From contig JAUSBK010000004.1 of the NCBI GenBank assembly GCA_030652115.1, positions 1 through 64,000 on the forward strand: 64,000 bases of DNA. The letters run 5' to 3'. The position numbers were made by a program, and so were the translations under genes. The notes below the pieces were generated by a model that saw nothing but the letters and a program-made list of their open reading frames with translations, did no database searches and was not told the DNA's origin. Position 1 is the stretch's first letter. Every line of letters starts with the position of its first letter. Source of the stretch: Coriobacteriia bacterium (lineage in GTDB: Bacteria > Actinomycetota > Coriobacteriia > Anaerosomatales > Anaerosomataceae). This document shows, piece by piece, positions 1 through 64,000 of this stretch.

Positions 1-1
1 G

Positions 2-85
2 GTGTGGGAGCGGGACCACATCATCGCGACGTGGCCCAAGGTCTTCACCTACGAGGGGATCGGCTACTACGTAGTCACACCGTAG
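2..85 (+). CDS. C-terminal end of an unknown protein (partial)
   Basis: An open frame enters from the left edge and encodes 27 residues before a TAG stop. The visible tail is rich in aromatic and branched residues and ends in YYVVTP. I do not recognise the family from so short a piece. The strong hairpin 20 bases after the stop fits the end of a transcription unit, which supports this being a real gene end. Confidence 0.5.
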   Translation: MWERDHIIATWPKVFTYEGIGYYVVTP

Positions 86-104
86 AGCTGACGGATTCCT
101 TCAC

Positions 105-150
105 GCACGAAGCGCGGGGCGCCTCATCCGAGGCGCCCCGCGCTTCGTGC
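105..150. terminator. Bidirectional intrinsic terminator
   Basis: A perfect 20-bp inverted repeat (105-124 with 131-150) has a 6-base loop. It lies between the end of the left-edge gene and the end of the reverse-strand gene at 172-594, so it probably serves both. The flanks lack a long T-run. Confidence 0.8.
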
Positions 151-171
151 GAATGGCGGACCGCTCGTTCG

Positions 172-594
172 CTACTCGTCCTCGTCCTCGTCGTCCAGGG
201 AGACGAACGACGCGCCTTCGAAGACGCTCTCGTCCATGAGGCGGATGACCTGGCGCTGACCCGAACGCAGCTCCGGCTCGTCCAGCGGCACGATTTCCAG
301 TAGCGCGCAGTCAGAGAAGAGTTCGAAGCGCGCCTGCCCGTCGGTCGTGTGGAAGTTGAGGTAGGTGAAGCTCGATACGTTGAGGAAGGCGCAGTTGTTC
401 ACAATCGTGCTGGCCGACACGTCATCGAGCATGATACGCACGAGCGTGGCCTTGCCCGCGTCGATCTCCTCGCCGTCCACCACGTAGCGGTAGGTGAACG
501 TCTCAACGGTCTCGAGCGCGCGCACCATGTCTCGTGGGTTGGTGAGGGTGCCATCGCTGACAAGCAGCGGGGTGAGTGGGCGGGTGGACTCCAT
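172..594 (-). CDS. Acidic hypothetical protein, 140 aa
   Basis: The 140-residue protein starts at an ATG preceded by AGGAG at a 5-base spacing. A longer frame continues upstream antisense to rnr but has no start signal there, so it is taken as a shadow. The protein has no signal peptide or membrane segment and reads like a small beta-rich domain, with alternating hydrophobic stretches such as ARFELFSDCALLEIVPLD. It ends in a run of Asp and Glu. I do not recognise the family. It stands alone and converges on the left-edge gene; the divergent neighbour is rnr. Function unknown. Confidence 0.7.
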   Translation of the reverse strand: MESTRPLTPLLVSDGTLTNPRDMVRALETVETFTYRYVVDGEEIDAGKATLVRIMLDDVSASTIVNNCAFLNVSSFTYLNFHTTDGQARFELFSDCALLEIVPLDEPELRSGQRQVIRLMDESVFEGASFVSLDDEDEDE

Positions 595-718
595 CACGAC
601 TCCTGCCGGTGTGGCTTGCGGTAAGGTTGCACCATACTTGGATTCTACCCCACGCACAACCGGGGGCAGGACCCGTCCGCCGAGCGGTCGGGGGTGTTCG
701 GGGAGCGGGGGACGGACG

Positions 719-741
719 GCACGACCGCCGGGCGGTCGTGC
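719..741 (+). other. Hairpin just upstream of rnr ribosome site
   Basis: An 11-base arm (719-729) is complementary to 731-741, leaving in practice a 9-10 bp stem with a tiny loop. It lies about 15 bases before the GTG start of rnr, directly in front of the GGAGG. It could stabilise the mRNA 5' end or modulate initiation; no T-run follows, so it is not a clear terminator. Confidence 0.4.
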
Positions 742-756
742 AGGAGCGGAGGTCAC

Positions 757-2850
757 GTGCGGCCGGACAAGCTCGTCATCAAGGTCATGCGCAGTGCGCA
801 CGCGCCGCTTACTGCCGAGGAGATTGCCGGCCGAATAGAGTTGGACGGCGGCGGTAGCTTCGACGTCACGCGAGTGGCGCACACCCTCCATCAGCTCGAG
901 CGCTCCGGCACGGTAGCGGCGCTCGGCTCGGGGAAGTACCTCGCACTCCGGGAGCGGAACCTGGTTGCGGGCAGACTCTCGATGAACCGCCGCGGCTTCG
1001 GCTTTGTTGCCACGCCTCTCGGCGACATCTACATCGGCAAGCGGGAGACCGGCGGCGCGATGCACGGCGACACCGTAGCCGTGCGGCTGGAGGCGCGCAA
1101 GACGCGCGAGGGGCGCGCTGGCACGGTCGTGCAGGTGCTCGAGCGTGCCGTGACTGAGCTCGTAGGCCGCTTCGAGCGGCACGGCAAGCTCGGCATCGTC
1201 GTGCCCACCGATCCGCGGATCAAAGGCGACCTGTTCGTCGATCTGGCCACGTCGCCTCTCGAGGTGAAGCCTGGCGAGATCGTGGTGGCGCGCATCACGC
1301 GCTACGCCGATCGTCGCGATGCGATGCAGGGAGCCATCACGCAGGTCCTCGGCGCTGCCGACGCCCCCGGCGTTGACGTGGAGATCATCATCCACGAGCA
1401 CGGGCTGGCGACCGAGTTCCCGCCGGAGGTGATCGAGGCTGCCGAGGCGCTCAGCCAGGACGTGGCCGGTGAGATCGCCCGTGGGCGAGAGGACCGGCGC
1501 GACCTCTTCACGATCACGATCGATCCCGTCGATGCGCGCGACTTCGACGACGCCATCTCGATCGAGCGCGAGGGCGCTGGCTATCGCCTCTGGGTGCACA
1601 TCGCCGACGTCAGCCACTATGTCCCCTGGGACACGGTCGTGGACGTTGAGGCGCGTCACCGCGCCACCAGCGTCTACCTCGTGGATCGAGTGCTGCCGAT
1701 GCTGCCCGAGCACCTCAGCAACGTCATCTGCTCGCTCAACCCCGACGAGGATCGGCTGACCTTCACCGCCGAGATGCTCCTCGACAAGACCGGCCTGGTG
1801 GAGCAGTACGAGCTGTATCCCTCGGTCATCAGAAGCGACCGGCGTCTCGATTACGACCAGGTTCAGACCTGGCTCGACAAGGGCGGCTTCCCGGACGAGA
1901 CCATCGAGCGCATGCTGCGTGACTTCCATTCAGTGGCGGGGGAGATCCACAAACGTCGGATCGTACGGGGCGGCCTCGACTTCGATACGGTCGAAGCGCG
2001 CGTGAAGCTCGATGAGTCGGGCAAGCCGCTCGAAGTTGTGCTGCGCTCGCGCACGGACGCGACCAACATGATCGAGGAGGCGATGATCCTCGCGAACGAG
2101 GTCGTCGCGCGCCACATGACCGCCGCCAAGGCACCGATGGTCTACCGCATCCACGAGGACCCGGACCCTGATGCGCTTGCGCAGGTGGGCGTCGTTCTGA
2201 AGGAGTTCGGCTACCCGATCTCCGACCTGCACGGCGCGAGCCCCAAGACGTTCCAGAAGATCGTCGCCTTCGCGCACGGGCGGCCCGAGGAGCGGCTCAT
2301 CAACTCCTTGCTGCTTCGGGCGCTGGAGCGCGCGCGCTACGTGGACTACCTGGGGCCCCACTTCGGGCTGGCGAGCGACGCGTACACGCACTTCACGAGT
2401 CCGATCCGCCGGTACCCGGACCTCATCGTGCACCGACTACTGCGCGCTCAGCTCACTCGCGCCCTCGAGAAGCCGCCGACGGCGAACATGGTGCCCGAGC
2501 TGGAGTGGCTCGCGGAGCACTCCTCGGCGATGGAGCGTGAGGCCGAAGCCGCCGAGGACGACAGCCAGAAGGTGAAGCTCGTGGCGCTCATGGCCGAGCA
2601 TCTGGGCGAGGTGTTCGACGGGATCATCACGGGCGTGATGGGCTTTGGGCTCTTCGTTCAGCTGGAGAACACCGCCGAGGGGCTCGTCCACGTGGAGGCG
2701 ATGACCGATGACTACTATCGGCTGGATCCCGAACGCTTCATGCTCTGGGGCGAGAACAAAGGGCTCACGTACCGGCTCGGTCAGCAGGTGAAGGTTCGCG
2801 TGCTCGACGCCAGCATCGGCGAGCGGCGCCTGGACTTCGAACTGGCCTGA
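757..2850 (+). CDS. rnr: Ribonuclease R (RNase II/RNB family exoribonuclease)
   Basis: This 697-aa protein is a 3'-to-5' exoribonuclease that degrades structured RNA, and with tmRNA/SmpB it is known to clear non-stop mRNAs. Order of parts: an N-terminal winged-helix segment (about 1-65), cold-shock-like RNA-binding domains, the RNB catalytic domain and a C-terminal S1 domain (about 615-695, GVMGFGLFVQLENTAEGLVH). The metal-binding aspartates lie in DARDFDD at 259-265. The GTG start at 757 was chosen because GGAGG lies 4 bases before it; upstream codons in the frame are not family-like. Length is slightly below E. coli RNase R and normal for Gram-positive homologues. SmpB and ssrA lie 7 kb downstream. 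Confidence 0.95.
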   Translation: MRPDKLVIKVMRSAHAPLTAEEIAGRIELDGGGSFDVTRVAHTLHQLERSGTVAALGSGKYLALRERNLVAGRLSMNRRGFGFVATPLGDIYIGKRETGGAMHGDTVAVRLEARKTREGRAGTVVQVLERAVTELVGRFERHGKLGIVVPTDPRIKGDLFVDLATSPLEVKPGEIVVARITRYADRRDAMQGAITQVLGAADAPGVDVEIIIHEHGLATEFPPEVIEAAEALSQDVAGEIARGREDRRDLFTITIDPVDARDFDDAISIEREGAGYRLWVHIADVSHYVPWDTVVDVEARHRATSVYLVDRVLPMLPEHLSNVICSLNPDEDRLTFTAEMLLDKTGLVEQYELYPSVIRSDRRLDYDQVQTWLDKGGFPDETIERMLRDFHSVAGEIHKRRIVRGGLDFDTVEARVKLDESGKPLEVVLRSRTDATNMIEEAMILANEVVARHMTAAKAPMVYRIHEDPDPDALAQVGVVLKEFGYPISDLHGASPKTFQKIVAFAHGRPEERLINSLLLRALERARYVDYLGPHFGLASDAYTHFTSPIRRYPDLIVHRLLRAQLTRALEKPPTANMVPELEWLAEHSSAMEREAEAAEDDSQKVKLVALMAEHLGEVFDGIITGVMGFGLFVQLENTAEGLVHVEAMTDDYYRLDPERFMLWGENKGLTYRLGQQVKVRVLDASIGERRLDFELA

Positions 2851-2930
2851 CCCGGGTCGTGCCTGGTGTGCCGGCGCGGCCGGCGCTACACTTACGCTCC
2901 CCACCATATGTTCACAAAGGAGGCCGTTTC

Positions 2931-3992
2931 ATGCGTCCTGAATCCTTCGAGTTCTTCAAGACTCTCATCGAGGCTCCGTCGCCTTCGGGCTACGAGCAGC
3001 CGGCGGCGAAGGTCCTGCGGGAGTACATGGCCCCGATTGCCGATGAGGTGACCACCGATGTCATGGGCTCGGTCCATGCGCTGCTCAAAGGCAAGAAGGA
3101 CGGCCCGACCGTGATGCTCGCCGGTCACATCGACGAGATCGGCTTCATGGTCACCTACATCACCGACGACGGGTACTGCGCGTTCGCGCCCATCGGGGGT
3201 CACGACCCGCAGATCCTGCCCGGCATGCGTGTGGACGTGCACACCAAGACCGGCGTGCTCCGCGGCGTGCTCGGCCGACTGCCGATCCACCTGCTCGAGG
3301 AAGAAGAGCGCAAGGTCGTGGTGAAGATGCACAAGATGTTCATCGACCTCGGCATGAGCGCAAAGGACGTCAAGAAGAGGGTGCGCATCGGCGACCCGGT
3401 CACCTACGGGGTGGGCGTGGAGACGTTCGGAGACGGCATGGCCGTCTCGCGCGCGTTCGACGACAAGATGGGCGCGTGGATCTGCGCCGAAGCGCTGCGT
3501 CTGGTGAAGGAGGCCGGCGGTGCTGCGGGCGACCTGGTCGCGGCCGGCACCGTCCAGGAGGAGATCGGCCTGCGCGGCGGCACGACTTCGGCGTATAGCC
3601 AGGACCCGGTCGTCGGCATCGCGGTGGAGGTCACGCACGCGACCGACTACCTCGACGTGGACAAGCGCAAGTTCGGCGAGGTCGTCTGCGGCAAGGGACC
3701 GGTCATCAGCCGCGGCGCCAACATCAACCCGAAGGTCTTCGAGCTGCTCGTGAAGGCCGCCGAGGCCGAGAAGATCCCGTATCAGGTGGAGGGTGCGCCT
3801 CGCGGCACGGGTACCGACGCGAACGCCATCCAGCTTTCGCGCGGCGGCAAGGCTGCGGCGCTCGTAAGCGTGGCGCTCCGCTACATGCACACGCCGACCG
3901 AGGTGCTCTGCCTCGAGGACGTGGAGAACACGGCCAAGTTGCTCGCCGCATTCGTACTCAGGCTGAAGCCGGGGACCGACTTCACGCCGTAA
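2931..3992 (+). CDS. M42-family metallo-aminopeptidase (FrvX/YsdC type)
   Basis: This 353-aa cytosolic zinc or cobalt aminopeptidase probably trims peptides released by the proteasome-like or Clp proteases. Expected metal and catalytic residues are visible: H66 and D68 in AGHIDEIG, D177 in AFDDKMG, E210-E211 in VQEEIGLRG, E233 in VEVTHATD and the C-terminal His in RYMHTPTE. Length is typical of the family, which assembles into dodecameric tetrahedra. The ATG has AAAGGAGG at a 7-base spacing. It appears monocistronic, ending at an intrinsic terminator. The exact peptide specificity (glutamyl, leucyl or deblocking) cannot be read from sequence. Older annotations call such proteins cellulase or endoglucanase, which is unlikely here. 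Confidence 0.9.
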   Translation: MRPESFEFFKTLIEAPSPSGYEQPAAKVLREYMAPIADEVTTDVMGSVHALLKGKKDGPTVMLAGHIDEIGFMVTYITDDGYCAFAPIGGHDPQILPGMRVDVHTKTGVLRGVLGRLPIHLLEEEERKVVVKMHKMFIDLGMSAKDVKKRVRIGDPVTYGVGVETFGDGMAVSRAFDDKMGAWICAEALRLVKEAGGAAGDLVAAGTVQEEIGLRGGTTSAYSQDPVVGIAVEVTHATDYLDVDKRKFGEVVCGKGPVISRGANINPKVFELLVKAAEAEKIPYQVEGAPRGTGTDANAIQLSRGGKAAALVSVALRYMHTPTEVLCLEDVENTAKLLAAFVLRLKPGTDFTP

Positions 3993-4017
3993 GGAAGTCA
4001 TCACGCGAGCGTTCTGG

Positions 4018-4047
4018 GAGAGGCGATCTTCGGGTCGCCTCTTTCTT
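4018..4047 (+). terminator. Intrinsic terminator after M42 peptidase
   Basis: An 8-bp stem AGAGGCGA/TCGCCTCT (4019-4026 with 4035-4042) has an 8-base loop and a TTTCTT tail. It separates the peptidase gene from the padR promoter. Confidence 0.85.
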
Positions 4048-4058
4048 CGTCCGCAGGC

Positions 4059-4114
4059 TTGACAAGCCATGCTTGCTGTTACTATATACTCGATATGTAG
4101 ATACTCGGTATATA
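4059..4114 (+). promoter_or_regulatory. padR-ABC operon promoter with AT-rich operator
   Basis: TTGACA at 4059-4064 is followed by a TATATA/TATACT -10 region (4083-4090), giving an 18-20 base spacer. Inverted arms TATATAC (4083-4089) and GTATATA (4108-4114) bracket the -10 and start region. Two 11-base direct repeats, ATACTCGATAT and ATACTCGGTAT (4086-4096 and 4101-4111), lie 15 bases apart. PadR-type repressors bind AT-rich dyads at their own promoters, so this is a likely autoregulatory operator. The AT richness stands out strongly from the GC-rich surroundings. Confidence 0.7.
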
Positions 4115-4140
4115 GCGCGGCTACGGGGGGTCAGGCAGAG

Positions 4141-4785
4141 GTGAGCGTCCGGCACGGCATTCTCGCGGTACTCGAGCGGCGCTCGGCGCACGGTTACGAG
4201 CTGCGGCGTGAGCTGGAGGACGAACTCGGCTCGCACTGGTCGCTCAACTACGGCCAGGTCTACACCACCCTCGAGCGCCTGGTGCGTGACGGATTCGTCG
4301 TGCAGTCCGACACGGTCGCCGTCTCAGATGCGCCCGACCGCAAGCTCTATACGGTGACGCCCGCCGGTCGTGCCGAGCTCCGTCGCTGGTTCCTCACTCC
4401 GGTGGAGGGCTCCGAGGCGCGACGTGACGAACTCTTCGCCAAGATCGTCCTCGGACTCACGAGCGACGTCGACGTCTCGCAGATCATCCACGCCCAGCGC
4501 AAGAACGAACTCAGGCGTATCGCCGAGTTGACCTCGATCAAGGAGCACACGGACCCGGTGCTCGATCTGGCGGAGGTCCTGCAGCTCGACCTGTTCATCC
4601 TGCGCACTGAGTCGACGCTGCGCTGGCTGGAGATCGCCGAATCGAAGATCGGCAAGGCCGCAGACAGCGCTCCGGTATCGGTGGCGATCCGCGATGTCCG
4701 CGCTGTCGAGGATCCACTCGAAGACGAGCTGAGTCGTGGCGATCGGGAAGACGCCCGGGCTCGCGGCGCTGAAGGGGGCAGGTAG
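4141..4785 (+). CDS. PadR-family transcriptional regulator
   Basis: This 214-aa regulator has an N-terminal winged helix (about 1-85) typical of PadR: VRHGILAVLERRSAHGYELRRELE, then NYGQVYTTLERLVRDGFV as the recognition region and the KLYTVTPAGRAELRRW wing. A C-terminal helical Vir/PadR_C-like dimer domain follows (about 95-180), then a charged tail. The start is GTG 4141, which lies after the inferred transcription start; the upstream part of the open frame overlaps the promoter. Its stop overlaps the next start by one base, so it is co-transcribed with the ABC transporter. PadR proteins commonly repress drug or peptide exporters that sit next to them; the inducer here is unknown. Confidence 0.9.
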   Translation: MSVRHGILAVLERRSAHGYELRRELEDELGSHWSLNYGQVYTTLERLVRDGFVVQSDTVAVSDAPDRKLYTVTPAGRAELRRWFLTPVEGSEARRDELFAKIVLGLTSDVDVSQIIHAQRKNELRRIAELTSIKEHTDPVLDLAEVLQLDLFILRTESTLRWLEIAESKIGKAADSAPVSVAIRDVRAVEDPLEDELSRGDREDARARGAEGGR

Positions 4786-5966
4786 TGCCGGTCCTGAGAG
4801 ATATCTTCCGTGCGAAGGGACGCTCGGTGCTGACGATCGCCGGCGTGGCCGTCGGCGTGTTCCTGATCGTGCTGATCGGGGCGATGGCCGAGAACTCGAA
4901 CCGCCAGCTGGAGTCGATCGAGGACTTCCGAGCCGGTACCGTGACCGTGGCGGCGGAGGGCGCGTCCGTGAACGCGTTCAGCTTCCAAACACACAGCTGG
5001 GTCCCGCGGATGCTTCCCCCCGATGCGCTGGAGGAACTCCGCGATGTGCCGGGGGTGCGCGAAGTCTTCCCGCGGGTCGCCCTCCAGCTCGACCCCCGCG
5101 CGTTCTGGCTGGGGGTCCCGACCACCATCGTAGGCGGCTGCTCGTCCGACTGGCTCGCGCAGCAGGCGACGTTGGCGGCCGGACGCTTCGCCGCCGAAGG
5201 GGAGCGCGGCGTCGCCGTCTTCGGAGCCGATGTGGCCACGCAGCTCGACGCCAGCGTGGGCGACTCGGTGCGGCTGCGTAGCGGGGACTTCACGGTCGTC
5301 GGCATACTCGATCGCGCCTCGGTCACGATGCTCGACCAGTCGGCGTTCGTAGCGCTCGATGATGCCCGCACACTGTTCGTGGAGTCGTTCGACGACATCT
5401 ACCACGAGCAGCTGAGTGGCGAGCCGGTGGTGCTGAGCGCCGAGGTGGTCGCCGCCGACGGGGTCGACCCGGACGAGCTCGCCAGCCGGATCGTGCGCGA
5501 GGTCGATGGCGTCATCGCACTCGGGCCCGAGAAGCTCAAGCGAGAGTCGTCGGGAACTGCCGCCACCTACGACTCACTCGTGATGTCGATGGGCGTCATC
5601 GCGCTGTTCGCCGGAGGTCTTTCGGTCATCAACACGATGATCATCTCGGCCACCGAGCGCACCCGCGAGGTTGGGGTCAAGCGTGCGCTGGGGGCCTCCA
5701 CGGGCCGGATCATGCGCGACGTGCTGTGGGAGTCGGCGGTGATCGGCGTCCTCGGTGGCCTCCTCGGCGCTGCGACGGGCTCGCTCGGGGTGTGGGCCGC
5801 GGATGCCGCGCTTTCCGCCTCCACGGGCATGGGCATGTTCACGCTCACGCCAAGGCTCCTGCTCTTCGCGGTCGCGTTCGCCTGTGCGATCGGGGTCGTT
5901 GGTGGTCTGTATCCGGCACGCTACGCTGCGCGGCTCGACCCGATCGACGCGCTTGCACACTCGTAA
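4785..5966 (+). CDS. ABC transporter permease (MacB/FtsX type), first subunit
   Basis: This 393-aa membrane subunit has one N-terminal membrane helix (about 15-35), a long extracytoplasmic MacB-PCD domain (about 40-260), and the FtsX domain with three C-terminal helices (about 270-385). ERTREVGVKRALGAS at about 290-304 is the cytoplasmic coupling motif of this superfamily, and the end GLYPARYAARLDPIDALAHS is the usual FtsX C-terminus. The GTG start overlaps the padR stop by one base and has AGGGGG upstream. It pairs with the next permease and the ATPase. The substrate is not deducible; relatives export lipoproteins, peptides or antibiotics, or work as mechanotransducers. Confidence 0.9.
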   Translation: MPVLRDIFRAKGRSVLTIAGVAVGVFLIVLIGAMAENSNRQLESIEDFRAGTVTVAAEGASVNAFSFQTHSWVPRMLPPDALEELRDVPGVREVFPRVALQLDPRAFWLGVPTTIVGGCSSDWLAQQATLAAGRFAAEGERGVAVFGADVATQLDASVGDSVRLRSGDFTVVGILDRASVTMLDQSAFVALDDARTLFVESFDDIYHEQLSGEPVVLSAEVVAADGVDPDELASRIVREVDGVIALGPEKLKRESSGTAATYDSLVMSMGVIALFAGGLSVINTMIISATERTREVGVKRALGASTGRIMRDVLWESAVIGVLGGLLGAATGSLGVWAADAALSASTGMGMFTLTPRLLLFAVAFACAIGVVGGLYPARYAARLDPIDALAHS

Positions 5967-5978
5967 GGGGAGAGAACG

Positions 5979-7169
5979 ATGGTGAGTGCGATCAGGCGTC
6001 TCGCACAGCGGAAGCTCCAAACCACGCTCACGGTGCTCGGCGTGGCGGTGGGAGCGGCGATCTTCGTGATGATGGGCGGCATGGGCGTGAACGCCGCGGG
6101 GGTGATGGATCAACTCCTCGACTACCACGGGGACAAGGTGTATGTGGTCAACGCCGAGGGCGTATCGAGCCTGATGACCGGCAGTATCGAACACCCGCTG
6201 ACTGCGGCGATGGTTGACGATCTCGAGGCTGTGGACGGTGTCGAGATGGTGCTGTGCGCCGCTGCGGTGGGCTATGACGATGAGGGGGTGCTTCAGGGCA
6301 TCCCGTACATGATCTTCGGCGGCACCACCGGGTCCGGCGACAAACGCGAGGGGTTCTGGGGACGGTGGGAGATCGGTGAGGGGCGCGCGTTCGAGGAGAG
6401 CGAGACCGGTGTGGCAGTTGCGGGCGTCGACATGCTGGCGCACTTGGATGCGAAGGTGGGCGACACGGTTACGGTGCGTGGACATCGGATCGAGATCGTT
6501 GGATCGATGAAGCGTCTCGGCTGGCCATCGCTCGACCAGTGTCTGATGTTGCCGGTTCGCGACGCGCGGGTGATGACCGTTGAGTCGCTTCCGCCGACGC
6601 TCCGCAAGCTCGACCCGGACGACATGACCATGCAGGCGGTCATCTATCCCGAGCCGGGAGTCGATCCGTCGGTGCTGAGGCGTCGCGTCCAGGCCGAGGT
6701 GGATGGCGTGGTGGTGATGGACATCGGCGACATGCAGAGCATTCTCGACGATATGGACTGGATGGTGGTCGCCGAGGCGCTGCTCGTGAGCGCCTGCTTC
6801 CTCGCCTTGCTCGCCGGATCGATGCCGATCGTGAACACCATGATGGTTTCCGTCGCCGATCAGACGCGCGAGATCGGCGTGAAGCGCGCGCTAGGCGCCT
6901 CGGCAGGGCGCATCATACGCGACGTGCTTGCCGAAGCGGCGCTCATCGGCGCGCTCGGCGGTGTGCTTGGGGCCCTGTTGGCGGTAGCCGCGTCGCTTGC
7001 GATGAACGAGGCGGCACTCGCCGACGGTGGGGCACCCGTCTTCACCGTGGCCTGGGAGATCGTCGGGCTTGCCCTCGCCTTCTCGGTTGTAGTCGGTGTG
7101 CTGGGCGGTCTGTATCCCGCGTGGCGCGTGTCTCGGATGGATCCGGTCGACGCGCTCGCGCACGAATAG
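5979..7169 (+). CDS. ABC transporter permease (MacB/FtsX type), second subunit
   Basis: This 396-aa protein has the same architecture as the preceding permease: N-terminal helix (about 20-40), large external domain, and three C-terminal helices with QTREIGVKRALGASAGR near 290. The external domains differ clearly between the two, so they probably form a heterodimer rather than a recent duplication. ATG has GGGGAGAG upstream. Twelve bases separate it from the previous stop and nine from the ATPase start, consistent with one transcript. No HlyD-type adaptor gene is present, as expected for a Gram-positive-type cell. Confidence 0.9.
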   Translation: MVSAIRRLAQRKLQTTLTVLGVAVGAAIFVMMGGMGVNAAGVMDQLLDYHGDKVYVVNAEGVSSLMTGSIEHPLTAAMVDDLEAVDGVEMVLCAAAVGYDDEGVLQGIPYMIFGGTTGSGDKREGFWGRWEIGEGRAFEESETGVAVAGVDMLAHLDAKVGDTVTVRGHRIEIVGSMKRLGWPSLDQCLMLPVRDARVMTVESLPPTLRKLDPDDMTMQAVIYPEPGVDPSVLRRRVQAEVDGVVVMDIGDMQSILDDMDWMVVAEALLVSACFLALLAGSMPIVNTMMVSVADQTREIGVKRALGASAGRIIRDVLAEAALIGALGGVLGALLAVAASLAMNEAALADGGAPVFTVAWEIVGLALAFSVVVGVLGGLYPAWRVSRMDPVDALAHE

Positions 7170-7178
7170 GAGGACACA

Positions 7179-7877
7179 ATGCCAGCAGTGGTCGTTGACG
7201 ATATCGAGAAGCTCTACTACCTCGGCAAGCACAATGTCGTACACGCGCTTCGCGGCACCGACCTGACGGTCGGAGAGGGCGAGTTCATCGCGATCATGGG
7301 CCCGTCGGGGTCGGGAAAGTCGACGCTGCTGAACGTCATCGGGTGTCTCTCGCAGGTCACCGCCGGGCATGTGCTGGTGGGAGGGCAGGATGTGACCAAG
7401 CTGAAGCCAGCGGCGCTCGATCGACTCCGCGCACGGGCGGTGGGGTTCATCTTCCAGAACTACAACCTGATCCCCACACGCACGGCGCTGCAGAATGTGA
7501 TGTTGGCCGCCGAGTACGCGGGCATGTCGGCCAAGGAGCGCCATGAGCGTTCGGTCGAGATGCTCGAGCGCGTGGGGCTGGGTGATCGTCTGGATCACTT
7601 CCCGAGCGAGCTGTCGGGAGGAGAGCAGCAGAGGGTCGCGATCGCGCGTGCGCTCGTGAAGGAGCCGCAGCTTCTGCTGGCCGATGAGCCCACGGGTAAC
7701 CTGGATTCGGTCGCTGCGGAAGAGATCATGGACCTGCTGCGTACGCTGCGCGGTGACGGTCAGGCGATCGTGATGGTCACCCACGACTCGCGAATGGCCG
7801 CGTATGCCGACCGCATCGTGTTCCTGAAGGACGGTCGTGTTGTGGATGAGGAGCGCATCAGGCCGAACGCGTGCTAG
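7179..7877 (+). CDS. ABC transporter ATPase (LolD/MacB type)
   Basis: This 232-aa nucleotide-binding subunit drives the two permeases. Visible motifs are Walker A GPSGSGKS (about 41-48), the Q-loop FQNYNLIPT, the signature [15 protein letters not shown], Walker [14 protein letters not shown] and the H-loop VTHDSRM. Length and motifs match the MacB/LolD/FtsE group exactly. AGGAGG precedes the ATG. It is the last gene of the padR operon; the region after the stop holds the smpB promoter. Confidence 0.95.
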
Positions 7878-7921
7878 CTTCACCCTCTCGCGGCAGCCAC
7901 CGTGCGCACATACCCGCATGC

Positions 7922-7954
7922 TAGAATGCTCGGGCGTCCCCCACGGGGCGCCCG
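7922..7954 (+). promoter_or_regulatory. Possible smpB promoter -10 and leader hairpin
   Basis: A consensus-like TAGAAT (7922-7927) is followed at once by a GC hairpin (7931-7954, CGGGCG-CCCC paired with GGGG-CGCCCG, one bulge). The hairpin may instead end the ABC operon. No good -35 hexamer was found. Confidence 0.4.
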
Positions 7955-7983
7955 AGTCGCATTGCCCCCGAGGAGTCACGCCC

Positions 7984-8454
7984 GTGCCTCGCGAAGAGAA
8001 GAACATCGCTACCAACAAGAAGGCCTACCACGATTACTTCGTGGACGAGGTCTTCGAAGCGGGCATCGTGCTCACCGGCACGGAGGTCAAGTCACTTCGC
8101 GAGAACAAGACGAACCTACGTGACAGCTTCGCGACCATCCGCAGGGGCGAGGTGTGGCTTCACAACGTCCACATCTCGCCGTATAGCCATGGCAACCGCA
8201 GCAACGTGCGCGTGGACCGCGAACGCAAGCTCCTGCTGCGCAAGGCGGAGATCCGCTACCTCATCGGCAAGACGAAGGAGCGAGGCTTCACACTCGTGCC
8301 GCTCAAGGTCTATCTGTCATCCTCGAACTTGGTGAAGGTCGAGATCGGCCTTGCCCGCGGAAAGAAGCTCTACGACAAGCGCGATGCGATCGCCGAGCGC
8401 GACCAGAAGCGCGACGTCGAGCGCTCGCTCAAGGAGCGGACGAAGGGCGAGTAG
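7984..8454 (+). CDS. smpB: SmpB, SsrA-binding protein
   Basis: This 156-aa protein binds tmRNA and brings it to stalled ribosomes during trans-translation. It has the SmpB signature: NKKAYHDYFVDEVFEAGIVLTGTEVKSLR near the N-terminus, the beta-barrel core with GEVWLHNVHISPYS, and the basic C-terminal tail GKKLYDKRDAIAERDQKRD that folds in the mRNA channel. The GTG at 7984 has GAGGAG 8 bases upstream; the frame upstream is not SmpB-like. Its RNA partner ssrA lies 1.2 kb downstream, and a strong terminator follows the gene. Confidence 0.97.
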   Translation: MPREEKNIATNKKAYHDYFVDEVFEAGIVLTGTEVKSLRENKTNLRDSFATIRRGEVWLHNVHISPYSHGNRSNVRVDRERKLLLRKAEIRYLIGKTKERGFTLVPLKVYLSSSNLVKVEIGLARGKKLYDKRDAIAERDQKRDVERSLKERTKGE

Positions 8455-8473
8455 GCGAACCGACCTAGCGTGC

Positions 8474-8503
8474 AGAAGGGCCGCCCCTCGGGGCGGCCCT
8501 TCT
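8474..8503. terminator. Intrinsic terminator after smpB
   Basis: A perfect 14-bp stem (8474-8487 with 8490-8503) has a 2-base nominal loop and ends in TTCT. It lies between two convergent genes and probably works for both. Confidence 0.85.
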
Positions 8504-8521
8504 CGTGAGCTTCGAAGGGGA

Positions 8522-9451
8522 TTACCACTGCTCGGCGGAGTCGAGCACCCAGGTGTCTCCGTCGAGAGTGTAGTAAGCGATGTAGCCTGCCGAGTAATCG
8601 GCATACGCCTCCCAGCGGGTCACCTCGATGTATCCGCTCTCACCGTCCACCTCAACCCAGTAGATGACACCGCCCGGGAAGTCTACGGCCGCCTGGCTCA
8701 GCAGGTCGGTCACGGACGAATCGCCGATGCCGTTGAGAAGGGGTACGAGCTGCGAGTTGTCCCAGAAGTACTCGCGTCCGTTCGAGGCCGTCCCGTAGTC
8801 CATGTAGTCGTATTCCTCGTTAGCAGGGTCGTTCGTCCAACCAGAATCGAATCCGGCCGTGTTTTCGACCTCCAGGTAGAACGCGATCTGTACGTTGGGG
8901 TCGTCGGCGAGCGTGGCCCGGGCGACCAGCGTGTCAGTGGTGTACTCGGTGCTCGGGTGGACCAGCGCCTCCTTCACGACGAGGTCCGGGTAGTGTGTGG
9001 CGACCGCTTCGTCGAGGACCTCCTCGTGGAACGCCTCCAGCGGCCCGTAGCCGTTATCGGCGCTCGCCTCGGGCTGGAAGTCCTCCCAGCCCGTGTCCAT
9101 CGTGGACGCCTCGTCGTTGCTGTCCGAGTCGAGGTCGAGCGTATTGGTCTCCCACTCATCGGTCGTCTCGAGGGTGTTGGTGACCTCGTCTTCGGCGGCG
9201 CGAAAGATCAGGTAGGCTGCAACGCCGCTGCCCACACAGCACAAGAGCAGCACGCCCACCACGATCCCGATGATGAGCCCGGTCTTCTTCTTCTTGGGCG
9301 GCTGCGGCTGCTGATACTGAGGCTGGGGTGTCGCTGGCGGGTACTGCTGCTGATCGTACTGCGCCTGCGGTGCGGCCGGCGGGTACGGTGCCTGCGGAGC
9401 GCCAGCGGGGGGAACCTCCGGAGTGGGAGGCGGGTAGGGCGTGCCGTCCAT
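8522..9451 (-). CDS. Single-pass membrane protein with Pro/Gln/Tyr-rich N-terminus
   Basis: This 309-aa protein has three parts. The cytoplasmic N-terminus (1-52) is made almost only of Pro, Gln, Tyr and Ala, with imperfect PQPQY-type repeats, and ends in KKKK. One membrane helix follows (about 56-85, GLIIGIVVGVLLLCCVGSGVAAYLIF), then an acidic linker and an external domain of about 200 residues rich in Asp, Glu, Tyr and Trp. GAGAGGAG precedes the ATG. The topology resembles actinobacterial cell-envelope proteins with disordered proline-rich heads. I do not recognise the external domain, and the neighbours give no functional hint. Confidence 0.75.
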   Translation of the reverse strand: MDGTPYPPPTPEVPPAGAPQAPYPPAAPQAQYDQQQYPPATPQPQYQQPQPPKKKKTGLIIGIVVGVLLLCCVGSGVAAYLIFRAAEDEVTNTLETTDEWETNTLDLDSDSNDEASTMDTGWEDFQPEASADNGYGPLEAFHEEVLDEAVATHYPDLVVKEALVHPSTEYTTDTLVARATLADDPNVQIAFYLEVENTAGFDSGWTNDPANEEYDYMDYGTASNGREYFWDNSQLVPLLNGIGDSSVTDLLSQAAVDFPGGVIYWVEVDGESGYIEVTRWEAYADYSAGYIAYYTLDGDTWVLDSAEQW

Positions 9452-9577
9452 GGGTTGACTCCTCTCGCGCTCTTGCGCCGCGATGCCGCGGCCCTCTCAT
9501 GAGAGTACCCTTTCTGACGCTCGTTGCGCAGCGGTGGCACACGTGGTGCTTCCGTGTCAGGGAGGTCCCGGAGCGGG

Positions 9578-9583
9578 TATACT
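9578..9583 (+). promoter_or_regulatory. tmRNA promoter -10
   Basis: TATACT lies 37 bases before the mature tmRNA 5' end. A weak -35 (GTGTCA or TGTCAG, 9554-9560) is at 17-18 bases. The short 5' extension would be removed by RNase P. Confidence 0.6.
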
Positions 9584-9619
9584 GTCCGGGCGCGGCGCAC
9601 CTTCACATACCTCACACCC

Positions 9620-9971
9620 GGGGGCGACTGGTTTCGACACGGGAGTTCTGAGGGGAGAAGCAGGCCGAGGTCGCCTTACCTCGTTAAACAGGGGCAAACG
9701 ACGCTCAAACGTCGACAATAATTACGCTCTCGCTGCCTAAATAGCGCAGCGACGTCTCCCGGTGCGCGTCCCCGTCGCCGGATCTGACGTCACTCAGGGG
9801 ACTGCCGCATAAGACGTAGCCGGTATGCTTACGCGAAAGACCGAACCAGCTAGGGAAGGGCGCGCTCGTCACACCGTGTAGCCCCGACCGAAACCTAAGA
9901 TGTGACTGAGCCTGGAGATGCTCCCCAGGGGGCTGTCGTGGACCGGAGTTCGATTCTCCGCGCCTCCACCA
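9620..9971 (+). ncRNA. ssrA: tmRNA (SsrA)
   Basis: One-piece tmRNA of 352 nt. The acceptor stem pairs GGGGGCG (9620-9626) with CGCCTCC (9961-9967), followed by A and CCA. The 5' part carries the conserved GACTGGTTTCGAC and the 3' part the T-arm GGAGTTCGATTCTCC. The tag frame ends NVDNNYALAA then TAA at 9738-9740. The reading frame suggests a GGC resume codon at 9693 and a full tag GKRRSNVDNNYALAA, but the resume site is inferred; GCA in the same region is out of frame. The terminal ALAA directs tagged proteins to ClpXP, encoded further on in this window. Confidence 0.97.
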
Positions 9972-10029
9972 CACACCTCACGCGCCTGTCCGCGTACCTC
10001 AGCGGGCGGGCGCGTTCGCGTGCCCGCCG

Positions 10030-10395
10030 CTACTCTTCGCCCGGCCCCACTCGGCCCCGCGTCCGCTTCACTCGCGCCCGATGCCGTTTGGCCTCCACCT
10101 GCCGCGCCTTGACCGCACGCGACTTGCGCGTGGGCACGCGCGCGGGTCTGTCGAGGACGGCGTTGTGCTCCTCCAGCTTGCGGCGCAGCCGCTCCAGGCA
10201 TGCGCGCTTGTTGAGCAGCTGGCTTCGTTCGCGCCTGCACACCACCGTGATGCCGCTCGGCAGATGGCGGAGGCGCACCGCGCTGTCGGTGGTGTTCACA
10301 CTCTGCCCGCCGGGACCGGTCGCGCGAAAGACCTGCACCTCGCACTGTGCGAGGAGATCGGCGTCTTCGGCGGGTATGTCGTAACGGTTGTCCAT
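10030..10395 (-). CDS. ArfB/YaeJ-like peptidyl-tRNA hydrolase, class I release-factor domain
   Basis: This 121-aa protein holds the catalytic release-factor motif GPGGQSVN (about 29-36) and the following [15 protein letters not shown], then a strongly basic C-terminal tail ([13 protein letters not shown]). It lacks the stop-codon recognition domains of RF1 and RF2. Such short proteins (ArfB, ICT1) hydrolyse peptidyl-tRNA on stalled ribosomes, with the basic tail entering the empty mRNA channel. The inner ATG (10393-10395) was preferred over the one at 10405-10407, because a TAGAAT -10 (10406-10411, complement) overlaps the latter and would give a transcript with almost no leader. PrfH-like or other RF-like roles remain possible. 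Confidence 0.8.
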
Positions 10396-10405
10396 CAGTG
10401 CGGCC

Positions 10406-10433
10406 ATTCTACCGCGACCTATGTGGCATACTC
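10406..10433. promoter_or_regulatory. Back-to-back promoters for leaderless mRNAs
   Basis: On the reverse strand TAGAAT (10406-10411) lies about 11 bases before the ArfB-like ATG. On the forward strand CATACT (10428-10433) lies 7 bases before the ATG at 10440. Neither gene has a Shine-Dalgarno sequence, so both messages may be leaderless or nearly so. Confidence 0.45.
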
Positions 10434-10439
10434 TCGTTC

Positions 10440-10814
10440 ATGCCCGAAGACACGCGATATGGCTTCCCGCTCCCCGCGTGGGAGGCGGCCAAAGCGCAGG
10501 CGAACGCGTTCATCCAGCAGCGCGCACGCGAGCGGCGCACGCTCACCTACGCCGAGCTGTGTCGCGAGGTCACCGCGATCACCCTCAAGCCGCGCTCGTG
10601 GGCGATCGTGGGCTTCCTGAACGAGATCTGCACGGAGGCCGACGCGAGGTACGGCATCATGCTCGCCACGCTCGTGGTGCGCGCCGACAGCGGACTTCCC
10701 GGCGATGGCTACTTTCGCCATGCGGAGCGCCTCGGCCGCGATGTGACCGACCGTGATGAGTACTGGCGAAGCGAGGCCGAGCGCGTGTGGGCGGCCTTCT
10801 CAGAGGAGCGGTAG
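10440..10814 (+). CDS. Conserved small protein of unknown function, 124 aa
   Basis: This is a soluble, mostly helical 124-aa protein. The middle (about 30-60) reads like a helix-turn-helix or winged-helix (RRTLTYAELCREVTAITLKPRSWAIVGFLNEI). It is followed by MLATLVVRADSGLPGDGYFRHAERLGRD, which looks like a conserved core because small residues and charged residues alternate as in an active or binding site. There is no ribosome site; the -10 hexamer ends 6 bases before ATG. I recall similar uncharacterised proteins in many bacteria but cannot name a family. The next gene starts 3 bases after its stop and may be co-transcribed. Confidence 0.65.
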   Translation: MPEDTRYGFPLPAWEAAKAQANAFIQQRARERRTLTYAELCREVTAITLKPRSWAIVGFLNEICTEADARYGIMLATLVVRADSGLPGDGYFRHAERLGRDVTDRDEYWRSEAERVWAAFSEER

Positions 10815-10817
10815 CGT

Positions 10818-11282
10818 ATGCCCGAGTTCGTCTCCGGTCTGCCCGAGTGGCTCAAGTACGTCGTGATCTCGTGGATTCCGACCATCGAGCTTCGTCTAGC
10901 CGTCCCCTGGGCTGTCGCCGCCGGTGAGCAGATCTACATGCCTATCATCCTGCTTGCGAGCCTGGCCATCTTCTGGCCGGGCTACTACTTCCTCGAGTTC
11001 GTGTACAAGCGATTCCCTCAGCAGGGGTGGCTGCACCGCAAGTTCGAGAAGATCCGGGCCAAAGCGAACCCCCTCATCGAGAAGTACGGCTTCTGGGGTC
11101 TTGCCGTCTTCGTTGCTATCCCGCTGCCGGGAACCGGTGCGTACGCAGGCACCGCCGCCGCATGGCTGCTGGACATGGAGCCCAAGCGGGCGTTCCTGGC
11201 AGTCTCGGTCGGCGTCACGGGTGCGTTCCTCATCGTGTGGGCGCTGTCCGAGTTCGTCGGCTTCGGTATCAGCAGCATCTAG
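10818..11282 (+). CDS. Small multidrug-export family membrane protein (COG2426)
   Basis: This 154-aa protein matches the Sm_multidrug_ex family: an N-terminal amphipathic re-entrant segment with WIPTIELRLAVPWAV, a membrane helix (about 33-55), a cytoplasmic basic stretch, the second re-entrant loop FVAIPLPGTGAYAGTAAAWLL (about 98-118), and a final helix (about 125-148). The duplicated loop plan resembles DedA proteins. Despite the family name, transport activity is poorly established. GAGGAG precedes the ATG. It lies between two unrelated genes in a close-packed run. Confidence 0.85.
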   Translation: MPEFVSGLPEWLKYVVISWIPTIELRLAVPWAVAAGEQIYMPIILLASLAIFWPGYYFLEFVYKRFPQQGWLHRKFEKIRAKANPLIEKYGFWGLAVFVAIPLPGTGAYAGTAAAWLLDMEPKRAFLAVSVGVTGAFLIVWALSEFVGFGISSI

Positions 11283-11284
11283 CG

Positions 11285-12115
11285 ATGGAGCGCCTGTCTC
11301 TCAAGGGAACGCCCTTCCCGTTCGGTCTCAGCTTCATACCGACCGCGGCGCTCGCCCCGGTGGCGCGCACCACGTCCGACGCTGCCGTCGCACTCGTGGA
11401 GGCATGCATCTCACTCGACGCTTCGTTCGCGTTCGTCCCCGCAGACGCCCCCTGGGCCGATGCCGCGATGGAGGCGTTCGCCGAGGCTGACCTGGCGCCC
11501 CTGTGGGCGATGAGCGGCCCGCTGTGGCAGGTCATCGAGTCGCGTGGTGCGATGGACGGTCTGCGCGCCACGCTCACGCACCCCGAGGAGATCGGCGGGG
11601 AGTTGGACGCCGGGCTCGACGCGCTCGTGCGGGAAGCCGCGCGGGGAGTGCGTCTAGGCGCGCGAGCGGTCGTGCTCGCCGAGGATCTTGCGGGTACGAG
11701 CGGGCCGCTTGTGGCGCCGGATTTCGCGATTGCCGAGCTGCTTCCGCGCTACGAGCGGATTGTGCGCACGGCGCACGCGCTGGGCGTTCCGGCGATCTTC
11801 CACTCGGACGGCGACATCCGGCCGCTTCTCCCGGCGATCGGGCGTGCCGGCTTTGTTGCGGTGCACGCGGGCGGGGGACTCGGACTCGACGGCCTCGAAC
11901 GGCTCTTCTGGGCGGCTCGCGAGGAGGGGATCGCGATGGTCGGCGGCCTGCTCACCTCCGAGCTTGGGAACGCAGCGCGTGCCGAGGCGCTCGGTAGCTC
12001 GATCGGCATTCTCGCCCATACGGGTGGTCTGCTCGTAGCTGACGACGGTGGCATCACCACTGCCGAAGAGGTGGCGAACCTGCTGACCGCGCTCGCGGCT
12101 GCCCGCGATACGTAG
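11285..12115 (+). CDS. URO-D-like (MtaA/CmuA superfamily) protein
   Basis: This 276-aa protein reads as a TIM-barrel of the uroporphyrinogen-decarboxylase superfamily. Alternating beta and alpha segments include a late strand with IFHSDGDIRPLLPAIGRAGFVAVHAGG (about 171-197), which matches the superfamily's H-S-x-G-D/N-I-x-P-L-L block. In cobalamin methyltransferases of the MtaA type the third position is a zinc-binding Cys; here it is Asp (H173-S-D-G), so ordinary zinc-thiol chemistry is unlikely. True HemE features are not evident and the protein is shorter than HemE (about 340 aa). ATG follows the previous stop by two bases. Substrate unknown. Confidence 0.65.
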   Translation: MERLSLKGTPFPFGLSFIPTAALAPVARTTSDAAVALVEACISLDASFAFVPADAPWADAAMEAFAEADLAPLWAMSGPLWQVIESRGAMDGLRATLTHPEEIGGELDAGLDALVREAARGVRLGARAVVLAEDLAGTSGPLVAPDFAIAELLPRYERIVRTAHALGVPAIFHSDGDIRPLLPAIGRAGFVAVHAGGGLGLDGLERLFWAAREEGIAMVGGLLTSELGNAARAEALGSSIGILAHTGGLLVADDGGITTAEEVANLLTALAAARDT

Positions 12116-12137
12116 CGCGGGTGGCGTAGCGCGACGC

Positions 12138-12171
12138 ACAAGGGGGCGCCGGTCATCCGGCGCCCCCTTGT
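12138..12171. terminator. Bidirectional intrinsic terminator
   Basis: A perfect 15-bp stem (12138-12152 with 12157-12171) has a 4-base loop and lies between the URO-D-like gene and the convergent HdrD/DsrK-like gene. Confidence 0.85.
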
Positions 12172-12193
12172 CATGCAGCGCAGAGCCGATCGC

Positions 12194-13552
12194 CTACGCC
12201 TCGGCAGGTGCCTCCGCTGTCAACTCCGCAGCCAACTCGGCAGTCACCTCGCCTGTTTGCTCGGCGGGTACCTCAGCGGGCTTCTTGTTGCCCGGCAGCG
12301 GCATGGACGCCACCACCAGGTCGATCACCTGCCAGATCTCCATGCCGAGCTCGTGGACCTCGTTGAGCTCCTCGATCTGCAGGCGGCAGTTCTCGCACGG
12401 GCAGGCGAGGATGTTCGCGCCGCTCGCCTTGAGCTGCTCGACCTTCTTGATGCCCGACTTGAGCCGGACGTCCTTGAACTCCTCCATGGCTACGATGCCG
12501 CCGCCACCGCCGCAGCACCACTGCTCGGCGCGGTTGGGGATCAGGTCGACGAAGTTGTTCGTAACGGCCTTGACGATGTCGCGTGGCTCCTCGAACTTGC
12601 CGCCGTTGCGACCGAGCTGGCACGGGTCGTGGTACGTGACCTTGCCCTCGATGAGTCCCTTGTCCACCGTGATGCGGCCGGACTTGATGTACTGGTCCAC
12701 CTTCTCGAGGATGTGGGTCACCTTGAAGGGCATCGGTTCCTTGCTCCACGCCTCGTAGAAGAACTCGGCGACGCGGTAGGCGTGCCCGCACTCGGGCACC
12801 ACGATCTCCTTTACGCCGAGGCGCACGGCCTCGTCGATGTAGCGCTTGGTGATCAGCCGCGCTTTCTCCGGGTCACCGTAGAAGTAGCCGTAGTTGGCCG
12901 CCTCGAACATCGAGATCGTCCAGCTCTCGCCGGCCTCCTCAAAGATGACGGCGGCCGGGCGGATCGAGTGAGCGCCGGCGAGCGCCACGTACAGCACGTC
13001 CGCGCCCTGCTTGTTCACGTGTACCTTGTGTTCGGGGTTGCCCGTGATCGCGCGGACGTCCTCCGAGATATCCTCGAATCCGCTCAGCATCACGCCTTCG
13101 AACATCGCCGCGTTGTCGCCCTTGAAGATGGCGGCGTCGGCGAGCTGGCCGAGCATCTCATTGCCGCGGCCGGCTGCGATCAGGATCCCCTTGGCCACCG
13201 AGAGGATCCACGCGGTGTCGATCGAGAAGGGGCAGTAGTACATGCAGCGACGGCAACCGGTGCAGGCGTAGGTGGAGTCGTAGAGCTCGTCGAGCAGGTT
13301 ATCGTCCGGATCCCGCGCTTCGTAGAGCGCCGGCACGAACTTGCCGGTCTTGTCGAAGTACTTCTTGTAGATCTGGCGGATGAGCTCCGCGCGGCGAGCG
13401 GGGAGGTACTTGAAGTCCCCGGTGCCCACGTACTGGTGGCAGGCATCCTTGCAGATAGCGCACCGCGCGCAGATGTCGATGTACTGCTTGAGCTGGCGGT
13501 TCATCTTCTTGTCGATGACCCCGGCGAGCGTCTTCATCTCAACAGTCTCCAT
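12194..13552 (-). CDS. HdrD/DsrK-like iron-sulfur oxidoreductase
   Basis: This 452-aa protein has a bacterial ferredoxin-like domain with two 4Fe-4S motifs (C28-C31-C34-C38 and C97-C100-C103-C107), then two CCG-type domains. The second is clear: YHDPCQLGR, WCCGGGGG and CPCENCR, which in HdrB/HdrD bind the unusual cluster that cleaves disulfides. The first has a partial counterpart (PECGHAYR). This is the plan of DsrK, HdrD and TmcB. The C-terminal 28 residues are a low-complexity tail of PAE, TAE and LAAE repeats not normal for the family. It follows the DsrM-like gene by 2 bases, so it likely forms a membrane complex that passes menaquinol electrons to a disulfide or persulfide substrate, which is inference. 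Confidence 0.85.
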   Translation of the reverse strand: METVEMKTLAGVIDKKMNRQLKQYIDICARCAICKDACHQYVGTGDFKYLPARRAELIRQIYKKYFDKTGKFVPALYEARDPDDNLLDELYDSTYACTGCRRCMYYCPFSIDTAWILSVAKGILIAAGRGNEMLGQLADAAIFKGDNAAMFEGVMLSGFEDISEDVRAITGNPEHKVHVNKQGADVLYVALAGAHSIRPAAVIFEEAGESWTISMFEAANYGYFYGDPEKARLITKRYIDEAVRLGVKEIVVPECGHAYRVAEFFYEAWSKEPMPFKVTHILEKVDQYIKSGRITVDKGLIEGKVTYHDPCQLGRNGGKFEEPRDIVKAVTNNFVDLIPNRAEQWCCGGGGGIVAMEEFKDVRLKSGIKKVEQLKASGANILACPCENCRLQIEELNEVHELGMEIWQVIDLVVASMPLPGNKKPAEVPAEQTGEVTAELAAELTAEAPAEA

Positions 13553-13554
13553 CG

Positions 13555-14280
13555 CTACTCACTCCTCACAAGGTTCGCCGAGAATGAGCCGATGGTGTGC
13601 ACGAGCTTGCTGAACGGGAAGTAGATCAAGAACAGGTCCGTGAACAGCATGTGCGTGCCGAGCGACCAGCCGACGTTTCCGTGCAGCAACTCGGCGGGGA
13701 AGGCCGGCTTGAACGTCAACAGGCTCTGGAACCACTCGCGGTACGTTGCGGCGTGGATGATTCCGCCGTACACGAACCGCATGTGATCGCCCATGATGAT
13801 GACGCCGAAGAGCAGGGCCAGCAGCAGGTAGTCCTCGGGCACCGAGAGCCTCTTGTACGGGCCGAAGGTGCGGCGACCGATCCAGAACAGCACGCCCACC
13901 AGCATCAGGATGCCAGCGATGCTGCCGGACAGGGCAGCGAACGTGTTCATGCCCTCCTCGCCGAGAAGCTCGGGAAGGATCGGGAACTCGGCGATCAGGC
14001 GACCGTGGCCCACGAACGCGCCGAGCGCCGCGACATGGAACGCGAACGCGAACACCCACATCACCGGCTCGATCTTCGCCGAGTGGGGGGCGATGAACGT
14101 GTCCTTCAGCATCTTGAAGAACCGGCCAGTGCCGCTTGCAGGCTTCGGGAACATCCCGAGACGGACCGCGGACTTCGGGGTGGTGGCCCACTCGTAGATG
14201 CGCCACCCCATTCCGATGATGAACACCGCCAGGGCAAGATACACGCCCCAGACAGATGTTATCCAGAGATACGTTTCCAT
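13555..14280 (-). CDS. DsrM/NarI-like membrane cytochrome b subunit
   Basis: This 241-aa protein has about five membrane helices (near 5-25, 72-95, 112-135, 148-168 and 205-228), with histidines placed for haem ligation in FAFAFHVAALGAFVGHGR and in GDHMRFVYGG. It matches the nitrate reductase gamma/DsrM/HmeC group. Such subunits oxidise quinol and feed electrons to a DsrK/HdrD partner. That partner starts 2 bases after this stop. GGAGAGG lies 14 bases before the ATG, rather far. Together with the next genes (TusA, DsrE) it suggests sulfur-linked respiration. Confidence 0.8.
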   Translation of the reverse strand: METYLWITSVWGVYLALAVFIIGMGWRIYEWATTPKSAVRLGMFPKPASGTGRFFKMLKDTFIAPHSAKIEPVMWVFAFAFHVAALGAFVGHGRLIAEFPILPELLGEEGMNTFAALSGSIAGILMLVGVLFWIGRRTFGPYKRLSVPEDYLLLALLFGVIIMGDHMRFVYGGIIHAATYREWFQSLLTFKPAFPAELLHGNVGWSLGTHMLFTDLFLIYFPFSKLVHTIGSFSANLVRSE

Positions 14281-14304
14281 GCGCGTGACCGCGTCCTCTC
14301 CTGG

Positions 14305-14547
14305 TTACTTGGAGCGCTTGACGAGGAAGACGAACAGATCGCCTTCCTTGCCGGCCGACAGGACCTCATGGCCGGTGCTGGCAGCCCACGCGGGGATGTC
14401 GGCCATGGCGCCTGGGTCGGTCGCGACAGCGCGGATGACCCCGCCGACTTCGACGTTGTTGATGTTCTGGCTGACCTTGACCATCGGGAGCGGGCAGAGC
14501 AGACCCTTGAGGTCCAGTTCCAGATCGACCTTTACTTCGTCAGACAT
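14305..14547 (-). CDS. TusA-family sulfur carrier
   Basis: This is an 80-aa TusA/SirA-like protein with the family fold and the CPxP active site LLCPLPMVK (C18 to P21). The Cys carries a persulfide in sulfur relay. It lacks any fused domain. In sulfur-oxidising and sulfur-reducing bacteria TusA and DsrE pass sulfur to Hdr- or Dsr-like enzymes, and those partners flank it here. The tRNA-thiolation role of E. coli TusA is less likely in this context. It lies 24 bases upstream of the DsrM-like gene on the same strand. Confidence 0.9.
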   Translation of the reverse strand: MSDEVKVDLELDLKGLLCPLPMVKVSQNINNVEVGGVIRAVATDPGAMADIPAWAASTGHEVLSAGKEGDLFVFLVKRSK

Positions 14548-14619
14548 GGTGATTCCCTTCTGTCACGCCGCGTGCCGGCAGCACGCGATCTCATCCGAGT
14601 AGGTGTTGCGGGCAGTGCG

Positions 14620-15102
14620 CTAGATGAACAGCTGAATCTCGGCTGTCTGCGCCTTGAGGAGGAAGAAGCCGACGCCCACTGGTTCCTTGACGCCATCAAT
14701 GAACGATTCCTGCGGAATCTCCATGACGTCCATGGACATCTGGCATCCGTACATGTTCACGCCCAACTCAACGGCCAGGTCGCGCATCTCGTTGAGCTTC
14801 TGCACGTTGTGGCTGCCCATCATCTTGCCGAACATCCAGCGGCCCATACCACCAAAGCTGAACTTGCTGGGGTTCGCCTTCATGATGTCGCCGCCGTACA
14901 TGGTTCCGAGCATGCGTCCAAAGAACGTCTTACCCGTTCTGACGTCCTTCTTGATCGCGCGGAGGCCCCAGAACGTGAAGAACATCGTCACGTCCATGCC
15001 CATTGCGGCCGCTCCGTTGGCGATGATGAAAGCGCCGAACAGCTTGTCCATGTCGCCGCTCATCACCACCATCGCGAGGCTCTTCTTGTGGTCATCACTC
15101 AT
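14620..15102 (-). CDS. DsrE/DsrF/DrsH-like (DsrE2) sulfurtransferase
   Basis: This 160-aa protein begins KKSLAMVVMSGDMDKLFGAFIIANGAAAMGMDVTMFFTFWGLRAI, the typical DsrE_2 start, with a hydrophobic second segment. The likely sulfur-carrying residue is C120 in NMYGCQMSMDVM. AAGGAGG precedes the ATG; the longer frame upstream has no signal. It is the first gene after the ArsR regulator and sits 72 bases upstream of tusA. DsrE2-TusA pairs are known sulfur-transfer partners, often linked to rhodanese or Hdr-like complexes. Confidence 0.9.
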   Translation of the reverse strand: MSDDHKKSLAMVVMSGDMDKLFGAFIIANGAAAMGMDVTMFFTFWGLRAIKKDVRTGKTFFGRMLGTMYGGDIMKANPSKFSFGGMGRWMFGKMMGSHNVQKLNEMRDLAVELGVNMYGCQMSMDVMEIPQESFIDGVKEPVGVGFFLLKAQTAEIQLFI

Positions 15103-15160
15103 TGTGGTTCCTCCTTCTAACAGGGCAGTGGTATCTCTCACGCGGTCGACGTGGCCGCGT

Positions 15161-15502
15161 CTAAGCCGGACGCTCGGGGGTCAGTGCGCGGTCAGCGACG
15201 CCGCGCTGCTCGTCGAGGATCTCCTGCATCACCTCGGTGATGAGATCGAACGCCTGGATGATCTTCGGATTGGCGATGCTGTAATACGTGTGATTCCCCG
15301 CGCGCCGAGTCCGAACCACTCCGTGACCGCGGAGCAACGCGAGGTGCTGGGAGAGGGTCGCCTGTGGGATGCCCGTGCGCTCGTGAAGCTGGGTGACTGA
15401 CAGCTCCTCTTCGCGCAGCGCGCCAAGAATCATCTGGCGCTTCTCGTTCGCAAGCGTCTTGCAGAGCTCAGAGTGCTGGCAGTAGAAGTCCGTGCTGTCC
15501 AC
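15161..15502 (-). CDS. ArsR/SmtB-family transcriptional regulator
   Basis: This is a 113-aa winged-helix regulator. The recognition helix lies in TQLHERTGIPQATLSQHLALLRGHGVV, followed by the wing RTRRAGNHTYYSIAN. Two cysteines occur, C8 and C14, near the N-terminus; the usual ArsR alpha-3 CxC metal site is absent. A thiol or persulfide switch, as in SqrR/BigR-type ArsR proteins, is plausible given the downstream sulfur genes, but the Cys positions do not match those proteins. A strong palindrome lies in its own promoter, implying autoregulation. The dsrE-tusA-dsrMK-like genes follow on the same strand after a 58-base gap. Confidence 0.9.
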   Translation of the reverse strand: MDSTDFYCQHSELCKTLANEKRQMILGALREEELSVTQLHERTGIPQATLSQHLALLRGHGVVRTRRAGNHTYYSIANPKIIQAFDLITEVMQEILDEQRGVADRALTPERPA

Positions 15503-15518
15503 GTCTCACCCCAAGTAC

Positions 15519-15558
15519 ATTCGAATATGCGAATTCGCATATCTGAACCCTAAGTCAA
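15519..15558 (-). promoter_or_regulatory. ArsR operator and promoter region
   Basis: A perfect 18-bp palindrome ATATGCGAATTCGCATAT (15525-15542) overlaps a second 8-bp palindrome ATTCGAAT (15519-15526). TTGACT on the reverse strand (15553-15558) may be the -35. The dyad resembles known ArsR/SmtB operators in length and AT content and lies 17-40 bases upstream of the arsR start. Confidence 0.75.
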
Positions 15559-15624
15559 CTTAAGCCAAAGAGCAAGTGCTTTCAGGGAGGAGTTCCAGGT
15601 ACGGGTCCGGTGGGGGTGACGCCG

Positions 15625-15708
15625 CGGTCTGCAGACCGTCGTCCACGGGTTTGAGCACCCCTGGTGACGTGCTACGATTGTCGCGCGGCCGCGTCTCCGT
15701 ACGGCCGC
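15625..15708 (+). promoter_or_regulatory. Chemosensory operon promoter with upstream dyad
   Basis: TTGAGC (15651-15656) and TACGAT (15673-15678) are separated by 16 bases. A perfect 14-bp palindrome CGGTCTGCAGACCG (15625-15638) lies 12 bases upstream of the -35 and may bind a regulator. A leader hairpin pairs 15685-15691 with 15702-15708. The first gene starts at 15753. Confidence 0.55.
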
Positions 15709-15752
15709 ATCGTCTCGTATGCCGTCCGGCCTCCTACCGGGGAGTGGAGCAC

Positions 15753-16493
15753 GTGGCGCTCGAGGGCAACCTCAGGGATTTCTCGATAGCGGATATGTTC
15801 CGTCTGCTGGCCTCTGGCCGGAAGACCGGTACGCTGTATCTCGAGCGCGAGGACGCGCAGGGCCGGGTTTGCTTCAAGAAGGGGCGCGTCTTCTTCGCGA
15901 GCAGCAACTGGCACCGCGAGTCGCTCGGCCGGCGCCTGGTGAAGGCCGGCGTGATCTCGGAGAAGCAACTCCGGCAGGCACTCGGCCTTCAGAAGATCCA
16001 GAAGAAGGAGAAGGCTGGCCGGCGCCTCGGGCAGATCCTCGTGGATGAGGGCTACCTCGACGGCAAGGTGCTCGAGACGTTCATCCAGGACCAGATCAAT
16101 GACACGCTATTCGACCTCTTCCGGTGGGAAGAGGGGGAGCTTCGTTTCGAGCCGGACGAGACATGCGACGACGAGGACATCGGCATCTCGGTGTCGGTAG
16201 AGAACATCATCATGGAAGCGTCGCGTCGCCTGGAGTTGTGGAGCAGGATCCGGCAGAAGATACCGTCGATGGACACCGAGTTCGTCATGGCCTCCACGCC
16301 CGGCGACAAGTCCATGGAGATCCATCTCAAGCCGCGCGAGTGGATGCTGTTGTGCTATCTCCACGGGGGTCGGTCGGTGCGGGAACTCGTCGAGCTCACA
16401 GGCTACAACGATTTCGAGACCGCCAAGATCCTGTACGGCATGCACGCCGCCGGTCTCATAGAGCGCCTCGGCGCGGAGGCCGAGGTCCGATGA
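15753..16493 (+). CDS. DUF4388 (PATAN-type) protein
   Basis: This 246-aa cytoplasmic protein begins with ALEGNLRDFSIADMFRLLASGRKTGTLYLER, the usual start of DUF4388/PatA-N domains. It continues through SLGRRLVKAGVISEKQLRQAL, a segment like the MshEN/T2SSE-N repeats. The last 90 residues form a helical, winged-helix-like region ending in a GYNDFETAKILYGMHAAGLIE motif. DUF4388 proteins are linked to gliding and twitching control in cyanobacteria and myxobacteria and to response-regulator pathways. The GTG at 15753 was chosen for the GGGGAG 8 bases upstream; an in-frame GTG at 15744 is an alternative. It is the first gene of the chemosensory operon. Confidence 0.85.
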   Translation: MALEGNLRDFSIADMFRLLASGRKTGTLYLEREDAQGRVCFKKGRVFFASSNWHRESLGRRLVKAGVISEKQLRQALGLQKIQKKEKAGRRLGQILVDEGYLDGKVLETFIQDQINDTLFDLFRWEEGELRFEPDETCDDEDIGISVSVENIIMEASRRLELWSRIRQKIPSMDTEFVMASTPGDKSMEIHLKPREWMLLCYLHGGRSVRELVELTGYNDFETAKILYGMHAAGLIERLGAEAEVR

Positions 16494-16512
16494 CCGGGGG
16501 CGTGGGGCGACC

Positions 16513-17997
16513 GTGCTGAACGAGGATCTAGCGAAGGACCTGACGCTCGAGGAGTTCCGGCGGTTCCGGGATCTGCTCCATCGGCAGTCGGGCATCTATC
16601 TCGAGGAGTCGAAGCTGGACTCGCTGCGGATATCGCTCGTGACCCGAGCAACGCGACTTGGGTACCAGTCGTTGTCCGAGTACTACAAGGCGCTGGAGCG
16701 CGACGACCAGGAGTTCAACGAGCTGCTCAATCTCGTCACCATCAACGAGACGAGCTTCTTCCGCTTTCCGGCGCAGTTTGACGCGCTAAGGGACAGCATC
16801 ATCCCCGAGATCATGGGGGCGAAGGCCAGCGGCAACCGCGGCGTGCGCATCTGGTCCGCAGGCTGCTCGACCGGCGAGGAGCCCTACTCGATCGCCATGA
16901 CGCTGATCGACTCCGGCATCGAGATGGCGGGCTACAAGCCGCAAGTCCTTGGCACCGACGTCTCCACCAAGGCGCTGGCGCGCGCGAAGGCCGGCGTGTA
17001 CGGTAAGCGAGCCATGATGAGCGTGCCGGAAGATGCCGTGAGCCGGCACTTCGAGCGCACCGCGAGCGGCGACTATCGCGTGAACGACCGCGTCCGTTCG
17101 TACGTGGACTTCGGCTACCAGAACCTGATCAGAGAGCCATACCCACTCTCGCTCATGGGCAATTGGGACATCATCTTCTGCCGCAACGTCACGATCTACT
17201 TCCGGCTCGACTCCACGCGGCGCGTGGTCTCGAACTTCTTCGACAGCCTGAATGAAGGCGGCTACCTGTTCGTCGGTCATTCGGAGACGCTCACGTCGGT
17301 GAACGACACCTTCGAAGCGGTCGAGGTAGGCGGTGTCTTCCTGTACCGGAAGCCCGTGCCGCGCAAGACGTTCGCGTTCGGTCAATCTCAAGCGCCCAAG
17401 ACGCCACGAGCTGCGCGACCGTCAACGTCGGCGACCCGGGCGGCCAGGGCAAAGGCAAAGCCGGTGGCCACACCGCCGGACGACTCCGGCGACCCGCTCG
17501 AGCAGGCGCGGATCGACCTCAAAGAAGGCCGTCCGGAGCGTGTGCTCGAGATCGTCGAGGCGGTTCTGGCCACCGATCCCAACAACGCCGAGGCCCACCT
17601 GCTCTCGGCATACGTGCATGCCGACACCGCGAACTACGACGAGGCGATGCGCGCGTCGCACAGGGCCCTCGCGATCAACCCGTTGCTCCCGGTGGCGCGC
17701 TACATCCTCGGCATCATCTACCAACGCCAGGGCGATCCGGTGCGAGCGGTATCGGAGCTCAAGAAGACGATCTACATCGACACGGACTTTGCGCTCGCGC
17801 ACCTCAACCTCGCCAACATCTACAAGGCGCAGCGCAAGTGGGAAGCGGCGGCGAAGGAGTACGAGAACGCGCTGAAGTCCCTCAAGGCCAGTCCTGAGGG
17901 GGCTTGGACGGAGTTTTCCGGCGGGTTCCAGGCTGATCTGCTGGTCAGAACGTGCGAACGCAGTCTGATAGAGTGTCGGAAGGCCATGGGCGGCTAG
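16513..17997 (+). CDS. cheR: CheR-type methyltransferase with TPR tail
   Basis: This 494-aa protein has an N-terminal CheR helical domain (about 8-65), a SAM-dependent methyltransferase domain (about 80-275), an Ala/Pro linker and C-terminal TPR repeats (about 330-480). Motif RIWSAGCSTGEEPYSIAM is the SAM loop, NWDIIFCRNVTIYF the catalytic region and GGYLFVGHSET the family end. CheR methylates receptor glutamates using S-adenosylmethionine. TPR-fused CheR proteins (as in FrzF and related systems) occur mostly in alternative chemosensory systems, where the TPR part recruits partners. The receptor at 21481 lacks a C-terminal CheR-docking pentapeptide, so the TPR may provide docking. The ribosome site is weak. 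Confidence 0.95.
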   Translation: MLNEDLAKDLTLEEFRRFRDLLHRQSGIYLEESKLDSLRISLVTRATRLGYQSLSEYYKALERDDQEFNELLNLVTINETSFFRFPAQFDALRDSIIPEIMGAKASGNRGVRIWSAGCSTGEEPYSIAMTLIDSGIEMAGYKPQVLGTDVSTKALARAKAGVYGKRAMMSVPEDAVSRHFERTASGDYRVNDRVRSYVDFGYQNLIREPYPLSLMGNWDIIFCRNVTIYFRLDSTRRVVSNFFDSLNEGGYLFVGHSETLTSVNDTFEAVEVGGVFLYRKPVPRKTFAFGQSQAPKTPRAARPSTSATRAARAKAKPVATPPDDSGDPLEQARIDLKEGRPERVLEIVEAVLATDPNNAEAHLLSAYVHADTANYDEAMRASHRALAINPLLPVARYILGIIYQRQGDPVRAVSELKKTIYIDTDFALAHLNLANIYKAQRKWEAAAKEYENALKSLKASPEGAWTEFSGGFQADLLVRTCERSLIECRKAMGG

Positions 17998-18071
17998 AAC
18001 GCAGGCTGTCGTCGTCATCCGGGAACGGCGCCGTATGCCGTTCGGGACGGCGACGCGGGAGGGAGACGGTA

Positions 18072-18452
18072 ATGGCAGGCGCGCGGATCCTGGCGGTTGA
18101 TGACAGCCCCACCATCCTCGAGATGATCAAGGCCATCCTGCTCGCAGGTGGCTACGAGGTCATCACGGCGACGGATGGGGCGGAGGCACTCGAGACCGCC
18201 CGTGCGGAGAAGCCCGACCTGATCCTTCTGGACGTCATGCTTCCGAAGCTTGATGGCTACCGGGTCTGTCGGCTGCTCAAGTTCGACCAGAACTACAAGT
18301 CCATTCCGATCATCATGCTCACCGCCAAGACCGAGGAGCAGGCGATGGCCACCGGCATTCGGACCGGTGCGAACCAGTACCTTACCAAGCCCGTTGAGCC
18401 GGACACCCTACTCAACGCGGTGGCCGAAGAGCTCGCGAAGGCCCAGGGTTAG
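18072..18452 (+). CDS. CheY-like single-domain response regulator
   Basis: This 126-aa receiver domain has no output domain. The acidic pocket is in LAVDDSPT, the phospho-acceptor in LILLDVMLPKLDG (about D54), the switch Thr in IIMLTAKTEE and the Lys in YLTKPVEP. ATG follows GGGAG. It is the probable phosphorylation target of the CheA encoded downstream. The PilB-like protein starts 9 bases after its stop, so the two may interact. It resembles PilG/PilH-type regulators of pilus chemosensory systems. A hairpin (18023-18043) lies in the gap before it. Confidence 0.93.
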   Translation: MAGARILAVDDSPTILEMIKAILLAGGYEVITATDGAEALETARAEKPDLILLDVMLPKLDGYRVCRLLKFDQNYKSIPIIMLTAKTEEQAMATGIRTGANQYLTKPVEPDTLLNAVAEELAKAQG

Positions 18453-18461
18453 GCGATACGC

Positions 18462-20309
18462 ATGGCCCCGGCTAGCGGCATCTCGGAACGGGTGCTCGAC
18501 AGTCTCGTCTCGGCAGGTCTCATGACAGCCGAGCAGGTCGCCAGCGTCATTGACGCCGCATCCTCCCGCGGCGTCAATGTGGGCAGCGTCCTGGCCGAGC
18601 GCGACATGGTGAGCGCTATCGATGTCATCTCAGTGCTCGAGCACGAGATGGGCGTCCCTCAGGTGGACCTGACGAGCTACGCCCCCGAGGACGAAGCGCT
18701 TGCGCTCGTCCCGGCCCGTCTGGCGCGCGACCGGCGCATCCTGCCTCTCTTCGAGATCGAGGGCATGCTGACCGTTGCGGTCGGTGACCCGATGGATGTC
18801 TTCGCGCTCGACTCGGTGGCCGCCGAACTGGGTCTCGAGCTTGAGCCGGTGCTGGCCGAGAGCAGCTCGTTCGAGTCCACGCTCGAGCAGTACTATCCGT
18901 CAGGTTCTGCGGCGGCCGAGACCGAGATGGCCCCGCCTCCACCCGTCGCGGAGGAGATCGAGGAGCTGGCGGCATCTGACTTCTTCGAGGAGACCGCCGG
19001 GGAGGAGACACCGGCCGTGCCGGTTGCCCCGGTCGCAGAAGCCCCCTCGGAGCAGGTCGCCGAGGTGCTGATCGGCGAGACCATCGAGCAGATGGCGGCG
19101 GCCGAGCCAGCACCACAGGGCCCGGCCGGCATCGATCTCGACGTGCTCGCCGTTGCCGATGCGCGCAAGGTTGCGGTCCTCGTCGCGGACATCATCGACG
19201 ATGCGATCGCCAGGGGTGCGAGCCGCATCCACCTGCTTCCGTACAAAGACGACTTCTTCCTGGTCTATCGCGTGAAGGGCGCCCTCGAGAAGGTCGCAAG
19301 CGCCCCGCTTTCGCTTCAGGCTGCGCTCGTCGACGGCTTCAAGCAGTACGCCAAGCTCGGGGGCGTTCCCGCATCGCGCCCAGCGCTCGGACGGCTGCAC
19401 GCACGCTTCGGCGACAAGGACCGGGTCCTCACCGTCTCGGTGGTGCCCACGGTCTCGGGTCAGCGGCTCGTCGTCTCGATCACGCCCTTCAAGCCGCAGC
19501 CTCGCGGGTTCGCCGAGCTGGGCATGGGTGAAGCCGAGACCCGGGCGCTTCAGGCGATGGTCGAGCGCGGTCGTGGCATCCTGCTCGTGTGCGCGCCGGT
19601 CGCGGGGGGCTCCACGACGACCTACTACGCACTGCTGGCGCATGCGGCTGCAGCGGGGAAGACGGTCTACTCGGTGGAGCAGTCCATCGAGTACGAGATC
19701 GCTGCCGTCGCACAGGTGATGGTCGAGCCGGGCGGTCCGTCTCCTGCGGCCTACATCGCCGCCGGGATGCGACAGGACACCGATGTCATCGCGATCGACG
19801 GTCTTCGAACCGTCGAGGACGTGCACTTCGCCGTCGAGGCCGCCGGCCTCGGCAAGCTTGTCATCGCCACGTTCCCGGCGGCTGACATCGCGTCAGGCGT
19901 GCGCCGGATGCTCGACTTGGGTGCCGAGCCGCACAGCCTTGCCGCAGCGCTGACCCTCGGCGTAGGACAGCGCCTCGTGCGGCTGAACTGCCCCAACTGC
20001 TCGGTGGAGACAGACGGCGCGCTCGCTGCCCGCATCCCCGGTGTTCCGGCGGGGTTGCGGGACAGGGCGGGCTCCGGCTGTCCGAACTGCGGCAAGACCG
20101 GCTTCAAAGGCGCCACGGCGATCCACGAGGTTCTGCCGTTCACCGAGCCGGTTCGCGCGACGGTCGGTCGTGGTGCCTCGGATGCGGAGATCGCCGCCGC
20201 TGCAGCTGCTGCCGGCATGCGACCACTTCTGATCTCAGGGCTCGCACGGGTCAAGAGCGGCGACGTAAGTGCCGAGGAACTGAACAGAGTCCTGCGCTTC
20301 GTGATCTAA
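18462..20309 (+). CDS. PilB/GspE-like protein with degenerate ATPase motifs
   Basis: This 615-aa protein has a MshEN-like N-terminal domain (about 1-145), an Ala/Glu/Pro-rich linker (about 145-225) and a full secretion-ATPase domain (about 225-610). Every key ATPase motif is altered. Walker A is APVAGGST (378-385), with Ser in place of the essential Lys. The Asp box reads VEQSIEYE instead of VEDPVE. Walker B is DVIAIDGLR rather than the usual GEIRD, losing the catalytic Glu. The His box reads ATFPA instead of STLHT. The zinc site is kept: CPNC and CPNCGKTGFKG near 510 and 545. It is therefore probably a non-hydrolysing scaffold or nucleotide sensor. It lies inside the chemosensory operon, between CheY and CheW, instead of with pilus genes. 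Confidence 0.85.
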   Translation: MAPASGISERVLDSLVSAGLMTAEQVASVIDAASSRGVNVGSVLAERDMVSAIDVISVLEHEMGVPQVDLTSYAPEDEALALVPARLARDRRILPLFEIEGMLTVAVGDPMDVFALDSVAAELGLELEPVLAESSSFESTLEQYYPSGSAAAETEMAPPPPVAEEIEELAASDFFEETAGEETPAVPVAPVAEAPSEQVAEVLIGETIEQMAAAEPAPQGPAGIDLDVLAVADARKVAVLVADIIDDAIARGASRIHLLPYKDDFFLVYRVKGALEKVASAPLSLQAALVDGFKQYAKLGGVPASRPALGRLHARFGDKDRVLTVSVVPTVSGQRLVVSITPFKPQPRGFAELGMGEAETRALQAMVERGRGILLVCAPVAGGSTTTYYALLAHAAAAGKTVYSVEQSIEYEIAAVAQVMVEPGGPSPAAYIAAGMRQDTDVIAIDGLRTVEDVHFAVEAAGLGKLVIATFPAADIASGVRRMLDLGAEPHSLAAALTLGVGQRLVRLNCPNCSVETDGALAARIPGVPAGLRDRAGSGCPNCGKTGFKGATAIHEVLPFTEPVRATVGRGASDAEIAAAAAAAGMRPLLISGLARVKSGDVSAEELNRVLRFVI

Positions 20310-20319
20310 GGAGCAGTGC

Positions 20320-20910
20320 GTGCCGAGAAAGACCAAGAAGGCCGAGGCTGTCGTCGCCGAGGAGCTGTCCGCCGAGAGCTCGGTAGCCCCCGAAGACGTC
20401 ACGCCCGCTGCGCCCGATCTCGAACTGGAACCCGAGGGTGTCGATGAGTCACCAGTCCTGGCCCTGGCGGTCACATTCAGGCTCGAGGGCCAGATCTACG
20501 GGCTTCCGCTCGAGGCCGTACAGGAGATCCAGCAGCTCGTAGAGTACACGCCGCTACCCGACTCGGCGCCCGCTCTTGTGGGGCTCATCGACCTGCGCGG
20601 ACTCGTGGTGCCCGCCATCGATCTTCGCGTCCTGCTCGGCCTGGTGCCCCGGGACTTCACGCTCGAGACGCCGATGGTCTTCTGCCGCGTGAGGGATCAC
20701 GTCGTCTGTCTCATCGTGGATTCGGTGGAAGACGTCGTGGATCTGCCCTCCGAGGGCCTGCAGCCGCCGTCGAACCTCTACAGCATGGCCGACCGCATGC
20801 TCGGCATGTGCCGGCTTCCGCAGGGGCTACTCTTGCTCCTCGACATCGATCGGCTTGTGCCGGACGCTGCGCTCGCGGCGGCAGACGCCGCGGAAGGCGG
20901 GCACTCATGA
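20320..20910 (+). CDS. cheW: CheW-like coupling protein 1
   Basis: This 196-aa protein has a charged N-terminal extension (about 1-45) followed by one CheW domain: LAVTFRLEGQIYGLPLEAVQEIQQL, the VGLIDLRGLVVPAIDLR core and a VVCLIVDSVEDVVDLP end. CheW links receptors to CheA. The extension and the rather divergent core suggest a role different from the second CheW that follows. GTG has AAGGAG upstream. Its stop overlaps the next start as ATGA. Confidence 0.9.
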   Translation: MPRKTKKAEAVVAEELSAESSVAPEDVTPAAPDLELEPEGVDESPVLALAVTFRLEGQIYGLPLEAVQEIQQLVEYTPLPDSAPALVGLIDLRGLVVPAIDLRVLLGLVPRDFTLETPMVFCRVRDHVVCLIVDSVEDVVDLPSEGLQPPSNLYSMADRMLGMCRLPQGLLLLLDIDRLVPDAALAAADAAEGGHS

Positions 20911-21467
20911 GTGGGGAGATGGGGCACGCCGCAAGCGACTTCCAGAATGCGAAGATCCACGAGGAACTGCGCCGTCGCGCCGAGTCGCTTGCGCAGGGCC
21001 AGGAGGAGGAGATCATCGCCGATGCCGAGGGGCTGTTGCTCTTCCGGCTCGGTGAGGAGTGGTACGCATTCCCCATTGATGGCGTTCGCGAGATCTACAA
21101 CGAGTACTCGGTCACGCGGATTCCGCGCGTACCGGACTTCATCCTGGGTGTCGTGAACGTGCGCGGGGAGATCGTGTCGGTGACCGACCTCGGCACGATG
21201 ATCCGCGTTCCCAGTCGCACGCAGCGTGCGCTCGACGACGCTCTGCCCTCGGCCATCATCGTTGCCAACGAGCGGTGTGTGTCCGCCGTGGTCGTCGACG
21301 AGATCGGTGATATCGCGGAGGTCCCACGCGGTAACGTCGAGCCCGCGCTGTCGACGCTCGATCGTGCACAAGCCGAGTTCGTGGCGGGATCCGTGTACCT
21401 CGACGGCCGGCTCATAGGTATTGTGAACCTCGACAAAGTCCTCGAGCCCATCGGTGACAACGTCTGA
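20907..21467 (+). CDS. cheW: CheW-like coupling protein 2
   Basis: This 186-aa protein has a helical N-terminus of about 40 residues and a canonical CheW domain: LLLFRLGEEWYAFPIDGVREIYNEYSVTRIPRVPDFILGVVNVRGEIVSVTDL. It matches standard CheW better than its neighbour does. The ATG overlaps the previous stop (ATGA), so translation is probably coupled. Two dissimilar CheW proteins in one operon are common in pilus-type systems, where one may serve another receptor set. Confidence 0.93.
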   Translation: MSGEMGHAASDFQNAKIHEELRRRAESLAQGQEEEIIADAEGLLLFRLGEEWYAFPIDGVREIYNEYSVTRIPRVPDFILGVVNVRGEIVSVTDLGTMIRVPSRTQRALDDALPSAIIVANERCVSAVVVDEIGDIAEVPRGNVEPALSTLDRAQAEFVAGSVYLDGRLIGIVNLDKVLEPIGDNV

Positions 21468-21480
21468 CTAGGAGCGAAGC

Positions 21481-22713
21481 ATGTTCAAGCGATTGATGGA
21501 GAAGGTCAGCGGCAACTTCCTGCTGAAGTACTCGATATTCACCGTAACTCTGGTGGCCGTGGCAAACCTCGTGCAGATCACGGCGGGCTGGGTCATCTTC
21601 AAGGACGAGTTCGGCGGGATCACCACCGACCTGGTCCTTCGCGCGCTAATGATGATCGGCATCTTCGTAGCGGTGATCATCGTGTTCGCGTACTTCCAGC
21701 GGCAGCTGGGCAAGCGCATGATGGCGCCGCTGTATGAAGTCGTGAGCAGCATCAAGGCGTCATGCGAGGGCGAGATCGGCCACAAGGTCGCCGTGGACTC
21801 CAAAGACGAGTTCGGCGTGCTCACCCGTTCCTACAACCAGATGCTTGACCTGATCATCTACCTCATCAGCCAGATGCAGGACTCCTCCCAGCGTCTTGCC
21901 GGCGCGTCCGGCGAGATCCTTTCCGCCACCGAGCAGCAGGCGTCGGGTGCGGCCGAGCAGGCCGCCTCGATCAGCGAGACGACCGCGACGATGGAGGAGC
22001 TCGCTGCCACGTACCGCCAGATCGCCGAGAATGCGAACCAAGTGGTCAAGATGGCCGAGACCTCCCTCGGTAACGCCGAGAGCGGGCAGCAGGCGGTCAT
22101 GAACACGCTGGACTCGATGGAGTCGATCAAGACGCGCTCGCAGTCCTCGGCGGCGAAGATCCTTCAGCTCGGCGAGCGCAGCCAGCAGATCGGGCAGGTC
22201 CTCTCCATCATCAACAGCATCGCCGACCAGACCAAGATCCTCGCGCTCAACGCGGCCATCGAGGCTGCGCGCGCGGGTGAGGCCGGCAAGGGCTTCAGCG
22301 TTGTGGCGGTCGAGATTCGCAAGCTCGCCGAGTCGGTGGTCGACTCCACGGGCGAGATCGAGACGATCATGACCGAGATACAGGGAGCCGCGAACGATCT
22401 GGTCATCGCCACCGAGCAGGAACTCAAGCAGGTCGACACCGGTGTGGATCTCGCCCACACCACGGGCGACAGCTTCGATCAGATTCTCGAGACCATCGAG
22501 CAGACGACCATCGCGGCCAAGGAGATCTCCGCTGCGACGCAGCAGCAGCGCACGGCGACCGAGCAGGTCGTCAAGGCTATGCACGAGGTGGCCTCGGTGG
22601 CCCAGCAGACGGCCACCGCATCGCGCCAGGTCGCGGGTGCCGCAGAACAGCTGTCGGGCATCGCGAAGGAATCCAGCCACATCGGCGCAGCGTTCAGGAT
22701 CGTCGGCCAGTAG
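21481..22713 (+). CDS. Methyl-accepting chemotaxis protein without external sensor domain
   Basis: This 410-aa receptor has two membrane helices (about 18-40 and 52-75) joined by only about 12 residues, so there is no periplasmic ligand domain. A HAMP domain follows (about 75-130), then a signalling coiled coil. The hairpin tip [38 protein letters not shown] (about 250-287) binds CheW and CheA. Gln/Glu pairs suited to methylation are present ([13 protein letters not shown] and TEQVVKAM). It probably senses membrane state, a protein partner or the cell interior instead of a soluble ligand. Such receptors are typical of alternative-function and pilus systems. Confidence 0.92.
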
Positions 22714-22743
22714 CGGTCCGGTCGGCGGCACGAAGGAGACAAG

Positions 22744-25080
22744 ATGGTCGAGTTCGACCGTTCGGTTTTTATCGCCAAGTTCCAGGAGGAGGCGACCGAC
22801 CTCCTACAGCGCCTGAACGAGGGCATCATCACGCTCGAGGGGGAGCCGACGAACCGGCCGCTCATCGACCAGTGGCTGCGCGACGCCCACACGCTCAAGG
22901 GCTCGTCGCGGATGGTCGGTCTCATTGAGATCTCCGACATCGCACACCGCATGGAAGACGTGATGGTCAAGGTCCGCGATGGTGCGCTCGCTTACACCAC
23001 GGACATGACCGACACATTCTTCGAGGCGCTCGACACGGTCGTCTTCCTTGCGGAGCACGCCGGCAAGGAGTCGGCATCCGAGGCCGAACTCGAAGGCGTG
23101 ACGGCCCGGCTCAACACGCTTGCGGGCAATGCGGTCGTGGTGGAGCCCGCTGACGAGGCGCCCCCGGTCCGGCAGCACTCTGCCGAGGGGCCGGCTCAGT
23201 CTGACGCCGACGACGCAGACACTGATGGCGAGCAGGCAGCCGCAGGCGAGGCCGAGGATTCGCCCGCGCCGCGCGAGGCCGACGCCCCGGGGCCGCAGTC
23301 GGCCCAGCGCGACGACAAGCTGCACACCAAGGAGCAAACGACCGTACGCGTTCGCACGAACCAGGTCGACCGGCTCCTCAACCTTGTGAGCGAGGTCGTG
23401 ATCTCGCAGATCAAGGCCGAGCAGCGCGTGCGCGATATGCGTGGCGCCATGATTCAGGCTGCGGACACGACGCAGGTGTGGGCGCGCATCAAGACCATGC
23501 TGACCGCCCTCTCCCATGACGACCAGTCAGCGCTCGACGACGACCTCCACCTACTCGATGAACTACTGTCCACCCTGCGCAAAGACATTGCTTTGCTGTC
23601 CAAGGACTACGCGGACGACACGTCGCGCACCTCCACGGTGGTGGGCGACTTGCAGGCGAACGCGATGTCACTTCGCATGCTGCCGGTCAGCACGGTGTTC
23701 AACACCTTTCCCCGCGCAATGCGTGATCTCGCCCGCACGTACAAGAAGGACGTCGAGCTGTTCATCGAGGGCGGCGACACGGAACTCGACAAGAAGGTCC
23801 TCGAGGAGATCAACGACCCCCTGATACACATCATGCGCAACGCCGTGGATCACGGGATCGAGCCCGCAGCGGACCGGGTCAAGGCGGGCAAGCCCGCCGT
23901 AGGCACGATCCGACTGAGCGCCCGACAGGAGGGCGACCACATCATCATCGAGGTCTCCGACGACGGCGCCGGTATCGATCCGGGCAAGGTGAAAGCGGCC
24001 GCCGTTCGCAAGGGCTACATCTCTGAGTCAGAGGCCAACGCGATGTCTGATCGCGAGGCCCGCTACCTCATCTTCGAGAAGGGGTTCTCCACTGCGGCGA
24101 TCATCACCGAGATATCCGGTCGCGGCGTGGGCATGGACGTCGTCCGCGAGTTCGTGGTCGAGCGGCTGAAGGGCTCCCTCGATGTGGAGTCCGAGCTCGG
24201 GAAGGGCTCGACGTTCCGCCTGACCATCCCGCTTACACTTGCGATCATCCGCGCGCTCCTGTTGCGCGTGGGCGGTCAGACCTTCGCATTGCCCACGTCA
24301 GCTATAGAAGAAACCGCCCGCATCGAGCGCTCGGCGATCATCAAGGTCGAGGGCCACGAGGTGATCAGGCGCCAGCGCAGGACCGTCCCGCTCGTTCATC
24401 TGCGGGACATCCTCGGTATCGAGTCCGACGCGGACGACACCGGCGTGAAGATCCCGGTCGCAACGCTCGGCTTCTCGGGCCACCGCATCGGCATGATCGT
24501 GGACGAGTTCGTGGGCGAACAGCAGATCGTGATCAAGACGCTGGGGACGCACCTCAAGCGTGTCGACAACGTCGCCGGTGTGACCATACTCGGCGCAGGC
24601 GAGGTCGTTCCGATCCTCAATGTCCCGGACCTGATGACGAACGGTCGGCAACTCACGGGCGTGCGCGCTCGTCGGGCGGGTGCTGCCGTGGACACCGAGA
24701 AGGACAGGGGACCGAGGCGAATCCTCATCTGCGAAGACTCGTTCACCACGCGCGAGCTCGAGCGGTCGATCTTCGAGGCGGCCGGCTACGAGGTCGAGAC
24801 CGCCACCGATGGCGCCCTGGGGCTGACCAGGTTGCGCGAGGGCCTGAACCCCGACGCGGTCGTCACCGACGTGCAGATGCCCAACATGACCGGATTCGAC
24901 CTCACGAGGGCGATCAAGGCCGATGACGAACTCAAGGCTATCCCCGTCATCATCGTCACCTCGCTTGAGCGTGACGAGGAGAAGGCCGAAGGGATCAGCG
25001 CCGGAGCGGATGCGTACATCACCAAATCGGTGTTCAACCAGGACACGTTGCTTGATACCGTCGAACGATTGATACGGTAG
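22744..25080 (+). CDS. cheA: CheA histidine kinase with C-terminal receiver domain
   Basis: This 778-aa hybrid kinase has one HPt domain with H49 in DAHTLKGSSRM, an acidic Ala/Pro linker (about 130-200) in place of a recognisable CheY-binding domain, a dimer domain, the HATPase domain (N box HIMRNAVDHGIE, then DDGAGIDPGKV and GRGVGMDVVREFV), a CheW-like domain (about 500-640) and a C-terminal receiver (about 655-778, phospho-acceptor in AVVTDVQMPNMTG). It autophosphorylates and passes phosphate to CheY, CheB and its own receiver, which may act as a phosphate sink. This plan matches FrzE and ChpA-type kinases more than E. coli CheA. Confidence 0.96.
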   Translation: MVEFDRSVFIAKFQEEATDLLQRLNEGIITLEGEPTNRPLIDQWLRDAHTLKGSSRMVGLIEISDIAHRMEDVMVKVRDGALAYTTDMTDTFFEALDTVVFLAEHAGKESASEAELEGVTARLNTLAGNAVVVEPADEAPPVRQHSAEGPAQSDADDADTDGEQAAAGEAEDSPAPREADAPGPQSAQRDDKLHTKEQTTVRVRTNQVDRLLNLVSEVVISQIKAEQRVRDMRGAMIQAADTTQVWARIKTMLTALSHDDQSALDDDLHLLDELLSTLRKDIALLSKDYADDTSRTSTVVGDLQANAMSLRMLPVSTVFNTFPRAMRDLARTYKKDVELFIEGGDTELDKKVLEEINDPLIHIMRNAVDHGIEPAADRVKAGKPAVGTIRLSARQEGDHIIIEVSDDGAGIDPGKVKAAAVRKGYISESEANAMSDREARYLIFEKGFSTAAIITEISGRGVGMDVVREFVVERLKGSLDVESELGKGSTFRLTIPLTLAIIRALLLRVGGQTFALPTSAIEETARIERSAIIKVEGHEVIRRQRRTVPLVHLRDILGIESDADDTGVKIPVATLGFSGHRIGMIVDEFVGEQQIVIKTLGTHLKRVDNVAGVTILGAGEVVPILNVPDLMTNGRQLTGVRARRAGAAVDTEKDRGPRRILICEDSFTTRELERSIFEAAGYEVETATDGALGLTRLREGLNPDAVVTDVQMPNMTGFDLTRAIKADDELKAIPVIIVTSLERDEEKAEGISAGADAYITKSVFNQDTLLDTVERLIR

Positions 25081-25083
25081 CCG

Positions 25084-26160
25084 ATGAGCGACACATCCCC
25101 CACGCCGCAGGGTGACCGCATCCGCGTGCTCATCGCTGACGACTCGCTCGTCGCACGCGAGATGCTCAGCCAGATCCTGAAGAGCGATCCGGGCATCGAG
25201 GTGGTCGGCACGGCGGTCAACGGCCAGGAGGCCGTGGACATGGTCGCACGGCTGCGTCCCGACCTCATCACCATGGATGTCCACATGCCGAAGATGGACG
25301 GTCTCGAGGCCACGGAACGCATCATGGCCTACACGCCCACGCCGATCCTCGTCGTGTCCTCTTCGGTTCACGGTGAGGGCATGGGCCGTGCGTTCGACGC
25401 GCTCGCCATCGGGGCGCTCGAGGTCATCAAGAAGCCCGAGCCGCGCGACTGGGCTGCGCTCGAGGCGATCGGTCGCGACATCATCAGGCGGGTGAAGATC
25501 CTCGCGCGGGTGCGGGTGATCACTCACATCCGTGGCCGAAGGGCGCCGATTCATCGCACCGAACCGGAGCAGACCAAGGCCTCGGGCAGGCGGGGACGCG
25601 TTCAGCTGGTGGCGATCGGCTCGTCGACGGGGGGCCCCTCGGCGCTGTTGAACGTGCTCGGGCGTCTGCGTCCCGATTTCCCGTTGCCGATCGTCATCGC
25701 CCAGCACATCGCGGAGGGATTCGTCCCCGGTCTGGCGGCCTGGCTCGATGCGGGGTGCCCTGTGAAGGTCGCGGCGGCCGAGAACGGTAAGCCGGTGAAG
25801 CCCGGGGTGGCGTACCTTGCGGCGACCGGCTCGAACATGGAGATCGACGGGTCGATCATGCGCTTCACCAAACCGCTCACCGGGCAGCTGTACATTCCTT
25901 CGGCGGACACGCTCTTTGAGTCGGTGGCGCGCTCGTACGGTCCACACGCGCTCGGCGTGCTGCTCACCGGCATGGGGGTGGACGGGGCGCGGGGACTGAA
26001 GCAGCTGCACGATCTCGGAGCAACGACGATCTGCCAGGACGAGGCCACGTCCACCGTCTGGGGTATGCCACGGGCCGCGATCGAGATGGGCGCGGCGAGC
26101 GCGGTCTTGCCGGTGAACGACATCGCCGCGGAGATCGACCGCGTCACGGTGTCGGTGTAG
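25084..26160 (+). CDS. cheB: CheB receptor methylesterase/deamidase
   Basis: This 358-aa protein has an N-terminal receiver (about 12-130, acceptor in LITMDVHMPKMDG) and a C-terminal methylesterase (about 170-355). The catalytic triad lies in AIGSSTGGPSAL (Ser), IVIAQHI (His) and LLTGMGVDGA (Asp). It reverses CheR methylation and deamidates receptor Gln. The start is 3 bases after the cheA stop, so they are probably coupled. It is the last gene of the operon; murI has its own promoter signal right after. Confidence 0.96.
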   Translation: MSDTSPTPQGDRIRVLIADDSLVAREMLSQILKSDPGIEVVGTAVNGQEAVDMVARLRPDLITMDVHMPKMDGLEATERIMAYTPTPILVVSSSVHGEGMGRAFDALAIGALEVIKKPEPRDWAALEAIGRDIIRRVKILARVRVITHIRGRRAPIHRTEPEQTKASGRRGRVQLVAIGSSTGGPSALLNVLGRLRPDFPLPIVIAQHIAEGFVPGLAAWLDAGCPVKVAAAENGKPVKPGVAYLAATGSNMEIDGSIMRFTKPLTGQLYIPSADTLFESVARSYGPHALGVLLTGMGVDGARGLKQLHDLGATTICQDEATSTVWGMPRAAIEMGAASAVLPVNDIAAEIDRVTVSV

Positions 26161-26177
26161 GCCCGTCGTGCGACCGC

Positions 26178-26183
26178 TATACT
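26178..26183 (+). promoter_or_regulatory. murI -10 hexamer
   Basis: TATACT ends 7 bases before the murI ATG (26191) and no Shine-Dalgarno is present, implying a leaderless or nearly leaderless transcript. The -35 is weak. Confidence 0.5.
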
Positions 26184-26190
26184 GAGGCGC

Positions 26191-27114
26191 ATGCGAGAGC
26201 TCCCCATCGGCATATTCGACTCCGGTCTCGGCGGCCTCACCGTTGCGGGTGAGATCATGCGCGCGCTTCCGGACGAGAGTGTCATCTACTTCGGCGACAC
26301 GGTGCGCTGTCCGTACGGCCCCCGCGATCCCGCCGAAGTGCGGGAGTTCGTGCTCCAGATCGGGCAGTGGCTCACTGAGCGGCGCGTGAAGCTCATCGTT
26401 ATCGCCTGCAACACCGCCACCGCCGCCGGACTGCCCCTCGCGCAGTGCGTCTTCGACGTCCCGGTTCTCGGGGTCGTCGAGCCGGGTGCTCGCGCAGCCG
26501 TGCAGAGCACCGTCAACCGGCGCGTGGGCGTCATCGGGACCGTCGGCACGGTCGAGTCGGGCGCCTACAGCACCGCGGTCCGTGCGCTGGATGCCGGGGT
26601 CACGGTGTTCTCGGTGGCCACGCCACGCTTCGTGGACGTCGTGGAGCAGGGACTGCGGCTCGGCGAAGGCACCATCGAGGACTGGCTCGCCGAGACGGGC
26701 GACGTGTACATCCGTCCCTCGTTCTACGAGATGGCGCGCGACTACCTCGACCCGCTCAAGCGCAGCGGCATCGACACCCTGGTGCTCGGCTGCACGCACT
26801 TTCCCCTGCTTGCGGCGCCCATCCAGCAGGTCGTGGGACCCAAGGTGCGACTGATCTCCTCGGCCCAGGAGACCGCACGCGAGGTTGCCGAGACACTCGA
26901 GGCACGCGGCCACCTTGCCGAGTCCGGCGCGAAGCGGACCGAGACCTTCGCTACCACCGGTGATGCTGAGGAGTTCGCGGGGCTGGGCGCCCGTGTTCTG
27001 GGCCGCCGGGTGGCATCTGCCGAGTTCGTGGAACTCGCCGAACTCGAGACGATGGTCACCGGGGAGCTCCGCGAGCGGCAGCGCGCTTTCGAGGAGGAGG
27101 GCGCGTGCAGCTAA
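26191..27114 (+). CDS. murI: Glutamate racemase
   Basis: This 307-aa enzyme converts L- to D-glutamate for peptidoglycan. The two catalytic cysteines are in VIACNTATA (C73) and VLGCTHFPLL (C201), and the N-terminal IGIFDSGLGGLTV is the family start. Length is slightly above the usual 265-285 because of a charged C-terminal extension. The ATG has no ribosome site; a TATACT box lies just upstream. The MBL-fold gene overlaps its end by 10 bases. Confidence 0.96.
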   Translation: MRELPIGIFDSGLGGLTVAGEIMRALPDESVIYFGDTVRCPYGPRDPAEVREFVLQIGQWLTERRVKLIVIACNTATAAGLPLAQCVFDVPVLGVVEPGARAAVQSTVNRRVGVIGTVGTVESGAYSTAVRALDAGVTVFSVATPRFVDVVEQGLRLGEGTIEDWLAETGDVYIRPSFYEMARDYLDPLKRSGIDTLVLGCTHFPLLAAPIQQVVGPKVRLISSAQETAREVAETLEARGHLAESGAKRTETFATTGDAEEFAGLGARVLGRRVASAEFVELAELETMVTGELRERQRAFEEEGACS

Positions 27115-27854
27115 CCGTCCTCGGCAGCGCGGCATCGTATCCGGATGCCGGGCGCGCCTGCTCGGGCCACCTGGTACGGTCGGGCGAGACCTCGGTCCTC
27201 CTGGACTGCGGCAACGGCGTGCTGGCGAACCTGGGCAAGGTGATCGATCCAACCCACCTGTCGGCGGTGTTCATCAGTCACGCGCATGTGGACCACTTCG
27301 CTGACGTGTACGCGCTGCAGGCGGCGCTCAGGTACGCACCCGCCGGTCCGGTGGCGCCGCTGCCGCTGTACGCGCCATCCGGCGTCTTCGAGCTCATGCA
27401 GCGCGCGCTCACGGAACACGGCGCGCACGAATTGGCGGAGGCCTTTGAGGTGCACGAACTGGCTCCGGGCGCCCCCGTGCGCGTTGGGAAGCTTACGGTG
27501 ACCCCGCATCCGGTCGACCACGTGGGCACGACCTTCGCGCTCGTTGTGGACGAGGGCGATGCTCGGCTGTGCTACACCTCCGACACGCGCGCGGGCGACG
27601 CTGTCGCGGCAGCGGCCAGCGGGGCGTTGGTGTTGTTGGCGGATGCGACGCTTCCTCCGGCGTACGCAGGCCGCGCGCCGCACATGACCGCCTTCGAGGC
27701 GGCTCTGCTCGCGCAGGAGGCTGGCGCCCGTACGCTCGTGCTCACGCACCTCTGGCCGACCGTGGACCGCGTCGAAGCGGCGGAGCAGGCACGCGAGGCC
27801 TTCGGCGGCCGTGTTATCGTGGCCGATGAGATGGATACCCTCGACATCGAGTAG
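27105..27854 (+). CDS. MBL-fold metal-dependent hydrolase (RNase Z-like)
   Basis: This 249-aa protein has the metallo-beta-lactamase fold: LGSAASYPDAGRACSGHLV at the start, the metal motif SHAHVDH (H59, H61, D63, H64), PHPVDH and YTSDT further on, and the C-terminal LTHLWP. It resembles the RNase Z/ElaC-like or phosphodiesterase subgroup, but without a visible exosite insertion. In many actinobacteria this gene sits between murI and rph, as here, which supports a conserved though undefined RNA or nucleotide role. GTG start overlaps murI. Confidence 0.88.
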   Translation: MQLTVLGSAASYPDAGRACSGHLVRSGETSVLLDCGNGVLANLGKVIDPTHLSAVFISHAHVDHFADVYALQAALRYAPAGPVAPLPLYAPSGVFELMQRALTEHGAHELAEAFEVHELAPGAPVRVGKLTVTPHPVDHVGTTFALVVDEGDARLCYTSDTRAGDAVAAAASGALVLLADATLPPAYAGRAPHMTAFEAALLAQEAGARTLVLTHLWPTVDRVEAAEQAREAFGGRVIVADEMDTLDIE

Positions 27855-27868
27855 GGAAGGACGCCTTC

Positions 27869-28618
27869 ATGCAGCGTTCCGAAGGCCGGAGTACCGCACA
27901 GATGCGGCCCGTCACGATCACCAGGCGCTACCTCAAGCACGCCCATGGGTCGTGCCTGTTCGAACTCGGCGACACGAAAGTGCTCTGCGCCGCGACGTTC
28001 TCCGACACGGTCGCCGGCTGGCGGCGGGGAAGCGGGCTGGGCTGGGTGACCGCCGAGTACTCGCTGCTCCCCGCGTCCACGCACACGCGGACACGGCGTG
28101 AGGTCGCCTCCGGGGCGCCGAGCGGCCGCACTCACGAGATCCAGCGGCTCATCGGACGCTCGCTGCGCACGGTCATCGACCTCGGCGGGCTCGGCGGCGA
28201 GCACACGCTCAACGTGGACTGCGACGTCATCCAGGCCGACGGCGGCACGCGCACGGCCGCGATCACGGGCGCCTTCATCGCCGTGCACGATGCGCTCACC
28301 ACCTGGCGTGAGGCCGGCAAGATCACCGATCTGCCGGTTCTCGACTACGTTGCAGCCACCTCGGTGGGCATTGTGGATGGCGTGGTATGCCTCGATCTCG
28401 ACTACCGCGAGGACAGCGTCGCCGAGGTGGACATGAACGTGGTCTGCGACGGCAAGGGCCGCTTCATCGAGGTGCAGGGCACCGGCGAGCGCACACCGTT
28501 CGACCGCGACCGCCTGAACGAGCTGGTCGACCTGGCAGCGGGCGGCATCGCACGCCTCGTGGAGATCCAGCGCCGCGTGTTGGCCGACAACGTCGAGGTC
28601 TTCAGTGAGCGCGGCTGA
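27869..28618 (+). CDS. rph: Ribonuclease PH
   Basis: This 249-aa phosphorolytic exoribonuclease trims tRNA 3' ends. Family blocks are clear: RPVTITRRYLKHAHGSCLFELGDTKVLCAA, GWVTAEYSLLPASTHTR, EIQRLIGRSLR, DCDVIQADGGTRTAAITGA and VEVQGTGE-like IEVQGTGERTPF. Length is typical. The rdgB start overlaps its end by 14 bases, a conserved rph-rdgB pairing. Four tRNA genes lie 0.7 kb downstream. Confidence 0.97.
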   Translation: MQRSEGRSTAQMRPVTITRRYLKHAHGSCLFELGDTKVLCAATFSDTVAGWRRGSGLGWVTAEYSLLPASTHTRTRREVASGAPSGRTHEIQRLIGRSLRTVIDLGGLGGEHTLNVDCDVIQADGGTRTAAITGAFIAVHDALTTWREAGKITDLPVLDYVAATSVGIVDGVVCLDLDYREDSVAEVDMNVVCDGKGRFIEVQGTGERTPFDRDRLNELVDLAAGGIARLVEIQRRVLADNVEVFSERG

Positions 28619-29219
28619 GCCCCGGCGTGTCGTGGTGGCCACCGCCAACCGCGGCAAGCTCGAGGAGATCCGCTCGACGCTTCCCTTCGAGGGGTGGGAG
28701 TTCGTGACCGCCGCCGACCTCGGCGCCGAGCCGCTCGAGGTCGAGGAGACCGGCACCACCTTCATCGCAAACGCGCGCCTCAAGGCGCACGCGTATCACG
28801 AGGCGTTCGGCCTCGCGGCGCTCGCCGATGACAGCGGCCTTGAGGTGGACGTCCTCGGCGGTGCGCCGGGTGTCCACTCGGCGCGGTACGCAGGCAACTG
28901 TTGCGGCGCCGGAGACTCGGCGAACAACGCACGCCTGCTGATCGAGCTGGAGGAGGTTCCCAAACCGGAACGCACCGCACGTTTCCGCAGCGTGATGGTG
29001 CTGGTGGCCGAGGACGGCACCGAGACGGTCGCCGAGGGCGACTGCGAGGGCGCGATCGGTTTCGAGCCGCGCGGCATCGGCGGGTTCGGCTACGACCCGC
29101 TCTTCCTGCCGGTCGCGAGCCCCGGCCGCACGATGGCCGAGCTCACGCTTGCCGAGAAGAACGAGATCAGCCACCGCGGTGCTGCTCTGCGTGCGCTCCG
29201 GGCGCAGCTCGGCGGGTAG
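28605..29219 (+). CDS. rdgB: XTP/dITP pyrophosphatase (Ham1/RdgB)
   Basis: This 204-aa house-cleaning enzyme removes non-canonical purine nucleotides (XTP, dITP). It shows VVVATANRGKLEEIRSTL at the start, TGTTFIANARLKAHAYHEAFGLAALADDSGLEVDVLGGAPGVHSARYAG, and GFGYDPLFLP, all standard. GTG start inside rph suggests translational coupling. Length is normal for the family. Confidence 0.97.
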   Translation: MSAAEPRRVVVATANRGKLEEIRSTLPFEGWEFVTAADLGAEPLEVEETGTTFIANARLKAHAYHEAFGLAALADDSGLEVDVLGGAPGVHSARYAGNCCGAGDSANNARLLIELEEVPKPERTARFRSVMVLVAEDGTETVAEGDCEGAIGFEPRGIGGFGYDPLFLPVASPGRTMAELTLAEKNEISHRGAALRALRAQLGG

Positions 29220-29254
29220 TCTGCTAGCCACCTCCGGCGGTCTGCTTCGGCGAT

Positions 29255-29283
29255 TTGCCCGCTTTCGCGCTCGCCCCTATACT
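29255..29283 (+). promoter_or_regulatory. Promoter of tRNA-Pro/tRNA-Gly
   Basis: TTGCCC (29255-29260), 17-base spacer, TATACT (29278-29283). The first tRNA begins 49 bases downstream. Confidence 0.75.
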
Positions 29284-29332
29284 GGGCGATGCTCTCGAGC
29301 ACGGGCCTGCGAGGGCTTCGCGAGAGCGAGGT

Positions 29333-29409
29333 CGGGCCGTAGCGCAGCTTGGTAGCGCATCTGCTTTGGGAGCAGAGGGTCGCAGGTTCGAATCCTGTCG
29401 GCCCGACCA
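29333..29409 (+). tRNA. tRNA-Pro(TGG)
   Basis: 77 nt with encoded CCA. Acceptor CGGGCCG pairs with CGGCCCG, the anticodon loop is TTTGGGA, and the T-arm is GCAGGTTCGAATCCTGT. Confidence 0.97.
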
Positions 29410-29415
29410 GTTTTC

Positions 29416-29491
29416 GCGGCGGTAGTTCAATTGGTAGAGCATCAGCCTTCCAAGCTGATTGTTGCGGGTTCGAGTCCCGTCCGCCGCTCCA
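29416..29491 (+). tRNA. tRNA-Gly(TCC)
   Basis: 76 nt with encoded CCA. Acceptor GCGGCGG pairs with CCGCCGC and the anticodon loop is CTTCCAA. It lies 6 bases after tRNA-Pro. Confidence 0.97.
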
Positions 29492-29523
29492 GCGTGACCC
29501 TCGGCACGCCCGGTGCGGGCCGA

Positions 29524-29552
29524 TTGACAACATAGGGCGCCGCAGGTACCGT
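29524..29552 (+). promoter_or_regulatory. Promoter of tRNA-Arg/tRNA-His
   Basis: Consensus TTGACA (29524-29529), 17-base spacer, TACCGT (29547-29552). It gives the second pair of tRNAs its own start. Confidence 0.65.
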
Positions 29553-29583
29553 TCTCACTCGGCACTTCGGAGGCGCCGCATAT

Positions 29584-29660
29584 GCGCCCGTAGCTCAGTT
29601 GGATAGAGCGGGAGACTTCTAATCTCTAGGTCGGGGGTTCGAATCCCTCCGGGCGTGCCA
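29584..29660 (+). tRNA. tRNA-Arg(TCT)
   Basis: 77 nt with CCA. Acceptor GCGCCCG pairs with CGGGCGT (terminal G-T), and the anticodon loop is CTTCTAA. Confidence 0.96.
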
Positions 29661-29670
29661 GCCACCACAT

Positions 29671-29748
29671 GGTGGGTGTAGCTCAGTTGGTTAGAGCGCC
29701 GGACTGTGGCTCCGGAGGCCGCGGGTTCAAGTCCCGTTACCCACCCCA
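29671..29748 (+). tRNA. tRNA-His(GTG)
   Basis: 78 nt including the extra G at position -1 (29671) opposite C73 (29745), a hallmark of tRNA-His. The anticodon loop is CTGTGGC. Confidence 0.97.
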
Positions 29749-29759
29749 TGAAACGTGCT

Positions 29760-29790
29760 CGACGGCCCGCCTCGTGCGGGCCGTCGTGTT
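29760..29790 (+). terminator. Intrinsic terminator after tRNA cluster
   Basis: An 11-bp stem (29760-29770 with 29776-29786) has a 5-base loop and is followed by TGTT. Confidence 0.8.
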
Positions 29791-29810
29791 ATGCACCCGC
29801 GACGCTCGGC

Positions 29811-29816
29811 TACACT
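29811..29816 (+). promoter_or_regulatory. fhs promoter -10
   Basis: TACACT 41 bases before the fhs start; the -35 is weak (GTTATG, 17-base spacer). Confidence 0.45.
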
Positions 29817-29856
29817 CATTGGGGAGTCTTCGCAGCCACAGGCCGAGGAGCCGTAC

Positions 29857-31551
29857 ATGCTCTCAGACATCGAGATCGCCCATGCCGCCAGCGTACGACC
29901 CGCGCGCGAGGTCGCCGAGGAACTCGGCATCCTGGCCGACGAAGTGGAGCCAAACGGGCGCTACAAGGCGAAGGTGACGCTAAAGGTCCTCGAGCGGCTG
30001 GCCGACGCGCCGAACGGCCGGTACGTGCTCGTCACCGCTATCACGCCCACGCCGCTCGGCGAAGGCAAGACGCTCACCACCGTCGGGCTCGGTGAAGCCT
30101 TCCGCGCGAGCGGGCACACGGCTGTCGCCTGCATCCGCCAGCCATCGCTTGGGCCGGTCTTCGGCATCAAAGGTGGCGCTGCCGGAGGCGGGTACGCGCA
30201 GGTGGTGCCGATGGAGGACATCAACCTGCACCTCACCGGCGACGTGCACGCCATCACCGCTGCTCACAACCTGTGCGCAGCGTTCATCGACAACCACATC
30301 TACCACGGCAACGCACTCGGTATCGATCCGCACGCCATCAGCTGGCCGCGGGTGCTCGATATCTCCGACCGCGCGCTGCGCAACGTGGTGATCGGCCTCG
30401 GCGGGCGAACCGACGGCAACCCGCGCGAGTCGCACTTTGAGATCACCGTGGCAAGCGAGCTCATGGCGATCCTCGCGCTGGCCGAAGACGTTCAAGACCT
30501 CCGTGCGCGAATCGGGCGCATCATCGTCGGCCGGACCTTCGAGGGTGCGCCGGTCACCACCGAGGACCTCAAGGTCGCAGGGTCGATGACCGTGCTCATG
30601 AAAGAGACCATCAAGCCGAACCTGATGCAGAACCTCGATGGTGGCGCGGCGTTCGTGCATGCGGGGCCGTTCGCCAACATCGCGCACGGGAACAGCTCGA
30701 TCGTGGCCGACCGCATCGCGCTCAAGGTCGCCGACTACGTGATCACCGAAGCCGGTTTTGGCGCCGACATGGGCGCGGAGAAGTTCGTGAACATCAAGTG
30801 CCGTGCCTCGGGCCTGGAGCCGGACGCGGCGGTGCTCGTGTGCACGGTGCGCGCGCTCAAGGCGCACTCGGGCCGGTTCGAGGTCAAGCCCGGGCGCCCG
30901 CTCGACCCGGCGCTGCTAGCTGAGGACCTCGATGCGCTCACGGCCGGTATGCCGAACCTCGTGAAGCAGATCGAGAACGTGCGTTCCTTCGGCATCCCGG
31001 TGGTCGTGGCCATCAACACGTTCCCGACCGACACACCCGCCGAGCACGCACTCATCGGCGAAGCGGCTCGGGGGGCTGGAGCGTTCGACGTGGTGACGCA
31101 TCACATGCACGCCGAGGGCGCGCGCGGCGGGCTTGCACTCGCCGAGGCGGTGGCGCTTGCATGCGAGGTGCCGTCGTCGCTCACGTTCTCTTACCCGAGT
31201 GATGCGCCCATCCGGGAGAAGATCGCGTCGATCGCTACGCGGATCTACGGCGCAAGCGGTGTCGACTTCTCCTTTGAAGCATCGAAGGCGATGCAGGCCA
31301 TCAGCGACGCGGGGCTGTGCGAGCTGCCGGTGTGCATGGCCAAGACGCACCTGTCGCTCAGTCACGACTCGAAGCTCAAGGGCGCGCCGGTTGGATGGCG
31401 CCTGCCGGTGCGCGATGTGCGTGTCTCGGCAGGTGCCGGGTTCGTCTACGCGCTCTGCGGCGACATCACCACCATGCCCGGCCTGCCGGGTAAGCCAGCC
31501 GGCGAGCACATCGACATCGATGCCGAGGGCAATGTGGTGGGGCTGTCGTAG
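29857..31551 (+). CDS. fhs: Formate-tetrahydrofolate ligase
   Basis: This 564-aa enzyme joins formate to tetrahydrofolate using ATP, an entry step of one-carbon metabolism and of the methyl branch of the Wood-Ljungdahl pathway. The ATP loop TPTPLGEGKTLTTVGLGEAF (about 62-81) and the FTHFS blocks PSLGPVFGIKGGAAGGGYAQVVPMEDINLHLTGD and EAGFGADMGAEKFVNIKCR are intact. The ATG at 29857 was chosen for GAGGAG upstream; the open frame extends back through the terminator. It is not in a Wood-Ljungdahl cluster here, so whether it serves biosynthesis or acetogenesis is open. Confidence 0.97.
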   Translation: MLSDIEIAHAASVRPAREVAEELGILADEVEPNGRYKAKVTLKVLERLADAPNGRYVLVTAITPTPLGEGKTLTTVGLGEAFRASGHTAVACIRQPSLGPVFGIKGGAAGGGYAQVVPMEDINLHLTGDVHAITAAHNLCAAFIDNHIYHGNALGIDPHAISWPRVLDISDRALRNVVIGLGGRTDGNPRESHFEITVASELMAILALAEDVQDLRARIGRIIVGRTFEGAPVTTEDLKVAGSMTVLMKETIKPNLMQNLDGGAAFVHAGPFANIAHGNSSIVADRIALKVADYVITEAGFGADMGAEKFVNIKCRASGLEPDAAVLVCTVRALKAHSGRFEVKPGRPLDPALLAEDLDALTAGMPNLVKQIENVRSFGIPVVVAINTFPTDTPAEHALIGEAARGAGAFDVVTHHMHAEGARGGLALAEAVALACEVPSSLTFSYPSDAPIREKIASIATRIYGASGVDFSFEASKAMQAISDAGLCELPVCMAKTHLSLSHDSKLKGAPVGWRLPVRDVRVSAGAGFVYALCGDITTMPGLPGKPAGEHIDIDAEGNVVGLS

Positions 31552-31582
31552 CCGGCTAGATAGGATTGAGCCGGGACTGTAC

Positions 31583-31623
31583 GGCCGCATGGGAGCGCGC
31601 TCGCGCTCGCTCGGGCGGCCATT
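31583..31623 (+). terminator. Possible fhs terminator
   Basis: Imperfect hairpin with terminal arms GGCCGC (31583-31588) and GCGGCC (31615-31620), an internal GAGCGC/GCGCTC pairing, then ATTT. It is less regular than the other terminators here. Confidence 0.4.
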
Positions 31624-31650
31624 TGCATTCAGCGCAGCAGCAGGTACAAT
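31623..31650 (+). promoter_or_regulatory. tRNA-Lys promoter
   Basis: TTGCAT (31623-31628), 16-base spacer, TACAAT (31645-31650), 12 bases before the tRNA. Confidence 0.6.
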
Positions 31651-31662
31651 ATGCGAGCGTTC

Positions 31663-31738
31663 GGGCCGTTAGCTCAGCTGGTAGAGCAGGGGACTCTTAA
31701 TCCCAAGGTCATAGGTTCGATCCCTATACGGCCCACCA
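31663..31738 (+). tRNA. tRNA-Lys(CTT)
   Basis: 76 nt with CCA. Acceptor GGGCCGT pairs with ACGGCCC and the anticodon loop is CTCTTAA. Confidence 0.97.
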
Positions 31739-31753
31739 TACGTACTCAAGGAG

Positions 31754-31778
31754 AGCCGGTCCCACGGGGCCGGTTTTC
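31754..31778 (+). terminator. Terminator after tRNA-Lys
   Basis: CCGGTCCC/GGGGCCGG arms (31756-31763 with 31766-31773) are followed by TTTTCT. Confidence 0.8.
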
Positions 31779-31839
31779 TGCTATCGACCCTGGATTAGCC
31801 AGCGGACGAGCCGGACATCACGGTGGTATGGGGAGCTGG

Positions 31840-32631
31840 CTATGCCGGTCGGTTGCCTTCGTCCGCACCAGGCCGCTGGTCGTTCAGCTGTTCCAGGAAG
31901 CCGGAGGCGATGATGCCGGCGGGAAGCGCGAACAGCCCGACGCCCAGGATCGCGATCACCATTCCCAGCACTCGGCCAAAGAACGCCATCGGCGTGACGG
32001 TGAACTCGCCCGTCATCATCAGCGTTGACCACCAGATGGCCTCGGGAAGGGTCGCGAACGCTTCGGGTTGGGCCTCGTGCTCGGCGAAGTACATGAGCCC
32101 GGACACAAGCGTCAGCAAGATGACTATCAGCAGGAACGATGAGACCAACTCGCCGCGCTTGCGCCAGATGACGTCATCGAGCCGACCGAGACCCTCCGAG
32201 TATCGACCGAGTTTGAGTACCCGCAGCAGGCGAACGAGCCTCAAGGTTCTCAGGAATCGCAGGTCGAGTGCGAACAGCGAGAAGTACGACGGGGCTATCG
32301 ACAGGAGGTCGACAAGGGTGATCGGCCGGATGAGATAGCGAAGCCGTCCCAGCACCGGGTGTGAGTACTTCGGATCGACGGTGCAGGCCCACACCCGCAC
32401 CGACAGCTCGATCGTGATGACCGCGACGGCGAAGATCTCGAAAGCGATGAGGGGTACGGCGTAGCGCTCGACGATCCACGGCACCGTGTTCAGGGCCACT
32501 GAGATCAGGTTGAGCACGATGAGCACGGCGAGGAAGGCGCGTAAGCCGAAGTACTTCTCCTGCCCCTCGTCTGTCTCGAGGGCCTCGTACGCGTTCTTCT
32601 GGGCCGTTCGGTAACGGGTGTCTGTGTCCAT
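31840..32631 (-). CDS. Voltage-sensor-type ion channel with atypical selectivity filter
   Basis: This 263-aa protein has the six-helix plan of voltage-gated channels: S1-S3 in about 30-120, an S4 with R125, R128, R131, R134, R137 and K140 at exact three-residue spacing, then S5 (about 163-182), a pore helix starting AIWWSTLMM, and S6 (about 223-250). Where potassium channels carry TVGYG, this one reads TGEFTVTP (207-214). It therefore lacks the potassium signature and is not an obvious sodium (ESW-like) or calcium filter either. Ion selectivity is unknown. A weak ribosome site precedes the ATG. It stands alone on the reverse strand. Confidence 0.85.
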   Translation of the reverse strand: MDTDTRYRTAQKNAYEALETDEGQEKYFGLRAFLAVLIVLNLISVALNTVPWIVERYAVPLIAFEIFAVAVITIELSVRVWACTVDPKYSHPVLGRLRYLIRPITLVDLLSIAPSYFSLFALDLRFLRTLRLVRLLRVLKLGRYSEGLGRLDDVIWRKRGELVSSFLLIVILLTLVSGLMYFAEHEAQPEAFATLPEAIWWSTLMMTGEFTVTPMAFFGRVLGMVIAILGVGLFALPAGIIASGFLEQLNDQRPGADEGNRPA

Positions 32632-32705
32632 GAAGGATGTCTTACCCCGCAAGGGGCAGGGAATCCCCACCCGCTCGACTCCTGTGTCGCACAGTTGTGC
32701 TGTTT

Positions 32706-32915
32706 CTAGCGGCGTCGTCGCTTCGACAGATACGATCCGCCGAGTGCGGCGCCAACGGCAAGCGCCGAGCTGGCGGCCGGGATCAGTGTCGTGTTGCACG
32801 CGCCGCAGGCCACACACTGGCCCGGGCAGGCCACCCGGACAACAACTGCGGCCGCGCAGAGCGCGCCTGCCGCACCGCCGAACGACAGCAGCTTCACTTT
32901 GGAGGGGCGGCTCAT
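32706..32915 (-). CDS. Small cysteine-rich membrane protein, 69 aa
   Basis: This short protein has two hydrophobic segments (about 9-30 and 44-62) joined by a cysteine-rich turn, C30-x3-C34-x2-C37-x2-C40. It ends in a basic KRRRR tail. The Cys pattern could hold an iron-sulfur cluster or a metal at the membrane surface. Its ATG overlaps the stop of the polyferredoxin gene (ATGA), so the two are translationally coupled and probably work together. I do not recognise the family. Confidence 0.65.
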   Translation of the reverse strand: MSRPSKVKLLSFGGAAGALCAAAVVVRVACPGQCVACGACNTTLIPAASSALAVGAALGGSYLSKRRRR

Positions 32916-33859
32916 CTCATCGCGCCGTAGCGGAAGGACCCGGTCGGGCACCCGCGGACACAGTCCATGCAGGCGTTGCACAGATACTGGTTGACCTTCA
33001 CGTTGTCGCCCAGGGCAGGTCCGCCCGGCTCATCTGTGCCCTCAGGCGGGGCCTCAGCAGCAGTCACCTCGATCGCACGCACCGGGCACACCTCGGCGCA
33101 GGTTGCGCAGCCGGTACATGACGACGGGTCATGGCGCACGCGGGTGAGCCACTTGACCTTGGAGGTGGCGCCCGCAACCAGGCTCATCAGGGCCCCCGAA
33201 GGACACAGGAAGAGACACCAGCCGCGCCCGCCCTTTGTGAAGATTCCGAGCACGAAGATCCACAGCACGAGCGTGACGACACCGGTCGTCGCCACGTACA
33301 GCCACGAACTCACGTTGCCGGTCAGCGCGCTCACGATGTTCTGCATCCACGTGAAGTTGCAGAAGGAGCAGCAGACGCTCGCGGCGATGAAGGGGACGAT
33401 CAGGAAGCCCGTGAAGAAGCCATAGCGCACCGCGGTGATCTCGACCGAACCCTTGGGGTCCCACTTGAAGCGGTCAGGAACCAACCGTCCGAGGAACTCG
33501 GGGAAAGCCCCGGCGGGGCAGAGCCAGCCACAGAACAGCGGCGCGCCCGCGATTGCGGCAAGCGGCAGGATCACGATCGGAAGGTAGTAGAGGGGATTGC
33601 TCTCGAGCGCTCCCCACATCCACGGCTGCGCCATCCAGCCGATCGGCATGCGCAAGCATGCCGTGTGAACGTCAGACACCCATGTGGCGGGCATCGTGCC
33701 CGGGAAGACAGCGCCCGCGATCCGGGCGATGAGCGCGAACGGTGCATAGAACAGGATCAGGCCGACGAAGAAGAAGCCGAGGCGCCAGAGACGGTTCCGC
33801 TTGACGCCACCCGCACTCGCCTTCGGTGCGTCCAACCCCGCGCTAGCCACAACAGTCAC
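32912..33859 (-). CDS. NapH/NosR/RdxA-like membrane polyferredoxin
   Basis: This 315-aa protein has five or so membrane helices, two CxxxCP motifs (C110/C114 in FCGWLCPAGAF and C215/C219 in WCLFLCPSGAL), an extra membrane CC/C cluster (C163, C164, C167), and two 4Fe-4S motifs near the C-terminus (C248-C251-C254-C258 and C294-C297-C300-C304). This is the plan of the Fer4_5 proteins NapH, NosR and CcoG, which carry electrons from quinol or across the membrane to periplasmic or metal-handling enzymes. No terminal enzyme lies next to it. It overlaps both neighbours, so the three genes form one unit. Confidence 0.85.
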   Translation of the reverse strand: MTVVASAGLDAPKASAGGVKRNRLWRLGFFFVGLILFYAPFALIARIAGAVFPGTMPATWVSDVHTACLRMPIGWMAQPWMWGALESNPLYYLPIVILPLAAIAGAPLFCGWLCPAGAFPEFLGRLVPDRFKWDPKGSVEITAVRYGFFTGFLIVPFIAASVCCSFCNFTWMQNIVSALTGNVSSWLYVATTGVVTLVLWIFVLGIFTKGGRGWCLFLCPSGALMSLVAGATSKVKWLTRVRHDPSSCTGCATCAEVCPVRAIEVTAAEAPPEGTDEPGGPALGDNVKVNQYLCNACMDCVRGCPTGSFRYGAMR

Positions 33860-34415
33860 CGCCCTCGCCGATAACTGCGTCGCCTCCCATGAACTTGACC
33901 GGAAAGACGGTGAGTCGCTCGCCTGTGTCCGCGTCGATCACCACGATCGCGCCCTCGATGATCACGTCATCGGTGGGCACGGGGCGGGGGAGTGTAACGA
34001 ACCAGTCCACGGTGACGTCCTCGCCTGGTTCGAGGATGCGACCGATCGAGTGAGTCTCCTCGTCCCAGGTCTTGTCTGTCGACTCCCAGCGGACCGGGTA
34101 ATTGAACCCTTCGAGTTCGAGCCTGATATGCCGCGGTGTGTCGCCCACGTTGCGCAGCCAATGAGAAGAGAGGTTGAAGACGTTGGGCTGCAGAAGCTTC
34201 TTGATCGGGCTGACCTTTTCCACCTGGACTACGAGCTTCCCGTCCGCGCCCAATGCGCCAAGGCCGCCGGTCTCGTCCCCCTCGGCGGGGTAGTTGAGGG
34301 CGAAATGCACGGATTCGCCGGTCTGAATGGTCTGCCGGTAGTAGCCGGCCGCGAACACGACTGTCATGGTCGCGATGAACCAGAGGACCTTGTGCGTGCG
34401 CTTGGGATCGGCCAC
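33843..34415 (-). CDS. Membrane-anchored external protein ending in CCG
   Basis: This 190-aa protein has an N-terminal membrane anchor (about 9-24) and an external beta-rich domain (about 30-185) with an immunoglobulin- or cupredoxin-like look: HIRLELEGFNYPVRWE and LEPGEDVTVDWFVTLPRPV. It ends in GGDCCG; the vicinal cysteines may bind a metal or cluster or exchange disulfides. Start is GTG with GGAGGG upstream. It overlaps the polyferredoxin gene by 17 bases and is the first gene of the unit. I do not recognise the family; an electron-transfer or assembly partner of the polyferredoxin is a guess. Confidence 0.65.
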   Translation of the reverse strand: MADPKRTHKVLWFIATMTVVFAAGYYRQTIQTGESVHFALNYPAEGDETGGLGALGADGKLVVQVEKVSPIKKLLQPNVFNLSSHWLRNVGDTPRHIRLELEGFNYPVRWESTDKTWDEETHSIGRILEPGEDVTVDWFVTLPRPVPTDDVIIEGAIVVIDADTGERLTVFPVKFMGGDAVIGEGGDCCG

Positions 34416-34474
34416 GGCGCCCTCCCAATCAGTGTCCCAGTGCCGGCTAGTCCAGCGTAGTCGACCTTCGCTAC

Positions 34475-34501
34475 AACGACGCGGGCCCTACCCGCGTCGT
34501 T
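34475..34501. other. Unassigned perfect hairpin upstream of the polyferredoxin unit
   Basis: AACGACGCGGG (34475-34485) pairs perfectly with 34491-34501 across a 5-base loop. It lies in the 242-base gap between the divergent reverse unit and tRNA-Leu, where no forward gene ends. It could be a leader structure of the reverse transcript. Nothing else was recognised in 34502-34633. Confidence 0.45.
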
Positions 34502-34633
34502 CAGGGGGGTTTGTGCCCGAAAGCCGCCACTGTCACTCCGCGCAAAGGCCCTCTGCCTGCATGGCCGATCGTCACCCGAGCCGTGGTCGCACAGCATCGA
34601 GTCAGGCGTCGGGTGGCTGCCTGCGCCCTCTGC

Positions 34634-34639
34634 TATCAT
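34634..34639 (+). promoter_or_regulatory. Possible tRNA-Leu promoter -10
   Basis: TATCAT 19 bases before the tRNA; no convincing -35. Confidence 0.4.
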
Positions 34640-34657
34640 TGTCGGGCGATTCACCAC

Positions 34658-34742
34658 GCGGGCGTGGCGGAACTGGCAGACGCGCCGGGTTTAGGTCCCG
34701 GTGAGGAAACTCGTGGAGGTTCGAGTCCTCTCGCCCGCACCA
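34658..34742 (+). tRNA. tRNA-Leu(TAG)
   Basis: 85 nt with a long variable arm and CCA. Acceptor GCGGGCG pairs with CGCCCGC and the anticodon loop is TTTAGGT. Confidence 0.97.
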
Positions 34743-34805
34743 CGATAACGCGTTCCCCGGGCACTGGACGTGCTCGCGATCGTAGTGACATTAGAAGGAG
34801 GACCC

Positions 34806-36110
34806 TTGCAGACCAGCGTTGAACGCCTCGAAGGCGACCGCGTGAAGCTCACGATCACCGTGCCGGCAGCCGAGGTCGACTCGGCCATCGACAAGGCGTA
34901 TGTGGCCGTCGGCACCAAGCTACGCATCCCCGGCTTTCGCCCCGGCCACGCGCCGCGGCCCGTCATCGACACGCACGTCGGTCGCGACGCCGTTCTTGCC
35001 GAGGCCCAGGAGGAGGTCGTCTCCAACTCCTACAGCCGCGCCATCTCGCAGGAGGACATCCTCACCTTCGGCCAGCCCGACGTGGGTGAGCTCGATCTCG
35101 TCGAGCCGGGACAGGATTACACGTACACCGCCGAGGTGTCGCTGCGCCCGGAGCTCACCTTGGCGAAGGCCGACGACTTCACGGTGACCGTGCCCGCGCG
35201 GACGGCCTCCGACCGCGAGGTAGACGCGCAGATCGAGTCCACCCGCGAGCGGTTCGCCACGCTCGAGGTGGCGGACCAGCCGGTAGGGGGAAATGACTTC
35301 GCGCTCATCTCCTTCGTGGGTACCGTGGACGGCGAGGCGTACGAAGGCAACACCGTCGACAAGTACCTCTACGAGCTCGGCCGCGGCATGATGCCGTCCG
35401 AGTTTGATGCGGCGCTCGTGGGAACGAAGCCCGGCGCCTCGACGGTCGCCGAGTTCGAGATCCCCGACACGAGCTCGAACGAGGAGTTCGTCGGCAAGCA
35501 GGCTCGCTTTGAGATCGAAGTGCACGAGGTGAAGACGAAGGTCCTGCCGGAACTCGATGATGAGTTCGCCGCAAGCGCCGGCGGATTCGACTCGATGGAG
35601 GACTACCGTGCGGACGTCCGCAAGGGCCTCGATGAGACGAAAGAAGCGGCGCACATGCGTGAGATCGAGATCGCGGCGGTTCGCGAGCTCGTCGAGCGGC
35701 TCGAGGGCGACGTTGCGCAGGAGATGATCGACGGCCGTGCGAACTCGATGCTCGGCGACTTCCTGGAGACGCTCCAGGAGCGCAACGTCTCCATCCAGGA
35801 CTACCTGCAGATGACCGGGATCACGCCCGACAAGCTTCAGAGCGACCTCAAGGACCAGGCGGCCGTGCGCGTGCGCGAGGAACTGGCGCTTGAAGCCCTG
35901 TTCCGCGCCCAGGCCCTGACGGTCAGCGAAAGCGATATGGATGACGCGATCCGCGAGATCGTTAGCGGCGACGAGACCGAAGCGCTGAAGCTTCGGGAGA
36001 GCCTGGTCGCCAACGGCGCGCTGCCGATCATGCGCGAGCAGATCATGCACCGCAAGGCGCTGAAGTGGCTGATCGATTCGGTGACCGTCGTGGAGGAGGA
36101 GCCGTCATGA
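34806..36110 (+). CDS. tig: Trigger factor
   Basis: This 434-aa ribosome-bound chaperone and prolyl isomerase has an N-terminal ribosome-binding domain with the signature region [13 protein letters not shown] (about 41-53; the usual is GFRKGKVP), a PPIase domain (about 155-240, [21 protein letters not shown]) and a helical C-terminal domain. The start is TTG at 34806: the protein beginning [24 protein letters not shown] matches trigger factors from the first residue, and AAGGAGGA lies 3-4 bases before it. The stop overlaps clpP (ATGA), the classic tig-clpP-clpX order. Confidence 0.96.
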
Positions 36111-36718
36111 CCAACGCCCCCAGGGCGCTCGTGCCAATCGTCGTCGAGCAGACGTCGCGAGGCGAGCGCAGCTTCGACATCTTCTCTCGTCTTCTGAACG
36201 AGCGCATCGTCTTCCTCGGCACCGAGATCGACGATATCAGCGCGAACCTCGTCATCGCCCAGCTCCTGCACCTCGAGAGCGAGGATCCCGGCAAAGACAT
36301 CAGCCTGTACATCAACTCGCCGGGCGGCTCAGTCACCTCGGCGCTGGCGATGTACGACACGATCCAGTACATCCGCTCGGATGTCTCGACGATCTGCATC
36401 GGCCAGTGCGCTTCGGCTGCGGCCGTGCTGCTCGCATCGGGGGCGGCGGGCAAGCGCTTCGCGCTTCCCAACAGCCGCATCCTCATCCACCAGCCGTGGG
36501 GCGGCACGCAGGGTCAGGTGACCGACATCGAGATCCAGGCCAGGGAGATGCTACGCATCCGCGACGCGCTCGATCGCATCATGTCCCAGCACACAGGACA
36601 GTCGATAGAGAAGATCCATGTCGACACCGAGCGCGACAACATCATGACGGCCGAGGAGGCGAAGGCGTACGGTATCATCGACGACGTCTTCGAGAAGCGC
36701 GCTGCTAAGGAAGGCTGA
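36107..36718 (+). CDS. clpP: ATP-dependent Clp protease proteolytic subunit
   Basis: This 203-aa serine protease forms the degradation chamber for ClpX. Catalytic residues are S103 in [12 protein letters not shown]128 in ILIHQP and an Asp in DTERDN (173-178). The ATG overlaps the tig stop and GGAGGAG precedes it. Length is standard. It would degrade tmRNA-tagged proteins carrying the ALAA end. Confidence 0.97.
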
Positions 36719-36721
36719 TAG

Positions 36722-37981
<1,260 letters not shown>

Positions 37982-38002
37982 CGGTAGGATTGTGACCATG
38001 AA

Positions 38003-38030
38003 AAGGGCCCCGGATCCCGGGGCCCTTCGC
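38003..38030. terminator. Terminator after clpX
   Basis: A 10-bp stem (38003-38012 with 38018-38027) has A-rich and T-containing flanks and may serve the convergent small gene too. Confidence 0.85.
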
Positions 38031-38049
38031 GTTTCGTAGGTAGAGCGGA

Positions 38050-38268
38050 CTATGCTTTGCCGATAATCTCGTCGGCACGTTCGACCTGGCTGGGATAGAG
38101 GTCCTTGGGAACCGCCTCACGCCCGAGGACACGGAACACCATGTGACGCGCGCACATCGTGTTGCTGCCCTTGCAGTACCGGTCCTTGATGATGTTCGAC
38201 ATCGAAGGCATCTCAGCCATCTGGTCGTTGAAGAACGGACAGGTTGTGAGAAGTTCGCAGTCTGCCAT
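38050..38268 (-). CDS. Small cysteine-motif protein, 72 aa
   Basis: This short soluble protein has four cysteines in MADCELLTTCPFFN and DRYCKGSNTMCARHMV (C4, C10, C32, C39), a spacing suited to a zinc or iron-sulfur site. The rest is polar and helical (PKDLYPSQVERADEIIG). The compact pattern CPFFN, YC and CARH looks conserved, and I recall similar uncharacterised proteins in several anaerobes, but cannot name the family. The inner ATG was chosen because the protein begins naturally there; ribosome signals are weak. It is a single gene between clpX and valS, on the other strand. Confidence 0.65.
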   Translation of the reverse strand: MADCELLTTCPFFNDQMAEMPSMSNIIKDRYCKGSNTMCARHMVFRVLGREAVPKDLYPSQVERADEIIGKA

Positions 38269-38421
38269 GGTCGTATCAGCCGCCTCTCCGTGCGCGTGCC
38301 CTTGTGCCTTCACTCACATTATTGCCCATAACGGCTCGATGCGGTCGCATTCCGTCCGCCTGTCTCCCCAGCGGCGCGCTTGGCCGCGATGAGCGTAAGT
38401 GAGCGATTGACCGCTTTGTCG

Positions 38422-38427
38422 TAGAAT
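38422..38427 (+). promoter_or_regulatory. Possible valS promoter -10
   Basis: TAGAAT 41 bases before the valS ATG. TTGACC at 38406-38411 is too close to be its -35, so assignment is weak. No T-box was seen here. Confidence 0.35.
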
Positions 38428-38467
38428 CCAGATTCAGCCTTCTGTTCGAGAGGATGTCGCGCAGCCC

Positions 38468-41119
<2,652 letters not shown>

Positions 41120-41120
41120 G

Positions 41121-42422
41121 ATGACTGCCGGCGAACTCACGTACGAGCAGGCGATCGCCCGGCTGGGTGAGGCGCTGAAGTTCGGCATCAACCCGTCCCT
41201 TGAGGGCATCCGGTCTCTCACGCGGGCCCTCGGCATGCCGCAGACGTCGTTTCGCTGCATCCAGGTGACCGGAACGAACGGCAAGACGTCGGTGGTTCGC
41301 ATGATCGGGGCCGCTCTCGCGGCCATGGGCCACACGTCCGGGGCCTACACGAGCCCCCACCTCATCTCCTACACCGAGCGCTTCGAGATCGACGGGGTGT
41401 CGGTGACCGAGGACGCACTGGCGCGCGCCCTCAGCGAGGTCTTCACCGCAGCCGGGTCGCTCGAGAGGGAGTTCACCGAGTTCGAGCTTCTCACCGCCGC
41501 CGCGTTCATCCTGTTCAAGGCCCATCGCGTGGAATGGGCCGTGCTCGAAGTGGGAATGGGCGGCCGGTGGGACGCGACGAGCGTGGTGGATCCCCAGGTA
41601 GCCGTGATCACCGGCGTGGGACTCGACCACACCGATCGCCTCGGAGCTACGCGCGAGGAGATCGCCGTTGACAAGTCGTACATCATCAAGCGGGGTTCTC
41701 TCGCGATCATCGGGCCTGGTTGCGAGGGCGTGGACCACATCTTCGAGAACCGGGCGATTCAGATGGCGAGCCCCTATGTGATGCGGGTCGGCGTCGGGCC
41801 GAATCCCGACGTGACCTGGCAGATCGTGCGACGGCCCAGGACTCCCGGGGGCACGCTCACGGTCGACGTGAGCGTGCATGGGGTTCAAACCCGCCGCGCG
41901 ACCTTGCGCGCGCCCTCGTACCAGGCTCCCAATGTCGCCACTGCGATGGCAGCTGTGGGAGGCGCGCTTTGGGATGTTGGGCCCGACGACGCAGCCGAGA
42001 AGTTGTCGAAGGTTCTTCGCTTCCCCGGCCGCTTCGAGCTCCTGCGCGATGACCCGCCGCTGGTCATCGACGGCGCGCACAACCCGCAGGCTGCCGAGAT
42101 GCTTGCCACGGCGATACGGGAGGCGTTCGGCGAGAAGCTGCCGGTCGTGCTGCTTGCGATCTTCTCGGACAAAGACGCCGAGGGCATCATTCGTGCGCTC
42201 ACCCCGGTGGCGCACGCGTTCGTCGTGACCGAGAACGGATCCCCGCGCTGCATGGAGGCCGGGGCGCTTGCAGCGATCGTCGAGGCTGTGACCGGCGTGG
42301 CACCGGTGGTCGAGCCCGCGCTCGAGGCGGCGCTGCTTGCTGCCGGGATATCGGGGCGGGGCGTTGTGGCCACGGGCAGTCTCTACACCGCCGGTGCGGT
42401 GCGTGCTCTCTTCGTGCGCTAG
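41121..42422 (+). CDS. folC: Folylpolyglutamate/dihydrofolate synthase
   Basis: This 433-aa Mur-ligase-type enzyme adds glutamate to folates. The ATP loop VTGTNGKTSVVRMIGAAL (about 51-68), SPHLISYTERFEIDG and DGAHNPQAAEML are diagnostic. ATG is 1 base after the valS stop with no clear ribosome site, so coupling is likely. valS-folC pairing is common in Gram-positive bacteria. Confidence 0.96.
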   Translation: MTAGELTYEQAIARLGEALKFGINPSLEGIRSLTRALGMPQTSFRCIQVTGTNGKTSVVRMIGAALAAMGHTSGAYTSPHLISYTERFEIDGVSVTEDALARALSEVFTAAGSLEREFTEFELLTAAAFILFKAHRVEWAVLEVGMGGRWDATSVVDPQVAVITGVGLDHTDRLGATREEIAVDKSYIIKRGSLAIIGPGCEGVDHIFENRAIQMASPYVMRVGVGPNPDVTWQIVRRPRTPGGTLTVDVSVHGVQTRRATLRAPSYQAPNVATAMAAVGGALWDVGPDDAAEKLSKVLRFPGRFELLRDDPPLVIDGAHNPQAAEMLATAIREAFGEKLPVVLLAIFSDKDAEGIIRALTPVAHAFVVTENGSPRCMEAGALAAIVEAVTGVAPVVEPALEAALLAAGISGRGVVATGSLYTAGAVRALFVR

Positions 42423-42444
42423 GTGTACCCGGGCCCGGTTCTGC

Positions 42445-42450
42445 TAGAAT
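42445..42450 (+). promoter_or_regulatory. Possible -10 upstream of the zinc-ribbon gene
   Basis: TAGAAT 76 bases before the ATG at 42526; no good -35. Confidence 0.35.
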
Positions 42451-42525
42451 CCCGGTAGCCTCCGCGTTCGTCATCAGACCGGGGGTCGCACTCGGAGCGC
42501 GCACACACACCCGGAGGGGGACGGC

Positions 42526-42972
42526 ATGGACGATCTGTTCGGCGAGATTCTCGACCCGATCATCAACAGTGCGGCGGTCAAGCTCGCCAGCAACCTATGC
42601 CTGCTCTTCTTCGTGGTCTTCTCGGTGGCTCTCATCTTCTGGACGTGGCGCGACTCCGAGCGGCGCGGTGCGATGCCGTGGTTCTGGGCGCTTGTGGTGC
42701 TGCTCTTCAACGTCTTAGGCTGGATGATCTACATGGTCGTCCGTCCGCCCGAATATGCCGAGGATGCACGGGAGCGCGAGCTTGAGATCCGCGCCCGGGA
42801 GGCTGAGCTCCAGCGTGAAGCGGCAACGTGTCCCGCATGCTTCAAGCCGATAGAGCCCGACTTCCTCATCTGTCCGTCGTGCATGAAGAAGCTCCGCAAG
42901 GAGTGCATCAGCTGCACCAAGCCGCTGAAGCTCGACTGGCAGGTCTGCCCGTACTGCAAGACGAAGCAGTAG
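42526..42972 (+). CDS. Two-helix membrane protein with double zinc ribbon
   Basis: This 148-aa protein has two membrane helices (about 22-42 and 51-73), a charged coiled-coil (about 80-100) and two zinc ribbons built from CxxC pairs at 102/105 with 116/119, and 127/130 with 141/144. The ribbons face the cytoplasm if the charge balance is read normally. This plan is common in uncharacterised membrane proteins of actinobacteria and Chloroflexi. GGAGGGGG precedes the ATG. It may be co-transcribed with thrS, which starts 51 bases later. Function unknown. Confidence 0.8.
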   Translation: MDDLFGEILDPIINSAAVKLASNLCLLFFVVFSVALIFWTWRDSERRGAMPWFWALVVLLFNVLGWMIYMVVRPPEYAEDARERELEIRAREAELQREAATCPACFKPIEPDFLICPSCMKKLRKECISCTKPLKLDWQVCPYCKTKQ

Positions 42973-43023
42973 CCTGACTGCCCGCGCGAGCGGGCCGCAC
43001 GCTCCTGCGAAAGGACATGCATC

Positions 43024-44940
43024 ATGCCCGAGATCTCCGTCACGCTGCCGGACGGCAGCGCGCTTGGCGTCCCCGAAGGTGCGACCGTGCTCGACGTTGC
43101 CGAGAAGATCGGCTCGCGTCTCGCGGCGGCGGCACTCGCCGGCCGCATCGACGGTCGAATGGTGGACATGCGAGCTACGGTGATCGACGGCGCGCGGATC
43201 GAGATCATCACCGAGCGCAGCGGCGAGGCCCTCGAGCTGCTGCGTCACTCGGCGGCGCACGTCATGGCCGAGGCGATCAAGCAGCTCTTCCCGCTCGCGA
43301 AGTTCGGCATCGGGCCGGCGGTCGAGGACGGCTTCTACTACGACATCGAGATCGACCGCACGTTCACGCCCGAGGACCTCGGCGCGATCGAGGACCGCAT
43401 GAGTGCGATCGTGGCCGAGGAGCAGCCGTTCGAGCGCACGGTGCTCGACAAGCTCGAGGCCGAGCGCGTCTTCGACGGCCAGCCGTACAAGCTCGAGCTG
43501 ATCGCAGATCTCCCGGACGCCGAGGAGCTCTCGGCGTACACCTCGGGCATCTTCACCGACCTGTGCCGCGGCCCGCACGTTCCGCACACGGGGTGGATCA
43601 AGGCGTTCAAGCTGATGAAGGTCGCCGGCGCCTACTGGCGCGGCGACTCGACACGCCCGATGCTGCAGCGCATCTACGGCACCGCGTGGTTCTCCGAGAA
43701 GGACCTCGCGGCGTACCTGACGCGCCTCGAGGAGGCCGAGAAGCGCGATCACCGCAAGCTCGGCAAGGAGCTCGACTTGTTCCACTTCGACGAACTCGCG
43801 GGTAGCGGCCTGGTGCTCTACCACCCGAAGGGCGCCCGCGTGCTCCACGAGCTCATCGAGTGGCTCTCCGCCGACCTGTACGAACGCGGCTACGAGGAGA
43901 TCCGCACGCCGCACATCTACAAGGCCGACGTGTGGAAGACGAGCGGTCACTGGGACTACTACCAGGAGAACATGTACCCCTTCCAGATCGACGAGGGGGA
44001 GGGCAAGGAGCCGACCGACTACGCAGTCAAGCCGATGAACTGCCCCGGTGCGCTCTTGGTCTACCGTGCCGATGTGCGCTCGTACCGCGATCTGCCGATG
44101 CGTCTCTTCGAGTTCGGCACGGTCTACCGCCACGAGAAGAGCGGCGTGGTGCACGGCCTCATGCGCGCCCGTGGGTTCACCCAGGACGATGCGCATATCT
44201 TCTGCACCGGCGAGCAGATCGTGCCTGAGGTCAAGGCGATGCTCGACATCGTGAAGTTCATCATGGACACCTTCGGCTTCGAGTACACAGCCGAGGTCTC
44301 GACCAAGCCCGAGAAGTCGGTGGGCAGCGACGCGGACTGGGAGCTGGCGACCAAGGCGCTCATGACCGCGCTCGAGGAATGGGGGCTGTCGTACCAGATC
44401 AACGAGGGCGACGGCGCCTTCTACGGGCCCAAGATCGACATCAAGGTGAAGGACGCCATCGGCCGCATCTGGCAGCTCTCGACGATCCAGGTGGACTTCA
44501 ACAACCCGGAGCGTTTCGACATCACCTACCGCACCGCCGAGAACACCGAGGAGCGGCCGTTCATGCTGCACCGGGCCATCTTCGGCTCGATGGAGCGCTT
44601 CTTCGGCATCCTCATCGAGCATACTGCCGGCGCGTTCCCCACGTGGCTTGCGCCGGTGCAGGCCGTGATCATTCCGATCGCCGATCGGCACCTCGAGCAC
44701 TGCGACGCGGTGCGCGTGCGGCTCAACAAGGCCGGAGTACGTGCCGAGGTGTATGCCGACAACGATCCCATGCGCGTGAAGATCGCCAAGGCGCAGCAGC
44801 AGAAGGTTCCGTACATGCTCGTGGTGGGGGACAAGGAAATCGAGTCCGACACCGTGGGCGTGCGCGAGCGGCTTGCGGGCGACATCGGCGCGATGGGCGT
44901 AGACGAGTTCGCAGTGAGAGTACGCGCCGAGCGGCCGTAG
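43024..44940 (+). CDS. thrS: Threonyl-tRNA synthetase
   Basis: This 638-aa class II synthetase has an N-terminal TGS domain (1-62), the second editing/SAD domain with the metal-binding HSAAHVMAEAI, the catalytic core with MNCPGALLVY, GPKIDIKVKDAIGRIWQLSTIQVDFN and HRAIFGSMERFFGILIEH, and a C-terminal anticodon-binding domain. Length and motifs are standard. GAAAGGAC precedes the ATG. No T-box was found in the short upstream gap. Confidence 0.97.
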   Translation: MPEISVTLPDGSALGVPEGATVLDVAEKIGSRLAAAALAGRIDGRMVDMRATVIDGARIEIITERSGEALELLRHSAAHVMAEAIKQLFPLAKFGIGPAVEDGFYYDIEIDRTFTPEDLGAIEDRMSAIVAEEQPFERTVLDKLEAERVFDGQPYKLELIADLPDAEELSAYTSGIFTDLCRGPHVPHTGWIKAFKLMKVAGAYWRGDSTRPMLQRIYGTAWFSEKDLAAYLTRLEEAEKRDHRKLGKELDLFHFDELAGSGLVLYHPKGARVLHELIEWLSADLYERGYEEIRTPHIYKADVWKTSGHWDYYQENMYPFQIDEGEGKEPTDYAVKPMNCPGALLVYRADVRSYRDLPMRLFEFGTVYRHEKSGVVHGLMRARGFTQDDAHIFCTGEQIVPEVKAMLDIVKFIMDTFGFEYTAEVSTKPEKSVGSDADWELATKALMTALEEWGLSYQINEGDGAFYGPKIDIKVKDAIGRIWQLSTIQVDFNNPERFDITYRTAENTEERPFMLHRAIFGSMERFFGILIEHTAGAFPTWLAPVQAVIIPIADRHLEHCDAVRVRLNKAGVRAEVYADNDPMRVKIAKAQQQKVPYMLVVGDKEIESDTVGVRERLAGDIGAMGVDEFAVRVRAERP

Positions 44941-44968
44941 GGCACACCACCAGTCGTGAGGGGGCGTC

Positions 44969-45586
44969 ATGAGCGACGAACTCGCGGGACGTACGCTGGC
45001 CGACTACCTTGCCACGCACGAGCGATTGCCGCTCGGTGAGGGCCTCGCGCTGCTCGACGCGCTGCTACAGCGGGTGGGCGAAATGCACCGGTCGAATACC
45101 GCGGACGGCGCGCTTCACCCGGGCCGTGTCTTTGTTACCGGCCCCGGCAAGGTCGAGATCATACCGGCGCCGGAGGCCGCGGAATACGCCGAGGCGCAGG
45201 CGTATCTCTCGCCGCAGCAGCTGGACGGCAAGCCAGCCGACGTGCGCGCAGACGTCTACGCACTCGGCGTGCTCGCGTTCCGGACGCTGATGGGCGTGCT
45301 GCCGTATTCGGCGGGCGAGGACCCGGTCGACCCGCACGACTACCTGCCCAACCTCACCGATCGCGTGCGCCGGACGCTCACGATCGCTGTGCAGACGAAC
45401 CTCACGGATCGGTTCGGAGATGCGCTCACGTTCCGCGCCGCACTGCGCGGGGAGTCGGACCTGGCGCTCGCGAGCCCGACGCTCCGGTGGGCGGTCGCCG
45501 AAGGCATCCCCGAAGGCGACACGGGTGCCGCCGAGGAGTTCGCAGGTGAGGTACCAGCTGAGGAGGACCCGGGCACCGAGGGGTGA
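44969..45586 (+). CDS. Protein-kinase-like C-lobe fragment (pseudokinase)
   Basis: This 205-aa protein matches the C-lobe of Ser/Thr kinases. AYLSPQQLDGKPADVRADVYALGVLAFRTLMGVLPYS (about 78-114) aligns with the APE-to-F-helix part of bacterial kinases. The N-lobe with the ATP-binding lysine is missing. The catalytic loop reads DGALHPGRVFV (46-56), where HRD has become DGA and the Asn is Arg; the DFG site reads PAP. It therefore cannot be an active kinase. The C-terminus (about 165-205) is acidic and low in complexity. It lies 28 bases after thrS. It may bind a partner kinase or another target; function unknown. Confidence 0.7.
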   Translation: MSDELAGRTLADYLATHERLPLGEGLALLDALLQRVGEMHRSNTADGALHPGRVFVTGPGKVEIIPAPEAAEYAEAQAYLSPQQLDGKPADVRADVYALGVLAFRTLMGVLPYSAGEDPVDPHDYLPNLTDRVRRTLTIAVQTNLTDRFGDALTFRAALRGESDLALASPTLRWAVAEGIPEGDTGAAEEFAGEVPAEEDPGTEG

Positions 45587-45600
45587 GCCGACCACGCGGC

Positions 45601-45629
45601 TGGACACGCTCACGACCGGTCGCTATAGT
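45601..45629 (+). promoter_or_regulatory. infC operon promoter
   Basis: TGGACA (45601-45606), 17-base spacer, TATAGT (45624-45629). Confidence 0.7.
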
Positions 45630-45635
45630 GAGCGG

Positions 45636-45853
45636 GCTTACAAACCGCATAGAGATGAAGTGGGACCCCGCCCCTCGGGGTCGAGCATAGGTCCCCACCT
45701 GCCGGCGCACAGCAGTGCAGCTGTCTGGTCAGATGAAGTGAGCGGGCGCAGATGCGTCCCGCCCGCTCAGACGTCCCGACGGCCGAGTGCGCCGCGGGAC
45801 GTTTCTTGATTGAAGGGGCCATTTTGGGGCCCCCGTTCACCGGAGGTGACGCT
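45636..45853 (+). promoter_or_regulatory. Structured infC leader with possible attenuator
   Basis: The 218-base leader holds four hairpins: 45664-45670 with 45676-45682, a 9-bp stem 45740-45748 with 45760-45768, an 8-bp stem 45771-45778 with 45795-45802 followed by TTCTT (terminator-like), and GGGGCC/GGCCCC (45815-45833) just ahead of the ribosome site. In other bacteria L20 or related proteins control infC-rpmI-rplT through such leaders. The terminator-like stem suggests attenuation. Confidence 0.6.
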
Positions 45854-46450
<597 letters not shown>

Positions 46451-46459
46451 GAGAGACGC

Positions 46460-46657
46460 ATGCCCAAGATGAGGACCCACAAGGGTACCGCGAAGCGCTT
46501 CAAGCTCACGGGTACCGGCAAGATCAAGCGGGCGAAGGCCTTCAAGAGCCACATCCTCGAGAAGAAGAGCCCCAAGCGTAAGCGCAACTTCCGTCACGAC
46601 GGACTTGTGCACAAGGCGGATACAGACGTCATCAAGAAGCAGCTGGGCATCGGCTAA
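46460..46657 (+). CDS. rpmI: Ribosomal protein bL35
   Basis: This is a 65-aa basic protein with the bL35 signature [24 protein letters not shown] and [13 protein letters not shown]. It is nine bases after infC, in the usual infC-rpmI-rplT order, and AGGAGAG precedes the ATG. Confidence 0.98.
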
Positions 46658-46694
46658 TCCGACGCTCGCATATTCCTTCAAGGAGTGATCGAAG

Positions 46695-47054
46695 ATGCCC
46701 AGGGTGAAGCGTGCAGTCACCGCAAAGAAGAAGCGTCGTACCGTTCTCGAGCAGGCCAAGGGTTACTACGGTGACCGCAGCCGCCGGTACAAGAGCGCCA
46801 AGGAGCAGGTGCAGCACTCGCTGCAGTATCAGTACCGCGATCGTCGGAACAAGAAGCGCGAGATCCGCCGCCTGTGGATCACCCGCATCAACGCCGCGGC
46901 CCGCATCAACGGCCTGTCCTACTCGGTGTTTATGAACGGCCTCAAGAAGGCCGAGGTCACGCTCGACCGCAAGGTGCTGTCGGATATGGCCGTGAACGAT
47001 CCGGCCGGGTTCGCCAAGCTCGCCGAGGTCGCGAAGGCCGCGCAGAGCGCCTAG
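46695..47054 (+). CDS. rplT: Ribosomal protein bL20
   Basis: This is a 119-aa protein with the bL20 signature [26 protein letters not shown] and [22 protein letters not shown]. It binds 23S rRNA early in 50S assembly and in other bacteria regulates the infC operon. AAGGAGTG precedes the ATG and a strong terminator follows. Confidence 0.98.
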
Positions 47055-47078
47055 ACACGCGCAAGATCGGTACGCGAT

Positions 47079-47106
47079 CGAAGGCCCCGCCCATGCGGGG
47101 CCTTCG
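47079..47106 (+). terminator. Terminator after rplT
   Basis: A perfect 12-bp stem (47079-47090 with 47095-47106) has a 4-base loop. The rest of the gap to 47279 shows no gene that I can support. Confidence 0.85.
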
Positions 47107-47279
47107 TGCGTCCCCAGGCTACGCACCGCATCGTCCAACGCCGGTCGGCGATACGTTGACCTCGCGCTTACGTCTCGCTTCGTTCAGGCTCCGGTCCTCC
47201 CTCCATCATGTGGTCTGCGGGGCCCCGCGCCATGTCGGACACAGCCGCTCCCCTCGGCGGCCACTTATGAGGAGGAGAG

Positions 47280-47762
47280 ATGAAGCGAGTACTGATCTAT
47301 GCGGCGATCGTCGCAGCCATGCTGTCGATGGGCGGCGCGCGCGCCTACTTCACGGCGCAGACCGAGGTGAAGGACAGCGTGATCACCGCAGGCATGGTCG
47401 CGATCTCGGCCGAGCCTACGTCCGCGCCGCTCACGATCGACGCGCTGGCGCCGGGCGAGACCGTGAGCCGGACGATCGAGGTGCGGAACACCGGATCGCT
47501 CGGTTTCGACGCGGTCACCAGCGCCGCCAAGAAGGCAGGCATCACCGACTTCTGGAACGCGCTGCAGTGCCGGGTCACGTGCGCCGGCAGCGAGCTCTAC
47601 AACGGTCCGCTGTCAGCCATGCGCACGGCGCCGGTGCGCGTCGGTGCGGGCGGCAGTGCCACACTCACGTATGCGATCACGCTGCCTGCCGACGCAGGGA
47701 ACGACCTGCAGGGCGACTACGTGAAGGCATCGGTCTACATCGATGCCGAGCAGACGCACTGA
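47280..47762 (+). CDS. TasA/CalY (camelysin)-like secreted protein
   Basis: This 160-aa protein has a signal peptide (cleavage probably after GGARA, residue 22) followed by YFTAQTEVKDSVITAGMVAISA, the start typical of TasA/CalY fibre proteins and relatives. The mature part is a beta-sandwich of about 135 residues with IEVRNTGSLGFDAV and two cysteines (C97, C101), which TasA lacks. AGGAGGAG precedes the ATG. The signal peptidase gene overlaps its end. TasA proteins form biofilm fibres; other camelysin-like proteins are surface proteins or pilus-associated, so fibre formation is inference. Confidence 0.8.
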   Translation: MKRVLIYAAIVAAMLSMGGARAYFTAQTEVKDSVITAGMVAISAEPTSAPLTIDALAPGETVSRTIEVRNTGSLGFDAVTSAAKKAGITDFWNALQCRVTCAGSELYNGPLSAMRTAPVRVGAGGSATLTYAITLPADAGNDLQGDYVKASVYIDAEQTH

Positions 47763-48138
47763 GGGCCGTCACGCCGGTCTGCGGCGATGCACTGAGGCGC
47801 TGCTTGCGGCGACGCTGATCGCGCTTGGTTGGACGCACGGTATCCTGTATGTCGAGGGGGGCTCGATGGAGCCTGCGCTGTATCCGGGCGACCTGATCGT
47901 CTACCGGAAGGGAGCCGACACGCCGAACAACGGCGATCTGGTGGTGTTCGAGCATCGGGAATCCCTGGTCGTGCATCGCGTTGCGGCGCTTCTGCGCGAC
48001 GGAACGCTCAAGACGCGTGGTGATGCGAACGAGTCGGTGGATAGTGAGCCGGTGGCGGCGGGTGATGTGCGAGGCGAGGTGCTCCTGATCCTTCCGGCAG
48101 GGCGCGCCGTCCATGCGTTGGCCGCTCGGTGTGACTGA
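47743..48138 (+). CDS. SipW-like (S26B) signal peptidase
   Basis: This 131-aa membrane peptidase has one N-terminal helix (about 18-35), the catalytic Ser in EGGSMEPALYPGD (S41) and His in LVVHRV (H78) in place of the Lys of ordinary type I signal peptidases. Ser-His enzymes of the ER/SipW class process TasA and its relatives in Bacillus. Length is near the minimum for the family and no second membrane helix is obvious. It overlaps the CalY-like gene by 20 bases, so the two form a secretion pair. Confidence 0.85.
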   Translation: MPSRRTEGRHAGLRRCTEALLAATLIALGWTHGILYVEGGSMEPALYPGDLIVYRKGADTPNNGDLVVFEHRESLVVHRVAALLRDGTLKTRGDANESVDSEPVAAGDVRGEVLLILPAGRAVHALAARCD

Positions 48139-48147
48139 TGCTAGACT
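48118..48147 (+). promoter_or_regulatory. pheST promoter
   Basis: TTGGCC (48118-48123), 18-base spacer, TAGACT (48142-48147); it overlaps the end of the signal peptidase gene. Confidence 0.6.
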
Positions 48148-48153
48148 GTCGTA

Positions 48154-48470
48154 CCAATCGCACAACAGGCGATAACGGAGAAGACGCGGCGCGAGAATGC
48201 CGGCTCGCCAGGGAGGGGCCTCCCGACTGCAAGGGCCCCGGGGCGGCAGCACCGCGGTTCACTCCATCAGCTGCGAACTGAACGGTCCTGTGGGCCCAGT
48301 AGGCAAGCCGGAGCCCCCGTTACCGGGCAGCCGGGGTAAAGACCCGGTCCCGCAGCGCGTGGGACAGGCGGTGCGGAGACGAGCGGGTCGGCGATGAGCC
48401 GGTCAAGCAAGGTGGTACCGCGGGAGTCGTTCCCGTCCTTGTGAGTGAGGACGGAACGGCTCCCTTTCTC
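48154..48470 (+). promoter_or_regulatory. T-box riboswitch upstream of pheST
   Basis: The leader contains the T-box itself, AAGGTGGTACCGCG (48409-48422), the sequence that pairs with uncharged tRNA acceptor ends. The terminator stem 48422-48438 with 48449-48464 follows, ending in TTTCT, and competes with the antiterminator. Upstream lies a long Stem I region (about 48160-48300). A TTC triplet followed by A at 48258-48260 is a candidate Phe specifier, but the loop was not folded and this is tentative. Uncharged tRNA-Phe should allow read-through into pheS and pheT. Confidence 0.93.
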
Positions 48471-48491
48471 GTGAATGGAGAAGTGAGACGC

Positions 48492-49553
48492 ATGACGATC
48501 ACCGACGATTTGCGAACGCTCGAGGCCGAGGCGCTCGACGCGGTCGAACAAGCTGCTGCTCCCGAGCAGCTCGAAGCCGTTCGCATCGCCTACCTCGGCA
48601 AGAAGGGCTCTCTCACCGCGGTGCTGCGCGGTCTCGGCGCTCTGTCGGCCGAGGAGCGTCCGGCGGTGGGCAAGGTGTCAAACGAGGTCCGGCAGGCCCT
48701 CGAAGAGGCGCTCGAGTCCAAGAGGGCTGCGCTGGAGGGCGTGGGCCGGGCAGCGCGCATCGCTGCCGAGGCCGTGGATGTGACTCTTCCGGGTCGCCAT
48801 CACCCGGTTGGCCGCCAGCACGTGATCGGGCAGATCGTGGATGAGATCGTGGACATCTTCTCGGGGCTCGGCTATCAGGTCGCCGAAGGTCCGGAGGTCG
48901 AACTCGACTACTACAACTTCACGGCCCTCAACCACCCGCCGGACCACCCGGCGCGCGCGCTGCAGGACACCTTCTACGTGAAGGACCTCTCCGGCGATAG
49001 TGCTGTCGTCGAAGGCGAGAGCGACGTGCTCCTCCGTACGCACACGAGCCCGACGCAGGTGCATATCATGGAGTCGCAGAAGCCACCGATCTACGTGCTT
49101 GCCCCCGGCAAGGTGTATCGCCGCGATGTGGCCGACCCCAGCCATCTGCCGCAGTTCACCCAGGTGGAGGGTCTTGTCGTCGACGAGGGGATCACCCTCG
49201 GCGACCTTAAGGGCACGCTCGAGCACTTCGTGCATCAGATGTTCGGTCCGGACCGTCGCGTCCGTTTGCGGCCGCACTTCTTCCCGTTCACGGAGCCTTC
49301 CGCCGAAGTGGACGTCTCGTGCGGGATCTGCGGCGGTTCGGGGTGCCGGACCTGCAGTGGCGAAGGCTGGCTGGAGATCCTCGGCTGCGGCATGGTCGAC
49401 CCCAACGTCTTCGGCTACGTGGGCATCGATCCGGAGCGGTACACGGGCTTCGCGTTCGGCATGGGTGCCGAGCGGATCGCCATGCTCAAGTACGGCGTGC
49501 CGGACCTCCGCCTGTTCGTCGAAGGCGACACGCGCTTTCTCCACCAGTTCTAG
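48492..49553 (+). CDS. pheS: Phenylalanyl-tRNA synthetase alpha subunit
   Basis: This 353-aa class II catalytic subunit has an N-terminal coiled coil, then [79 protein letters not shown] and [18 protein letters not shown] CxxC/CxxC insert ([14 protein letters not shown]) is normal for some PheS lineages. ATG 48492 was chosen because the open frame upstream is the riboswitch terminator. Confidence 0.97.
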
Positions 49554-49612
49554 CGGCACCGCCCGCTCCGTTTGCACGCCGGCCCGCCGGACCCGTTCAG
49601 GAAGGATCTGCG

Positions 49613-52054
49613 ATGCGCGTATCGCTCACATGGCTCAAGGACCTCGTCGACATCACGCTTCCCGTTGAGGAGCTGTGCGATCGGCTCGATATGACCGGCA
49701 CGAAGGTCGAGGCGGTGCACCGGCTCGGTGCGGCGCTCGAAGGCGTCGTCGTCGGTCAGGTCATCACGAGAGACCAGCATCCCGATGCCGACAAGCTCTC
49801 CTACTGCACGGTGGACATCGGCAAGGCTGAGCCGCTCCACATCGTGTGCGGGGCGACCAACTTCCAGGCTGGCGATAAGGTGCCGGTGGCATGCGTTGGG
49901 GCGACTCTCCCCAACGGTATGAGCATCAAGAAGGCCAAGCTCCGCGGACTCGTTTCCAAGGGCATGATGTGCTCGGCCACCGAGCTTGGCGTGGGTGGCG
50001 ACGCGAGCGGCCTACTGGTGTTGCCGGCCGACGCCCCGGTGGGCACACCCTTCGCCGAGTACTACGGCATCGGCGACACGGTGCTCGAGCTGGAAGTGAC
50101 TCCGAACCGCCCCGACTGCCTGTCTATGGTGGGCGTGGCGCGTGAGGTTGCCGCCGTCACGCGGACGACATATCGCGAGCCTGCGAGCACTCCGGAGGAG
50201 TCCGGTACGCCGGCCGCGGATCTGGTGAGCGTGGAGATCGCCGATGCGGTGCTGTGTCCCCGCTATACTGCGCGGGTCATCCGGGGCGTCACCGTGGGCC
50301 CGTCGCCCGCGTGGTTGGCCGAGCGGATCGTGGCGGCCGGCACGCGGCCGGTCAACAACATCGTCGACGTGACGAACTACGTGATGTACGAGCTCGGCCA
50401 GCCGCTCCACGCCTTCGACATGCGCAGCGTCGCGCAGCGCGATGGCAGGGCCGCCATCATCGTCCGCCCCGCTGCAGCAGGTGAGACCATCCGGACGCTC
50501 GATGGTCAGGACCGGATCCTCGCCACCGACACGCTCCTCATCACCGACCCGTCGGGTCCGATCGCGCTCGCCGGTGTCATGGGGGGCGAGACGACCGAGG
50601 TCTCAGATGCAACGATCGACGTCCTCCTCGAGGCGGCGTGCTTCAACGCCTCCTCGACGAGCCGAACCAGTCGGCGCCTGGGACTGATCTCCGAGGCGTC
50701 GCTCAGGTTCGAGCGCGGCATGGACCCGGACCTTGCGGCGCGTGCGTCCGACCGCGCCGCGGCGCTCATCGCCGAGGTCGGTGGCGGCACGGTTGCCCCC
50801 GGGATCGTCGATGTCTACCCGGGTAGGCCGGAGCCGAAGCTCCTCCACCTGCGCACCGCCCGCGTGAACGCGATCCTCGGGACAGCGCTCACCCGCGAGG
50901 ACATTGCTGCATTCCTGACGCCGCTCGGCCTCGGTGTGACCGCCGAAGGTGATGATCTCGATGTCGTCGTTCCCGCGTTCCGGCCCGACCTGGAGCGGGA
51001 GATCGACCTCGTCGAAGAGGTGGCTCGCCTCTACGGGCTCGAGAACATCGCCTCGACCCGACCCGGCGGGCGCGAGCGCGTCGGCGGGCGCACGGCGGCT
51101 CAGCGCTTCTCCCGGCGTATCGGGGAGGGTTTGCGCGCCGCCGGTCTCGACGAGCATGTGGGCTACGCGTTCGGCGATCGCGCGGATCTCGTCCGCCTCG
51201 GGTGGGATCTCGCCCCGGACGAGGTGCTCGTAGAACTCATCAACCCGATGTCCGAGGATCAGTCGGTGTTGCGCTGGACGCTCGCGCCGAGCCTCCTGCG
51301 CGCCGTGTCGCACAACCGCCGTCGCGGCATCGCCGACGCGCACATCTACGAGATGGGTGCCGTCTTCGTGACCGCTGACGGACGCAAGCAGCCGAAGGAG
51401 CGCACGATGGTCGGCGGGGCGCTCACTGGCGCCTGGGACCGTCCCGGGTGGAACGAAGCGGGCCGCACGCTCGACTTCTTCGATGGCAAGGGTGTCCTCG
51501 AGAGCCTCTTCGAGTCGCTACACGTCGGCCGTTGGACGGTTCGCGCGTGCGAGCGGGCGTGGCTGCAGGCGGGGAGGAGCGCCGAGGTGATCGTCGCAGG
51601 CGATGTAGTGGGCTGGCTCGGCGAGGTGTCGCCGGAGGTCCTCGACGCGTTCGAGATCACCGCGCCGGTCGTGCTCTTCGAGCTCTCCGTGCCCTCACTC
51701 GTGAAGGCAGCCGCGCGGGAGTCTGTCGCGTACCAGGAGATCCCACGCCAACCCGCCTACGCGCTCGACCTCGCGCTCGTGGTGGACGAGGCCGTAACGG
51801 CAGAGCGGGTCACGAGTGCGATCCGCTCGGCCGGCGGGCCGCTGCTGGAGTCGGTGCGGCTGTTCGACGTGTATCGGGACGCTCCCGGTGCAGAAGAAGG
51901 ACAGAGACGCCTGCCCGAGGGTAAGAAGTCCCTGGCGTTTGCACTCTCGTACCGCGCCGCGGACCGCACGCTCTCGGACGACGATGTGCGACCGGTGCAC
52001 GAGAAGCTCGTTCGGAAGGTGTCCGGTGCGGTCGGTGCCGAGGTGCGGGCCTGA
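49613..52054 (+). CDS. pheT: Phenylalanyl-tRNA synthetase beta subunit
   Basis: This 813-aa partner of PheS has an N-terminal tRNA-binding OB domain (about 40-150, GKAEPLHIVCGATNFQAGDKVPVACVGATLPNG), B3/B4 editing domains, B5, the synthetase-like core, and a C-terminal ferredoxin-fold anticodon-binding domain (about 720-813). Length and order are standard. AGGAAGGA precedes the ATG; the gap to pheS is 59 bases. Confidence 0.97.
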   Translation: MRVSLTWLKDLVDITLPVEELCDRLDMTGTKVEAVHRLGAALEGVVVGQVITRDQHPDADKLSYCTVDIGKAEPLHIVCGATNFQAGDKVPVACVGATLPNGMSIKKAKLRGLVSKGMMCSATELGVGGDASGLLVLPADAPVGTPFAEYYGIGDTVLELEVTPNRPDCLSMVGVAREVAAVTRTTYREPASTPEESGTPAADLVSVEIADAVLCPRYTARVIRGVTVGPSPAWLAERIVAAGTRPVNNIVDVTNYVMYELGQPLHAFDMRSVAQRDGRAAIIVRPAAAGETIRTLDGQDRILATDTLLITDPSGPIALAGVMGGETTEVSDATIDVLLEAACFNASSTSRTSRRLGLISEASLRFERGMDPDLAARASDRAAALIAEVGGGTVAPGIVDVYPGRPEPKLLHLRTARVNAILGTALTREDIAAFLTPLGLGVTAEGDDLDVVVPAFRPDLEREIDLVEEVARLYGLENIASTRPGGRERVGGRTAAQRFSRRIGEGLRAAGLDEHVGYAFGDRADLVRLGWDLAPDEVLVELINPMSEDQSVLRWTLAPSLLRAVSHNRRRGIADAHIYEMGAVFVTADGRKQPKERTMVGGALTGAWDRPGWNEAGRTLDFFDGKGVLESLFESLHVGRWTVRACERAWLQAGRSAEVIVAGDVVGWLGEVSPEVLDAFEITAPVVLFELSVPSLVKAAARESVAYQEIPRQPAYALDLALVVDEAVTAERVTSAIRSAGGPLLESVRLFDVYRDAPGAEEGQRRLPEGKKSLAFALSYRAADRTLSDDDVRPVHEKLVRKVSGAVGAEVRA

Positions 52055-52088
52055 ATCCCGCAGTCACACGCATCGTACGTGCCGAATA

Positions 52089-52160
52089 GCGAATAGAATT
52101 GCAGCAATTCGCATTCTTGTTGATATCTGTTTGACCGATATGCACCTCACAGTGTATTGT
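52089..52160 (+). promoter_or_regulatory. Arginine operon promoter with ARG-box-like dyad
   Basis: Nested inverted repeats GCGAAT...ATTCGC (52089-52094 with 52107-52112) and GAATT...AATTC (52096-52100 with 52106-52110) form an AT-rich dyad like an ArgR operator. The promoter TTGACC (52131-52136), 18-base spacer, TATTGT (52155-52160) follows. The encoded ArgR probably represses argC onward here. Confidence 0.65.
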
Positions 52161-52194
52161 CTCCACACGACGATACATCGGGAGGCTGTTGATC

Positions 52195-53232
52195 GTGATT
52201 CCTGTCGCCATTGTAGGTGCCGCGGGTTACGCAGGTGTGGAGCTCACGCGCCTCCTGCTCGGGCACCCGGTGTTCGAGCTCGTAAGCGTCACCTCGAGCC
52301 AGGATGAGGGTCGGCGAGTGGGGGACCTCTACCCGGCGCTCGCGGGCTGCGACCTCGTGTACACAGCGCATGACGCCGCGACTGTGACGGCGTCGGCGAA
52401 GGTGGCCTTCCTGGCCGTTCCGCATACCGCTGCGATGGCGATGGCGCCCGCGCTGATCGAGGCCGGACTCACCGTGATCGACTGCTCGGCGGATTTCAGG
52501 CTTCGCGATCCCGAGCTCTTCACTGCCTGGTACGCAGAGCCCCACACAGCTCCGGCGCTGCTCGACGAGGCTGTCTATGGCCTACCGGAGCTCTGGCGTG
52601 ATTCGATTCCGGGCGCACGCCTCGTGGCGTGTCCGGGCTGCTATCCCACTGCAACGCTGCTGGCGGCGGCGCCCGCCGTGCGGGCCGGCGTGGTGATCTC
52701 GAGCCGCGTGATCGTGGATGCCATCTCCGGCGTCTCGGGGGCGGGCCGCTCGCTCTCGACGACCTCGCACTTTGTGAACGCGACCGAGTCAGTGTCGGCG
52801 TACAAGGTGGCGTCGCACCGTCACACGCCCGAGATTGTGCAGGCGCTCGGGGACCTCGGCCTTCCGGACCCGTCGGTGGTCTTCACGCCGCATCTGGCGC
52901 CGCTCAGCCGGGGACTGCTGTCGACCGTGTACCTTGAGGTCGATCCGGGCCTGCTTGCCGAGGAGGCCCATGCGCTGTATGCGGCCGCGTACGCGGGGGA
53001 GCCGTTCATCACGGTCTGCGATCCCGGCGCGCAGCCGGCCACAGGACACGTCCGTGGCTCGAACCGCGCGCACCTCGGCATCGCGCTCGATGAGCAGTCG
53101 CATACGCTGATCGTCACCTCGGCGATCGACAATCTCGTGAAGGGCACCTCCGGGCAGGCCATCCAGTGCGCCAATCTCGCCCTCGGACTCGACGAGACGG
53201 CCGGGCTCACCGCGCCCGTGCCGGTGGTATAG
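52195..53232 (+). CDS. argC: N-acetyl-gamma-glutamyl-phosphate reductase
   Basis: This 345-aa enzyme makes N-acetylglutamate semialdehyde using NADPH. VAIVGAAGYAGVELTRLLLGHP is the nucleotide site and VACPGCYPTATLLA holds the catalytic Cys. GTG 52195 has GGAGG at a 9-base spacing; TTG at 52189 is an alternative with a 3-base spacing. It is the first gene of argCJBDFRGH. Confidence 0.96.
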   Translation: MIPVAIVGAAGYAGVELTRLLLGHPVFELVSVTSSQDEGRRVGDLYPALAGCDLVYTAHDAATVTASAKVAFLAVPHTAAMAMAPALIEAGLTVIDCSADFRLRDPELFTAWYAEPHTAPALLDEAVYGLPELWRDSIPGARLVACPGCYPTATLLAAAPAVRAGVVISSRVIVDAISGVSGAGRSLSTTSHFVNATESVSAYKVASHRHTPEIVQALGDLGLPDPSVVFTPHLAPLSRGLLSTVYLEVDPGLLAEEAHALYAAAYAGEPFITVCDPGAQPATGHVRGSNRAHLGIALDEQSHTLIVTSAIDNLVKGTSGQAIQCANLALGLDETAGLTAPVPVV

Positions 53233-53241
53233 GGGGCATCG

Positions 53242-54462
53242 ATGGACGCGTCGTATGAGTTCGCCCACGCCGAAGGCGGCATCACGGCCCCCCGGGGGTT
53301 CCTGACCGCCGGGGTGAGCGCTGGTCTCAAGAAGTCGGGGAAGCGGGACGTCTGCCTGCTCGCCGCGCACGAGGCGGTTCCGACCGCGGGCGTCTTCACC
53401 ACGAGCGCCACGGCCGCGCCGCCGGTCTCGGTCTCGCGGGAGCATCTTGCCTCCGGACGTATGCGGGCGGTCGTGATCAACGCCGGCAACGCGAACGCCT
53501 GCACGGGCGAGGCCGGGATGAACGATGCGCGGGCGATGGCCGCCACCGCTGCCGACGCCCTCGGCTGCGTTCCCGAGGAGATCGCGGTGTGTTCGACGGG
53601 GGTGATCGGCGTGCCGCTCCCCCTCGATCTTGTGACCGCCGGAGTCCACGAGGCGGCGGGCGGGCTCGACTCCACCAACGGCGAGGACGCCGCCGAAGCG
53701 ATCATGACCACCGATACGTTTGCGAAGCAGCTGGCCATCAGTGTCACTGCCGAGGGGCGGACGTTCACCATCGGCGGGATGGCCAAGGGTAGCGGCATGA
53801 TACAGCCGAACATGGCGACCATGCTGGCGTTCATCACCACCGACGCGCCGATCTCGCCGTCCGCGTGTGACGCGATGCTCCGGTCCGCAGTCGGCCGTTC
53901 GTTCAACCGCATCACCGTCGACTCGGACACATCCACCAACGACACGTGCATCCTGATGGCGAGTGGCGCAGAAGGCGGCCCGGAGCTCGGGCAGGATTCG
54001 CCAGCCTACGCCGCGGTCGCCGCGGCGATCCTTGAGGTAGCGACCGCGCTCGCGCAGATGGTGGTCCGGGACGGGGAGGGCGCCACGAAGTTCGTGACCG
54101 TCACCGTCCGGGGTGCGGTGACCGAGTCCGATGCCGAGGTATGCGCGTTCGCCATCGCAAACTCGCCGCTCATGAAGACCGCGCTGTTCGGCCAGGACGC
54201 GAACTGGGGCCGTGTGGCGATGGCCGTGGGCAAGTCGGGGGCTGCGGTCGACCAGAGCAAGCTTGAGATCATCTTCGCCGGGATCGTGACGTGCACAAAC
54301 GGCACGGCAACCGGCTTTGACGAGGACGAGGCCGCTCGCGCTCTTGCCGAGCCGGAGGTCGAGCTCCTGGTGGACCTGCACCTCGGCGAGGCCGAGGCGA
54401 CTGTGTGGACGTGCGACTTCAGCTACGAGTACGTGCACATAAACGGTGACTACCGGTCGTGA
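53242..54462 (+). CDS. argJ: Bifunctional ornithine acetyltransferase / N-acetylglutamate synthase
   Basis: This 406-aa protein recycles the acetyl group between N-acetylornithine and glutamate. It is self-cleaved at the Thr in GMIQPNMATMLAF (about 190-202). VVINAGNANACTG and SFNRITVDSDTSTND are family blocks. Whether it also uses acetyl-CoA (bifunctional) cannot be read from sequence. The absence of argA or argE in the operon fits the recycling pathway. Confidence 0.95.
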   Translation: MDASYEFAHAEGGITAPRGFLTAGVSAGLKKSGKRDVCLLAAHEAVPTAGVFTTSATAAPPVSVSREHLASGRMRAVVINAGNANACTGEAGMNDARAMAATAADALGCVPEEIAVCSTGVIGVPLPLDLVTAGVHEAAGGLDSTNGEDAAEAIMTTDTFAKQLAISVTAEGRTFTIGGMAKGSGMIQPNMATMLAFITTDAPISPSACDAMLRSAVGRSFNRITVDSDTSTNDTCILMASGAEGGPELGQDSPAYAAVAAAILEVATALAQMVVRDGEGATKFVTVTVRGAVTESDAEVCAFAIANSPLMKTALFGQDANWGRVAMAVGKSGAAVDQSKLEIIFAGIVTCTNGTATGFDEDEAARALAEPEVELLVDLHLGEAEATVWTCDFSYEYVHINGDYRS

Positions 54463-54473
54463 GCGGAGGGCCG

Positions 54474-55391
54474 ATGAGAGACATGCATGACAAGGCCGCC
54501 ATCCTGATGGAGTCGCTGCCGTGGATCAAGCGCGCCTGGGGCCGAACCGTAGTCATCAAGTACGGCGGCGCGGCGATGACCGATGAGGCGCTGCGGCACG
54601 GTGTCGCGGCCGACATCGTGCTCATGAAGCTCGTCGGGATCAACCCGGTGATCGTCCACGGGGGCGGCCCGGAGATCACGTCGTACATGAAGCGCCTCGA
54701 GATGCCGGTCGAGTTCATCGACGGCCTGCGCGTCACCTCGCCCGAGGCCATGGAGCTCGTGAAGATGGTGCTCGTCGGCAAGGTGAACGGGGACCTCGTC
54801 TCGGCCATCAACGCCCATGGCCGCATCGCCGTGGGCATCGCCGGCGATGACGGCAACCTCATCCGCGCCACGCAGAAGGACCCGCGTCTCGGCAGGGTGG
54901 GCGAAGTCACGGCGATCGACACCACCGTCGTCACGAACCTGATCGAAGACGGCTTCGTGCCGGTGATCGCTTCGGTGGGCGCGGGCGACGACGGGGGCAG
55001 CTTCAACATCAACGCCGATCAGGTGGCGGGCGAGATCGCCTCGGCGCTCGGCGCGGAGAAGGTGATCTTCCTCACCGACGTGGACGGGCTGTACGCGGAC
55101 TTCGCCGACAAGGACTCGCTCATCAGCGCGCTCACGTTCGCCGAAGCGGAGGAGATGCTGACCTCGGGCGAACTCGCCGAGGGCATGATCCCGAAGGTCG
55201 GGGCGTGCGTGCACGCGCTCAGGCGCGGCGTGGAGCGGGCGCACATCCTGAACGGCACGATCCCGCATGCGCTGCTCCTCGAGGTGTACACCGACGAGGG
55301 CATAGGCACCATGATCACGGGCGAGTCGGCGAGCCTCGGACTGCCGGACGACGCGATCTACACCGCATACGAGGGCGAGGTGACCCTCTAG
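54474..55391 (+). CDS. argB: Acetylglutamate kinase
   Basis: This 305-aa kinase is the usual feedback point of the cyclic pathway. VVIKYGGAAM is the ATP-site glycine motif, IVHGGGPEIT the second glycine region, and INADQVAGEIASALGAEKVIFLTDVDGLY the nucleotide core. The N-terminal helix typical of arginine-sensitive kinases (DKAAILMESLPWIKRAWGRTVV) is present, so arginine inhibition is likely. ATG 54474 has GGAGGG just upstream; ATG 54483 and GTG 54459 are alternatives. Confidence 0.95.
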   Translation: MRDMHDKAAILMESLPWIKRAWGRTVVIKYGGAAMTDEALRHGVAADIVLMKLVGINPVIVHGGGPEITSYMKRLEMPVEFIDGLRVTSPEAMELVKMVLVGKVNGDLVSAINAHGRIAVGIAGDDGNLIRATQKDPRLGRVGEVTAIDTTVVTNLIEDGFVPVIASVGAGDDGGSFNINADQVAGEIASALGAEKVIFLTDVDGLYADFADKDSLISALTFAEAEEMLTSGELAEGMIPKVGACVHALRRGVERAHILNGTIPHALLLEVYTDEGIGTMITGESASLGLPDDAIYTAYEGEVTL

Positions 55392-55393
55392 CC

Positions 55394-56596
55394 ATGGGCG
55401 CCCGCTACGACGAGATCTCCGCGCTGGATGCGGCCTATCACCTGCCGACCTACACTCGCAAGCCGGTGCTGTTCGTGCGCGGGGAGGGCATGCGCCTGTT
55501 CGACGACGACGGCCGGGAGTACCTGGACTTCGTGTCCGGCATCGGCTCGGTCAACCTCGGCCACGCGCATCCGGCCGTTGCCGATGCGGTCGCGGCACAG
55601 ATGCGCACGCTCGTGCAGGTGTCGAACCTCTACCACGTCGAACACCGCGCACCGCTCGCCGAGCGGCTGTCGGCTCTCGCGGGAGGCGGCTGGAAGGCGT
55701 TCCTGTGCAATTCGGGCACCGAAGCCATCGAGGGCGTGATCAAGCTGGCGCGCCGGTGGGGCAAGGCCCGGCGCGGCGAGGAGTGCTTCGAGATCGTGTC
55801 CGCCGAGCGGAGTTTTCACGGCCGCACGATGGCGGCGCTCTCGGCCACCGGCCAGCCCTCTAAGCAAGAGGCGTTCGCGCCGCTGCTTCCGGGCTTCACG
55901 CACGTGCCGCTGAACGACCTGGGCGCGCTCGAGGGTGCAGTCACCGACCGCACCTGCGCGGTGCTCCTGGAGCCCGTGCAGGGTGAGGGCGGCGTGCATC
56001 CGTGCGACGAGGCCTACCTGAAGGCGGTGCGGCAGCTGTGCGACGAGCGCGGCGTGCTGCTGGCGTTCGACGAGGTTCAGTGCGGGTGCTACCGCACCGG
56101 CCCGGCGTTCGCATGGCAGGGGTACGGCGTTCGCCCCGACGTGATGGCACTCGCGAAGTCGCTCGCAAACGGCCTGCCAGCCGGTGCCGTGCTGGCCTCC
56201 GGAAGCGCTGCCGAGGCGTTCTCGCCCGGGGACCACGGATCCACCTTCGGCGGCGGGCCGGTCATCGCCGCAGCGGCGCTCGCCACGCTTGGCGCGCTCG
56301 AGGGGGAGAACCTCGGCGGGAACGCGATCGCCACCGGTGCGGTCCTCCGGTCGATGCTGCAGGAACTTACCGAGACCACTGGTGCCATCGTCGAAGTGAG
56401 GGGCCTCGGGCTGATGCTCGCCGCCGAGTTGGCCGAGCCACGCGCACAGGACGTCACAGCTGCCTGCCTCGAGCGGGGTATCGTGCTGAACGCGATCGGT
56501 GATCGGACCCTGCGCTTTCTGCCGCCGCTCGTATGCAGTCCAGACGAAACAGCTATACTTGGTGATACACTGCAGACCATCCTGGGAGCTGCCTGA
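55394..56596 (+). CDS. argD: Acetylornithine aminotransferase
   Basis: This 400-aa PLP enzyme is a class III aminotransferase. FVSGIGSVNLGHAHPAVADAV, FLCNSGTEAIEGVIKLARRWGK and LLAFDEVQCGCYRTG are standard, and the PLP lysine is in VMALAKSLANGLPAGAV. It starts 2 bases after the argB stop and its own stop overlaps argF. Confidence 0.96.
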   Translation: MGARYDEISALDAAYHLPTYTRKPVLFVRGEGMRLFDDDGREYLDFVSGIGSVNLGHAHPAVADAVAAQMRTLVQVSNLYHVEHRAPLAERLSALAGGGWKAFLCNSGTEAIEGVIKLARRWGKARRGEECFEIVSAERSFHGRTMAALSATGQPSKQEAFAPLLPGFTHVPLNDLGALEGAVTDRTCAVLLEPVQGEGGVHPCDEAYLKAVRQLCDERGVLLAFDEVQCGCYRTGPAFAWQGYGVRPDVMALAKSLANGLPAGAVLASGSAAEAFSPGDHGSTFGGGPVIAAAALATLGALEGENLGGNAIATGAVLRSMLQELTETTGAIVEVRGLGLMLAAELAEPRAQDVTAACLERGIVLNAIGDRTLRFLPPLVCSPDETAILGDTLQTILGAA

Positions 56597-57510
56597 TGCA
56601 TACGTTCAAGGGCCGCGATCTTCTCACGCTCGCCGAGCTCACCCCGGACGAGATACTCCACGTTCTGGATGTAGCCGACGAGCCGGAACGCAAGTGGCCC
56701 CGGTTCGAGGGCGCTGCGGCCGGACTCATCTTCATGAAGCCGTCCCTGCGCACGCGGGTGAGCTTCGAGGTCGGCTGCGTGCAGCTCGGCGTGCACCCGG
56801 TGGTGATGGGTCCGTACGACGCGTTCTCGCGCGAAGAGACGGTGCACGACACCATCAAGGTCCTCGAGCGCTACGTCGATCTCATCGTCCTGCGCACGTT
56901 CGCGCACAGCCATGTCGAGGAGGTCGCCCAGCACGCCTCGGTGCCGGTGATCAACGCACTCACCGACGACTACCATCCCTGCCAGGGCCTGGCCGATCTG
57001 CTGACCATCCGGCAGCACAAAGGCGCGCTCAAGGGTCTCAAGCTCGCGTACGTCGGAGACGGCAACAACATGGCGCACACGTACCTGTACGCGGGTGCGC
57101 TCACCGGCATGCACGTCGCGATCGCCGGACCGGGGGGCTACGCGCCTTCGGCGGCGGTCGTCGAGCACGCAGAGTCGCTCGTTGCGACCTACGGCACGGG
57201 TGCGACGCTGTCGGTCACGCAGGACGCGTCCGCCGCAGTCGCGGGAGCCGATGTGGTCGTTACTGATACGTGGGCCTCGATGGGCCAGGAGGCCGAGCAC
57301 GCCAAGCGCGTCGCGGACTTCGCGGGTTACTCGGTCGACACGGCGCTCATGGCCAAGGCCGATCCGGCGGCGATCTTCATGCACTGTCTTCCCGCACATC
57401 GTGGCGAGGAGGTCACCGATGCGGTCATCGACTCGGCGGCTTCCGTCGTCTTCGATGAGGCCGAGAACCGACTGCACGCACAGCGTGCCTGGATGTCGCT
57501 CGTTCTGTAG
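56596..57510 (+). CDS. argF: Ornithine carbamoyltransferase
   Basis: This 304-aa enzyme makes citrulline from ornithine and carbamoyl phosphate. Motifs are KPSLRTRVSFE (carbamoyl-phosphate binding), YHPCQGLADLLT and FMHCLPAHRGEEV (ornithine and catalytic Cys). ATG overlaps the argD stop by one base. A biosynthetic, not catabolic, role follows from the operon. Confidence 0.96.
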   Translation: MHTFKGRDLLTLAELTPDEILHVLDVADEPERKWPRFEGAAAGLIFMKPSLRTRVSFEVGCVQLGVHPVVMGPYDAFSREETVHDTIKVLERYVDLIVLRTFAHSHVEEVAQHASVPVINALTDDYHPCQGLADLLTIRQHKGALKGLKLAYVGDGNNMAHTYLYAGALTGMHVAIAGPGGYAPSAAVVEHAESLVATYGTGATLSVTQDASAAVAGADVVVTDTWASMGQEAEHAKRVADFAGYSVDTALMAKADPAAIFMHCLPAHRGEEVTDAVIDSAASVVFDEAENRLHAQRAWMSLVL

Positions 57511-57528
57511 CGCCGAGAGGGGACACCG

Positions 57529-57960
57529 ATGAGAAAACGGACTCAGCGTCAGGAGGCGATCAGGTCGATCGTCCGAAAGGAGCGCGTGCGTACCCAGCGC
57601 GATCTGGTGACGCACCTCAAAGCCGCGGGGTACACCTGCACGCAGGCGACGGTCTCGCGGGACATTGCTGACATGGGGCTCCGCAAGCTGCCGGAAGGCG
57701 CGTACGTGCTTGCCGAGGACATCCACCTGCAGCGCATGATCGCCGAACTCGTGGAGAGCGTCGTGCGGTCGCAGCAGCTGGTCATCGTGAAGACGACCGC
57801 TGGGGGCGGTCAGGGAGTGGCGGCCGCGCTGGACGCCGCGCACCTCGACCAGATCGTCGGCAGCATCGCCGGGGACGACACCATCCTCATCATCACGGAC
57901 AACGATGACGATGCGGAAGCGGTCATGGCGGGCATCGAGAAGTTCCACGGCCGGCAGTAG
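57529..57960 (+). CDS. argR: Arginine repressor
   Basis: This 143-aa regulator has an N-terminal winged helix (QRQEAIRSIVRKERVRTQRDLVTHLKAAGYTCTQATVSRDI) and a C-terminal arginine-binding, hexamer-forming domain (TTAGGGQGVAAALDAAHLDQIVGSIAGDDTILI). It lies inside the operon it probably controls, in the same position as in mycobacteria and streptomycetes. The dyad at 52089-52112 is the likely target. Confidence 0.96.
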   Translation: MRKRTQRQEAIRSIVRKERVRTQRDLVTHLKAAGYTCTQATVSRDIADMGLRKLPEGAYVLAEDIHLQRMIAELVESVVRSQQLVIVKTTAGGGQGVAAALDAAHLDQIVGSIAGDDTILIITDNDDDAEAVMAGIEKFHGRQ

Positions 57961-57998
57961 CCGCGTCGTTCGAGACAACCAAGGAGAGGGAAGCTCAC

Positions 57999-59225
57999 GT
58001 GGCAAGAGAGAAGTGCGTACTGGCATATTCGGGCGGGCTCGATACCTCGGTGGCTATCCGATGGATCCAGGAGAACCACGACATGGATGTGATCGCTCTT
58101 GCGATCGACGTCGGCCAGGAGCGTCAGGACCTCGAGTTCGTGCGCACCAAGGCCCTCGGCATCGGTGCCATCGAGTCGATCGTCAAGGACGTGCGCGAGG
58201 AGTACGTGGAGGAGTTCCTGAGCCGTGCCTTGAAGGCGAACGCACTGTACGAGAACAAGTACCCGCTGCTCTCGGCCATGAGCCGTCCGATCATCGTGAA
58301 GCATCTGGTCGAGGAGGCGCATCGCCACGGGGCCCGGTACATCGGGCATGGTTGCACCGGCAAGGGCAACGATCAGGTGCGCTTCGAGGTGGGTATCGCC
58401 GCCCTCGACCCGGACCTCGAGATCATCGCCCCGGTACGCGAGTGGGACCTGAAGACGCGCGAGCAGGAGATGGACTGGGCCGCCGAGCGGGGCATCCCGG
58501 TGCCGACGACTAAGGACAACCCGTACTCGATCGACGACAACTTGTGGGGTCGCGCCATCGAGTGCGGCGTGCTGGAGGACCCGTGGGTGGAGCCGCCGGC
58601 CGACATCTACACGCTCACCGCGGACTCGCGCGGCGCGGCGTGCGATGAGGCCGAGTACGCCGAGATCAGCTTTGCCCAGGGTATCCCGGTTGCCCTGAAC
58701 GGTGAGGTGATGAGCTTCCACGAGATCATCAACGCCATGAACGAGCTCGCGGGTAAGCACGGCTTCGGCCGCATCGACATGATCGAGAACCGCCTCATCG
58801 GCGTGAAGAGCCGCGAGATCTACGAGGTGCCCGGCGCTCTCACGCTCATCACCGCGCACAAGGCGCTCGAGGACCTATGTCTCGAGCGTGAGGTGCTGCA
58901 CTACAAGCTCGGCGTGGAGCAGAAGTGGGCCGAGCTCGTCTACAACGGCATGTGGTTCTCGCCGCTCAAAGAGGCGCTCGACGGCTTCATCGAGACCACG
59001 CAGCAGCTCGTGACCGGCGACGTGCGCCTGCGCTTCTTCAAAGGCTCGTGCGTGACCGTCGGCCGCCGCTCGCCGTACTCGCTTTACGACTACAACCTGG
59101 CCACGTACGACGCAGCCGACTCCTTCGACCACAAGGCCGCCAAGGGCTTCATCGACCTCCACGGTCTCCCCGTGAAGGTCTGGGCCCGCCAGCGCCGCAA
59201 GGTCGGCAAAGAAGGCGAGGTCTAG
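57999..59225 (+). CDS. argG: Argininosuccinate synthase
   Basis: This 408-aa enzyme joins citrulline and aspartate using ATP. The PP-motif AYSGGLDTSVAIRW (N-terminus), YIGHGCTGKGNDQVRFE and TADSRGAACDEAEYAEI are diagnostic. GTG 57999 has AAGGAGAGG upstream. Length is standard; argH follows by 5 bases. Confidence 0.97.
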   Translation: MAREKCVLAYSGGLDTSVAIRWIQENHDMDVIALAIDVGQERQDLEFVRTKALGIGAIESIVKDVREEYVEEFLSRALKANALYENKYPLLSAMSRPIIVKHLVEEAHRHGARYIGHGCTGKGNDQVRFEVGIAALDPDLEIIAPVREWDLKTREQEMDWAAERGIPVPTTKDNPYSIDDNLWGRAIECGVLEDPWVEPPADIYTLTADSRGAACDEAEYAEISFAQGIPVALNGEVMSFHEIINAMNELAGKHGFGRIDMIENRLIGVKSREIYEVPGALTLITAHKALEDLCLEREVLHYKLGVEQKWAELVYNGMWFSPLKEALDGFIETTQQLVTGDVRLRFFKGSCVTVGRRSPYSLYDYNLATYDAADSFDHKAAKGFIDLHGLPVKVWARQRRKVGKEGEV

Positions 59226-59230
59226 CACCC

Positions 59231-60658
59231 ATGTCCGACACGCCGAAGACACCCTGGAGCGGACGGTTCGAGCATACGCCCGGCGCCTTCCAGCAGCGCT
59301 TCGGCGCGTCGCTGTCCGTGGACAGGCGCCTGTACGCCGAGGATATCGCGGGCTCGGTTGCGCACGCACGCATGCTCGCGAAGCAGAAGATCATCACGTC
59401 CGGCGACGCTGCGGCGATCGAAGAGGGGCTCCTCGGCATCCTGAAGGACATCGAGGGGGAGGTGTTCGTCTTCGACGCGTCTTACGAGGACGTTCACATG
59501 GCCATCGAAGCCGAGCTCACGCGGCGCATCGGCGATGCGGGCAAGCGGCTGCACACTGCGCGCTCGCGCAACGATCAAGTTGCGACCGATACGCGGCTCC
59601 ATGCGAAGCGCGAGGCTTTGCGGCTGCACGGCGCGATCGGCGAGCTCCGACGCGTGTTGGCCGATCTCGCCGCAGCGCATGCGAACGTGGTGATGCCCGG
59701 CTACACGCACCTCCAGAAGGCGCAGCCGGTGCTCTTCGCGCACCACATGCTTGCCTACTCGTGGATGCTCACGCGCGACGCGAAGCGCGTGAAGCGCGCG
59801 TGGAAGGCTGCCGACGTGCTGCCGCTCGGCAGCGCGGCGCTTGCGGGCACGACCTTCCCGATCGACCGCGATGGTGTGGCGCATGAGCTCGGCTTCTCGG
59901 CCGTGTCGCCCAACTCCCTCGACGCGGTGTCCGATCGGGACTTCCTCGTCGACCTCACGTATGCGTGCACGCTCGGCATGGTGCATCTATCGCGACTGGC
60001 CGAGGAGATCATCCTCTGGTCGAGCGACGAGTTCGGCTTCGTGACGCTCGACGATGCTTGGTCCACCGGTTCGAGCATCATGCCGCAGAAGAAGAACCCC
60101 GACTTCGCCGAGCTGGTGCGCGGCAAGACCGGTCGCGCCGTGGGCGACCTCACATCGCTGCTCGTGACGCTCAAGGGTCTTCCGCTTGCGTACAACAAGG
60201 ACATGCAGGAGGACAAGGAGCCCGCGTTCGACGCCATCGACACGTACGCGGACTCGCTCGAAGCGATGGCGGGCATGCTGTCCACGATGCGCGTGAACGC
60301 AGAACGCATGCGCGCCGGCGCGCTCGGCGGGTTCATGGCTGCCACCGACCTGGCCGACCACCTCGCTGCTCGCGGCGTCCCGTTCCGCGAGGCCCACGAG
60401 ATCGTCGGCAAGGTCGTGCTTGCCTGCGAGCGCGACGGCCGCACGCTGCAGGAGCTCACGCTTGGCGAGCTTCGCGCTGCCTCTTCGGCCTTCGCCGACG
60501 ACGCGCTCGACGCCGTCGATATCGATGCCGTGGTCGCGCGTCGCGACACCGCCGGCGGCACGGCGCCCTCTCGCGTCACCACGCAGCTTGCGGAAGCGCG
60601 CGAGGCGCTCGCACGCGACGAGGAGTGGCTCGCCGGTCACGGCGTGGCGGACGAGTAG
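59231..60658 (+). CDS. argH: Argininosuccinate lyase
   Basis: This 475-aa enzyme of the fumarase/aspartase superfamily releases arginine and fumarate. Signature GSSIMPQKKNPDFAELVRGKTGR (about 281-303) holds the catalytic Ser region; HTARSRNDQVATDTRLH and PGYTHLQKAQPV are also present. It closes the pathway. No ribosome site is strong at its ATG, so it is probably coupled to argG. Confidence 0.97.
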   Translation: MSDTPKTPWSGRFEHTPGAFQQRFGASLSVDRRLYAEDIAGSVAHARMLAKQKIITSGDAAAIEEGLLGILKDIEGEVFVFDASYEDVHMAIEAELTRRIGDAGKRLHTARSRNDQVATDTRLHAKREALRLHGAIGELRRVLADLAAAHANVVMPGYTHLQKAQPVLFAHHMLAYSWMLTRDAKRVKRAWKAADVLPLGSAALAGTTFPIDRDGVAHELGFSAVSPNSLDAVSDRDFLVDLTYACTLGMVHLSRLAEEIILWSSDEFGFVTLDDAWSTGSSIMPQKKNPDFAELVRGKTGRAVGDLTSLLVTLKGLPLAYNKDMQEDKEPAFDAIDTYADSLEAMAGMLSTMRVNAERMRAGALGGFMAATDLADHLAARGVPFREAHEIVGKVVLACERDGRTLQELTLGELRAASSAFADDALDAVDIDAVVARRDTAGGTAPSRVTTQLAEAREALARDEEWLAGHGVADE

Positions 60659-60667
60659 CGCGCTTCG

Positions 60668-61162
60668 GTGGCGCATTGGTTCATAACCACCGTCGATCGC
60701 GGCGACCCCATCTCGGTGCATGACGTGCGCGAGATCCTTGAGTCGTACCACGACGATCTCATCGTCGAGTTCGGCGAGAACACGCTCACGGCGGAGCTGA
60801 CGATGCTGCCCGCTCCCTACCTGCCACCAAACGGCGCGCTCCTGCTCGCCCGGGACGAGTCCGGGCGTCCGGCAGGCTGCGTGGGAATCAAAGGACTCTC
60901 CGAAAGCGAGTGCGAGATCAAGCGGCTCTACGTGCTGTCCGGGGTCCGCGGCGCGGGTCTCGGGCGCGCGCTCGTTCGGGCCGCGATCGACCAGGCGCGC
61001 GTCATGGGTTACGCCGAGATGCTACTCATTGCGGTGCGGCACACCACGAACACCGCCCAGCGCATCTACCGCGAGTTCGGTTTCGAGGTCACCCCGCAGT
61101 TTCGCGAGGCGCCGCTTGGCTACGACCCTGCGGGCTTCCTGTTCATGCGTCGCTCGCTCTAG
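60668..61162 (+). CDS. GNAT-family N-acetyltransferase
   Basis: This 164-aa protein has the GNAT core: GCVGIKGLSESECEIKRLYVLSGVRGAGLGRALVRAAID (about 78-115) includes the acetyl-CoA loop RGAGLG, and the end FGFEVTPQF is typical. It begins 9 bases after argH with a GTG start. Its substrate is not clear. A role as stand-alone N-acetylglutamate synthase (ArgA-like) is conceivable from its position, but the sequence does not prove it. Confidence 0.85.
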   Translation: MAHWFITTVDRGDPISVHDVREILESYHDDLIVEFGENTLTAELTMLPAPYLPPNGALLLARDESGRPAGCVGIKGLSESECEIKRLYVLSGVRGAGLGRALVRAAIDQARVMGYAEMLLIAVRHTTNTAQRIYREFGFEVTPQFREAPLGYDPAGFLFMRRSL

Positions 61163-61222
61163 CGGGAGCGAAGGTATCATCGGAGGCGAGACACCACGCC
61201 CTCGGCCTCACGGAGCCGCCAC

Positions 61223-62959
61223 ATGCCCTCCTACGACAACGCCGCGATCGCAACCGCGCTGGACGACTTCGGCGATCTGCTCGAGATCGCCGGCGAGGAC
61301 AGGTACCGCTTTCTGAGCTATCACAAGGCCGCTCACGCCGTGCGCGCGTGGGATGAGGACATCATGTCCACAGCACTCGCCGGGCGTCTCAAGGAGATTC
61401 CCGGTATCGGTGCGAAGATCGCTGCGACCATCGAATCGCTGCTCAAGAGCGGTGTCTTCCCGGGTATGGAGGAGATCACGGCTCGCGTGCCTGCCTCGGT
61501 CATCGAGCTCATGCGGGTCCAGGGACTCGGACCGAAAAAGGCCAAGGTGCTCTTCGATGAACTCGCCATCGCCTCGATCGACGACCTCGAGGAGGCCATA
61601 GCCGAACGACGCCTGGCCGAGCTGCCCGGCTTTGGCGCCAAGACCGTCGAGAATATCTCTGCCGGCATCGAACGCTATCGCAGCCTGTCCGAACGCATCC
61701 TGCTCGCCAATGCGCTGCCGCTCGCCGAGAAGCTTGCCGAGGAGCTGCGGGCACTGCCGGGTGTGTCAGACGCCGCATGCGCGGGCAGCATCCGTCGCAT
61801 GAAGGAGACCGTGGGCGACATCGACGTGCTCGTCGCCGCCGCAGACGGCCCCGCCGTCATGGCGGCCGTGCGCCAGCTGCCGATCGTGACCGACGTCATC
61901 GTGAGCGGCGAGACCAAGACGAGCGTGATGACCACGTCGGGCCGTCAGGCCGACGTGCGTGTGGTCACGCCCGAGTGCTGGGGTGCGGCTCTCCAGTACT
62001 TCACCGGGTCGGCCGAGCACAACGTGCGAGTGCGCGAGGTAGCCAAGTCGCGCGGCCTCAAGGTGAGCGAGTACGGCGTCTTTCGGATCGAGGATGGTGA
62101 ACGGCTCGCGTGTGCGAGCGAGGCCGACGTCTACGCGGCCCTCGGCATGGCGGTCGTCCCACCCGAAGTGCGCGAGAACACCGGGGAGGTCGAACGTGCC
62201 CTCGAAGGCCGCGTACCGGAGCTGGTGACGCTCGGCGACATCCGCGGCGACCTGCACTCGCATACCGTCGCCACCGACGGACGCTCCACGCTCGAGCAGA
62301 ATCGGGCGCGTGCAGCCGAGCTCGGCTACGAGTACCTGGGCGTCAGCGACCACGCGTACGAGCTGCGGATGGTCGGCGGACTCGACCTTGCGGACCTGGA
62401 GAAGCAGTGGGCGCTGATCGACGAGCTCAACGCCCTCGGCGACGGCGGCCCTGTGCTCCTCAAGGCCATCGAGCTCAACATCGACGACGAGGGTGGCGTT
62501 GACTATCCCGCCGAGGTGCTCAGGCGCTTCGACTACTGCATCGCATCGCTCCACGCTGGCTTCAGTCAGTCGCGTGAGCAGGCCACACGCCGGCTGCTGA
62601 CGGCGATGGAGAACCCGTTCGTCGACCTCATCGGCCACCCGACCGGACGACTTCTCGGCAGACGTGACCCGTTCGACCTGGACATGGAGGCGGTCATCGC
62701 CAAGGCAGCCGAGACCGGGACGATCATGGAGCTCAACGCGCACCCCGAACGGCTGGACCTGAACGACGTGCACCTGCGCATGGCGCGCAGGCTCGGAGTG
62801 CGCATCGCCATCAATACCGATGCTCACGAGGCCACGCAGTTCAGCCACATGCGGTGGGGCATCGCCACGGCGCGCCGCGGGTGGGTGAGCGCCGCCGAGG
62901 TCCTGAACGCTCAGCCGCTTGAAACGATGCGCGGTTGGCTCAAGCGGAACCGCGCGTGA
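61223..62959 (+). CDS. polX: DNA polymerase X with PHP domain
   Basis: This 578-aa bacterial PolX has an N-terminal 8-kDa-like domain, helix-hairpin-helix motifs (EIPGIGAKIAATIE and VQGLGPKKAKVLF, ELPGFGAKTVENI), a polymerase domain with GSIRRMKETVGDIDVLVAA giving the metal Asp pair and RQADVRVV the third Asp, and a C-terminal PHP nuclease domain (GDLHSHTVATDG at about 340, then SDHAYE, NAHPERLDL, NTDAHE). It acts in gap-filling repair. Length is normal. The next gene is also a repair enzyme and overlaps its stop. Confidence 0.95.
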   Translation: MPSYDNAAIATALDDFGDLLEIAGEDRYRFLSYHKAAHAVRAWDEDIMSTALAGRLKEIPGIGAKIAATIESLLKSGVFPGMEEITARVPASVIELMRVQGLGPKKAKVLFDELAIASIDDLEEAIAERRLAELPGFGAKTVENISAGIERYRSLSERILLANALPLAEKLAEELRALPGVSDAACAGSIRRMKETVGDIDVLVAAADGPAVMAAVRQLPIVTDVIVSGETKTSVMTTSGRQADVRVVTPECWGAALQYFTGSAEHNVRVREVAKSRGLKVSEYGVFRIEDGERLACASEADVYAALGMAVVPPEVRENTGEVERALEGRVPELVTLGDIRGDLHSHTVATDGRSTLEQNRARAAELGYEYLGVSDHAYELRMVGGLDLADLEKQWALIDELNALGDGGPVLLKAIELNIDDEGGVDYPAEVLRRFDYCIASLHAGFSQSREQATRRLLTAMENPFVDLIGHPTGRLLGRRDPFDLDMEAVIAKAAETGTIMELNAHPERLDLNDVHLRMARRLGVRIAINTDAHEATQFSHMRWGIATARRGWVSAAEVLNAQPLETMRGWLKRNRA

Positions 62960-63612
62960 GCGTCTTCGACCTCGATCGGGCGCGGCCACTGTCTGCCCTG
63001 TTCTTCAACCGCCCGACGGCCGTGGTGGCGCGTGAGCTTGTGGGCAAGGTGATCGCGAGCCGCATCGGCGGGGAGCTTACGGCTGGCGTCATAGTGGAGA
63101 CTGAGGCGTACCTCGGCGCGGGAGATCCGGGTTCACACGCCGCAACACGAGGCGTCACGGCGCGCAATCGCGTGATGTACGGGGCGCCGGGCCGCGCGTA
63201 CGTCTACTTCACCTACGGGAATCACCATATGCTCAACCTGGTCACCGAGGATGAAGGCACCGCAGGCGCCGTGCTGGTGCGGGCGGTGGAGCCGATCGCC
63301 GGCATCGACGTCATGAGGCGGCGGCGTTGCGGTCGCGAGGGAGCCGATCTCACCAACGGGCCGGGCAAGGTCGCCGAAGCGCTTGGTATCACGCTCGAGC
63401 ACAACGCCGTTTCGCTCGGAGAGGAACTGGCTGTGTACGACGCTTCCGCGCTGGAGGACGACGCGGTGGGAGTGAGCGGGAGGATCGGGCTGGCGGCGGG
63501 CCATGAACTGCCGCTCAGGTTCTACGTTCTGGGGAACGGGTACGTGTCAAAGGGACGGACGGGGCCGAAGCCGCCAAAGCGCGCGTCGGCAGCGGGGAAG
63601 GGGACCACATGA
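62956..63612 (+). CDS. 3-methyladenine DNA glycosylase (AAG/MPG family)
   Basis: This 218-aa glycosylase removes alkylated purines. Family blocks are ARELVGKVIASRIGGELTAGVIVETEAYLG (catalytic Glu), GRAYVYFTYGNHHMLNLVT and LTNGPGKVAEALGI. GTG 62956 overlaps the polX stop (GTGA). With polX it makes a likely base-excision repair pair. The C-terminus is basic. The next gene also overlaps (ATGA). Confidence 0.94.
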   Translation: MSVFDLDRARPLSALFFNRPTAVVARELVGKVIASRIGGELTAGVIVETEAYLGAGDPGSHAATRGVTARNRVMYGAPGRAYVYFTYGNHHMLNLVTEDEGTAGAVLVRAVEPIAGIDVMRRRRCGREGADLTNGPGKVAEALGITLEHNAVSLGEELAVYDASALEDDAVGVSGRIGLAAGHELPLRFYVLGNGYVSKGRTGPKPPKRASAAGKGTT

Positions 63613-64000
63613 GGCTTGGCGACATCTACACGACCGCCGTTGGAGCGGGGATCGAGGCCGACCAGCGCTCGCGCGAGGAGATCGATGCGTTTCTGGCTTC
63701 GGCGGCAAAGGAGTACGAGGACCTTGCCGCCGACGAGAAGCGCTTCTTCGACACCGAACGGCTCACCAACCCCTACGATGACACGCGCATCTGCGCGGGC
63801 GAGCCGGACCTCGAGGTCCGCGGCCTCATCACCGGCATCGACATGGAGGTCGGGGAGGTGCTGCTCGCCGATCGACTGCGCGAGAAGGGGGCGCCGATCG
63901 ATCTCATCTTCGCCCACCATCCCGAGGGACCGGGTTTTGCGAACCTGCACCGGGTGATGTACATGCAGGCCGACCTTTGGGCCGCGCGCGGCGTGGGGAT
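63609..64000 (+). CDS. NIF3-like (DUF34/GTP cyclohydrolase I-like) protein, 5' part
   Basis: Open frame from ATG 63609 to the right edge, 130 residues visible. DLIFAHHPEGPGFANLHRVMYMQADLWAARGV resembles the metal-binding AHHP region of NIF3-like proteins. An N-terminal extension of about 75 residues before ITGIDMEVGEVLLADRL is longer than in typical NIF3 proteins. The start overlaps the glycosylase stop. Function of NIF3 proteins is poorly known, and the 3' part is outside the window. Confidence 0.65.
   Translation, partial: MRLGDIYTTAVGAGIEADQRSREEIDAFLASAAKEYEDLAADEKRFFDTERLTNPYDDTRICAGEPDLEVRGLITGIDMEVGEVLLADRLREKGAPIDLIFAHHPEGPGFANLHRVMYMQADLWAARGVG

Follow-up and report, generated by a model that had tools for sequence, protein, structure and literature searches.

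How a chemosensory signal reaches the pilus motor is an open question, and the locus described here raises it within a single operon: what does a PilB-like protein do among chemosensory genes that have no pilus genes beside them? In the window, by which we mean the whole analysed stretch of 64,000 nucleotides, the link between sensing and motor seems to be part of the operon, in the form of a motor copy that is dead. Our answer, held with about even confidence, is that the operon encodes a chemosensory system linked to type IV pili (T4P), in which a duplicated PilB motor now serves as a catalytically dead signalling subunit.

A nine-gene chemosensory operon in the Anaerosomatales

Nine closely packed open reading frames occupy positions 15753-26160 of the plus strand, and profile searches (Pfam/NCBIfam) agree with the first-pass annotation on their families:

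15753..16493, plus strand: PATAN/DUF4388 protein of 246 aa with a GTG start (Pfam DUF4388, 117.9 bits, 1e-34)
16513..17997, plus strand: CheR methyltransferase with C-terminal TPR repeats (CheR 1e-57 plus TPRs)
18072..18452, plus strand: CheY, a single receiver domain of 126 aa (REC 1e-30)
18462..20309, plus strand: PilBx, the PilB-like paralogue, with an MshEN-like N domain, N2D, C-terminal domain and zinc cysteines (T2SSE 1e-56 plus MshEN)
20320..20910, plus strand: CheW 1 (one of two CheW matches, 1e-29/1e-30)
20907..21467, plus strand: CheW 2, overlapping CheW 1 by 4 bp (one of two CheW matches, 1e-29/1e-30)
21481..22713, plus strand: sensorless chemoreceptor with two TM segments, HAMP and a bundle assigned to the 40H type (HAMP + MCPsignal 1e-43)
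22744..25080, plus strand: CheA with a C-terminal receiver (Hpt/HATPase/CheW/REC)
25084..26160, plus strand: CheB, REC plus methylesterase (REC + CheB 1e-58)

A murI-like gene, named from its translation, comes next downstream at 26191. Across 45-54 relatives, the intergenic gaps have medians of 10-30 bp or are overlaps, with the exception of the CheR-CheY gap (~71 bp). From this spacing and the conserved gene order we infer that the nine genes form a single transcript. The one promoter that had been proposed for them was not recovered: a consensus scan returned two sigma-70-like sites against 1.8 expected by chance, none of them upstream of the first gene, and the promoter and terminator scan of the locus gave nothing above chance level.

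Alignment with relatives indicates that CheA, CheB, CheR and CheY all keep their functional residues, and the WSAGCSTGEEPY motif of CheR is conserved among relatives. CheY is the most conserved of the nine genes (dN/dS 0.01-0.06). The receptor has two hydrophobic segments (approximately residues 19-34 and 52-70), and because only a short loop separates them it has no ligand domain, so that the term sensorless is appropriate. Compared with Tsr, each arm of its bundle carries a 14-residue insertion, the two lying symmetrically, and no such insertions appear against a Pseudomonas aromatic acid receptor. On the basis of these insertions, its bundle is assigned by sequence to the 40H type, which is the type of PilJ.

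In a survey of 298 genomes of the class, 69 of them from the order of the window, PilBx was found in 58 of the 69 Anaerosomatales genomes and nowhere else in the set. The nine genes stand in identical order in all 43 complete operons, and 13 further loci clipped by contig ends agree as far as they reach; a few loci have a split CheR or PilBx. Among the 11 genomes without PilBx, ten also lack an orthologous CheA, and the remaining one (G129) has a CheA fragment at a contig end. Since PilBx and the operon CheA are lost together, the operon behaves as a unit as judged from gene content.

The PilB-like protein PilBx

PilBx matches PilB along its whole length (TIGR02538, 270.9 bits; phmmer to Geobacter PilB, 1e-70), and its AlphaFold2 (AF2) model, with a mean pLDDT of 87.6, has Geobacter PilB as best Foldseek match (E 1.8e-34, 31% identity). 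The predicted fold is that of PilB, and the domain order of MshEN, N2D, CTD and zinc cysteines is present. The curated TIGR02538 cut-off of 675.65 bits is a weak test in this case, as not only PilBx but also the intact PilBs of the same genome (626-648 bits) fall below it.

The active site is lost. In the window, Walker A reads APVAGGST instead of GPTGSGKS, the Asp box EQSIEY instead of EDPVEY, Walker B DGLRT instead of GEIRD and the His box LGKLVIATFPA instead of TGHLVLSTLHT, while the P-loop is intact in the other PilB/PilT proteins of this genome. We counted residues in the window sequence together with 56 relatives. The Walker A Lys is absent from all 57 sequences, with R, A, S, G or C in its place, and so are the Walker B Glu and the Asp and Pro of the Asp box. 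Both arginine-finger positions are likewise lost in 57/57, one sequence being gapped at the first finger. The His-box His is gone from all readable sequences (56/56), and the four zinc cysteines are retained in the same number (56/56 readable). The dN/dS of PilBx is 0.06-0.12 (eight pairs), which is the same range as for CheA and MurI.

Because the active site is lost and dN/dS is this low, PilBx is, as far as sequences tell, neither an ordinary PilB nor a pseudogene, and it is predicted to be unable to hydrolyse ATP. Residual nucleotide binding is possible, since 30 of the 57 proteins have an Arg at the position of the Walker A Lys. As the predicted ATPase site has gone and the protein is nevertheless strongly conserved throughout the order, PilBx probably serves in signalling and no longer as a motor. 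The proposal that a degenerate secretion ATPase is an integral member of the operon therefore holds: catalytic residues are missing in 57/57 sequences, the nine-gene order is conserved and PilBx disappears together with CheA.

The type IV pilus link and the origin of the operon

As the first-pass annotation had noted, the window is free of pilus and flagellar structural genes. It has no second T2SSE and no homologue of PilC, PilD, PilT, LC7 or MglA, and a genome-wide family search found no FlhA in the genome. The suggested check for pil genes elsewhere was positive. The genome holds three intact PilB-type ATPases as well as PilC, PilD and PilT-type genes, including a T4P cluster at C10 that comprises PilB2, an LC7/Roadblock protein, a PATAN protein, an MglA-like GTPase, a hypothetical protein, PilB1, PilC and a prepilin peptidase. 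Eleven genomes of the order were sampled for the cluster PilB-LC7-PATAN-MglA-PilB-PilC; ten have it, and in the eleventh it is truncated by the start of the contig. The PATAN proteins of the che operon and the T4P cluster are paralogues with 53% identity over 245 residues, and the che operon thus holds paralogues of part of the T4P-cluster gene set. Besides, a canonical PilB is present in all 58 genomes with PilBx. Two genomes have no canonical PilB at all, and neither has PilBx; they come from one genus, which is devoid of PilBx throughout.

The PATAN protein of the operon carries an MshEN-type tandem c-di-GMP motif at residues 58-114 (NCBIfam c-di-GMP_motif, 45.4 bits against a cut-off of 38), which consists of two 24-residue RLGxxL...LxxxLxxQ motifs that are nearly invariant in most relatives. 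The MshEN definition includes a 5-residue spacer and an Arg at position 1 of motif I (PMC5013675), from which the PATAN motif deviates by a spacer of 10 residues and a Ser for this first Arg. A Foldseek search of the PATAN-protein model against the PDB gave no significant match. Judged by its motif, the protein is likely a c-di-GMP binder. The corresponding motif is weak in PilBx (18.5 bits, cut-off 38), whereas the two intact PilBs encoded in the T4P cluster reach 56 and 44 bits; the PATAN protein may thus have taken over the sensing of c-di-GMP. The 14 GGDEF matches in the genome suggest that c-di-GMP is in use in the host.

The first-pass annotation had left the choice between an alternative-function and a pilus-type system. 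Of the features of the Tfp class, the 40H-type receptor, the single-domain CheY and T4P genes in the genome are present; a ChpA-like CheA has several Hpt domains, and the operon CheA has one recognised Hpt. Of the ACF-class features, the CheR-TPR is present and a multidomain response regulator is not, as CheY is a lone receiver and CheB the only multidomain regulator. The receptor type, the single-domain CheY, the PATAN/PilB paralogy and the canonical PilB in every operon genome favour the pilus side, and an alternative function is not favoured. From these sequence features we conclude that the operon encodes a chemosensory system linked to pili, with a pseudo-motor as its putative adaptor, and we describe it as pilus-linked rather than file it under the Tfp class. 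It is a chemosensory system of pilus-type features with a new kind of integral subunit. Since Anaerosomatales isolates are described as non-motile yet piliated (PMC9686372), what it controls may be the number of pili or adhesion, and not twitching.

A case had also been considered in which the operon always stands beside complete pilus genes and the ATPase is active in close homologues. Within the order, neither part applies, with pilus genes in the flanks of 0 of 56 loci and an intact site in 0 of 57 sequences. Further out, it applies in part. A phylum-wide sample yielded three more che operons with a PilB (G511, G521 and G577), all in one other class, of which 36 genomes were searched, and the PilB of the G511 operon is intact. 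This fully canonical PilB lies behind CheY in an operon of different gene order, in which the receptor is longer and has a gene for a phosphonate-type binding protein beside it. G521 and G577 have receptors as short as that of the window and share its gene order, except that an extra gene stands between PATAN and CheR; the sequence of the G577 operon breaks off inside CheA. In the PilBs of both, the Lys of Walker A and a Glu in Walker B are still present, and the Asp and His boxes are lost. The extra gene encodes a homologue of the T4P-cluster GTPase (32% and 38% identity) with a damaged P-loop in both genomes; the operon in the order of the window has no GTPase gene. In operons of the G521/G577 type, three proteins of the T4P cluster (PATAN, GTPase and PilB) hence have copies, and both NTPases have decayed. 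As operon relatives we rejected the PilBs of G519, G341, G505 and G526, which are ordinary intact PilBs, and the cyanobacterial matches, which are PilB/PilT-type genes of the ordinary kind; in a pattern check, Walker A was intact in nearly all of them.

In phylogenetic trees, PilBx and the G521/G577 proteins share one branch, with G511 between them and the ordinary PilBs, and this split stays when either long branch is left out (98-100% support). Because the root was assumed among ordinary PilBs and G521 and G577 form long branches, we take the tree as supportive rather than final. Together with the shared gene order, which is separate support, the single branch is most readily explained if PilB entered a che operon once and then decayed step by step. 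In a fuller version of this history, to which we give slightly less than an even chance, an ancestral che operon would have taken in copies of the T4P-cluster PATAN protein, MglA-like GTPase and PilB. Both NTPases would then have decayed stepwise (intact, half-decayed, dead), leaving a nucleotide-independent switch subunit that mixes or competes with the real PilB. Related operons hold a series of PilBs in decay, from intact to dead, and make a good case of an enzyme turned signalling protein.

A candidate mechanism and its alternatives

Several known systems share traits with the operon. Like Pil-Chp of Pseudomonas aeruginosa, it combines CheY-type regulators, CheW, a receptor, CheA-REC, CheR and CheB in a pilus context; it differs in its CheR with TPRs, its single CheY and its single recognised Hpt. 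It also recalls the MglA/MglB polarity module, in that LC7 and an MglA-like GTPase occur in the T4P cluster of the genome and a decayed GTPase copy in the che operons of G521 and G577, whereas the operon of the window has no GTPase. To our knowledge, the Pil-Chp operon contains neither a PilB homologue nor a PATAN/MshEN protein, and the PilB of M. xanthus is not part of a che operon.

Links between chemosensory proteins and PilB have been described in three systems. In Pil-Chp, the CheY-like PilG influences the polar localisation of PilB (PMC11656802). In the cyanobacterial Pix/Tax systems, as outlined in PMC7690835, a PATAN plus CheY module acts on a PilB, and the PATAN-CheY protein PixE of Synechocystis interacts with PilB1 (PMC7690835, citing Jakob 2019). 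The operon of the window, in contrast, has PATAN and receiver as separate genes, a c-di-GMP motif in PATAN and a dead PilB paralogue within the operon. In the PilB-Dif system of M. xanthus, a PilB whose nucleotide binding is impaired takes part in chemosensory signalling: the Walker A mutant signals to Dif without a pilus and the Walker B mutant does not (PMC5544727). That protein is a working motor or the laboratory mutant K327A, whereas PilBx is a dedicated, naturally fixed dead paralogue and in this sense nature's equivalent of the Walker A mutant. In the open-access literature, whose coverage makes this weak evidence, we found neither a PilB paralogue described within a che operon nor a pseudo-ATPase PilB. 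If the fuller history above, with its stepwise decay to a switch subunit, is true, PilBx would represent, as far as we know, the first family of obligate pseudo-motors in nature with a regulatory role in the PilB/GspE superfamily. With the proposed link to the motor, a function can be expected for a sensing system that a whole order of bacteria with pilus genes has conserved.

The T4P-linked reading with a dead PilB subunit draws on the active-site loss under purifying selection, the conserved order and co-loss with CheA, the canonical PilB wherever the operon occurs, the missing FlhA, the PATAN/PilB paralogy, the precedents above and the 14 GGDEF matches. The chemosensory and pilus parts can be read from the genes themselves, and we infer the order of the steps. 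An array of the sensorless 40H receptor, the two CheWs and CheA-REC would respond to a membrane or cytoplasmic cue, upon which CheA would phosphorylate CheY. Phosphorylated CheY and the PATAN protein, as a likely c-di-GMP binder, would act on PilBx, which would be held permanently in a nucleotide-free conformation. PilBx would then occupy the docking sites of PilB at the pilus base, or join the PilB ring, and in this way gate pilus extension, while CheR and CheB would provide adaptation. The adjacency of CheY and PilBx, together with analogy, suggests that the signal runs in the output direction and not the input direction. That the operon is unlinked to pilus genes within the order counts against a pilus-linked reading.

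The Walker A precedent of M. xanthus also supports the reverse direction, which we keep as the main rival. PilBx would then be a state sensor located at the pilus base that informs the sensorless receptor, CheW and CheA, with CheY acting elsewhere (exopolysaccharide, gene expression or polarity). This would fit with M. xanthus, where PilB stands upstream of the Dif proteins and the Walker A mutant is a constitutively signalling form (PMC5544727). It would also fit the receptors, which lack a ligand domain where PilB has decayed (window, G521 and G577) and are longer, with the phosphonate-type binding protein gene alongside, where it is intact (G511). However, a permanently dead PilB would be unable to report its own ATP state, the pairing of sensorless receptor and decayed PilB comes from few independent lineages, and PilBx adjoins CheY and not the receptor. 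We consider an input role rather unlikely, though ahead of the other alternatives.

Clearly less probable is that the operon controls a non-pilus process such as secretion, the envelope or DNA uptake, and that PilBx is a scaffold borrowed from PilB. No pilus genes lie beside the operon, CheR-TPR proteins occur mostly in alternative-function pathways (PMC3447774) and Anaerosomatales isolates have been called non-motile (PMC9686372). Such a role is at odds with the 40H receptor, the lack of an ACF-type multidomain response regulator and the PATAN/PilB paralogy with the T4P cluster. It is also at odds with the absence of the operon from the two genomes without canonical PilB, although these are both from one genus.

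Two further explanations were rejected on dN/dS and the residue counts. An active motor with a divergent nucleotide site would be in line with Walker B Asp441, Asp446, Gly383 and Ser/Thr385, which are invariant or near-invariant in PilBx, but it is very improbable with the Lys, the catalytic Glu, the Asp box, the His box and both arginine-finger positions gone and the Lys position varying freely (R/A/S/G/C). The chance that PilBx is a pseudogene in decay and a mere passenger of the operon is close to nil: it is split into two frames in one genome (G089), but the other orthologues are open frames, dN/dS is about 0.1 and the family has invariant positions of its own such as D446.

Type IV pilus cluster and other chemosensory genes of the genome

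The genome that carries the che operon also encodes a type IV pilus (T4P) cluster on another contig:

L120:3121-13887 (contig C10), T4P cluster, in which two intact PilBs flank an LC7/Roadblock protein, a PATAN protein, an MglA-like GTPase and a hypothetical protein

Within this cluster, the PATAN protein comprises 726 aa and includes a c-di-GMP motif, while the hypothetical protein has 352 aa; the cluster with its two PilBs, LC7/Roadblock, PATAN and MglA-like GTPase genes was present in 10 of the 11 genomes sampled from the order. A second chemosensory system, consisting of CheC, CheA with a P2 domain, CheB, CheW and receptors, is located on contig C9 (positions 26000-46300; L123), with a diguanylate cyclase and PilT nearby. 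Besides, a PilT-type ATPase with a fused receiver domain is encoded on contig C7 (L122:7409-9118), and this fusion is a response regulator with a retraction motor as its possible output.

Upstream flank of the che operon

The genes upstream of the che operon were named by eye from their translations:

window 12194-15502, minus-strand ArsR-type regulator, DsrE-like gene and DsrM/DsrK-like pair

This block adjoins the che operon across most of the family.

Variation among the che operons

In a single genome (G089, L119), PilBx, the PilB-like protein of the che operon, is split over two frames, which is a frameshift or an assembly error. In related che operons from another class of the phylum, a decayed MglA-like GTPase occupies the gap between PATAN and CheR (L124:5508-6020 and L125:7483-8013). 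The operon with an intact PilB has a longer receptor, and a gene for a phosphonate-type periplasmic binding protein separates CheA from this receptor (L126:13705-16326).
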